A stretch of 36,209 nucleotides of DNA from Oscillospiraceae bacterium (lineage in GTDB: Bacteria; Bacillota; Clostridia; Oscillospirales; Ruminococcaceae). A program made the position numbers and the translations under genes. The stretch is from NCBI GenBank assembly GCA_022508885.1, contig JAFLUG010000011.1, forward strand, positions 1 through 36,209, in the 5' to 3' direction. This document shows positions 1 through 36,209 of the stretch, one piece after another (within the stretch, counting starts at the first letter, position 1; the number at the start of each line of letters is the position of its first letter). The notes under the pieces were generated by a model that was not told where the DNA came from, ran no database searches, and was given only the letters and a program-made list of their open reading frames with translations.

Positions 1-50
1 TCGTTCATTTTCAGGAACTTCCGTTCAAGCTCTCTGTGAATATATTTCAT
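1..50 (-). CDS. N-terminus of a gene leaving the window, perhaps a DUF4143 AAA ATPase
   Basis: Only the first 16 codons are in the window. An ATG at 50-48 on the minus strand reads MKYIHRELERKFLKMN and is preceded by a good ribosome site (GAGGTGAG, complement of 54-61). The pattern 'MKYI.R.LE.K.L' is how many AAA ATPases of the DUF4143 family begin, just before their Walker A segment, and a second family member lies at 2458. The family assignment rests on this short stretch and is a guess; that a real gene starts here is much surer. Confidence 0.4.
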   Translation of the reverse strand, partial: MKYIHRELERKFLKMN

Positions 51-315
51 TTTCTCACCTCATTTAATTTATGAAAATCTAAACTGAATTTTATTTTATC
101 TTAATTATATCATATCTATGCAGTTGTGTCAATAGCTTTGATATAAAATGCTGAAATACTTTTCATTGCGACAATTTTCCATTAAAATATGCTAATATTT
201 AATGGAAAGACGGCGCATTAAGGAAATTGGTCGGCGCCGGAGAATTAAGAAGAGAGGGCTCGGGAAAAGGGATATATTATGTTCGTTTGAAATAATTCTC
301 TCAATAAAAAGAATA

Positions 316-352
316 TCCCCTGAAAATGCAGGATTTTCGGGGGATTTTGTCT
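316..352 (+). terminator. Hairpin terminator in the 51-507 gap
   Basis: A 12-bp stem (316-327 with 333-344, one G-U pair) with a GCAGG loop is followed by TTTTGTCT. On the other strand the hairpin is followed by TATTCTTTTTAT, so it could act in both directions. It sits in a 457-bp gap with no convincing gene. A weak promoter-like pair (TTGCGA near 168, TATGCT near 190) could start a short transcript of about 150 nt ending here, but this is speculative. Confidence 0.55.
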
Positions 353-507
353 TGTTTGATGAACGATCGTTTTCTAAACTCCGTTTTTATTTTTTACTGC
401 CGAATGCAATTTACTGCAAATGTGTTGTACGCTTTAAATATATTGTTTCTTTAATAACACAAAAACAACATTAAACTAATATTAAAACTATACAGGAGGA
501 AACGATT

Positions 508-690
508 ATGTTTAACGAATACAGCGATATAATAACCGTTGACGAGCTTTGCGAAATGCTGAGAATAGGCAGAAACAAAGCGTATGAACTGCTGAGAAGC
601 GGTGAGATTCACGCGTTTCGCTGCGGGAGAAATTGGATAATCTCTAAAGACGCGGTGGAGAAGTTTGTGAAAAATTCCACAATCAAATGA
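508..690 (+). CDS. Excisionase-family helix-turn-helix protein
   Basis: This 60-residue protein is almost wholly one MerR-like/HTH_17 DNA-binding domain. ITVDELCEMLRIGRNKAYELLRSGEI forms the winged-helix core, followed by the typical 'R.GRNWIISKDAVEKFV' wing that ends such domains. Proteins of this size and type act as excisionases (recombination directionality factors) or small regulators. The start is well set by AGGAGG at 495-500, eight bases before the ATG. No integrase is adjacent; the next gene has its own promoter just after this stop. It may be a leftover of a mobile element or regulate something outside the window. Family call sound, role unknown. Confidence 0.8.
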   Translation: MFNEYSDIITVDELCEMLRIGRNKAYELLRSGEIHAFRCGRNWIISKDAVEKFVKNSTIK

Positions 691-735
691 TTTCGACATT
701 TGCCGTCAATAACCTATTATCATGATAAAAAGCTA

Positions 736-764
736 TTGAAAATGTTTATGGTCCGTGTTATAAT
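736..764 (+). promoter_or_regulatory. Promoter of the AlbA_2/HATPase gene
   Basis: TTGAAA (736-741), a 17-base spacer and TATAAT (759-764). It lies about 20 bases before the GGGGGTG ribosome site and ATG at 785, so the gene is expressed separately from the HTH gene upstream. Confidence 0.75.
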
Positions 765-784
765 AAATAATGGGGGTGTGAACA

Positions 785-2239
785 ATGCCGGATATTTTGC
801 ACTTGGAAAAATATAAAGAGAATAATCGTATAGAGGCGAAGAAATCAAAAGGCGGACTTCCCAAAAGCGTTTGGGAGACTTACTCGTCATTTGCTAACAC
901 ACAAGGCGGAGTTATTCTTCTCGGAGTAGAAGAACTCCCTGACAAGAGCCTGTCGGCTGTCGGAATTGACAATGCTGATGAAATAATCAAGAACTTCTGG
1001 GATATTGTAAATAACGCCAATAAAGTAAGCGTAAATATTCTCTCGGATAAAAATGTAAAAACCGAGACAGTTGACGGGAAGGCAGTTATTGTGATAACTG
1101 TTCCTCGGGCTGTACGCAGTGACCGCCCCGTTTATATCAATGGCAACCCCATGAACGGAACTTATCGCCGAAACGGTGAGGGAGATTATAAGTGTTCATC
1201 GGAGGAAGTTCGCGCAATGCTTCGTGACGCCTCAGTACAATCACAGGATATGCTCGTACTTGAGAACATGGGGCTTGATGTTTTTGATTTTGACAGCGTT
1301 CACCGTTACCGTCAGCGTATGGTCAGTCATCGCCCCGGTCATGTTTGGGAGGAGCTTGACGATAAGGATTTTCTCTATAAGCTCGGCGCGTTGGGGCGCG
1401 GTTCAAACGGGGAACTCCGTCCTACCGCCGCGGGTCTTCTGATGTTCGGGTTCGATTATGAAATAGTCAAAGAATACCCTAATTATTTTCTTGACTATCA
1501 AGAGAAGTTTGATGAATCAAAAAGATGGACAGACAGGATTGCTTCGGGAACAGGAGAGTGGAATGGAAATATTTACGATTTCTATTTCAAAGTGTACAAC
1601 AAGTTGACACAGAATATTAAAATCCCGTTTGAACTGGATAAAGGCAGCAGAGTTGAGGATACCGATATTCATAAGGCATTGCGTGAGGCTATTGCAAACT
1701 GCCTTATAAACGCTGATTATTACGGCAGACAGGGCATAGTAATTGTACAAAGCAGCTTGGAGATTAACATTTCAAATCCGGGAGGATTTCGTGTTGAACT
1801 TGAAGCGGCAAAGGCAGGCGGAGTTTCAGATCCCCGAAACGCTACTCTTATGAAATTCTTTAATCTTATCGGCATAAGCGAGCGTGCGGGAAGCGGAATA
1901 CAGAACATCTACTCCGTGTGGAAAAAACAAGGCTTTGACGAGCCGCTGCTTTGCGAGGAAACCGAGCCCGAACGAACGATAATGAAGCTGTTCACCGAAA
2001 AGGTCGGCGATAAAAAATCGGCGATAAAAATCGGCGATAAAAAATCGGCGATAAACGAGGAAAAGAAACAGCAGATAATTGATTATCTCATGAAAAACGG
2101 CAAAGCAAAAACATCTGAGATAGCTGATTTACTGGGCTTACAGTCCTCACGCACAAGAGATTATCTGAATGCTCTTGTAGATGAAGGTAAAATTATCGCC
2201 GACGGTGAAAACAAAAACAGAGTTTATAGGTTAAAATGA
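785..2239 (+). CDS. AlbA_2-domain ATP-binding transcriptional regulator
   Basis: A 484-residue protein with three parts. Residues about 10-140 form an AlbA_2/Schlafen-type DNA-binding domain, recognised by FANTQGGVILLGV and the following strand pattern. Residues about 290-390 resemble a HATPase_c_4 domain (HKALREAIANCLINADY, then NPGGF and GISERAGSGI). Residues about 430-484 form a winged helix (TSEIADLLGLQSSRTRDYLNALVDEGKI). Proteins of this build are common in Firmicutes and Bacteroidetes and are annotated as putative regulators; the ligand and targets are unknown. The linker before the winged helix holds a 9-residue tandem repeat. Start chosen from the ATG with GGGGGTG seven bases upstream and a strong promoter. 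It appears monocistronic, with a terminator at 2269-2308. Confidence 0.85.
   Translation: MPDILHLEKYKENNRIEAKKSKGGLPKSVWETYSSFANTQGGVILLGVEELPDKSLSAVGIDNADEIIKNFWDIVNNANKVSVNILSDKNVKTETVDGKAVIVITVPRAVRSDRPVYINGNPMNGTYRRNGEGDYKCSSEEVRAMLRDASVQSQDMLVLENMGLDVFDFDSVHRYRQRMVSHRPGHVWEELDDKDFLYKLGALGRGSNGELRPTAAGLLMFGFDYEIVKEYPNYFLDYQEKFDESKRWTDRIASGTGEWNGNIYDFYFKVYNKLTQNIKIPFELDKGSRVEDTDIHKALREAIANCLINADYYGRQGIVIVQSSLEINISNPGGFRVELEAAKAGGVSDPRNATLMKFFNLIGISERAGSGIQNIYSVWKKQGFDEPLLCEETEPERTIMKLFTEKVGDKKSAIKIGDKKSAINEEKKQQIIDYLMKNGKAKTSEIADLLGLQSSRTRDYLNALVDEGKIIADGENKNRVYRLK
2003..2056 (+). repeat. In-frame tandem repeat in the regulator's linker
   Basis: The unit TCGGCGATAAAA (with 0-2 extra bases) occurs four times in a row. 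At protein level GDKKSAIKI is repeated about twice (residues about 407-424), a lysine-rich linker between the HATPase-like domain and the winged helix. The unit length is a multiple of three in pairs, so slippage in 27-base steps would lengthen or shorten the linker without breaking the frame. Confidence 0.8.
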
Positions 2240-2268
2240 TTTGATTTAAAACGTATTAAATAAATTAA

Positions 2269-2308
2269 GGGACGCTCTTTTTCCGGAGCGCCCCTCGTTT
2301 TTATTTTT
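2269..2308 (+). terminator. Terminator of the AlbA_2/HATPase gene
   Basis: GGGACGCTC (2269-2277) pairs with GAGCGCCCC (2286-2294), one A-C mismatch, followed by a T-rich tail ending TTTTTATTTTT. It is very similar to the terminator at 3804-3840. Confidence 0.8.
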
Positions 2309-2409
2309 CAGTATCAAATATTTTACATATAAAAATCATAGGAAATGCTGTCGATTATTGAAAAACTCAACGATTTATAAAAGTTTTTACGGATTTTCGG
2401 CAAAAACTA

Positions 2410-2438
2410 TTGATTTTCTGAAACTTTTTTGGTATACT
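2410..2438 (+). promoter_or_regulatory. Promoter of the DUF4143 ATPase gene
   Basis: TTGATT (2410-2415), a 17-base spacer and TATACT (2433-2438). Transcription would start near 2445, giving a leader of only about 13 bases before the ATG at 2458. Confidence 0.65.
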
Positions 2439-2457
2439 ATGTTTGGGTGATTATAAT

Positions 2458-3657
2458 ATGATATTAAGACCGAATTATATTAACGCGTTAAAAACATACA
2501 GAGATATTCCGCTTGTAAAAATACTTGCGGGTGTGCGCCGCTGCGGGAAATCCACGATTTTGGAAATGCTTAAGAACGATCTCTTGGAAAGCGATGTAGC
2601 TGAAGAACACATAATCAGTATGCGTTATACCTCTCAAGAGCTTGAAGATGACATTACCGACAGCAAATCTATGTATAACGCAATAAAAGCACTTATGACG
2701 GATTCCGAAAAATACTATATCCTGCTTGACGAGGTGCAGGAGGTGTCGGGTTGGGAAAAAGCAGTCAACAGCTTACTTGAGAACGCAAACACCGACATAT
2801 ATATAACAGGCTCGAACTCAAAGCTAATGTCAAGCGAAATTTCCACATATCTGAGCGGAAGGTATATTTTGATACCCGTTTTCACACTTTCTTTCAAAGA
2901 ATATCTGGATTTTAAAAAGGCAAGTTCAGATTCTGCAAAAGAATTGCTGAATGATTATATCAAAACAGGCGGATTTCCTATTGTTGCGCTCGGCAGCTTT
3001 GACGACCGTTCTGCATATCAGATAGTGGAGGGCATTTACAACTCCGTTATCACAAACGATATTACAAGGCGGCACAACATCACAAATTTCGATTTGTTCA
3101 ACCGTGTAGTAAGATATATTGTAGAAAATGTGGGAAAGACTTTTTCGGCAAATACTATTGTGAATTTCTTAAAGAGCGAAGGGCGTTCTCTTTCGGTAGA
3201 GGCGGTATATAATTATCTTGAGTGGCTGGAGAAAGCATTTATAATTTACCGCTGCCGCCGTTATGACCTTCAGGGAAAGTCAGTGCTGAAAACACAGGAG
3301 AAGTTCTTCCTTGCCGATCCGTCGCTGAAATACTGTATAATGGGCTTTGACCCGAAATCTGTCTCGGCGATGCTCGAAAATATCGTATATTTCGAGCTGC
3401 TGCGGCGCGGTTATGAGGTGTATATCGGAAAAAACGCAGCGAAAGAGATCGATTTTGTTGCAGTTCGCAGAGACGAGCGCATTTATGTGCAGGTATGCCG
3501 AAATCTTCCCGAAAACTCAGATAGGGAGCTTGCAAATTTGCTTGAAATAAAGGACCACTACCCCAAATTTGTAGTAACGCTTGATGAGCTTGCTTCGGGA
3601 AATGTAAACGGCGTGAAAATCGTTCATTTAGCAGATTTCCTTTTGGTAGAATTCTGA
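2458..3657 (+). CDS. AAA ATPase with DUF4143 C-terminal domain
   Basis: A 399-residue ATPase. The Walker A motif is GVRRCGKST near residues 25-33, the Walker B region is YYILLDEVQEV near residue 85, and a sensor-like TGSNSKLMSSEI follows. The C-terminal half (from about residue 200) matches DUF4143, a nuclease-like fold: DITRRHNI, a winged-helix part, ENIVYFELLRRGYEVYIG, then EIDFVAVR. Such proteins are common, often several per genome, and their function is unsettled; some may be toxin- or defence-like. An upstream TTG at 2443 is in frame, but the ATG at 2458 has GGGTGA at the right distance and fits the promoter, so it is preferred. The gene stands alone between its promoter and a terminator. 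Confidence 0.85.
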   Translation: MILRPNYINALKTYRDIPLVKILAGVRRCGKSTILEMLKNDLLESDVAEEHIISMRYTSQELEDDITDSKSMYNAIKALMTDSEKYYILLDEVQEVSGWEKAVNSLLENANTDIYITGSNSKLMSSEISTYLSGRYILIPVFTLSFKEYLDFKKASSDSAKELLNDYIKTGGFPIVALGSFDDRSAYQIVEGIYNSVITNDITRRHNITNFDLFNRVVRYIVENVGKTFSANTIVNFLKSEGRSLSVEAVYNYLEWLEKAFIIYRCRRYDLQGKSVLKTQEKFFLADPSLKYCIMGFDPKSVSAMLENIVYFELLRRGYEVYIGKNAAKEIDFVAVRRDERIYVQVCRNLPENSDRELANLLEIKDHYPKFVVTLDELASGNVNGVKIVHLADFLLVEF

Positions 3658-3803
3658 TGCTGAACCTGTAAAAATATCTAAAAATATTTTTGCCAACTTT
3701 TCATTTTACAGTATAAAAACTTTCTGAAATCAGTGACTTTTTATATTACACTTAGAAAATTCGTAAGTATATTGAATTTAAACAATGATTAACTAAAAAG
3801 CGA

Positions 3804-3840
3804 GGGACGCTCTCACAAAAGAGTGCCCCTGTTTTTTATT
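3804..3840 (+). terminator. Terminator after the DUF4143 ATPase gene
   Basis: GGGACGCTCT (3804-3813) pairs with AGAGTGCCCC (3820-3829), one mismatch and one G-U pair, followed by TGTTTTTTATT. It lies about 145 bases after the stop; nothing else was seen in the 3658-3944 gap. It is nearly the same hairpin as at 2269-2308. Confidence 0.75.
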
Positions 3841-3944
3841 GGTTATACTGAAAACTTTAAAAGAAATTGAACAAATTTTTCAGTATCAGTGAAATATTGC
3901 AATAGGATAATTAAGGGTAGTTCTTAAAAAACTGACCTTCTAAT

Positions 3945-5450
3945 CTATACAAGGTGATTGTCTTCAAAGAATTTTAAATAAATTTCTACAAATTCCAGAA
4001 GTCTTACCATACCTCTTGCTGGATTTAATGTGCGAAAAGCATACACCGTCAAATCGTTTAGTTTCAAATATACATCATAAAACTTTTTATATATACCAAG
4101 CATCTGGTGGTGTCTAAAATGAGCAAGGCTAAATGTAAGCATTAAGTATTCTCGTTCTTCCAGTCTCAATTTGTCCATTCCATCTCTACTTCTTTCCATA
4201 AGTTCTTTTGCTATGAGTCTTTTTTTGTTAAATCGAAATTTAGGATCTAATTCATAAGGAACAAAATAAAAAACCTTATTTACATAAGTTAAGTCTCCAT
4301 TTTTCCCTGCATCAAATCCTTTATCATAATGATAAAGGGATGCAACCTCTCTCGCAATATCAACATTAGTGGTATTATTGCTCAGTGAAGGATTATTACT
4401 TTCTGTGAAATATTTCAACCGGGATTTCGGGTCATTTGCAAATGACTCATAATTTGAATTATATTCTGCTTTTTCATCATTCTTCAAATCATCTAAAGAT
4501 TTAACCATTTTTCGTTTTAAGTCATTATTTACAAGTCCATTTAAGTAATAAGCGAAATTTAAAGAAATATCTTGTGTTATTTTTTCTTCATTAAAAATTT
4601 CATTTTTATAAAAATCAATAAATTCTTTTCTATCTTTGTCAATTATCTCAGTATAATTCTTTTTAATTTTAGTATCAATATATTTTTTCAACATATTTAA
4701 GTAGTTTTCCGGAACACTATCCAATTCTGGATTATATAAAATAAATTGTAACATGGTTTCATATATAACATGATTTACTGCCTCAGATATGGCATATAAG
4801 AATTGATGGTCAAAATTTTTGCACGGTTGTCTGTCTCCTAACGGGCACTGTGTTAAATTTGCAATTCGGTAATAATCTAAATCGTTCCAAAAGTTGTTAA
4901 ATAATGATTTTAGCTCACAAATATCCAATACTGATTTAACATAATCCGAGCCATTTTTTTCTTCTATTTCATAGTGTTTAATACTATTCTTAAATTTATA
5001 AAGTCCATCATGTAGTGGATTACATAGTACATTTATAATATCATTAGAAAATTTTTCTAAAGCGCAAGTGTTTACACTTTGAATATCCACTATAAAAGTT
5101 TGAACACTTCCATTACCACACAACTTATAATATTCTTCTTTCTTAAGATGACTCATGGTTTTTTTATATCCGGTAATTGTTGACTCTTCGCCATCTTTTG
5201 TCAAAACTCCACGCTTGATTAAATTATTCGCAACAAACTTTGCTACCATTTTGGTAGACATTATTTCAAATGGAATAAAACTAAATATTTCGATATCACG
5301 CATTCCCTCTACAAAACTTTTAATTGTGTTTCTTATTTTAGTATAAATATCAGCGTCACTCATTTCTTCAGTGTCTTTTGGATATAGTTGTTTTTTTACA
5401 ATTTCATACCCATAATTAACTACCTCATTTATATCTTTATTAAAGTCCAT
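3945..5450 (-). CDS. Unknown 501-residue helical protein
   Basis: I do not recognise this protein. It is 501 residues, rich in Asn, Lys, Ile and Tyr, with no signal peptide, membrane segment or nucleotide-binding motif. The predicted fold is mostly helical. Visible landmarks are a Cys pair (TQCPLGDRQPCKNFDHQ, near residue 210), a charged helical stretch in the middle, and a basic, tyrosine-rich C-terminal part (LAHFRHHQMLGIYKKFYDVY). The start is secure: AAAGGAG lies about ten bases before the ATG and an extended -10 box lies further upstream. Base composition is clearly more AT-rich than the flanking genes, which suggests recent transfer. It is a lone gene between mobile and defence-like genes; a role in defence is possible but is only guilt by association. 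Confidence 0.75.
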   Translation of the reverse strand: MDFNKDINEVVNYGYEIVKKQLYPKDTEEMSDADIYTKIRNTIKSFVEGMRDIEIFSFIPFEIMSTKMVAKFVANNLIKRGVLTKDGEESTITGYKKTMSHLKKEEYYKLCGNGSVQTFIVDIQSVNTCALEKFSNDIINVLCNPLHDGLYKFKNSIKHYEIEEKNGSDYVKSVLDICELKSLFNNFWNDLDYYRIANLTQCPLGDRQPCKNFDHQFLYAISEAVNHVIYETMLQFILYNPELDSVPENYLNMLKKYIDTKIKKNYTEIIDKDRKEFIDFYKNEIFNEEKITQDISLNFAYYLNGLVNNDLKRKMVKSLDDLKNDEKAEYNSNYESFANDPKSRLKYFTESNNPSLSNNTTNVDIAREVASLYHYDKGFDAGKNGDLTYVNKVFYFVPYELDPKFRFNKKRLIAKELMERSRDGMDKLRLEEREYLMLTFSLAHFRHHQMLGIYKKFYDVYLKLNDLTVYAFRTLNPARGMVRLLEFVEIYLKFFEDNHLV

Positions 5451-5485
5451 AATTAAACTTCTCCTTTGCTTTTCCTTTTTAAAAT

Positions 5486-5494
5486 ATTATACCA
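5486..5494 (-). promoter_or_regulatory. Extended -10 promoter of the orphan gene
   Basis: On the minus strand TGGTATAAT reads as an extended -10 element (TGN plus TATAAT). No good -35 hexamer is seen at the usual distance. It lies 35 bases before the ATG at 5450. Confidence 0.5.
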
Positions 5495-5759
5495 TAATCC
5501 ACCAAGAAGGGAAAGACGCTTTTTTCAAAATGTTGCATTTTTTGAAAAAATTCTTAAAAAACATCCAAAAACGATAAAATACGCATAAAAATTAAGAAAT
5601 TTTTTCGGGATCTGCAACAAATTAAAAATTTCTTCAACATAAAAATAATCCTACATCCGATCCACCGTGGGCGGTCAAACCCGATATGCGGGCTCTTTTC
5701 CGTTCCGACTCGGCTCTTAGGATTCCAAAATATATCCATTTATTTTGTGTAAGTTTTAA

Positions 5760-5905
5760 TTAAGAGATGTATGTCACGGATGATGCCGCAAGCATCTGAA
5801 CGGCTGAGCGAAGTTTGTGGCATATGGCGGTGCCTGTTCTCTTATGTGCAAAACAAGAACAGGTGTCCGTCCCCTATCTGCTGCTTTAGGCGACAGGCAG
5901 ACTAT
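5760..5905 (+). ncRNA. Candidate structured RNA upstream of the primase-helicase gene
   Basis: The 5451-5993 gap has no convincing gene but can fold strongly. GATGC/GCATC closes around CGCAA (5782-5796), with an alternative longer pairing of 5785-5792 with 5814-5821. A 10-bp stem pairs 5831-5840 with 5856-5865 (two G-U pairs), and CTGC at 5878-5881 pairs with GCAG at 5897-5900. A terminator-like hairpin follows at 5910-5948. The region is more GC-rich than the DNA before it. I do not recognise the family; it could be a leader RNA controlling the replication gene, an antisense or copy-control RNA, or a separate small RNA. Confidence 0.45.
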
Positions 5906-5909
5906 TCCT

Positions 5910-5948
5910 CCCCTAACCCTTTTATCTGAGGGTTAGGGGTTATTTTAT
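5910..5948 (+). terminator. Terminator or attenuator before the primase-helicase gene
   Basis: A perfect 11-bp stem (5910-5920 with 5929-5939), an 8-base loop and the tail TTATTTTATT. It ends only about 45 bases before the ATG at 5994, with no good promoter in between, so it may attenuate transcription of that gene. Confidence 0.7.
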
Positions 5949-5993
5949 TGCTTAATTAACATTAAGTAATAATAAACAATGGAGGATAATGCT

Positions 5994-8558
5994 ATGAAGC
6001 TAAAATTAAGCGTGGATAATCACTCTTTGAAAAACACGCCTAAATCAGATATACATTTAGAAATTATAGCAAAAGCTATTGCTAAATATCCCCGTGAGCT
6101 TACCCTTGAAGAAATAGTCCGGGTAATTGACGACGGTTATACAATTAGCTCGCCGATATACAGGGACGGAAGAAAGAAGAAAGACAATATTATCGAAATG
6201 CAGTTGTTTATACTTGACTTTGACGGAAAGGACGGGTGTGAATTAAAATATACAGACGCGCTTAAACGAGCCGATGGCTACAATTTACCTGTGGTTACTT
6301 CATACGAAACAAAATCATCTGTGGATTTCAGCCGCTATCGGCTTATCTTTCTGTATAACGAGCCTGTCAAAGATATACGAATGATGGAAATAATAAACAG
6401 TATGTTGCTTAAGGTTTTTCCCGAAGCCGATCAAACTACAAAAGATATTTCAAAGATGTTTTTCCCGGGAAGAAACGTGCGGCTTCATTGCGGTAAACCG
6501 TTTTACCTTGACTCTCTTATCGTTGCCGCAAGACATCACATTTTAAATGTGACTTCCGCTTCAAAGAACAAATGGGCATGTTTTTTGAACTCACTAAAAG
6601 AAAGACACGGTCTGGTTATTAAGGGAACCGATATTTTTACCTCTGACGAAATTAACCCCCAAAAAATTTGTACTTTTAGGGCAAGTTCCATACATTATTA
6701 TATGGAAGGTGCCACGAAAGTACAAAAAAATGGGGGGATAAAATATATTTTCTTTGGAGAAACACCGTGCAATGATATTAAAAATACGGAAACAAAAAAA
6801 TTAAGGATAAAAAATCTGGACATCATTAACGAAGAGTGTATGTTGATGAGCGGCTTTGAAAACGGTAATCGTCTTAAGCACCATGAATGGTTTGGACTGG
6901 CGACAAACTTTATCAATATAAAAGGCGGACAAAAGAAGTTTATTGATACAATCAACAAGTACAGTGACCTGTACGGGAACACAGACTTTAAAACAGCACA
7001 GGTAAAATACGCTGCGCGAATGAACTATAAGCCTCAGAGCTGTGACAGTTATTGCCCGTATGCCGATGAATGCGTTCATTCGGTAAATTTAGTTTCTACG
7101 CTTAAGACAAAGCGCCATACGATGAAAAGAATACCCGGGTATATGGAGCGGTTTACCGAAATTGAAGCCGCAAGAAAGCAGTGCGTGGCTTTCTTTCATA
7201 ACGCCGTTTCAAACGGAAATAGGTTTAACATACTGAAATCGCCGACAGGCAGCGGAAAATCAACCGCACACCTGGAATTTCTAAAAACTCTCGATCACCG
7301 AACCGTCAACGCTTATCCTAATGCAAGACTTATGCTTGAGAAATACAACGAGGCAGTTTCTATGGGGATAAACGCCGTACATACACCTATTATAGAAGAG
7401 CTTTATTCCAATCTTGCGGACGAGCAGAAGGAAACAATAAAGTCCCTGTATGAAATAGGTGCGGGAGAATTGCCGATAAGGCTGCTTAAGAAATGGAGTC
7501 ACAACAACCCGTTCATTCAGAAATATTTGTATGAGTTGGATAACATTCCCGAAGATGCACATATCTTTACAACGCACTCGCGCTTGTTCAGACTATCCGC
7601 AAGCATTACCGAAAATTCGTATATTTTTATTGACGAGGACATTATTCCGTCAATGATAAGCTGTTCTGCGGTTTCGGTCGATGAATTTCATAAGCTGTAC
7701 AATATAGCCTCAAGTACTGTTTTAAAATATAAGCTTGAAAGGATAAAGAAAAATATATCTGCGGAATCTCATTATTTCAATTTGGCAAAAGTAAATATCA
7801 ATGCTGATTTTAAAGAGAAGATGACGGAGTTATTCAATAAAAATGGCATCGTCTTTTCGCAAAATATCTGGGGACTCGTGGAAAGCGAGAACTTTTACTA
7901 CTGTGAAGCCGACCAAAGTATTCATTTTTCGGTAGTAAACCGTCTGAAAAATGCCGAAAAGGTAATTGTGATGTCCGCAACAGCAAATGAACAGATTTGC
8001 AGAACCGTATTCGGCAATTCTCTGTATTTCTGCGATACGGGAGAAATTAAATACAAGGGAAAGGTCATTATGCACTGCGACAAAAGTTTCAGCAGAACAT
8101 ACCTCAAAACTAACAATGCCGAAAAGCTGCTCGGGGAAATTGTTGATAAGCACGGCGACTGCGCTTATATAACCTTTAAGGAATACTGCAAATATATTGA
8201 CAACAATTATCAGAAAACGCACTACGGACAAGCAATCGGTACAAACGATTTTTCTGGTAATGACCTCGTAATCATCGGACTTAATCATCGTCCGTTTTAT
8301 GTATACGAGCTGTTTGCACGGGAATTGGGGATAGACTGCTCTGATTCTCTCTCAACACGCAAAACATCTTTCTGCGGATTTGAATACTACATGATGACCT
8401 ACGAAAACGCGGATCTCTGCAACATTCAGCAATATATGATAAGCTCGGATTTAGAGCAAGCTATCGGACGAGCAAGGCTTATCTATCATGACTGCACGGT
8501 TCATCTCTATGGGAATTTCCCTGCTCGGCAGGGGAGGTTTGAGAGGGAGAATGAGTGA
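5994..8558 (+). CDS. Primase-helicase replication protein of an integrative element
   Basis: An 854-residue protein that combines two replication activities. The N-terminal part resembles an archaeo-eukaryotic-type primase: LFILDFDGKDG near residue 73 supplies the paired aspartates, followed by SYETKSS and SRYRLIFLY. A Cys cluster (CDSYCPYADEC, near residue 350) looks like a zinc site. The C-terminal part is a superfamily-2-like helicase: SPTGSGKST near residue 418 (Walker A), FIDEDII near 545 (Walker B), VMSATANE near 656 and EQAIGRARL near 825 (motif VI). It would prime and unwind element DNA. The ATG at 5979 overlaps the ribosome site GGAGG, so the next ATG, eight bases after it, is the start. 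It opens the element's gene row. Exact family uncertain. Confidence 0.75.
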   Translation: MKLKLSVDNHSLKNTPKSDIHLEIIAKAIAKYPRELTLEEIVRVIDDGYTISSPIYRDGRKKKDNIIEMQLFILDFDGKDGCELKYTDALKRADGYNLPVVTSYETKSSVDFSRYRLIFLYNEPVKDIRMMEIINSMLLKVFPEADQTTKDISKMFFPGRNVRLHCGKPFYLDSLIVAARHHILNVTSASKNKWACFLNSLKERHGLVIKGTDIFTSDEINPQKICTFRASSIHYYMEGATKVQKNGGIKYIFFGETPCNDIKNTETKKLRIKNLDIINEECMLMSGFENGNRLKHHEWFGLATNFINIKGGQKKFIDTINKYSDLYGNTDFKTAQVKYAARMNYKPQSCDSYCPYADECVHSVNLVSTLKTKRHTMKRIPGYMERFTEIEAARKQCVAFFHNAVSNGNRFNILKSPTGSGKSTAHLEFLKTLDHRTVNAYPNARLMLEKYNEAVSMGINAVHTPIIEELYSNLADEQKETIKSLYEIGAGELPIRLLKKWSHNNPFIQKYLYELDNIPEDAHIFTTHSRLFRLSASITENSYIFIDEDIIPSMISCSAVSVDEFHKLYNIASSTVLKYKLERIKKNISAESHYFNLAKVNINADFKEKMTELFNKNGIVFSQNIWGLVESENFYYCEADQSIHFSVVNRLKNAEKVIVMSATANEQICRTVFGNSLYFCDTGEIKYKGKVIMHCDKSFSRTYLKTNNAEKLLGEIVDKHGDCAYITFKEYCKYIDNNYQKTHYGQAIGTNDFSGNDLVIIGLNHRPFYVYELFARELGIDCSDSLSTRKTSFCGFEYYMMTYENADLCNIQQYMISSDLEQAIGRARLIYHDCTVHLYGNFPARQGRFERENE

Positions 8559-8610
8559 AAACATATGATTTTTTCTTGTCAAGAGCAATTTTTAGAAAAT
8601 AATACACAAA

Positions 8611-8643
8611 AAAACTCGCAGTAAATTGTGCAAGTTTTTTCTT
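8611..8643 (+). terminator. Terminator after the primase-helicase gene
   Basis: AAAACTCGCA (8611-8620) pairs with TGCAAGTTTT (8629-8638) with one mismatch, and the T-run continues to 8643. The rest of the 8559-8790 gap holds a TATAAT at 8690-8695 with only a weak -35, possibly the promoter of the next gene. Confidence 0.65.
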
Positions 8644-8790
8644 GGCGACATCGTTCACCACTTAGAATTTTTGTTTCATTTTGTTAGAATATAATCAAGC
8701 TCAACATCAGCGCTGGTAAAAGCTAATTCCAACCGCCAAATGCTTGTCCAGCTAACAACCATTGACGGAAAATTTTAATGGAGGTTATAT

Positions 8791-11430
8791 ATGTCTAATA
8801 ATTTTGGTTTGTATTATCCAATGGCGTCACCATCATCACCACAGCCGAGATATGGGCAACCACCTCGTCCGCCTTTTACGGTAAATAGCAGCGATTCGTA
8901 TGAAGATGAGTACCATGATACATTAGAAACAACAATCTTATTTCCGGATGACAACAAAGAGCACATGATACTGGGAGTCGATGTAAGCACTATTAGTGAA
9001 CATCATAAACAAGTCACAGATTGCAACGGGTCGGAGTTTGGTAATAAAGGCAAGAGAGCAAGATCTTTAAAGTATAAGATCTTGTCTGACGGTTGTATCA
9101 GCCTTATACAAGTTTGGAGATCCTTTGACGAGAAGGGCGTTGAATACCAGCCTATGTGCGAGGTTGATATTATCTACCGCGAACCTATAAAGAAGCTTTG
9201 GCTGAATGTTAATGACATTTACCACAAGGACACTGCTCTACGCAAAGTATTGGAAGACAACGGCATCAGTTTCCGTAAGGACGGTTTTAGATTATGGTGC
9301 GAAAAGTTCAGCGAAGAGGTACATAAAGCCACGCCTCAGATATGCTATCTTGACTTTTATAAGGATAGCGAAGGTAGGTGGCATCATTCCAAAGATAAGG
9401 AAATCGCACAAAAAGCCGCCGATTCACTGGGGATTTTAGAACGGCTCGGAATTGACTTTACGGAAATTTCCGACGACTCCTTTCTTAGACTTACGCTATT
9501 ATTATACGGTATATGCGGAAGCCTTGCCGTTGTGATTCGCAGTATGGGGATTACTCCTATCGCAAAGCCGACGATAGTTTATCCGGAAGGCAGTGTGGCA
9601 CTTAACGACCTAAAGGCACTCTATTGTTCGGACAGCAACTATCCTCTTATACCGGACAAGTCGTTTGAAATCAAGATCCTTACCCTTCGTAATGAGGTAG
9701 TATTGGTACAGCTATCGAACAGCGAATATATGAGCAACAAGTGTCTTGAAGCCTTGTCTAACCACGATTTGGATTTAACTGCTCTCCCTATCCTACTCTC
9801 CGAAAACGAAAAGTATTTCAGCGGCAGAAATGATATACTGCTGTTGAACTACGATATTACGGCTATGGGCTGTATAAGCGACATACAGTGCTGGGCGGTA
9901 CGCGCTCTGCTGAATGATTCGAGCCTTGATAAAAGGATCAAGAATAGCTTTGATAGATACTTTATAATGCTCGAACAGGATACGGAAACGGTTTCAGTAA
10001 GAAACCTCGTCGCTTTGCTTATGGCTATGGCAGAAGTATACTTGCCGCGTATGGGTGTTATCGAAGAAAAGTTAGTATCTGTTATGCAGAAATACTATAG
10101 GTATCTTACCGAAAGCGTAGGCTCGTCGTCGGTAATAAAAGAGCGCCTTAAAGAATTCCTGCTCTCAAGGCGAGATATTCCTATCAAACCTTACCGCAGC
10201 GACTCTGCTCCTCGAGAAAATGTTATTTACTCTAAGGACGATATGCTTTTATTTCCACGAAGCGCTTTTATACATACCGCTAAAAGATGCGGGACAAACG
10301 GAACATCTTTAGCAGAGCTTTTATCCAACAACGATATTCTTATGAGAAACACGGGAGGCAATACACTGAATATGCGCCATGGCGGCAATACTTACCGTAT
10401 GTATGCCGTAAAATGCTCAGAGCTGTTCGATATCGGCGAGCTTCGACCGATGTGTGTAAACGAGTTTGAGCCGAAACCTCTGTATAAGCTGCCCATAGGA
10501 GAAGTAAACGGATATGAAATCTTTTTCGATATCTACTCATGTAACAGCAAAAATAACAATTCGTTTGCACTGATTACGGGAGTTACCGGCTCAGGAAAGT
10601 CCACTCTTTGTGAGACTATCGCAGTAAAAGCGGCAGAAGAAGGGTTGGCTGTGGTATGCTTGGGCGTTGAAGATCCATTTCCGTATTCGGATTACAACTT
10701 TTTTGAGCCTGCGGAAGATGAAGAAGTTTCTTTAAAGCGCTTTTCCGAGGAGCTGTATGCCATGCTAAGCGATGAGGAAAAAGAGCTTGCGGATACAGCT
10801 TTGGAGCTGATAAGAGAGCTGGACCTCAAAAGCTATGAGGATATCCTTAACAACTTTACCGCGCTTATATACGGAGAGGAATGTAAGGACAGCCTATTAG
10901 CTAAGGCAAGTGATGTGTTCGAACGGATTTCGGGCTTTTCGTGGAAAAAGGCAGTTATTGACGGAGAAATATCCCGTGTAGTTGTGCATACTCGTGAAGA
11001 AGCCGACCGATTGCTATTAGATTTCTTTAATTATAAGGCAAAGCAAGCGGAGGTTCGTTACACGATTTTGTTGCTTGACGAGGTACAGGAGTTCTCTTGG
11101 GATGGCAAATCGCCGCTTGTGTCGAAAATTCTCCGTCAGGGAAGAAAGTACGGGATCGTCGGAATACTTTCAACTCAGTATCTTACCGCAGATAACGGAA
11201 AGAATATAGCTTCCGCTTTAAAGCAAATCGAAACGCATTTTGTTTTCCGCCCGTCCGATGCTCTTGCCTCGGCAAAGCAACTGGGGTACACATCCGACAA
11301 GGATTTCAGAATACGAAATGTTCTGGAAATGCTTGATGCAGGAAAAGTTATGGCGAAGGGTCATATATCCACGGAAATATGCGCTTTAAACTATCCTGTA
11401 AGGTTTACTGTTAATAAGGAAGAGACATAA
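8791..11430 (+). CDS. HerA/FtsK-type ATPase of the integrative element
   Basis: An 879-residue protein. The first 30 residues are proline- and serine-rich and probably disordered. Residues about 60-550 show no motif I can name. The C-terminal third is a HerA/FtsK-like ATPase: GVTGSGKST near residue 596 (Walker A), ILLLDEVQEF near 758 (Walker B) and a GRKYGIVGILSTQYL segment near 785 that is typical of HerA, VirB4 and TraG relatives. No membrane segment is evident. Such ATPases pump DNA or protein; here it may move or partition element DNA, or supply a minimal transfer function. The start is clear, with GGAGG six bases before the ATG. It lies between the replication gene and excisionase/integrase, all on one strand. 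Confidence 0.75.
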   Translation: MSNNFGLYYPMASPSSPQPRYGQPPRPPFTVNSSDSYEDEYHDTLETTILFPDDNKEHMILGVDVSTISEHHKQVTDCNGSEFGNKGKRARSLKYKILSDGCISLIQVWRSFDEKGVEYQPMCEVDIIYREPIKKLWLNVNDIYHKDTALRKVLEDNGISFRKDGFRLWCEKFSEEVHKATPQICYLDFYKDSEGRWHHSKDKEIAQKAADSLGILERLGIDFTEISDDSFLRLTLLLYGICGSLAVVIRSMGITPIAKPTIVYPEGSVALNDLKALYCSDSNYPLIPDKSFEIKILTLRNEVVLVQLSNSEYMSNKCLEALSNHDLDLTALPILLSENEKYFSGRNDILLLNYDITAMGCISDIQCWAVRALLNDSSLDKRIKNSFDRYFIMLEQDTETVSVRNLVALLMAMAEVYLPRMGVIEEKLVSVMQKYYRYLTESVGSSSVIKERLKEFLLSRRDIPIKPYRSDSAPRENVIYSKDDMLLFPRSAFIHTAKRCGTNGTSLAELLSNNDILMRNTGGNTLNMRHGGNTYRMYAVKCSELFDIGELRPMCVNEFEPKPLYKLPIGEVNGYEIFFDIYSCNSKNNNSFALITGVTGSGKSTLCETIAVKAAEEGLAVVCLGVEDPFPYSDYNFFEPAEDEEVSLKRFSEELYAMLSDEEKELADTALELIRELDLKSYEDILNNFTALIYGEECKDSLLAKASDVFERISGFSWKKAVIDGEISRVVVHTREEADRLLLDFFNYKAKQAEVRYTILLLDEVQEFSWDGKSPLVSKILRQGRKYGIVGILSTQYLTADNGKNIASALKQIETHFVFRPSDALASAKQLGYTSDKDFRIRNVLEMLDAGKVMAKGHISTEICALNYPVRFTVNKEET

Positions 11431-11504
11431 AAGCTGCTAATGTCTTAAGTTTCAATGATATATTATAACAGTGAAACAACAACTTAAGTTAAGGAGGAGA
11501 ATAT

Positions 11505-11846
11505 ATGAATGAAGAACAGGTAATTATCCCCGAAAGGGAGGCTTCCGTGGAAGCGGCGGTGAGGGAGACGATGTTCATTCCGTCGCTTCAAGAGATTCCG
11601 CTGATGAACACGATAACCGACACCGCTAAGCTCTGCCGTAGGTTCAATATCGGACTTACCGATTGGCAGATACGAAAGCTCTGCGAAAACGGCGTTATCC
11701 CTTTTATCAAGTTCGGCTCTAAGCGCATGATAAACTGGAATATCCTTATGCGCTATGTCAACTCAGGCGGAGAGTTCAACGAACCTCCTAAGGTCGAGCA
11801 GGAACCCGGGATTATCGCACGAATTCCCGAAAAACTGAGAGCGTGA
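11505..11846 (+). CDS. xis: Excisionase-like DNA-binding protein
   Basis: A 113-residue protein. Residues about 35-90 form a winged-helix DNA-binding domain of the excisionase type (DTAKLCRRFNIGLTDWQIRKLCENGVIPFIKFGSKRMINW). The N-terminal 30 residues are acidic and the C-terminal tail is proline-rich. It ends ten bases before the integrase ATG, so the two are almost certainly co-transcribed, as expected for a directionality factor. AAGGAGGAG gives a strong ribosome site. The 74-base gap upstream holds an inverted repeat (GTTTCA at 11451-11456 with TGAAAC at 11472-11477) flanked by two CTTAAG sites, a possible operator. The gene symbol is functional, not a close-homologue claim. Confidence 0.75.
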   Translation: MNEEQVIIPEREASVEAAVRETMFIPSLQEIPLMNTITDTAKLCRRFNIGLTDWQIRKLCENGVIPFIKFGSKRMINWNILMRYVNSGGEFNEPPKVEQEPGIIARIPEKLRA

Positions 11847-11856
11847 GGTGAAGTCT

Positions 11857-13242
11857 ATGGCGTATATCGAAAAAAGAAACGGCAGCTATCGGATCCGCGT
11901 TTCCGACGGCTATGACAATGTAACATGCAAACGCCGCTTCAAAGAGTTTACCTGGACACCGCCCAAGGGAATGTCCGAGCGTCAAATCAAAGAGGAATTG
12001 AATCGTCAAGCCGTACTGTTTGAGGAAAAATGCCGCCGCGGAGCTATTCTCGACGACAAAATAACACTCAAGCAGTTTGCCAAGCGGTGGCGCTCGGACT
12101 ATGCCGAGGTAAGTCTCAAGAAAACCACCCTCGCGCATTACGACTATCTTTTGGAGCGGATTCTTGACGCTCTGGGACACATCAAGCTCTGTGGTATCAC
12201 TCCCGCGCATATCAACGCGTTTTATGCTAATCTGCGGGAATGCGGTATGCGGATAAACAACAAATGCCGCTGTAAGACTAATCTGCGAGAGCTGCTTGAC
12301 GAAGCTAAGGTAGTACGAAAAAAGCTTTCCGAATATTCGGGAGTTTCGCTTACGACCATCGAGGCTGCCGAAAAGGGCGAGGTTATCAGCAAGGATACGG
12401 CGGAGCGGCTTGCCGAAACGCTGAATATCGGTTACGGTGAGCTGTTTACCTCCGTTTATTCTGACAAGCCCCTATCGTCCAAAACGCTTCTGCATTATCA
12501 TCGGCTGCTCAACTCGATTTTTGAAAAGGCGGTGAAATGGAATGTGCTTGCGGACAATCCCTGTAAGCATGTTGAAGCGCCGAAGCTCACCAAACACGAA
12601 GCGAAATTTCTTGACGAGGAGCAGACAAGGAGGCTGCTTACCGAGCTTGAAACCGCGCCGTATCAGTACCGCGTGATGGTGAATATGCTGTTGTTTACGG
12701 GAGCGCGGCGCGGTGAGATTTGCGGGCTGAGGTGGAGCGATGTTGACTTTGAAAGAAAGACCATACATATCCAGAACAACTCGCTCTATCTCCCCGACTA
12801 TGGGATGTACGAAGATACTCCTAAAACCCAAAGCTCTATTCGGACGGTAAATATTCCGCAGGAGGTTGTGGATTTGCTTGTAGAGCATCGCAAGCACCAG
12901 GAGTTTGACAGACGGCGTTTTGGCGATAAGTGGACGGAAAACGGAATGGTGTTCACACAGGTGAATGGCAAGCCAATTCACCCAAGCACCATTTCCGCAT
13001 GGCTGAGAAAATTCTGCAAGCAGCGCGGGCTACCTCATATCAACCCCCATATGCTCCGTCACACCTCGGCTACCCTGCTGCTTATGCAAGGACTGCCGCT
13101 CAAAGCGGTTTCGGGCAGATTGGGACACGCTCAGACCTCAACCACAAGCGACATCTACGGGCACTGTCTGCAATCGGTCGATGAAATAGCCGCTAATGCT
13201 CTCGGGGAAATCCTAAAGAAAAAGGACGAGGAAAACAAGTAA
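11857..13242 (+). CDS. int: Tyrosine integrase with an inserted HTH domain
   Basis: A 461-residue phage-type tyrosine recombinase. It has an arm-binding N-terminus (MAYIEKRNGSYRIRVSDGYD), a SAM-like core-binding domain and a complete catalytic domain: Arg in GARRGEICGLRW (near residue 285), HxxR in PHMLRHTS (near 397), His in LGHAQTS and the nucleophile Tyr in DIYGHC (near 432). Unusually, an XRE-like helix-turn-helix (LSEYSGVSLTTIEAAEKG ... AETLNIGYGELF, residues about 145-200) interrupts the core-binding domain. The ATG at 11857 has GAGGTG six bases upstream and is preferred to the GTG at 11848. It is the last gene of the element, followed by a strong terminator. The attachment site was not identified. 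Confidence 0.9.
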   Translation: MAYIEKRNGSYRIRVSDGYDNVTCKRRFKEFTWTPPKGMSERQIKEELNRQAVLFEEKCRRGAILDDKITLKQFAKRWRSDYAEVSLKKTTLAHYDYLLERILDALGHIKLCGITPAHINAFYANLRECGMRINNKCRCKTNLRELLDEAKVVRKKLSEYSGVSLTTIEAAEKGEVISKDTAERLAETLNIGYGELFTSVYSDKPLSSKTLLHYHRLLNSIFEKAVKWNVLADNPCKHVEAPKLTKHEAKFLDEEQTRRLLTELETAPYQYRVMVNMLLFTGARRGEICGLRWSDVDFERKTIHIQNNSLYLPDYGMYEDTPKTQSSIRTVNIPQEVVDLLVEHRKHQEFDRRRFGDKWTENGMVFTQVNGKPIHPSTISAWLRKFCKQRGLPHINPHMLRHTSATLLLMQGLPLKAVSGRLGHAQTSTTSDIYGHCLQSVDEIAANALGEILKKKDEENK

Positions 13243-13263
13243 CTTTGTTTTCCGAAATTTAAA

Positions 13264-13308
13264 AGCAGCGAACCTTTCCGTTTGCGGAGTTGGTTCGCTG
13301 CTTATTTT
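13264..13308. terminator. Bidirectional terminator between integrase and ADP-ribosylglycohydrolase
   Basis: A perfect 11-bp stem (13264-13274 with 13292-13302), extended by an inner TCCG/CGGA pairing, is followed by TATTTTTTT on the plus strand and TTTAAATTT on the minus strand. It serves the convergent genes on both sides. Confidence 0.85.
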
Positions 13309-13331
13309 TTTGAATTCTATCCATAATTGGG

Positions 13332-14450
13332 TTACGATTTACCGCCATACGATATCTCAATATATTTACTCGCCCACAGCTCATCACGCGGGCCGTATTC
13401 GGACATCGGGCAATCGTTATAAAGGTCCTCCGCTATTTCGAGAATTACATCTTTCAGCTCCAGCCTGTCGAGAAATTTCTGCGGAATAGCGTCAATACCG
13501 AGTGCCGCTCCAAGGATATTTCCCGCAACCGCACCTGTTGAATCGCTGTCGCCGTCATGATTGACCGCGGCAATTATCGCTTTTTCAAAGTTGTCGGAAT
13601 ATTTTATCGCGCAGTAAACAGCAATCGCGAGGGTCTCCTCAGCAACCCAGCCCTCGCCAAGCTGACGAATAGCGTCAATATCGTTATCGGAACTAACCGC
13701 AAGGTCTGCCGCTTTTTCCATGAGCTTATGGAATTGCCTGAGATATTCCGATTCTTTGAATACTTTTATTATTGAAACGACCGAATCCGCGACCGCGTCA
13801 AGCACAGAAATTTTATCGTTTTTCGCAAGCAGATTTATAATATGCACTAAAGCCGCAGCGGGTATGTATCCCAACTCATGCCCATGAGTTATTGCCGCCA
13901 CTTTTGCGCCGATGAGGTCTATCTCCGTTTGCTTCATTTTATCATAATTACCGTTCGCGAAATAAAGACCTATGGGCGCTGCACGCATAACTCCGCCACA
14001 GCCCTTGCTATTGTTTATCGGATTTTCCATAGTGCCTTCTTTGGTCTGAGACAAAGCGGACAGACAGGTATTTCCGGGCGCTCTGCGGCTGAACATCTCA
14101 GTGATATTTACCAGCCACGAGTATTTTATATTTCCGGACAGCGGATAATTTTCCTTCTGCGTACGATACCAATCCCGATAGCTGTAAGAAATATATCCCT
14201 CATAAGGTCCCATAATGCCGCGGTTCATGCCTCTTGTTGTCCCGACGAGCAGCCCCGTCGCAGTGAAAAGCGTCATCTGAGTATCATCGGATATTTCCGC
14301 AATGTCGTTACGGAGTTCATATTCTGTTATCCCGCTCTCACCATATTTTTTGAAGATTGCATCCGCCGACATAAACTCCACAGCATACCCAAGCGCATCT
14401 CCAACTGCTCCGCCGATAAGACAGCCTTTGAATTTATTCAAGTCGCGCAT
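13332..14450 (-). CDS. ADP-ribosylglycohydrolase family protein
   Basis: A 372-residue protein of the DraG/ARH family, which removes ADP-ribose from proteins, nucleic acids or small molecules. The family signatures are present: GCLIGGAVGDALGYAVEF at the start, SDDTQMTLFTA near residue 54 (metal-binding aspartates), NNSKGCGGVMRAAPIG in the middle and HDGDSDSTGAVAGNILGA near residue 300 (second metal site). The length is within the usual range, so it is probably active. A TATAAT-like box lies upstream on the minus strand with no clear -35. The nuclease-helicase and MazG-like genes upstream run the same way, with an 87-base gap, so shared transcription is possible. It may act in defence or in stress recovery; the substrate cannot be read from the sequence. 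Confidence 0.9.
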   Translation of the reverse strand: MRDLNKFKGCLIGGAVGDALGYAVEFMSADAIFKKYGESGITEYELRNDIAEISDDTQMTLFTATGLLVGTTRGMNRGIMGPYEGYISYSYRDWYRTQKENYPLSGNIKYSWLVNITEMFSRRAPGNTCLSALSQTKEGTMENPINNSKGCGGVMRAAPIGLYFANGNYDKMKQTEIDLIGAKVAAITHGHELGYIPAAALVHIINLLAKNDKISVLDAVADSVVSIIKVFKESEYLRQFHKLMEKAADLAVSSDNDIDAIRQLGEGWVAEETLAIAVYCAIKYSDNFEKAIIAAVNHDGDSDSTGAVAGNILGAALGIDAIPQKFLDRLELKDVILEIAEDLYNDCPMSEYGPRDELWASKYIEISYGGKS

Positions 14451-14537
14451 TTATATCACTCTTTTCGAGATAGATTATATACTTAAATTATACAGCAAGA
14501 AGTGTGAGTTTGTTGTAATAAACTGATAAGTTTTTTA

Positions 14538-16784
14538 CTATTTCCAATACCTCTCCAACGCATCATAACAGCATGTCATAAGCATTTCAGCATCAGCTTC
14601 CGACCAGTCTTTCATAATACTCTTGTCAATTTGAAGTATACCGAGATACTTAGAGTGACGCATATAGCCCATTCCCTCAAAGCGGTTGAAGGGCATTGAA
14701 AGGATCAGCCGTTCTACATCTTTTTCCGTGTAGTTGCCTTTAGTGAAAATACAGTTTTTCTTTTCAGCAGGTAGTCCGTTCCTAACGCGTTCTTCGTAAT
14801 ACCATGCAAAAGAGTCTACCACATCCGCTAAATGAACTTCTCCGTTTTCATTCATATTCGATAAAAAGGAAATAATGAACACAGGTTTATATGAATAGGA
14901 CATCTGCATTTCTTTGCAAAAATCGAGAAAGAGCTGTTTGCGGTTTGCGGCGGTAATCTCCGTCCAGCCGAATTTCTGACAGTATTCCTTTACCCGCTCA
15001 CGGTTAAAGTAATGCAAAGTTCTGTGCTCACTGATCGGCACATCCATATCGGGAACAATTTTACCTTCTTTTATGTATCTGCTTATTGTTTCGTCCTGTG
15101 CTGTCACATGACGCACAAGCTCCATTTCAGAATACATTTCATTCGCCTTATCCTGCCAGTTGAAGATATTGATTATTTCATAATCCAAAGCATGAATCGG
15201 ATAGTCAACCAAAACAGCAGGCTTTTCGCCTTTTTTTAACATATCCTTATCCCATTTGATACCATGCTTTGTTCCAAGCACAAGTCCTCCCGGAACATAT
15301 TCGGAAACATTAAGCAGACGGTGAAGCGAATACGGGCAGTTGAACATATTTGCATTATCCACAAAGTCAAATACCATAAGGAACTCCTTGCCTTCGTGTG
15401 TGCGCATTCCTCTGCCTAACTGCTGCATATAGATTGTTTTTGACATAGTAGGACGAGCCATAAACAGAACCTCTGTTATCGGGCTGTCCCAACCTTCATT
15501 TAACAGATCGCAAGCACATAGAACTTGTATATTCTTTTCTGCATAGTCTTTCAGAATTTGCTTCCTTAATTGTGCTTTTGTGCTTCCGGAAACAGCCTCT
15601 GCTCTTACTCCGCCTTCTCGGAGCAATTCTGCTATCGTATTCGCGTGATTTACCGAGGTACAGAATATAACCGTAGACTTACCGTAAGCGTATTCCATGT
15701 AGGTGTCTACAATAAGATTATTCCTATCGGGAATAACGATGGTCTCTTCAAGGTCAAGTGAGTTATACTTAAAGCCATTGATGCGAACATCTGACATGTT
15801 GATGTTTGTTTTTACACGAATACAGCGAACCTCACATAGAACGCCCGTCTCAACTGCATCTTTAATGTCAAGCTTATGTGCCACATTTTGAAAAACCTCA
15901 AGAAGATCTTCTCCGTCAGCCCGTTCAGGCGTTGCGGTGAGTCCAAGTGTAAACTTAGGACGGAAATAGGTAAGAATCTTAGTGTAACTCTTGGCTGAAG
16001 CGTGATGACATTCATCAATAATCAGATACTCAAAATCGTCGGGTTTGAATTGATCAAGGTTTCGGATTATGCTCTGAACACTGCCGCATACTACATAAGT
16101 ATCTGTGTCGTGATAATTTTCATAAAATCTGCCTACAGAAACATCTTTCCAAAGCGATCCAAAATTCTTCGTGCCCTGCTCGACCAGTTCCTTTGTATGA
16201 GCGAGAAATAGCACCCTCTTTCCTATCTGCTTGGCGTCCAACACTCCGATTGCTGATTTACCGGAGCCTGTTGCACCCTGCACGAGAGCAATAGTCTTTC
16301 CATCATCACGCATTTTGGCAAGATTTGCGAGTGCCTCCTCCTGATGCTCGCGCAATTCAAAAACAACGCCTTTTTGTGCGGGCGTATCGCCGTCAAAGTA
16401 TGTTAATGCGGGAGAATAACCGAGGAAGGTTATCAGCTCATCCTTTACTCGCTCAGGCGTTTTTTGAAGTTGTGTATCAGTCCAGCGAAATACCCGCCAG
16501 CCCTCAAAAATCATGCTATTTTGTTTTAGCAGGTCATCAACATACTTTTCCTGTGAAACCTTGTCCGGATTGTGCCAAACTTCCCCGTCAATCTCAAAAG
16601 CAACCTTGCCGTCCTCAGTCATTATGGCAAAATCAATCGTTCTGTGGTTACCGTAAATATCAACAAAAGGGTGCTGCAAATACACAAATTGACCTTTTTC
16701 CTCTCCGAATGCCTCGCAGAAAAGTTGTGCAAATTTTTCCTCAGCACCGCTGTCACCGGCACGGTCAGCTCTCTTCACTGCCAC
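14538..16784 (-). CDS. Nuclease-helicase fusion (DUF559-like plus SF2 helicase)
   Basis: A 748-residue fusion. Residues about 20-120 resemble a DUF559/Vsr-type PD-(D/E)XK nuclease: YGNHRTIDFAIM, then VAFEIDGEVWH, then GWRVFRWTD. Residues about 135-480 are a superfamily-2 helicase: Walker A GATGSGKSAIG, LFLAHTKELVEQ, DECHHASAKSY, LTATPERADGED and QLGRGMRTHEG. The last 250 residues have no motif I can name. The start is uncertain: TTG at 16790 is too close to the ribosome site AAAGGAG, so the GTG at 16784 is chosen. It overlaps the MazG-like gene by 20 bases, implying coupled translation. The fusion suggests DNA processing, perhaps restriction-like defence. Confidence 0.8.
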   Translation of the reverse strand: MAVKRADRAGDSGAEEKFAQLFCEAFGEEKGQFVYLQHPFVDIYGNHRTIDFAIMTEDGKVAFEIDGEVWHNPDKVSQEKYVDDLLKQNSMIFEGWRVFRWTDTQLQKTPERVKDELITFLGYSPALTYFDGDTPAQKGVVFELREHQEEALANLAKMRDDGKTIALVQGATGSGKSAIGVLDAKQIGKRVLFLAHTKELVEQGTKNFGSLWKDVSVGRFYENYHDTDTYVVCGSVQSIIRNLDQFKPDDFEYLIIDECHHASAKSYTKILTYFRPKFTLGLTATPERADGEDLLEVFQNVAHKLDIKDAVETGVLCEVRCIRVKTNINMSDVRINGFKYNSLDLEETIVIPDRNNLIVDTYMEYAYGKSTVIFCTSVNHANTIAELLREGGVRAEAVSGSTKAQLRKQILKDYAEKNIQVLCACDLLNEGWDSPITEVLFMARPTMSKTIYMQQLGRGMRTHEGKEFLMVFDFVDNANMFNCPYSLHRLLNVSEYVPGGLVLGTKHGIKWDKDMLKKGEKPAVLVDYPIHALDYEIINIFNWQDKANEMYSEMELVRHVTAQDETISRYIKEGKIVPDMDVPISEHRTLHYFNRERVKEYCQKFGWTEITAANRKQLFLDFCKEMQMSYSYKPVFIISFLSNMNENGEVHLADVVDSFAWYYEERVRNGLPAEKKNCIFTKGNYTEKDVERLILSMPFNRFEGMGYMRHSKYLGILQIDKSIMKDWSEADAEMLMTCCYDALERYWK

Positions 16785-17094
16785 TGTCAATCACTCCTTT
16801 AAGCCTAAGCCTCTTTTCAAATCCACCGCGCTTTTCAGCCTTTTCCTTTCTAACCTGCTCCAATTCCTCAACGGAATACCCACGAGCGACAACGACTGCA
16901 TATATTACCTCAAGCAAATCCGCAAGCTCATCAAGCGACTTATCCGCCTGATATTCGGCAAGCTCTTCATTTAACTTCCTGTCAAGATATTGAATATATG
17001 TATCCGTGTTCATTTCTTCTGTGATACACTTCTTCCCGGAAGCCTCAATGATTTCAGGTATTTTATCCCTGATAAGTTTATTGTATTCGATCAT
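16765..17094 (-). CDS. MazG-like nucleoside triphosphate pyrophosphohydrolase
   Basis: A 109-residue protein of the all-alpha NTP pyrophosphohydrolase (MazG/PRA-PH) superfamily, which cleaves nucleoside triphosphates to monophosphates. The opening YNKLIRDKIPEII is typical of a widespread subgroup, and the metal-binding acidic residues are present in LNEELAEY (EE) and LDELADLLEVIYAV (E..D). The start is set by TAGGTGAT six bases before the ATG and a consensus promoter at 17174-17202. Its 3' end overlaps the nuclease-helicase gene. Members are usually house-cleaning enzymes, but the coupling here hints at a joint role. Confidence 0.85.
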   Translation of the reverse strand: MIEYNKLIRDKIPEIIEASGKKCITEEMNTDTYIQYLDRKLNEELAEYQADKSLDELADLLEVIYAVVVARGYSVEELEQVRKEKAEKRGGFEKRLRLKGVIDSGSEES

Positions 17095-17173
17095 AATTAT
17101 ATCACCTAATTAAAACAGTGTTTCTCTCGCGGTTTAACGAGTTCTTTGTAAGTTATGAATTTCACCAATTCAT

Positions 17174-17202
17174 ATTGTACCATATTTTTGCAAAGAAATC
17201 AA
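17174..17202 (-). promoter_or_regulatory. Promoter of the MazG-like/nuclease-helicase operon
   Basis: On the minus strand TTGATT (17202-17197), a 17-base spacer and TACAAT (17179-17174), about 80 bases before the ATG at 17094. Confidence 0.65.
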
Positions 17203-17248
17203 TAATAAATTGTGAAAAAGGCGGTATAATCAAAGTTTGCAATCCTTG

Positions 17249-17277
17249 TTGACTTTTCTCTCACTTTCTGATACAAT
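17249..17277 (+). promoter_or_regulatory. Promoter of the GNAT gene
   Basis: TTGACT (17249-17254), a 17-base spacer and TACAAT (17272-17277); transcription would start near 17284, about 46 bases before the ATG. Confidence 0.7.
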
Positions 17278-17329
17278 AAAAACAGCCATCAATTTGCCTA
17301 TATAAAGCGGAATTTGCAGGTCTTGAATT

Positions 17330-17773
17330 ATGGAAATTGTTGAAGTTAAAACCGATAAGAAAAAGTATATAAAGCTGCTTCTTCTCACAGATGAGCAGGA
17401 GGATATGATTGACCGCTATCTGGAAAGAGGGACGATGTATGTTCTTGATGATGACGGCGTTAAGACGGAATGTGTTGTCGTTGAAACATCAAGCGAAATT
17501 CTGGAGATAAAGAATATTGCAACTGACCCAAATTATCAGAGAAAAGGCTACGGTAAAATGCTGATTAATTTTATCGTTTCAAAATATTCGGAGCAATACG
17601 CTGTTCTCCGGGTCGGCACGGGGAACAGCCCATTGACGGTTCCTTTTTATGAAAAATGCGGATTCAGGCGCTCGCATACCATAAAGAATTTCTTCATTGA
17701 CAATTACGATCATCCGATATACGAATGCGGTGCACAGCTTATAGACATGATCTATTTGCAAAGGGAATTATAA
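17330..17773 (+). CDS. GNAT-family N-acetyltransferase
   Basis: A 147-residue acetyltransferase of the GNAT fold. The acetyl-CoA-binding motif A is clear: IKNIATDPNYQRKGYGKMLINFI (Q/RxxGxG/A as QRKGYG, near residue 68), and motif B follows as VPFYEKCGFRRS. The substrate cannot be read. The ribosome site (CAGGT) is weak, so translation may be modest. It is transcribed away from the MazG-like gene with its own promoter; the TauE-like fragment starts two bases after its stop. Confidence 0.85.
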   Translation: MEIVEVKTDKKKYIKLLLLTDEQEDMIDRYLERGTMYVLDDDGVKTECVVVETSSEILEIKNIATDPNYQRKGYGKMLINFIVSKYSEQYAVLRVGTGNSPLTVPFYEKCGFRRSHTIKNFFIDNYDHPIYECGAQLIDMIYLQREL

Positions 17774-17775
17774 AT

Positions 17776-17916
17776 ATGGAATACTTATGGTACATAATCG
17801 CGGCGCTTGGCGCGGGAATAGACACGGGTTTTGAGGGGTTGTCGGCGGCGACCGTAATGGTGCAATACTTATCGTGCTTTGCCTTAGCTTTAGTGGTGAA
17901 ACGGCTCGACAACTGA
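17776..17916 (+). pseudogene. Truncated TauE/SafE-family transporter N-terminus
   Basis: A 46-residue frame two bases after the GNAT stop. Its first 30 residues (MEYLWYIIAALGAGIDTG, then EGLSAATVMV) look like the first membrane helix and conserved loop of a TauE/SafE-type anion exporter, which is normally about 250 residues. The sequence then diverges and stops. No rest of the transporter is seen downstream, so this is most likely a remnant. It could instead be a small one-helix membrane protein. Confidence 0.5.
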
Positions 17917-17991
17917 GCTGTTTATGCTAAGCTAATACAATACGGTTACGGTGTCTGTGGCGATACTGACGGTATTACTGTTTATAACGAT

Positions 17992-18035
17992 ATGAAATAC
18001 CTGCATATGATCTGCATCATATGCAGGTATTTCAT
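17992..18035. terminator. Long perfect hairpin after jetC
   Basis: A perfect 20-bp inverted repeat (17992-18011 with 18016-18035) with a 4-base loop. It lies about 25 bases beyond the jetC stop and between convergent transcripts, so it probably ends both. The minus-strand T-tail is short, so it may also protect the mRNA end. Confidence 0.75.
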
Positions 18036-18060
18036 CATTGTAAAAATTAAGAAAAAATGG

Positions 18061-21000
18061 TCAAGGCAACGAAAGCTGCTCTGATAAATAAAACGCGTGT
18101 TCTATATGCTGTTTTGCTTCGGATTCCAATATTTCCACATTTGAAAGCTGTAATTTTCTGAATCGGAGCTGATACACCATATCAAAGCAATTCGTCACTG
18201 CCGCTGTTCCAAGGTGTGTCAAACAAATCAGCTGTATATTGAAATGATGAGCAATCCTGAACATCGGTTCAAGAAGGTGAGGAGCGGATATGGGACCAAA
18301 TGGATTATCAAGAATCAGTACACCTTTTGTAATATTAAGATTTTCTGTAATTCCTCTCGTATAGTTCATCACAGATACAACAAGCGAAAATAATACAACA
18401 AACTGCTCACCTCCCGAATTTGCTTTAAGCGCGTTCTCCCATGAACGATAACCGCTGTTCTGAATATTTTTATCAATTTTATACACCTTGACAGGAATAG
18501 TTTCCTTTCCTATATAACAATTTAAAAGTCTTCTTATCTCCAAATGATTACGATATTTATTCCCGGATTCTTCTTGTCTGTATTTTTTTATTTGCTCTAT
18601 GATATAACGATTGATTCTTTCTGCGGGAATGCTGCTTGTAGAATCAACTTCAGGTAATTCAATCCGTATCATCTGTTTCTTGATATTACCGATTTGTACA
18701 CCTGATTTCTTTGAAAGGATATTAAGGTTTTCATATAACCGTCCTGAGCGCTGGAGACAGTGATCTACAAGCTGTTTCCTACTGTCTTCAACATCTCTCA
18801 AAATAATAGAGAGTTGTTCGATACGTTCGCGATATCTGCGAACATCATCTTCTGTGCGTTCATATAGCGTAAAATACCTGTCCCCTTTGATTTGTGTATT
18901 GTTTATAACAGAGATAATTCCGTCAAGCGTTCCGGTAAATAAACTATGTTCACTTCGAAACGGCTCAAGCTCACGGGTATGATATTTTTTTGTATCTTCT
19001 TCCGCTCGATGAAGATTTCTAATGCAGGCATCGATCTTATCCTGAATCACATTTATGTCAACAATTTCTTCAAGGATTTTGGGTGTATAATCCTCCATTT
19101 CTTTTTGAAATTGTGTAGCATATCTCGCAGCATATTTTCTATCTGATTTAAATTCGTCCAATCGCTTTTCACACTTACGGCAATCGGATTCGACAGACTT
19201 TAGCACAGCTTCACAGTCTTTGATACGCCGTTCAAAATCCAAACCAACCTCGGAACGCTCCAACAGCTTAACATTTAACTCTTTGAAATTGCGTTCGGAT
19301 TTCTTTAAATTGTTTTCAGCTAACTTAAAGTCGCCGTCAGCTTTCGTGTATGCTTTTTCTGACTGTTCATAATCCCTAACAGACTGTCTTCTCTGTTCCT
19401 CTGTATAGCGATAAGCGGTGTCGGTATATTCTGTTGTTTCGTATTCTTCCCGGTCTAATCCAAAACGTTTGAGGTCAGATTCTTTTTTCTTGAGCAGAAT
19501 CTTTATTTCTTCGATTTGTTTTTGCAAACTCTTTTTGTCAGATGAACGCTGAGATTGAAACAGTTGATATTCCTCCCGCATTGTCTGATAATTATCGGAA
19601 AGTAAATCTGCTTTCTCGGTATCTTTCAACTCCTCAATCAGACCCCGATACTCCAACAGATGATTTTCCAGTATTTCCATTCTTGCTTTGCACTCGTATA
19701 TCAAATCATTTGTATCGCGTTCTTCCCCTTGTCTCGATTTAATTAAATCAGACAACTGTTTACAGCTTGCTTCAATATTTGAAATTTCCGTACAAAGCTG
19801 TTCAAACTGTTTGATCTTATCACAGATACCTTCAAATTCTTTTCTGCTTTGTTCTGCATTTTGTTTTTGGCTTTGCTGTTCATTATATAACTTTTTGAGT
19901 TTTTCTTTTTCTCTCTGAATTTCTTCAAAACGGTTATCCAAATCGGATAATTGTTTTTCCAAATCATCAAGGTTTTTTTTGTGAGAATCAATGTCGGCAA
20001 GTATTTGACGCTCATAATCGGCAGGATATGAAAACCGTATCAATACCTTTCGTTCTTCTTCCCATTCATCAATCTGACGCTTGAAACTCTGAGTACCTTC
20101 CCTCGCCTTTGTTAATTCATTTCGTACACGCTCTGCATAGGCAGAGACATCAGAAAAATAGTTCTTATCATAGGCAGAAAGAAACGGCACTTGTATATTC
20201 CACTTTTTCTCTGCCATATCAGCAAGCTCTAAGCGCGTATATACAGGAACGATTGCCGATAGCCATATGTCCTCTATTGTAAGGCTCAGCAGTTTTTCCT
20301 GTTCTCTTTTGGAATCCACGATAACAGAATAAGCTACAAGCGGGTTGATTTCAAGAATAGCTTCTTGTATTTCGTGAGGCAGGTTCAAAATATAACGCTC
20401 GCCGGTTTGAAAATGGATCCCACTATCCTGCAAAAAATCAACTGCGGATTTAGAGAGATGAAGCTGTCCGTTTTCAACACACCTTGACTGTTCTGTTAAC
20501 ATTTCGGCAGAGCGTTCTGATTTCCTCAATTTTTCCTGCAATTCTTCAACTATTAATTCCAGACAAGCCAAAGGCTCCTCGGAAAATATTCTTTCCGAGG
20601 GAATGGATAGATGTTCCAATACTCGAGAAGCGTCATTGTAGTCTTTTCGATATTGTGATAGATATGTTTTTGAATTTTCTAATTGTGCATTTACACCGTT
20701 TTGTTGTTGATTAAGTTCTATACGCTTGGTGTTTTGTTCTTCAAGCTCCTGTTCGAGCTGTTTTTCTTCTTTTTCATAGGTCTGTAATTTATTTGTCGAA
20801 TCGGTTATTCTTTTAGTATAATTAGCACGGATATTGCTGATATCCTCCGCAGAAAACCTCTCATCCAGCATAATGTCTATCCGCACACCGAGGTTGTCTA
20901 AACCTTCATTGATTTGTTCAGACAATGTTTCCTTGCGTCCAATCAACCTGCTGCACTTTTCTTTTTCACCGGAAAGCTTTAGGGTAAGCTCGTCAATATC

Positions 21001-22350
21001 TTTCTGTATCGATTGCAATTCTTCGGAATGCTGACGAACTTGTTTTTCATTAAGACGATATTCTTCATCGTCCTGCTTTTCCCGTTCGCTTGCAGCAATA
21101 AAAAGAGAATACATGAGAGAAAGTATATGCAAATTCAAGTCGCCCTGCTCAAGTTCTCTTAGCTGTAAATGCAATGCTTCTTCTTTATTTTGCTGTTCTA
21201 TCAGGTCTGCGTACTCTTTGGCGGCATTAAGCACCTTGATCTGATGTTCAAATTGCTCGCGCCTTATTTTTGCTTTTTCTTTATTCTGTGCAGTTTCCGA
21301 AAGCTGAATTTCAGCCGTGTCATACTCATCTTTCGCGATATAATATTCTTCCGATGCTTTTTCTGAGCGTATATGATATAGCTTTTCTTTTAGTGTTTGA
21401 GCTTTTGCTTCAAGTCCCTCTTTTTCTTCTGTTTTCTGTTTTATATGATGCTCCAAAGTAAACATGTGATCTGCTAACAAGCGAATTGCCTGTATTTTTT
21501 CATCTTCCGCATTCCACATATTTTTCATATATGAGAGTATTTCTTGTAATTTATCGGTAAACATTGTTATCTGCGATTGTAAGCGTAAATTTTCCTCCTG
21601 TCCCTCATAGCTTTTTGCATAATTTAAAAACATTTCTTCAAGCTCTTCCAATGAAGATTTATCGTTCGGCATTATCCCCGGAATAATAAACCGATCAAGC
21701 AGTCTGTCAGTTGTATTGTACTTTTCAAAAAATTTTGAGATACCTCCCTCGACCTCATTTATAGGTATAAGAATATTTTCCCATTCTTTATGAAGAATAC
21801 CGTATTCCTCAAGACATTTCTGATAACGGCGTGTATCATCAGATGCAAAATATTCTACCTTTCCGTTTTGTAGTTTTTTTCTAAGATCATCGAAGGATAT
21901 TGCTCGGATTTGATTGCCAGTTCGTTCAGTAAGAGGAAGATTTATCAAATCAAGCTTATCGCCTGTTCGTGCGTAATTGTGCAAAAAAGTATAATACCGT
22001 ATCGTTTTGCTTTCAGTTTCAATGTCCGCATTTGTACCGGCGGCCAATGCTATACCCGTAAGCAAACTGTTTGAAGAACCGTCCAATGCCCATTCTATCA
22101 GAACAAACGCATGATCTGTGCCACTCTGAAAATAATCGGTGATACTGCGCTTTTGCACCGTTGCCTTAGGACAAATCGGCTGTAACATAATTTGAACAAG
22201 CACTGATTTTCCACCGCCGTTTTCCAGATTAAGCAGGGTGTCGATTGGTTTCCCTTGTGTATCTTCAGTACAAAACATCTCATCCGGTATTAACCTTGTC
22301 CCCTCATTAAACCGAAAATTTACAATGCGAATTTTACGGATCGCAGGCAT
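18061..22350 (-). CDS. jetC: Wadjet JetC, SMC-like ATPase
   Basis: A 1429-residue SMC-like ATPase, the motor of the Wadjet complex, which extrudes loops on small circular DNA before cleavage. The N-terminal Walker A is NGGGKS (residues 44-49), after FRFNEG and LLNLE. Residues about 270-1250 form long coiled coils with a break near residues 620-760 that would be the hinge. The C-terminal head has the ABC signature NSGGEQF (near 1311) and Walker B LILDN (1345-1349). An Asn (1349) follows the Walker B Asp where many SMC proteins have Glu; this may be normal for the subtype. The ATG has AGGAGGA seven bases upstream and overlaps the end of jetB by 17 bases. Last gene of the operon. Confidence 0.92.
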   Translation of the reverse strand: MPAIRKIRIVNFRFNEGTRLIPDEMFCTEDTQGKPIDTLLNLENGGGKSVLVQIMLQPICPKATVQKRSITDYFQSGTDHAFVLIEWALDGSSNSLLTGIALAAGTNADIETESKTIRYYTFLHNYARTGDKLDLINLPLTERTGNQIRAISFDDLRKKLQNGKVEYFASDDTRRYQKCLEEYGILHKEWENILIPINEVEGGISKFFEKYNTTDRLLDRFIIPGIMPNDKSSLEELEEMFLNYAKSYEGQEENLRLQSQITMFTDKLQEILSYMKNMWNAEDEKIQAIRLLADHMFTLEHHIKQKTEEKEGLEAKAQTLKEKLYHIRSEKASEEYYIAKDEYDTAEIQLSETAQNKEKAKIRREQFEHQIKVLNAAKEYADLIEQQNKEEALHLQLRELEQGDLNLHILSLMYSLFIAASEREKQDDEEYRLNEKQVRQHSEELQSIQKDIDELTLKLSGEKEKCSRLIGRKETLSEQINEGLDNLGVRIDIMLDERFSAEDISNIRANYTKRITDSTNKLQTYEKEEKQLEQELEEQNTKRIELNQQQNGVNAQLENSKTYLSQYRKDYNDASRVLEHLSIPSERIFSEEPLACLELIVEELQEKLRKSERSAEMLTEQSRCVENGQLHLSKSAVDFLQDSGIHFQTGERYILNLPHEIQEAILEINPLVAYSVIVDSKREQEKLLSLTIEDIWLSAIVPVYTRLELADMAEKKWNIQVPFLSAYDKNYFSDVSAYAERVRNELTKAREGTQSFKRQIDEWEEERKVLIRFSYPADYERQILADIDSHKKNLDDLEKQLSDLDNRFEEIQREKEKLKKLYNEQQSQKQNAEQSRKEFEGICDKIKQFEQLCTEISNIEASCKQLSDLIKSRQGEERDTNDLIYECKARMEILENHLLEYRGLIEELKDTEKADLLSDNYQTMREEYQLFQSQRSSDKKSLQKQIEEIKILLKKKESDLKRFGLDREEYETTEYTDTAYRYTEEQRRQSVRDYEQSEKAYTKADGDFKLAENNLKKSERNFKELNVKLLERSEVGLDFERRIKDCEAVLKSVESDCRKCEKRLDEFKSDRKYAARYATQFQKEMEDYTPKILEEIVDINVIQDKIDACIRNLHRAEEDTKKYHTRELEPFRSEHSLFTGTLDGIISVINNTQIKGDRYFTLYERTEDDVRRYRERIEQLSIILRDVEDSRKQLVDHCLQRSGRLYENLNILSKKSGVQIGNIKKQMIRIELPEVDSTSSIPAERINRYIIEQIKKYRQEESGNKYRNHLEIRRLLNCYIGKETIPVKVYKIDKNIQNSGYRSWENALKANSGGEQFVVLFSLVVSVMNYTRGITENLNITKGVLILDNPFGPISAPHLLEPMFRIAHHFNIQLICLTHLGTAAVTNCFDMVYQLRFRKLQLSNVEILESEAKQHIEHAFYLSEQLSLP

Positions 22351-23023
22351 CTATTGTTCCTCCTATAATAGAATGGATCTCGGAAATTCGATCCTGAGAC
22401 AGAAAATACGGCATTAAATCATTCAACTTTACAGTTGGTTTCCACATGCCATCAGATTCGTATAGCAGTTCCTCATCTTTAAATTTTTTGATAATCTTTT
22501 TGAAACAACCATGTTTTGTGTCAATTGAAGTGGAATCATCGCCACGCTTTGCAAGCCAGCTATCTGCCAATCGCAAAAAATCCAAGCTGTATTGTGCAGA
22601 AGCATTTTTCAGCTTTTCTCCTTCATCATGCGCCTTCTGACAATGCTCTGTAAAATCATCAAGAAAATCTGATTCTCTGATATAATATCTCGTTTGCAAA
22701 CTGTTCCCCTTACCGCCAAACAGCTCATACAGCAAAAACATTGCCATATAATTAAGCAAATACAACTCATCCAGCCTTTCATTTCCGACAGAACGCTGAA
22801 AATCCTTGTTATTCTGGGAAAACAGTTCATTCGTAGGATTTGGCAAAAGGTACAGTCTGCCGTTGGTGCGATAAATCGTGAAATCCAGCTCCTGTTCCAT
22901 AACAGCAAGCTCTGCAGAAATTTCAGCGTCGCAAGAATCATCATAAAATACCGGCTCATGCGCTCTTGTAATATATCCTTTTTCCATCAGTTTTGCAAAT
23001 AATCTTATGGTCTCAGATTTCAT
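22334..23023 (-). CDS. jetB: Wadjet JetB, KITE-like subunit
   Basis: A 229-residue protein in the position and size of JetB, the winged-helix (KITE/MukE-like) partner of the SMC motor. It lacks motifs I can name beyond a conserved-looking core (LDELYLLNYMAMFLLYELFGG and FLRLADSWLAKRGDD). It seems to match the DUF6063-type JetB of Firmicute systems rather than the DUF4194 type, from memory. It starts within an ATGA overlap with jetA and overlaps jetC by 17 bases, so all three are translationally coupled. The call rests mainly on operon position. Confidence 0.85.
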   Translation of the reverse strand: MKSETIRLFAKLMEKGYITRAHEPVFYDDSCDAEISAELAVMEQELDFTIYRTNGRLYLLPNPTNELFSQNNKDFQRSVGNERLDELYLLNYMAMFLLYELFGGKGNSLQTRYYIRESDFLDDFTEHCQKAHDEGEKLKNASAQYSLDFLRLADSWLAKRGDDSTSIDTKHGCFKKIIKKFKDEELLYESDGMWKPTVKLNDLMPYFLSQDRISEIHSIIGGTIDACDP

Positions 23024-24546
23024 TTTACCACCTCCACAGTCAGATCATTCATTTTAATCTGCCTGTTTCCTATAGACGGAAACATAACCATGTCCTCCGT
23101 GCTGCGTATAATCACTAACTGCATTTGCACAAGTTCTTTAGGCAACTCACTCAAACAATATGAAAGATCAAATTCTCCGACAGGAATGATTATACTGTGC
23201 TGTTCCTCTCTCCATGCCGCAATGTTTATCTCTCCAATCGCATAGAGTTTAAGCATAACGTCCGGCAGCGCATTTTCCTGCAGCTGTAATTCCAACATTT
23301 CGTCGGTCAGTGTTTTCAGATAATCACTGAATCGAAAATCAGTACAGCTATCTGCATAAAGAAACAATGATTTAATTATATTAACATATCTTTTATTACG
23401 AATATCTGCTGTTGTTTCAATATTTTCTTCAATTCCAATATCGATCCCGTTATCTCCCGCACACTCTCTGACAGCATTCTGCCTTCCGTAGAAATAATCA
23501 AGACTAAATATATGAAGAAAAGCAGGGATGTACAAAGGTTGAAACAGTCTGCCGATATCCTTTGCATTGTATGCGCTTAATTTACGGAGCAACGAAAGCA
23601 ATTCCTGTTCAAAATCAATATGACCTGAATGCAAGTAAGAAAAACTATCATCCAAGAGCTGTGCATATAAGTCAGACAATGTAAATTTCTGATTATATAC
23701 ACGGCTTTGTTCATTGATGACTGTATCTATGTTTTCCAAAATTTCACTTATTTCACGCTCAGTCTGCCTAATATTTCCGCTATCGGATATGTCGATATCT
23801 GCTATCGCCTGCAGCTTTGCTGACACAAGTGTACGGATATCGCTTAACTGCTTGCTTTCGTCCTCAAAAGAATACTTGACCTGAGTGACGATCTCTTCAT
23901 ACTCTTCTACGGAAACATCTGAAATGCTTGTCCTGCACCGCAGCATAAAATCGTCCATTCTTGTTTTCAGATTTCTCACGCGACTGACCAGTTCTCGACT
24001 TTCCCGCAATGCTTTAGAATAATTTCCGCGCCGTATAAATTCCTGAAGTTTGAAACGGCTGACCGAAAAATCAAGCTCACTGTCGATCTCTTTCGTGCGA
24101 AACAGAAATTCATACGCTTCATTTGTAAGAACATAATTGCCGCCTTGATGTTCTATCAGAATAAGAGTGCTCTGTTCCCTGAATTGTCTTTCGTTGCTTT
24201 GAAATGTATCAAACAAACGAATCTTTCCGCCACTTTGAAGCACATCAGTCACAATATAATCCGCAAGTTTTTCGGCGTATTCCGGTAAATACCCATATAT
24301 GTCCGATAATTCACGAAGAAAAACAATAATATCTTGTTTGGTACAGCGTTCTCCATACCGCAATGTACTGTCCATGATAAACACAAGAACCATAAGAACA
24401 AGGTTATCTATTCTGTTCTCATTATTGCCAAAAATCTCTTGAATATCATTATGAGTGCTTCGATTTATCAGGTATTTGACAAGGTTTACAAATCTCATAC
24501 GCTTTTCAAAATCCTGTAATAATTCCCAAGATTCACTTGAAATCAT
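23020..24546 (-). CDS. jetA: Wadjet JetA, kleisin-like subunit
   Basis: A 508-residue protein in the position of JetA, the kleisin that bridges the SMC heads. The N-terminal 170 residues look like a winged-helix bundle (NLVKYLINRSTHNDIQEIF; YVLTNEAYEFLFRTKEI), followed by long helical stretches (residues about 175-300) and a C-terminal mixed domain. This resembles the DUF5716-type JetA of Firmicutes, from memory. The gene starts four bases after the jetD stop, with a GAGGT ribosome site inside the end of jetD, and ends in an ATGA overlap with jetB. Confidence 0.85.
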   Translation of the reverse strand: MISSESWELLQDFEKRMRFVNLVKYLINRSTHNDIQEIFGNNENRIDNLVLMVLVFIMDSTLRYGERCTKQDIIVFLRELSDIYGYLPEYAEKLADYIVTDVLQSGGKIRLFDTFQSNERQFREQSTLILIEHQGGNYVLTNEAYEFLFRTKEIDSELDFSVSRFKLQEFIRRGNYSKALRESRELVSRVRNLKTRMDDFMLRCRTSISDVSVEEYEEIVTQVKYSFEDESKQLSDIRTLVSAKLQAIADIDISDSGNIRQTEREISEILENIDTVINEQSRVYNQKFTLSDLYAQLLDDSFSYLHSGHIDFEQELLSLLRKLSAYNAKDIGRLFQPLYIPAFLHIFSLDYFYGRQNAVRECAGDNGIDIGIEENIETTADIRNKRYVNIIKSLFLYADSCTDFRFSDYLKTLTDEMLELQLQENALPDVMLKLYAIGEINIAAWREEQHSIIIPVGEFDLSYCLSELPKELVQMQLVIIRSTEDMVMFPSIGNRQIKMNDLTVEVVK

Positions 24547-24550
24547 TCTA

Positions 24551-25579
24551 TTACCTCATGTTTTCTGCCAATATCGGATATGAAAGTATCTCCTGCGGCA
24601 AACGCTTATTCTCCTGTAAGATCTGCAATATATGCGCTTGCTCATATTGAGAAAATTCAGGAAGAATTTCTGTAACATCGGGTTTGATATATCTTTTGTC
24701 ATCACTATCCGGAAGTATCAGATCCCGACTTAACTCCAACATCTTATGATAGGCAGGCATAAATAAAGAAATCGAAATATCTTCCGCTTCATGACATAAG
24801 CGCAAAAATATATCAAATCCTGCTCTATCAATATCTCCGCAGTACAAATATTCAACCTTATCTGCTCCCAAAAAACGAGAGTAAGATTGAAATTTCCCTT
24901 TTCCTGTAATATCATTACCCTGTCCGAAAATTACCCCGTCAATAGATATTCCAAATAACCTGCGGTTTCCGTTTTCGTACATTAGTCTGCGGATATTAAA
25001 CCAAATATCTTTATTTTCACAGATAAGCAAAGTCATTTGTGCCTTTCGGACGGGAATATAATCTGAGAAGCATTGTTCAGGCGTCTCATAATAATGAAGA
25101 TTTTTACCGGAAATTCCAAGGTTGTTCAATAATGTTAAGTGATTATCCAATATCTTCTCATCGCCAAAAACAGAAAATGACCGCTCTCGCCTTGACATCA
25201 TAGTACAATTATTGTTATGAATCAACCATTCACTTAATTGAAATAAAAAATCTTTATGATTTATAAATTGTTCACGATTTCGTGTCAAATATCCGTTTGC
25301 TGTAATACGGGGATGCAGAGAGTATATTTCCTCAACGGATATTTGTGTCTTATCTTCAAATTTAACATTGTACCGCAGATACAACGGATTTTTCAAGTTT
25401 CCGTCTGTACCGCTGCTCTTGATCGGCAGCAATATACCTTGCTCAGCAAGTTCAATAATCTGTTCCCGATATGTTTCAGATTGGTTACACAAATCCATTA
25501 GTTCATTCAGATTGATTCTCTTTCTCGGAAATAGTTTTAACGACCTGTATAATTCATTATCTTTGTCTAAAGCATTCAT
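24551..25579 (-). CDS. jetD: Wadjet JetD, Toprim nuclease subunit
   Basis: A 342-residue protein: the DNA-cleaving subunit of Wadjet, with a C-terminal Toprim domain (DUF2220 type). The Toprim residues are present: the Glu in LLICENKDIW (residue 188) and the Asp pair in YCGDIDRAGF (249 and 251). The N-terminal part should form the arm/winged-helix region. Two starts are possible. The ATG at 25612 has a weak ribosome site; the ATG at 25579 has GAGGTGAG four bases upstream and gives a more protein-like N-terminus, so it is preferred. Its place before jetA differs from the type I jetABCD order and fits a Firmicute subtype (II or III; not resolved here). Confidence 0.88.
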   Translation of the reverse strand: MNALDKDNELYRSLKLFPRKRINLNELMDLCNQSETYREQIIELAEQGILLPIKSSGTDGNLKNPLYLRYNVKFEDKTQISVEEIYSLHPRITANGYLTRNREQFINHKDFLFQLSEWLIHNNNCTMMSRRERSFSVFGDEKILDNHLTLLNNLGISGKNLHYYETPEQCFSDYIPVRKAQMTLLICENKDIWFNIRRLMYENGNRRLFGISIDGVIFGQGNDITGKGKFQSYSRFLGADKVEYLYCGDIDRAGFDIFLRLCHEAEDISISLFMPAYHKMLELSRDLILPDSDDKRYIKPDVTEILPEFSQYEQAHILQILQENKRLPQEILSYPILAENMR

Positions 25580-25622
25580 ACGGCTCACCTCTAAACATCC
25601 TTTTTTTGACATTCGCTCACTT

Positions 25623-26840
25623 TCAATCCATCATATTGCGGAAATACGGGTCTGCTCCGTAACGCCCCTCAAGATACTGCTTATCAAATGCAGCAGTAGG
25701 CTGAATATGATTACCGTTTTCATCCTTAATTTCATACAAAGAATACAAATCGCTGGATTCGTCCGCTCGTTTGCAAGCAAACCAAATCTCATCAGTACGG
25801 AAAACCGTGCTCTTCATCGTGGAAATATCGTGAGATGTAAACACCAACTGCGCGTTCTTGGTATTGATTTCAGGATTCTTGAAAAGCATAATTATATACT
25901 TCAAAAGCTTAGGGTGAAGTTTGACCTCAAGTTCGTCAGCCATAAGCACACCACCGCATGATATTGCTTTAAGAGCATACGGAAAGAAATTAAATAACTT
26001 TTTTGTCCCTTCTGACTCGTCAATTAAATCCATTATAAAGCTTTTATCATTCACAATATGTTCAACAGATATATTGTGACTGTTTGTTTCAGGCAGGTTC
26101 TCTATTTTATAATCACTAATATTTATACCCATTTCATTTATAAGAGATAAAAACTTTTGCTTTTCTTCATCGTTTTGTTCAAGCTTTATTTTCTCTTGAA
26201 CATAATCTGCATAATTGAATACAACACAACTTTTAAACCAACTGATTGCTCTGTCAATAGGTTCAAGCTTATAGTTTATTCCAAGAGATGAAAGCAATGG
26301 CAACGAATCGTTTATTTGAGTATTAATTGAGGCTTTTCTTATGCATGATCCAAGTGTAATTTCCCCTTTTGAACGCTCAAACACTGTTAAAGTACGGCTA
26401 CATTTTTTTAATTCTTTACGGTACATATTTTCTTCAAGAATTTTTTCCTGTTTTAACGAAATAAAATATTTGTACTCATACTCATCATCGGGTCTGAAAA
26501 ATAAGGTAAAATCCGTTGGATTATAGGCAGAATTTTCATCAAAGTTAAACGGAGCGCAATCAAATGGAATCCTTTTATCGTCTATTCCCGATTTTAGTCT
26601 ATAAATTGGATTCATAACTATTGCTACAACACAATGAAACGCTCTTATAACATTTGACTTTCCGCCTGCATTAGGACCGTAAATAACCGAAACAGGCAAA
26701 AACTCCTTGCCGTCAGAATCACGAAGCAAAGAATCCTTGAAATTCTTGGTTTCATCTTTAGATGTTGCTACCGCCTGCAAATCAAACACAGCCTCGTCCT
26801 TATATGATCTGAAATTCTTAAATGAAAATTGACAAAGCAT
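25623..26840 (-). CDS. AAA15/OLD-like ATPase leading the Wadjet operon
   Basis: A 405-residue ABC-type ATPase of the AAA15/AAA21 group, which includes OLD-, RloA- and abortive-infection-like proteins. Motifs: FKNFRSYKDEAVFDLQAV at the N-terminus, Walker A IYGPNAGGKSN (near residue 54), the segment IDESEGTKKLFNF (near 270), Walker B GGVLMADELEVKLHP (near 296) and the H-loop LVFTSHD. There is no fused Toprim nuclease, and no RloB-like partner next to it. It ends 10-43 bases before jetD, with no promoter or terminator between, while a consensus promoter lies just before it; it is therefore probably the first gene of a five-gene operon. It may add an ATP-dependent sensor, or be an independent defence gene that shares the promoter. 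Confidence 0.85.
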   Translation of the reverse strand: MLCQFSFKNFRSYKDEAVFDLQAVATSKDETKNFKDSLLRDSDGKEFLPVSVIYGPNAGGKSNVIRAFHCVVAIVMNPIYRLKSGIDDKRIPFDCAPFNFDENSAYNPTDFTLFFRPDDEYEYKYFISLKQEKILEENMYRKELKKCSRTLTVFERSKGEITLGSCIRKASINTQINDSLPLLSSLGINYKLEPIDRAISWFKSCVVFNYADYVQEKIKLEQNDEEKQKFLSLINEMGINISDYKIENLPETNSHNISVEHIVNDKSFIMDLIDESEGTKKLFNFFPYALKAISCGGVLMADELEVKLHPKLLKYIIMLFKNPEINTKNAQLVFTSHDISTMKSTVFRTDEIWFACKRADESSDLYSLYEIKDENGNHIQPTAAFDKQYLEGRYGADPYFRNMMD

Positions 26841-26861
26841 ATAATCATCCTTTCGCTATTT

Positions 26862-26890
26862 ATTATATTATAATTGTGCCCAAATGTCAA
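26862..26890 (-). promoter_or_regulatory. Consensus promoter of the ATPase-Wadjet operon
   Basis: On the minus strand TTGACA (26890-26885), a 17-base spacer and TATAAT (26867-26862), perfect hexamers. Transcription would start near 26855, about 15 bases before the ATG at 26840. No other good promoter was seen before jetD. Confidence 0.8.
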
Positions 26891-26901
26891 TATAAAATAC
26901 C

Positions 26902-26928
26902 GATTTTAAGAATTTTTTTCTTAAAATC
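26902..26928. repeat. AT-rich palindrome upstream of the Wadjet operon promoter
   Basis: A perfect 11-bp inverted repeat (26902-26912 with 26918-26928) with a TTTTT centre, starting 12 bases upstream of the operon's -35 box. It could be an operator or simply a hairpin; no T-tail follows. Confidence 0.6.
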
Positions 26929-27066
26929 AGGATTTAAAACTTGAATTCATTACTTTAACCATTAAGTTCTATTTTTCGAGTAGCCTTTATATCTGCGGGG
27001 ATACAGCATATACTGTAGATTACGCTAAACACAAAAGATTGCAAATAATTCTACTAAAAAATCGTA

Positions 27067-27095
27067 TTGACAAAATAAATAAGTTAAGCTATAAT
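27067..27095 (+). promoter_or_regulatory. Consensus promoter with no gene behind it
   Basis: TTGACA (27067-27072), a 17-base spacer and TATAAT (27090-27095). No protein-coding frame with a ribosome site follows before the terminator-like hairpin at 27137-27162. It may make a small RNA, or be the surviving promoter of a lost gene. Confidence 0.65.
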
Positions 27096-27101
27096 GAAAA
27101 T

Positions 27102-27162
27102 AAGAGTAATAGTATCTCGGTCGCAAAGGTGTTAATAACTGTACAGGGCATGTCAGTTTTTT
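27102..27162 (+). ncRNA. Candidate ~60-nt small RNA
   Basis: A short transcript is implied by the consensus promoter at 27067-27095 and a terminator-like hairpin: AACTG and ACA (27137-27145, one bulged T) pair with TGT and CAGTT (27151-27158), followed by TTTTTT. The body has no usable ribosome site. The target is unknown. Both ends are inferred. Confidence 0.4.
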
Positions 27163-27220
27163 ATCAGTTGTTAGTATAGGAAATTCAACACACGAAAAGT
27201 TCTAAATTCACAGAAAATCT

Positions 27221-27268
27221 TGGGTACAGTTTGGGTACACTTAACTCAAAAACTACCAAAAAGTACCC
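27221..27268. repeat. TGGGTACA repeats, possible integrase arm sites
   Basis: TGGGTACA occurs at 27221-27228 and 27232-27239 (11 bases apart), and the inverted GTACCC occurs at 27263-27268. Short repeats of this kind beside a tRNA attachment site usually bind a tyrosine integrase. No matching integrase gene is next to them. Confidence 0.5.
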
Positions 27269-27383
27269 GTTTTCGGAAGAGATTTTATACATATCGTAAT
27301 ATTATACAGTTTGTAATTCTTAAAATTTGGCTTAACAGTGCGGTTTTTCCGGGTGGTTAGAACTGTTATAAATTTAAAGCTTT

Positions 27384-27428
27384 CTACGAACCAGAGGGTC
27401 GGGGGTTCGAATCCCTCCTGGCGTGCCA
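27384..27428 (+). other. tRNA-Arg(ACG) 3' fragment, attachment site of an island
   Basis: These 45 bases match nucleotides 32-76 of a tRNA: anticodon loop CTACGAA (anticodon ACG), stem strand CCAGA, variable loop GGGTC, T stem-loop with GGGGG, TTCGAAT and CCCTC, acceptor strand CTGGCGT, then G and CCA. The bases before the loop (GCTTT) do not pair with CCAGA, so the 5' half is missing. Breaks at the anticodon loop are typical for integrases that use tRNA genes. The original terminator follows at 27485, so this marks the island edge, with chromosome to the right. The intact gene is not in the window. Confidence 0.8.
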
Positions 27429-27484
27429 GCGGCGAGCCGGCGTTTTCCGTCAAAGGCGGATAATGCGCGCTCGCAGTGCAATTA

Positions 27485-27519
27485 CGTCCCGCACATTTTG
27501 TGCGGGACGATTTCTTTTT
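27485..27519 (+). terminator. Terminator of the former tRNA gene
   Basis: A perfect 11-bp stem (27485-27495 with 27499-27509), a TTT loop and the tail ATTTCTTTTT, 57 bases after the tRNA fragment. Confidence 0.85.
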
Positions 27520-27585
27520 GCTCAAATAAAACGAAATCTTTTTATTAAGGTTAGACATCGGTGAGCCTCCGCTTTATGACAGTAA

Positions 27586-27614
27586 TTGACATTTTCAACG
27601 ATATGTGGTATAAT
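27586..27614 (+). promoter_or_regulatory. Consensus promoter of the FIST-GGDEF gene
   Basis: TTGACA (27586-27591), a 17-base spacer and TATAAT (27609-27614). Transcription would start near 27621, about 34 bases before the ATG. Confidence 0.85.
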
Positions 27615-27654
27615 GGATATAGTGTATAAATTACTGTTACAAAAAGGAGCAATT

Positions 27655-29397
27655 ATGAAGCAGTTTCAGATCGAATATAACGGGAAAAAGGAATTCTTGG
27701 GCGAGTTGAAGAAATTCAAAAAAACGTGCGAGGATACGCCTAAAATGATGTTTCAGATATTTTCGGATATTCTTGAAGAAAATGCGGTAAAAGAAGTGAT
27801 CGCTTCAATAGAGAAGGTGTTTCCGGGTGTTCCGTGGTTTGGCTGCTCTACCTGCGGAAATCTGGTCAATTGTCATATAACACCGCAGATAGCCGTAACA
27901 GCGACTGTTTTTGAAAGGGAATCCTCCCGGTTAAAGATATTCCAATACAATGTACAGGATAATTCTATGGAATGGGCTGCACATAAGATAATAGAAGATA
28001 CGGAAAGCTATCCGTGGGTAAAAGCTATAGAGCTGTATTTTGCTTTTCCGAAAGACTCCACTACAAAATTCAGCGAAGGTCTTAAGGATATCCGCCCTGA
28101 TATACATATGTTCGGCGGTATTGCGGGAAACGATGATATCGCTAAAGATGTGTCATACGTTTTTTCAAATGTGGGCGGTTATTCTGACAGCGACATTGTT
28201 GTGGTGTTTTACGGCGGAGATGATTTTTATGTGGACTCTATCAAAGCGACGGGCTGGAAACCGCTTGGCAGAAAGTTCCGCGTCACAAAGGCTGACGGCA
28301 CCTGTCTGCAGGAGCTTGACGGCATACCCGCTTACGATGTTTACAACAAGTATCTCAACATCAACAATGACGAGAATTTCTTCCATAATACGCTTGAATT
28401 CCCCTTGCTTTATGAATATAACGGCGTAATTATCCTTCGTGTTCCTATGGCGAGCAATCCCGACAATTCTATTTCAGTATCTGCGGATGTTGCGGTGGGA
28501 TCAACTGTCAGGCTTTCATACGGCGATCCCAAAACGATTATAGAAAGTATCGCGGAGGACAGCCGCCCTATCAAACAATTCTGTCCCGATGTGCTGCATT
28601 TCTTTTCCTGTGTGGCAAGACGCACATTCTGGGCGTCCGATGAACCGACATACGAGCTTGATACGTTCAAGGATATCGCGCCCTCAGTCGGATTCTATTC
28701 GCTGGGCGAATTTCTGCGTGCCGATAATTATCTGAGCCATCACAACGTAACACTTGTCATAGCCGCAATGCGCGAAGGCGAAGCGGATGTTTCCGGCGTA
28801 CAAAACGTTTCCGAAGCAACATCGATCTCAAAAGTACCGCTTGTGTCCCGTCTTGCGACATTTATCAGCGCGACCTCCTTAGAACTGGAGGAAATGAATA
28901 AAAAACTTATTTCCGCCGCCATAACCGACGGTCTGACGGGACTGTACAACCGCGCGGAAACTCAGAGACGCATAGGACAAAGTCTTGCTGACATACAGAA
29001 TGAGAACCTCTCTCTTATCATGATGGATATTGATAATTTTAAGAAGGTAAATGATACATACGGTCATCAGGCGGGAGACGAGGTTATTATCGCGCTGGCT
29101 GATATACTGCTGGGCGAGCAGGATCGCGTATCCGATAAAATATCCGCCGGAAGATGGGGCGGAGAGGAGTTTATGCTTGTGCTTGCGAACACCGACCTTT
29201 CAGCCGCAACCGTGATCGCGGATATGATAAGACAATGCTTTGAGCACACCGACTTTCCGACAGCCGGCACTCAGACGATAAGCGTCGGAGTGACACAGGC
29301 AAATGCAAAGGATACATTCGATGTGCTTTGCACAAGAGTCGATACCGCGCTTTACAAGGCAAAGAAAACAGGAAAGAATAAAGTGGTTACTATGTAA
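27655..29397 (+). CDS. FIST-domain diguanylate cyclase
   Basis: A 580-residue signalling protein. Residues about 1-390 look like FIST N and C domains, a ligand-sensing module (WFGCSTCGNLV near residue 62; MFGGIAGNDDIA near 146; FFSCVARRTFW near 320). Residues about 420-580 are a GGDEF domain: TDGLTGLYNRAE, MMDIDNFKKVNDTYGHQAGDE and the active-site loop RWGGEEF near residue 501. All catalytic residues are present, so it should make cyclic di-GMP from two GTP. The inhibitory RxxD site is absent: the position reads SDKI. No membrane segment, so it senses cytosolic signals. The ATG at 27655 follows AAGGAGC; an earlier in-frame ATG lies inside the promoter. Monocistronic. Confidence 0.92.
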   Translation: MKQFQIEYNGKKEFLGELKKFKKTCEDTPKMMFQIFSDILEENAVKEVIASIEKVFPGVPWFGCSTCGNLVNCHITPQIAVTATVFERESSRLKIFQYNVQDNSMEWAAHKIIEDTESYPWVKAIELYFAFPKDSTTKFSEGLKDIRPDIHMFGGIAGNDDIAKDVSYVFSNVGGYSDSDIVVVFYGGDDFYVDSIKATGWKPLGRKFRVTKADGTCLQELDGIPAYDVYNKYLNINNDENFFHNTLEFPLLYEYNGVIILRVPMASNPDNSISVSADVAVGSTVRLSYGDPKTIIESIAEDSRPIKQFCPDVLHFFSCVARRTFWASDEPTYELDTFKDIAPSVGFYSLGEFLRADNYLSHHNVTLVIAAMREGEADVSGVQNVSEATSISKVPLVSRLATFISATSLELEEMNKKLISAAITDGLTGLYNRAETQRRIGQSLADIQNENLSLIMMDIDNFKKVNDTYGHQAGDEVIIALADILLGEQDRVSDKISAGRWGGEEFMLVLANTDLSAATVIADMIRQCFEHTDFPTAGTQTISVGVTQANAKDTFDVLCTRVDTALYKAKKTGKNKVVTM

Positions 29398-29461
29398 AGT
29401 TCCCGTTCTGCCGTCAGAATTGTCTTGATACAGAATTCCGGGGATATACAATTGATGATGA

Positions 29462-29492
29462 AGACCCGCGGCGTCGCAAATGCCGCGGGTCT
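29462..29492 (+). terminator. Terminator of the FIST-GGDEF gene
   Basis: A GC-rich 11-bp stem (29462-29472 with 29482-29492) with a 9-base loop, but only a short T-run after it. The 29398-29735 gap also holds the promoter at 29624 and the leader frame at 29671. Confidence 0.65.
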
Positions 29493-29623
29493 TTGTCATA
29501 ATTCTTCCAATGCCTTGCCCATTGTAAAGACAACCCTATCGAGTCCCGTGACGTCATACGCGCGCGGCGGAATATGATAAGCTCCCATATTCTTCATTTC
29601 AGACGGTATATTTACAAAACCCA

Positions 29624-29652
29624 TTGACATTACGCCCGATAGTATTTAAAAT
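29624..29652 (+). promoter_or_regulatory. Promoter of the coiled-coil/HTH gene
   Basis: TTGACA (29624-29629), a 17-base spacer and TAAAAT (29647-29652), starting transcription near 29659, just before the leader frame. Confidence 0.7.
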
Positions 29653-29670
29653 ATAGATAGTGAGGCAGAA

Positions 29671-29739
29671 TTGAACGCGGAAGAAAAGATGTTTCGCGAC
29701 GCCTTTATAAAAATCAATGCTCGGGAGGACGTGCTATGA
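29671..29739 (+). CDS. Possible 22-residue leader peptide
   Basis: A TTG-started frame with GAGG five bases upstream, ending in an ATGA overlap with the next gene. It reads (M)NAEEKMFRDAFIKINARE and four more residues. The pattern resembles the N-terminal end of small anti-sigma-like proteins (compare YIDAYRSIKAPETL in the gene at 33941), so it may be a coupled leader peptide or a gene remnant. Support is limited to position and ribosome site. Confidence 0.35.
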   Translation: MNAEEKMFRDAFIKINAREDVL

Positions 29740-30956
29740 TAGGATATATCAAACCCAAAAAGCTAAAGGAGACAGAGAGATTTTTCCTGGCTGATGAATG
29801 CCCGGGCTATGTGTTTGAATATTACGATGAAAAAACAGGAGAATACCGAAGAATGCCGTATTCTGCGGCAGTTTCGGAAGAGGACGCGCAGGTCGGCATA
29901 TTTGAATGTCAATGGAACGACATTATCGCCGAGGATCTGAAAGAGCTTGATAAAACGCGGGACGAGCTGATAGCCAAAAGAGCGGTGATAAGAGCAAGGC
30001 TCGAAAGAATAATCGAACAGCTTGATTCAAGACCTGACCCGAACGAATATCCCGATGATTTCGGCGGGCTTACAGACGAACAGTTTTTCGAGCTTCAGGA
30101 GTATGAAGAAGAGCTCGGTGACAAAATAAAGGCTCTCGACGAAAAAGAAAAAAGAGCGCTTAAGCTTATTGAGGAAAACAAATGGAATGTCAAAAACCGT
30201 CATATACGCTTTTCTGAAAAGCGCGTTGATACCGAGGTCGAAGACGGAAAAAAATATTTCTACATAGATTTTGAAGAGGAAACCGACGGAATCGTAGGCC
30301 GCGTAAAGGCAAGGACGTTAGACGAGCTTAAGCAAAAGGTTAGCCTTGAAAACGACCGCTTTCGCATAGAGCAGGGCGTTATCCCCGAAGGAGGGGACTT
30401 CTGGCTTTCCGCGATAGTCGAGCGGCAGATAGCGGCGCTTTCGGCTGCCGAAACAAGATATTTATTGAAGCTGTTCAATCTTGCCGTGTTTTCGGGCGCT
30501 ATCGACCGAAAAGCAGCGAGGGAGAAGATATATGAGCTGTTGGGGGTTAGCGGGTTTCTTGAGAAAAGCAATAAAGAAGAGCTCAGCCGAGAGAGTATTG
30601 TGCTGCGTTACGCGGGCGACGGAGCGGACGACCGTTGGGATAAATACACATTTTCCAAGTACATAAACGGCTACATTAAAGAGAAAGGCATCAGCATAAC
30701 AGAGCTCGCCGGCAGGATAGGCTGCAACCGCTCAAGCTTGTCCGGAAATATCAACGGTTCTCATAAGCCGAGCCGCGACCGCGCCGTAAAGCTGGCAGTG
30801 GCTATGGAGCTGTCCGTTGATGATATACGGATATTTTTAGGCTCCTCGGGGTATACCTTTCCAAGCACCGACATCGATTATACGATAGTAAAACGTCTCA
30901 GCGAGGGCGGGCATAAGTGGTATGACATATTGGCTCTGCTGGGCGTGGGAAAATAG
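29736..30956 (+). CDS. Coiled-coil protein with C-terminal XRE HTH
   Basis: A 406-residue protein I cannot assign to a named family. Residues about 65-155 are strongly charged and helical (coiled coil, DELIAKRAVIRARLERI ... EEELGDKIKALDEKEKRA). Residues about 160-290 form a mixed segment. Residues about 310-372 are an XRE-type helix-turn-helix (ISITELAGRIGCNRSSLSGNINGSHKPSRDRAVKLAVAM), followed by a short tail (YTIVKRLSEGGHKWYDILALLGVGK). It is probably a DNA-binding regulator or adaptor that dimerises through the coiled coil. The ATG follows GGGAGG and overlaps the stop of the leader frame. It is followed by a strong terminator. Confidence 0.75.
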   Translation: MIGYIKPKKLKETERFFLADECPGYVFEYYDEKTGEYRRMPYSAAVSEEDAQVGIFECQWNDIIAEDLKELDKTRDELIAKRAVIRARLERIIEQLDSRPDPNEYPDDFGGLTDEQFFELQEYEEELGDKIKALDEKEKRALKLIEENKWNVKNRHIRFSEKRVDTEVEDGKKYFYIDFEEETDGIVGRVKARTLDELKQKVSLENDRFRIEQGVIPEGGDFWLSAIVERQIAALSAAETRYLLKLFNLAVFSGAIDRKAAREKIYELLGVSGFLEKSNKEELSRESIVLRYAGDGADDRWDKYTFSKYINGYIKEKGISITELAGRIGCNRSSLSGNINGSHKPSRDRAVKLAVAMELSVDDIRIFLGSSGYTFPSTDIDYTIVKRLSEGGHKWYDILALLGVGK

Positions 30957-30970
30957 TTTTTTACCGTCTG

Positions 30971-31000
30971 AGGTGTTGCATTGCGTGCAACACCTTTTTT
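30971..31000 (+). terminator. Terminator of the coiled-coil/HTH gene
   Basis: A perfect 10-bp stem (30971-30980 with 30986-30995), a TTGCG loop and a run of seven T. Confidence 0.9.
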
Positions 31001-31083
31001 TCCTGAAAATATCCTGCGCTGTTGCAAACGATGCACCTCCTGACTGAATTTTCCGTGCTATAATCAAATCATACAAATAAAGG

Positions 31084-31182
31084 CGAGCCGCCTTTGGCAA
31101 TTCGTTTCAAGCGTGAAACGTTGTCAAAGGTTGTTGCTCGAATCGTGCGATACTTCTATATCGCGCGTTTCTTAATGAAACG
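31084..31182 (+). promoter_or_regulatory. Structured 5' leader of the clpP-like/virD4-like pair
   Basis: The leader folds into nested stems: CGAGC 31084-31088 with GCTCG 31136-31140; CCTTTGGCAA 31091-31100 with TTGTCAAAGG 31121-31130 (one G-U pair); CGTTTCA 31103-31109 with TGAAACG 31114-31120. A second hairpin pairs 31144-31152 with 31159-31167. A third, CGTTTC 31166-31171 with GAAACG 31177-31182, overlaps the second and reaches the first base of the GGAGG ribosome site. The two can not form fully together, so a switch controlling translation is possible. A TATAAT at 31059-31064 may be the promoter -10. No known riboswitch family was recognised. Confidence 0.6.
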
Positions 31183-31194
31183 GAGGAATTGATC

Positions 31195-31818
31195 ATGGAA
31201 AACGAGATCAGACTTGAAGGAAGCGCATATTCGGGGGGAATGCTGCCGTGCGGCACTGTGGTCGAGGATTCAAACGGAATGAACCAACTGAATCTCCTGT
31301 CCTTGCATTTGTCCCGCGGTCGGCTGTTTATTGACGGTGAAATAGACATGAACACGGCAAACCGCTTCGCAAGCGCCATGCTTCACCTCGCGGATATGCA
31401 AAGCCCCGTGGATATCTTTATAAACAGTCCCGGGGGCAGAGTTGACGCGGGGCTTATGATGTACGATATCATACGGTCATACGGTCGGAAGATAAATATG
31501 TATTGCACGGGTTTGGCCGCAAGCATGGGCGCTGTGTTGCTGGCGGGAGGTCAGAGGGGCAGGCGCTTTATCCTGCCGCACTCCAGGGTAATGATACATG
31601 AGCCGCTTATTGCCGGAGGACTCGGAGGTTCGGCTTCAACCATTGAAAAAACAGCGAAAAATATCCTGGACATCAAGAAACAGATAAACAGCATTCTTGC
31701 CGAACACACCGGAAAGTCCCTTTCCGAGATAAACAAGGCGACCTCGGCAGACAACTATATGGACGCGCGGCAGGCGGTCGATTTCGGCATCTGCGACGGG
31801 ATAAGGAACATTTTTTAA
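31195..31818 (+). CDS. ClpP-family serine protease
   Basis: A 207-residue ClpP-like protease. The catalytic triad appears complete: Ser in GLAASMGAV, His in VMIHEP and Asp in SADNYMDARQA. The family core FINSPGGRVDAGLMMYDII is present. The length is that of ClpP, but the N-terminal 30 residues do not look like the usual ClpP axial loop, and the next gene is a DNA-translocase-like ATPase rather than clpX. A divergent, second ClpP paralogue is therefore likely. The ATG at 31195 has GGAGG eight bases upstream and is preferred to the TTG at 31189. The following gene starts 13 bases after its stop. Confidence 0.85.
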   Translation: MENEIRLEGSAYSGGMLPCGTVVEDSNGMNQLNLLSLHLSRGRLFIDGEIDMNTANRFASAMLHLADMQSPVDIFINSPGGRVDAGLMMYDIIRSYGRKINMYCTGLAASMGAVLLAGGQRGRRFILPHSRVMIHEPLIAGGLGGSASTIEKTAKNILDIKKQINSILAEHTGKSLSEINKATSADNYMDARQAVDFGICDGIRNIF

Positions 31819-31831
31819 GGAGGGATTTAAC

Positions 31832-33139
31832 ATGAACAAAACAAACATAAGCCTGAACATCACGGCCGCCCATAAAACAAACAGTATGATACTGCCGAAT
31901 GGCAGTATATGCAGTATGGACGGCATTGCCACGCGCCTTAATAACAATGTCATTATTCTGGGCGCCTCAGGCTCGGGCAAGACACGCGGCGCGGTAATAC
32001 CGAATCTCTTATCCGCGGTCGGCAGCTATATAATAACCGACCCCAAGGGTAATCTGTATAAAAAATACGGCGGATATATGCGTGAAATGGGCTATCGGGT
32101 GGTCGATCTCGACCTTATCCATCCCGAGCGCTCGGTATGTTATAATCCTCTTTGCTACGTCAGAAGTACAAATGACATTCTCAAGCTCGCGCATCAGATA
32201 GTTTACGGCTCAAATGTAAAAAAGGGCGGAAACTACGACCCGTTCTGGGACAGAGCAAGCTGTATACTGCTTTCGGCGCTGATAGGTTATTTTCTTGACG
32301 GAGGAAAAGGGGTGGAATGCAGCATTCAGGGTATAATACGCCTGCTTTCCATGATAGACGTCGAGGCGGTAGAGGACGGCGAGGACTGCGAGATCGACAG
32401 TGCCTTTGCCATTGTAAACCGCAGGCATAAAGAAGAAAACGGCGAGGACTGCTGGTCGTATACACAGTACAAAAAGTTCAAGAATCTGGCCCGCAAGACC
32501 AACAGCTGTATCATCGCGACGCTCCATGCGGTCCTCGGCGAGCTTGACATCAAGGAGCTTCGTCAGATGATGCTGTACGACGAACTGGACATCGAGTCAG
32601 TCGGGAACCGTAAGACGGTGATATTCGTTGAGATAAGCGACACAGACCGTTCCAAGGACACGCTGGCAAATATCTTCTACAGCCAGGCTATGAACATTCT
32701 GTGCTCCTATGCCGACGAGCAGTGCAGCGACAGCAGACTTCCCGTTCCCGTGAGATTCATTCTCGATGACTTTGCCACAAATTGCCGTATTGACGGCTTT
32801 GAGAATATGATCTCCAACATTCGCTCGAGAAACATCTCGGCTGTACTTATCCTTCAGTCGATAGCCCAGCTCGAGGAGGGGTACAGCGTCAGCGCCCATA
32901 CCATAATGGACAACTGTGACACGCAGGTATATCTCGGCGGAAACGATCTCGACACAGCCTCAGTTATCGCAAAAAAATGCAACAAGCCTCTTTCGCAGGT
33001 GCTGAATATGCCGCTTTCAACTAACTGGATATTCAGACGCGGAGAGCCGCCTCTGCTTTCTAAGACAGTGGACCTCAGCGAGTATAACATAGATTTTGCG
33101 TCGGACCGCAAGGAGGATATCGGCTGCCGCCTCGTCTGA
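31832..33139 (+). CDS. VirD4/TraG-like ATPase without membrane anchor
   Basis: A 435-residue ATPase of the VirD4/TraG coupling-protein family. The Walker A is LGASGSGKTRG (near residue 44), followed by VIPNLL and IITDPKGNLYKKYG, both typical of the family; Walker B is RFILDDFATN (near residue 308) and a VLILQSIAQLEEGY sensor region follows. Family members in conjugation are about 600 residues with N-terminal membrane helices; those are absent here, and no relaxase or type IV secretion gene is near. It starts 13 bases after the ClpP-like gene with AAGGAGGG before the ATG, so the two form an operon. It may be a domesticated translocase feeding DNA or protein to the protease. Confidence 0.85.
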   Translation: MNKTNISLNITAAHKTNSMILPNGSICSMDGIATRLNNNVIILGASGSGKTRGAVIPNLLSAVGSYIITDPKGNLYKKYGGYMREMGYRVVDLDLIHPERSVCYNPLCYVRSTNDILKLAHQIVYGSNVKKGGNYDPFWDRASCILLSALIGYFLDGGKGVECSIQGIIRLLSMIDVEAVEDGEDCEIDSAFAIVNRRHKEENGEDCWSYTQYKKFKNLARKTNSCIIATLHAVLGELDIKELRQMMLYDELDIESVGNRKTVIFVEISDTDRSKDTLANIFYSQAMNILCSYADEQCSDSRLPVPVRFILDDFATNCRIDGFENMISNIRSRNISAVLILQSIAQLEEGYSVSAHTIMDNCDTQVYLGGNDLDTASVIAKKCNKPLSQVLNMPLSTNWIFRRGEPPLLSKTVDLSEYNIDFASDRKEDIGCRLV

Positions 33140-33158
33140 AGCGCTTATTTTATACGAA

Positions 33159-33202
33159 GAAAAGCCTGTTTGGTTATCCGGCCGAGCGGGCTTTTCCTTT
33201 TT
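33159..33202 (+). terminator. Terminator after the virD4-like gene
   Basis: GAAAAGCCTG (33159-33168) pairs with CGGGCTTTTC (33187-33196), one G-U pair, followed by a run of T to 33202. Confidence 0.75.
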
Positions 33203-33220
33203 ACACGGTCTGTCCGCCGG

Positions 33221-33249
33221 TTGACATTTTAAACCATGTCTGATATAAT
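33221..33249 (+). promoter_or_regulatory. Housekeeping promoter of the ECF sigma operon
   Basis: TTGACA (33221-33226), a 17-base spacer and TATAAT (33244-33249). It would give a leader of about 200 bases before the sigma gene at 33456. The leader has no supported gene. Confidence 0.8.
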
Positions 33250-33384
33250 AAAAGCATAAATGCGCGTATCGGGCGATTACAGAAAGCAGAATAATCAACC
33301 GAAGATATGCCATGATAAATATCAGATATGTCAAAGGCAAAGATACAACACTTCGGTTCAGATGATTATCACTTGCAAGTGCGC

Positions 33385-33436
33385 TTTTTAAAAAATTTTT
33401 TAAAAAATGTGACCAAACGCATTTCATATGCGTTTA
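33385..33436 (+). promoter_or_regulatory. Possible ECF autoregulatory promoter with A/T tracts
   Basis: Alternating runs of T5-A6-T6-A6 (33385-33407) look like an UP element. They are followed by GTGACC (33409-33414), 16 bases and CGTTTA (33431-33436), the spacing of ECF promoters. AAACGCAT (33415-33422) and ATGCGTTT (33428-33435) form an inverted repeat. Transcription would start next to the AGGAGGTG ribosome site. Inference. Confidence 0.45.
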
Positions 33437-33455
33437 CATAATAGGAGGTGAGAAC

Positions 33456-33944
33456 TTGAGCGGTTCTCATACCGATGTAATTGAGCATGCCTATCACGAG
33501 TACGCGGACATGTTGTACCGAATAGCTTTCACTTACATGCACAACAGAGAGGACGCTGAGGACGCCGTACACGACGCTTTCGTTACATACATCGAGAAAG
33601 CGCCAGTTTTTTCGGACGACGCGCACGAACGCGCGTGGATGGTACGCGTTACGGTAAACAAATGCCTTGACGCGAAGCGTCGGCACAAGATACGGCAGTA
33701 TACGCCGCTTGAGGACGCCGGTGTTCAGTCGGAAGCCGCTGCTGACGAGCTGCCAACTGAGCTGAGCGACGCGCTTGACAGACTGCCCGACAAACTGCGG
33801 ATCGTAACGATACTGCACTATTTTGAAGGGTTTTCCGTCAAGGAAGTGGCAGCCATGACCTCAGCCACCGCATCAGCAGTAAAGATGCGGCTCGCGCGCG
33901 CAAGAGAGATGCTGAAAGAAGCTTTAGGAGGTGAATCTATATGA
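33456..33944 (+). CDS. ECF-type RNA polymerase sigma factor
   Basis: A 162-residue sigma-70 family protein with only regions 2 and 4, as in ECF sigma factors. Region 2 is seen in ADMLYRIAFTYMHNREDAEDAVHDAFVTYIEK and the following ERAWMVRVTVNKCLDAKR; region 4 in LPDKLRIVTILHYFEGFSVKEVAAMTSATASAVKMRLARARE. It would direct RNA polymerase to a small regulon. The TTG start is well supported by AGGAGGTG five bases upstream. It overlaps the anti-sigma gene by ATGA, the usual pairing. Two promoters are suggested upstream, one of which may be its own target. Confidence 0.93.
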   Translation: MSGSHTDVIEHAYHEYADMLYRIAFTYMHNREDAEDAVHDAFVTYIEKAPVFSDDAHERAWMVRVTVNKCLDAKRRHKIRQYTPLEDAGVQSEAAADELPTELSDALDRLPDKLRIVTILHYFEGFSVKEVAAMTSATASAVKMRLARAREMLKEALGGESI

Positions 33945-34534
33945 TACCTGAAAAATACATTGACGCATATAGAAGTATAAAAGCTCCCGAAACGCTTCAT
34001 GACCGCGTAACAGCGTCATCTGCATCTCCCGTGAGACGTACCCGCGCACTGCTGAAGCTGATTGCCGCAGGCGCCTCGCTCGCGGCGTCATTCGCTGTCA
34101 TCACCGTCGCCGTGATCGCGTTTAACATGAGCCGCTCCGATATCGGCGCGTATATTGCCTACAACGGACAGCCTGTCGAAACCTCTGTCGCTATTACAAT
34201 GAACGAGGTTTCCCAAATAAAGGCTTTCGGCATAGGCATGTCGGACTACGGCGGTATCAGGCTCGAGGTACACACCACCGGCACAGCGACCGTTACTGTT
34301 TCAAGCGGAACTCTCACTCTTGTTGATGAATACGGCACAGCGACGGACTCGGGCAGCCTCCTGACACTTTCCGATGACAAGGATTCTCACACCGTGTACT
34401 GGCAGGCGGATTTCTACGAGGTGATCGAGGGCGAGCCGTTCTCGCTCGTTATCGCGGAAGAACACGGCTCTGTCACCTATACGCTCACGGATTCCAACGG
34501 AGAGCTTACGCTCACCAAGAACAGCAAAAACTAA
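33941..34534 (+). CDS. Membrane anti-sigma factor
   Basis: A 197-residue protein coupled to the sigma gene by an ATGA overlap. The short cytoplasmic N-terminus (YIDAYRSIKAPETLHDRV) is typical of anti-sigma proteins in clostridia. One membrane helix follows (LLKLIAAGASLAASFAVITVAVIAF, residues about 38-60). The outer part (residues 65-197) is a beta-rich domain with no motif I can name; it resembles DUF4179-type sensor domains only loosely. By position it should hold the sigma factor at the membrane until an envelope signal arrives. Confidence 0.8.
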   Translation: MIPEKYIDAYRSIKAPETLHDRVTASSASPVRRTRALLKLIAAGASLAASFAVITVAVIAFNMSRSDIGAYIAYNGQPVETSVAITMNEVSQIKAFGIGMSDYGGIRLEVHTTGTATVTVSSGTLTLVDEYGTATDSGSLLTLSDDKDSHTVYWQADFYEVIEGEPFSLVIAEEHGSVTYTLTDSNGELTLTKNSKN

Positions 34535-34564
34535 TTTTTTACACAGTAAAGGAGAAAAAACAAA

Positions 34565-35257
34565 ATGAACAAAACAAAACGTATTATCGCGCTTATCCTC
34601 GCCGCAACGGCGACCCTCACCCTCGCCGCGTGCTCGAACGGCGAGCCAACAGACAGCGACCGGAATTCAAATAATTCCACGAGCAACACGACCGCGGACA
34701 ACTCGTCGTCTCCGGCGAATAACGGCGACTCGGAACCCGCCGGCTCCGCGTATGCCGACGCTGTCGCGGTGCTTGACGCCGTATGGGCGGCATATCCGGA
34801 GAGCGATAAGTTTCCGTTAATGGGCGGAAGCACCGATGTCGCTATAGAATATGACGGCAAGCCCGGTCCGTTTACGCTCACCATGACAAATGAAATAAAA
34901 AACAGCCTCAAGGTGACTGATAGTATCCTGCCGCAGATAAAGAACGCCGCAAGTATGATCCACATGATGAACGCTAACACGTTCACCTGCGCCGCGTTTG
35001 AGGTTGACGGCGATATCAACGCTTTCAGCACGGCTCTTGTTGACAGCGTAAACAGCACACAGTGGATGTGCGGCATACCCGAGACTGTTATGACCATAAA
35101 AGTCGGCAATTATCTCATTATGGCATTCGGCAACGGCGAAGTAATGGAGAAGTTCAAGACTGCCGCAACATCGGTCGACGGCGCGTCTATCGTTCATGAA
35201 GGTCCTATAAGCTTTGGCGGCGGCGACAATGGCGGCGGGATCGTTATTCCGTCCTGA
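34565..35257 (+). CDS. DUF4358-like lipoprotein
   Basis: A 230-residue secreted lipoprotein. The signal peptide (MNKTKRIIALILAATATLTL) ends in a lipobox LAAC, with Cys at residue 23. A Ser/Asn/Thr-rich linker (residues 25-60) precedes a globular part that looks like DUF4358 (VWAAYPESDKFPLMGG; FEVDGDINAFSTALVDSV). It begins 30 bases after the anti-sigma gene with AAGGAG before the ATG, so it may belong to the sigma operon. DUF4358 lipoproteins often lie near MBOAT acyltransferase genes, as here. Role unknown; probably cell-envelope. Confidence 0.8.
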   Translation: MNKTKRIIALILAATATLTLAACSNGEPTDSDRNSNNSTSNTTADNSSSPANNGDSEPAGSAYADAVAVLDAVWAAYPESDKFPLMGGSTDVAIEYDGKPGPFTLTMTNEIKNSLKVTDSILPQIKNAASMIHMMNANTFTCAAFEVDGDINAFSTALVDSVNSTQWMCGIPETVMTIKVGNYLIMAFGNGEVMEKFKTAATSVDGASIVHEGPISFGGGDNGGGIVIPS

Positions 35258-35311
35258 TTCGCATTATTTCCTGATTATACAAAAGTCTTTATGATAAAAA
35301 CCTCCACAATC

Positions 35312-35349
35312 GCGGCGGCACGGATTTTTCCAACTATCCGCGCCGCCGC
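35312..35349 (+). terminator. GC-rich hairpin before the MBOAT gene
   Basis: GCGGCGGC-A-CGGAT (35312-35325) pairs with ATCCG-C-GCCGCCGC (35336-35349), 13 pairs and one mismatch. The T-tail is weak (TGTTTG), so it may only reduce read-through into the gene at 35384. Confidence 0.55.
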
Positions 35350-35383
35350 TGTTTGTATACTTACCGAATAAAGGAGTTATAAA

Positions 35384-36209
35384 ATGCTCTTTTCAAGTAT
35401 TCCGTTTCTTTATTACTTCATCGTCATAACGCTCGTTCTGTATTTTATTTCACCGAAGAAACTGAAAAACGCGACTCTGCTTCTGACGAGCCTGTTTTTC
35501 TATTTCTGGGGCGAGCGCATGTACACGATCGTCATGATCGTCTCTATCCTGCTGGGGTATGTATTCGGACTTCTGATAGAACGCTTTCGCAACACAAAAG
35601 CGAAAAAGCCGCTCACCGCGATATCGGTAGCGCTGTCGCTTTCATTTCTGCTCTACTTCAAATACGCGGATTTCTTCATCGAGAATTTCAACGCTGTTAC
35701 GGGGCTATCCGTTCCGCTTCTACGAGTCGTTCTTCCTATCGGAATAAGCTTTTACACGTTCCAAATAATCAGCTATACCATTGACGTGGCGCGCGGCGAA
35801 CGCGCGCAGAAAAATCCCATAAGCCTCGGCGCGTATATAACCATGTTCCCGCAGCTTATTGCGGGTCCCATCGTCCGCTACTCCGATATTGACGCCGAGC
35901 TGCGCTCGCGCACTCACTCCGTCGCCGATACCGCGGAGGGCATCCGCCGCTTCATATTCGGACTTGCCAAGAAGATACTGATAGCAAACCAGCTTGGAGA
36001 GCTTGTCTCCCTTTACCGCGTGTCGGACGAGAAATCTGTTTTGTTCCATTGGCTTTACGCCATTGCTTTCTGTCTGCATATTTATTTCGATTTCTCCGGG
36101 TATTCCGACATGGCGATAGGTCTCGGGCGCATATTCGGCTTTCACTTCAACGAGAATTTCAATTACCCCTACATTTCCGCAAGCGTTACGGAATTCTGGC
36201 GCCGCTGGC
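35384..36209 (+). CDS. MBOAT O-acyltransferase, AlgI/DltB-like (cut by window end)
   Basis: The first 275 codons of a membrane-bound O-acyltransferase. The opening MLFSSIPFLYYFIVITLVLYF is typical of AlgI-like proteins, followed by several membrane helices, the conserved PIGISFYTFQIISYTIDV (near residue 120), FPQLIAGPIVRYSDI (near 155) and DFSGYSDMAIGLGRIFGF (near 235). The window ends in TEFWRRW, one codon before the expected active-site His. These enzymes acylate cell-surface polymers, usually with a partner encoded next to them (AlgJ- or DltD-like), which would lie beyond the window. The ATG has AAGGAG seven bases upstream. Confidence 0.92.
   Translation, partial: MLFSSIPFLYYFIVITLVLYFISPKKLKNATLLLTSLFFYFWGERMYTIVMIVSILLGYVFGLLIERFRNTKAKKPLTAISVALSLSFLLYFKYADFFIENFNAVTGLSVPLLRVVLPIGISFYTFQIISYTIDVARGERAQKNPISLGAYITMFPQLIAGPIVRYSDIDAELRSRTHSVADTAEGIRRFIFGLAKKILIANQLGELVSLYRVSDEKSVLFHWLYAIAFCLHIYFDFSGYSDMAIGLGRIFGFHFNENFNYPYISASVTEFWRRW

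What the first reader, a model, noticed from the sequence alone, without database searches (positions are those of the whole stretch)
18061..26890. Wadjet operon led by an AAA15/OLD-like ATPase
A full Wadjet set (order jetD-jetA-jetB-jetC) is packed with overlaps or tiny gaps. An AAA15-type ATPase precedes jetD by 10-43 bases with no promoter or terminator between, and the only consensus promoter lies before the ATPase. Known Wadjet systems need only four genes, so the ATPase could be a sensor, a regulator or a second defence function added to the operon.
Basis: partly seen in the sequence, partly recalled or inferred. Interest (0 to 1): 0.7.

Follow-up and report, generated by a model that had tools for sequence, protein, structure and literature searches.

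The report
Wadjet operon behind an orphaned ATPase
A complete four-gene anti-plasmid defence system sits directly behind the leftover ATPase half of a different, anti-phage system, most likely through a DNA rearrangement rather than because the ATPase is a fifth working part.

Summary
On the minus strand there is an intact type III Wadjet set, jetD-jetA-jetB-jetC. An ATPase gene ends 10 bases before the first possible jetD start and 43 before the likelier one. A 12-of-12 consensus promoter precedes the ATPase.

The ATPase is not a known Wadjet part and has no Toprim domain. It is AbiLi-type (PADLOC E 4.5e-78). Of 44 relatives with a visible 3' end, 42 are followed directly by rloB/abiLii (35 whole, 2 cut by contig ends, 5 broken). 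Here rloB is missing, and no RloB was found in the 90.6%-complete assembly.

None of 100 related jetD loci (97 distinct) has this ATPase in front of jetD. Sixteen of the 19 closest carry a promoter-like block before jetD that the window lacks. Best reading: a rearrangement put an orphan AbiLi ATPase in front of jetDABC, which now probably relies on the ATPase's promoter.

A second orphan AbiLi ATPase occupies the place of jetC in another Wadjet locus. A partner swap (ATPase controlling JetD's Toprim nuclease) is therefore not excluded, but untested. Interest is modest.

The parts
25623..26840 (-). orphan AbiLi-type ABC ATPase (405 aa), Walker A GPNAGGKS, DE of Walker B and SHD motif kept; partner gene rloB/abiLii missing
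   Evidence: PADLOC AbiLi 4.5e-78, Pfam AAA_21 3.8e-26, alignment A2, relatives followed by RloB
24551..25612 (-). jetD (type III), Toprim nuclease by family knowledge; probable start at 25579; motifs ENKD and GDIDRAG intact
   Evidence: PADLOC JetD3 6.6e-69, Pfam JetD_C 8.7e-7, alignment A1
23020..24546 (-). jetA (type III; kleisin by family knowledge)
   Evidence: PADLOC JetA3 5.1e-108
22334..23023 (-). jetB (type III; KITE by family knowledge)
   Evidence: PADLOC JetB3 6.8e-51, Pfam DUF6063 4.9e-23
18061..22350 (-). jetC (type III SMC-like ATPase)
   Evidence: PADLOC JetC3 1.2e-119
25580..25622 (-). junction between ATPase stop and probable jetD start: jetD-proximal part resembles the jetD leader of relatives, ATPase-proximal part could be the old AbiL junction and rloB start
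   Evidence: similarity suggestive only (leader score median 11 versus 7 for 159 control gene starts, 13% of controls reach 11)
26862..26890 (-). consensus promoter TTGACA-17-TATAAT before the ATPase, presumed promoter of the whole unit
27384..27428 (+). 45-base 3' half of tRNA-Arg(ACG), distal att-type copy: probable right end of an integrative island that carries the operon

Best explanation
This is an ordinary type III Wadjet (jetDABC) whose front end was rearranged. An AbiL/RloAB-type system once lay just upstream, at the end of a tRNA-Arg integrative island. A deletion (or an insertion of the ATPase alone) removed rloB/abiLii and left jetD without a promoter block of the kind its relatives have. 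The AbiLi ATPase is now the first gene of the unit, and its strong consensus promoter probably drives jetDABC. Wadjet should still work as described for type I systems: JetABC (SMC, kleisin, KITE) extrude DNA and sense small circles, and the JetD Toprim nuclease cuts them. The ATPase, without its effector, is probably a passenger or at most affects dosage. Shown here: gene identities, intact frames, the missing RloB, absence of the ATPase before jetD in the relatives examined, and absence of the relatives' jetD promoter block. Inferred: the deletion event, co-transcription, and that the ATPase does nothing for Wadjet.
For: Gene identities. Of 44 ATPase relatives with a visible 3' end, 35 have a whole RloB next door, 2 are cut by the contig end inside rloB, 5 have a broken rloB, 2 have none. 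Pfam names RloB in 8 of 8 such proteins tested; 7 pass the curated cut-off and the broken L052 scores 28.3 against 31.5. No Jet match at E 1e-3 near those ATPases, L081 apart (flanks of about 1.5 kb for most, up to about 10 kb for 14 fetched stretches). No RloB in the own genome. None of 80 and none of 20 related jetD loci has the ATPase before jetD. 16 of 19 closest jetD relatives have the promoter-like block with at most 9 mismatches in 32; the window's best in the 400 bases before jetD is 16, equal to shuffles (mean 15.9, minimum 12). The ATPase stops where 8 of 10 close relatives read TGG. The four Jet proteins are similarly diverged from the sister clade, with no one subunit out of line.
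Against: The window's jetDABC is sister to the 15 complete close relatives, not nested among them (support 1.0 for both clades), and L075, L086 and L087 lack the block, so 'lost' cannot be told from 'never had'. The 32-base block was chosen from these same relatives, and over the whole minus strand of the window a 9-mismatch match occurs far away at 17203. The jetD leader match is not significant alone. The ATPase frame is intact and 68 of 73 otherwise invariant residues are kept, more than a useless gene need keep, although it has the most private changes of 13 sequences (5; next 4). A second orphan AbiLi ATPase lies in a Wadjet locus (L034).
Confidence: 0.62

Rival explanations
1. Partner swap: the AbiLi ATPase, which in AbiL holds or triggers a Toprim effector (RloB/AbiLii), now does the same for JetD, itself a Toprim nuclease, making a five-gene Wadjet with an added trigger or safety catch.
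For: RloB is reported as related to OLD-Toprim domains and AAA antitoxins of this kind as pairing with several toxins (PMC10440598, passages); AriA sequesters Toprim AriB in PARIS (PMC12409363, passages). Four aligned RloB sequences share FDRD and an E before it, which I recall as Toprim-like. The ATPase lies next to jetD with rloB gone and its frame intact. A second orphan AbiLi ATPase follows jetDAB in place of jetC in L034.
Against: Absent in this position from 100 related jetD loci. In L034 the ATPase is at the other end, has 176 bases of separate upstream sequence with a stretch that looks like a promoter by eye, and jetC is gone. [quoted passage not shown] No interaction was tested.
Confidence: 0.12
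2. Independent neighbours: jetD has its own promoter inside the 3' end of the ATPase, and the ATPase happens to lie upstream, as varied genes do at other jetD loci.
For: 10/12 promoter-like sites at 26548-26520 and 25918-25891; 22 of 76 jetD loci have a same-strand ORF of at least 80 aa within about 100 bases.
Against: Such sites are common by chance in this AT-rich DNA (49 found, 32.4 in shuffles), and the TATAAT of 25918-25891 overlaps codons of a conserved protein stretch (YII).
Confidence: 0.16
3. The ATPase still works with an RloB encoded elsewhere in the genome.
For: The assembly is 90.6% complete, so a gene could be missing.
Against: No RloB match in the own genome; rloB, whole, cut or broken, is adjacent in 42 of 44 relatives.
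Confidence: 0.04
4. Assembly artefact: the ATPase-jetD junction is a chimera in a metagenome-type assembly of 176 contigs.
For: The junction was seen in one assembly only: the 33-mer is in 1 of 43 genomes of the genus, the own one (up to 3 mismatches), and in no viral contig; no reads were available and metagenome contigs could not be scanned.
Against: Same strand, short gap, ribosome-site-like stretch kept and no frame broken, which a random chimera would rarely give.
Confidence: 0.06

Closest known systems
Type III Wadjet (JetABCD)
   Same: All four proteins match the type III PADLOC models; the order D-A-B-C is that of the related loci where the genes are visible.
   Different: Preceded by an AbiLi-type ATPase; the promoter-like block before jetD of most of the closest relatives is missing.
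AbiL / RloAB-type abortive infection pair (AbiLi ATPase plus AbiLii/RloB Toprim)
   Same: The ATPase matches AbiLi over its whole length (1-403) and close relatives have RloB next door.
   Different: The effector gene rloB/abiLii is absent, so the system is incomplete.
PARIS (AriA ATPase with AriB Toprim), Gabija, OLD nucleases
   Same: Same broad class of ABC ATPase; an AriA model also matches (2.5e-26); fold search gives Rad50, SMC heads, RecF, a retron-Eco7 chain and OLD; a sequence profile finds OLD and PtuA chains weakly.
   Different: Scores far below AbiLi; no AriB looked for beyond the window's named genes and none named there; no fused Toprim domain.
L034 (unnamed class-level relative G423): jetDAB followed by an AbiLi ATPase
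   Same: An orphan AbiLi-type ATPase (4.9e-80) stands next to type III Wadjet genes without RloB.
   Different: The ATPase lies after jetB in place of jetC; a congener has jetC there.

Membership tests
Wadjet type III | jetA, jetB, jetC and jetD adjacent, with type III models | tested here: met
Wadjet type III | JetD Toprim acidic residues kept | tested here: met
   ENKD and GDID columns: E, D, D and D invariant in A1, 5 sequences; role of these residues recalled from family knowledge
Wadjet type III | restricts small circular plasmids | not testable with these tools
   needs an assay
AbiL / RloAB system | AbiLi ATPase | tested here: met
AbiL / RloAB system | AbiLii/RloB effector beside the ATPase | tested here: not met
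   no room for it in the gap and no RloB in the genome; best RloB tblastn hit among the window rows printed has E 0.07
Five-gene Wadjet with ATPase subunit | ATPase conserved before jetD in related operons | tested here: not met
   0 of 80, 0 of 20
OLD / Gabija | Toprim domain fused to the ATPase | tested here: not met
   405-aa protein; AAA_21 is the only family over its cut-off

The most novel reading that the evidence does not exclude
AbiLi-type ATPases can leave their own Toprim effector (RloB) and be recruited to Wadjet as controllers of another Toprim nuclease, JetD. The window and, independently, L034 would be two such recruitments, making a five-gene Wadjet that could answer phage triggers as well as plasmids.
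Probability: 0.1. Interest if true: 0.7.

Novelty: new member of a known kind. Interest (0 to 1): 0.28.

Why it matters
As read here it matters little: a type III Wadjet with a rearranged front end, and a warning that tight same-strand packing in defence islands does not make a new subunit. It still gives a natural case of one defence operon placed behind another's promoter, and a testable pair (AbiLi ATPase and JetD) for the idea that Toprim effectors and their ATPases are interchangeable.

Tried and rejected
ATPase as a conserved Wadjet subunit: rejected on neighbourhoods. ATPase as OLD or Gabija: rejected (no Toprim). RloB remnant elsewhere in the window: none convincing among the rows printed. 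Leader similarity as proof of a deletion scar: too weak by itself. A mosaic ATPase: its last 318 bases have third-position GC of 0.462 against 0.277 before, a rise larger than in any of 13 relatives; not pursued. Structure: the ATPase model (mean pLDDT 71.8) gives only the broad class of ABC ATPase heads, with low TM-scores; the RloB model was too poor to search (pLDDT 52.8), and one RloB sequence finds nothing in the PDB. JetD in viral contigs: none; junction 33-mer: none in viral contigs, and only the own genome among 43 of the genus. Plasmid and phage collections gave only distant ATPases, the rows listed at about 25-32% identity, and three distant JetD hits on plasmids. Rfam: nothing in the window at gathering scores.
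Full report
What is there. The minus strand between 18061 and 26840 holds five intact genes: an ATPase and then jetD, jetA, jetB and jetC. PADLOC models call the four Jet proteins type III Wadjet with strong scores, and the ATPase AbiLi (E 4.5e-78), far above AriA, PtuA or GajA. Pfam gives AAA_21 for the ATPase, JetD_C for JetD and DUF6063 for JetB. The ATPase has the P-loop GPNAGGKS, DE after the Walker B strand, and SHD (motif names recalled). JetD keeps ENKD and GDIDRAG. A 12-of-12 consensus promoter lies just before the ATPase.

What the ATPase belongs to. I collected relatives of the ATPase from 391 genomes of the class (25 genomes with E at most 1e-30, the window's own included), 394 of the order (13 with E at most 1e-40, own included), 398 of the phylum (4 with E at most 1e-40, own included) and from viral contigs (7 loci), plus L081 from the jetD search; these samples overlap, and each place was counted once. 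Of 46 loci examined, two end inside the ATPase (L156, L171). Of the other 44, 35 are followed by a whole RloB: 33 ORFs of 196-245 aa, all of which fit a profile built from those same ORFs, and L198 and L199, judged by tblastn over nearly the full length. Two are cut by the contig end within rloB (L150, L153, read by eye). Five have a broken rloB (L052, L060, L066, L172, L176; L060 and L176 read by eye; in L066 the ATPase is also broken). Two have none (L065, L155). Pfam names RloB in 8 of 8 such proteins tested, one of them (L052, broken) below the curated cut-off. The ATPase of L034, found through jetD, is not in this count; it has no RloB. This is the AbiL/RloAB architecture. Papers seen as passages describe AbiLii as a Toprim effector of AbiL and RloB as related to OLD-Toprim domains (PMC10440598), and list AbiL with PARIS among ATPase-Toprim systems (PMC12409363). 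In the window the RloB gene is missing, and no RloB was found in the 90.6%-complete genome.

What stands before jetD elsewhere. A scan of genome contigs (84,980 species) with a JetD alignment returned the 80 best loci of 118 confirmed. None has this ATPase before jetD; 76 of the 80 have at least 400 bases upstream. Twenty loci from the relatives and class searches (one further fragment, L022, was left out) also have none before jetD; at least one of them, L032, begins only 208 bases before its jetD match. A profile search of all 100 finds four ATPases of this kind (E at most 1e-5) in the DNA held: L081 (a complete ATPase-RloB pair that ends 3.4 kb before jetD with two genes between), L034, and two weak hits in L097 and L104 after jetC, where L097 has a different ATPase overlapping a further gene. 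Upstream neighbours of jetD vary: 22 of 76 have a same-strand ORF of at least 80 aa within about 100 bases (mechanical ORFs, approximate starts). Of 10 of these 22 scanned, Pfam finds an McrBC component, HNH, Fic, FtsK, MCP, GGDEF, a lactamase-flavodoxin and a predicted AAA-ATPase, and nothing for two. Five loci of Butyrivibrio and Pseudobutyrivibrio (L103, L107, L108, L112, L123) have a 101-aa protein ending 5 bases before jetD; the L108 one is a helix-turn-helix protein by Pfam.

The junction. Sixteen of the 19 closest jetD relatives share a promoter-like block, TTGCTT-17-TACAAT with TG before the second box, ending 51-75 bases before a fixed JetD codon, with at most 9 mismatches in 32; L075, L086 and L087 lack it. 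The block was picked from these relatives. The window's best match in the 400 bases before jetD has 16 mismatches, the same as shuffled DNA (mean 15.9, minimum 12); over the window's whole minus strand the best is 9, at 17203, far from jetD. The window keeps a leader TTTAGAGGTGAGCCGTATG like the relatives' TTAGAGGTGGCAATGTATG, but the score is only suggestive (median 11 against 7 in 159 control gene starts, of which 13% reach 11). On the other side the ATPase ends at a TGA where 8 of 10 close relatives have TGG, mostly followed by a GGAGG-like stretch before rloB, and the next start in the window reads MSKKG, which could be what remains of rloB. Together these fit a deletion that took rloB and the DNA before jetD. 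They do not prove it: the window's jetDABC is sister to the 15 complete close relatives (support 1.0), so it may never have had their promoter. The junction was found in no other genome of the genus (1 of 43, the own one).

Is anything decaying? The four Jet proteins of the window are diverged from the sister clade to a similar degree as one another (identity to the clade against identity within it: JetD 66 and 80%, JetA 67 and 82, JetB 75 and 89, JetC 56 and 72), with no single subunit out of line. The ATPase keeps 68 of 73 residues that are invariant in 12 relatives, with five private changes, two of them just after the Walker B DE (D305E, A306V). That is the highest number of the 13 sequences (next: 4 of 72), but its branch is also long. 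So the ATPase is neither clearly under full constraint nor clearly dead.

A second case. In a congener jetB (85% identical) is followed directly by jetC. The L034 ATPase has 176 bases of separate upstream sequence with a stretch that looks like a promoter by eye. This suggests that orphan AbiLi ATPases have been joined to Wadjet loci more than once, which fits recombination within defence islands and leaves the partner-swap idea open.

Setting. The ATPase begins 544 bases from a 45-base copy of the 3' half of tRNA-Arg(ACG) at 27384-27428. In three congeners looked at (G022, G029, G031) the same 45 bases bound stretches of about 10.5 to 15.7 kb, each with an integrase 37-39% identical to the window's 11848-13242 gene on the DNA fetched. 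An intact tRNA-Arg was seen in two of them (L195, L197); only in L197 does the integrase lie right next to it. No intact tRNA-Arg was found in the window, which begins at a contig end, so the other end of the island was not seen. The operon therefore probably sits at the far end of a mobile island, a likely place for such rearrangements.

Literature. Two searches of the held library, for Wadjet together with AbiL, RloB or AbiLii and for accessory genes of Wadjet, list no paper whose title speaks of an AbiLi-Wadjet operon; apart from PMC10440598 (passages) I opened none of those listed. JetABCD mechanism statements come from passages of PMC10586767, which notes that most research so far was on type I systems.

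Verdict. Observation confirmed; 'Wadjet with an ATPase subunit' not supported; 'half of another defence system in front of Wadjet' supported. Interest is modest.

Noticed in passing
L034:3890-8766: Type III jetD-jetA-jetB followed by an orphan AbiLi-type ATPase in the place of jetC; a congener has jetC there.
   Followed up: partly
window 27384-27428: 45-base 3' half of tRNA-Arg(ACG), probable distal end of an integrative island; congeners G022, G029 and G031 have stretches bounded by the same repeat, G031 with three copies in a row.
   Followed up: partly
L103, L107, L108, L112, L123: A 101-aa protein (helix-turn-helix in L108, the one scanned) ends 5 bases before jetD in five Butyrivibrio and Pseudobutyrivibrio loci: a recurring candidate Wadjet regulator.
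   Followed up: partly
L052, L060, L172, L176: rloB is broken while the AbiLi ATPase frame before it is open, four times; in L066 both are broken.
   Followed up: partly
window 27067-27095 (+): A second 12/12 consensus promoter, pointing to the tRNA copy, with no plus-strand ORF of 60 aa or more between it and the copy.
   Followed up: no
window 26900-26930: A 13-pair inverted repeat just upstream of the ATPase promoter, operator- or terminator-like.
   Followed up: no
window 25623-25940: The last 318 bases of the ATPase gene have third-position GC 0.46 against 0.28 for the rest: possible mosaic.
   Followed up: no
window 14538-16790, 8791-11430, 2443-3657: Other defence-like genes in the same region: a helicase with a weak MTES_1575 nuclease match, an ATPase with a mad8-like part, a PDC-S01 protein.
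   Followed up: no
L097:18281-20178: After jetC in a Butyrivibrio, an ATPase gene overlapping a 249-aa downstream gene, looking like another ATPase-effector pair.
   Followed up: no
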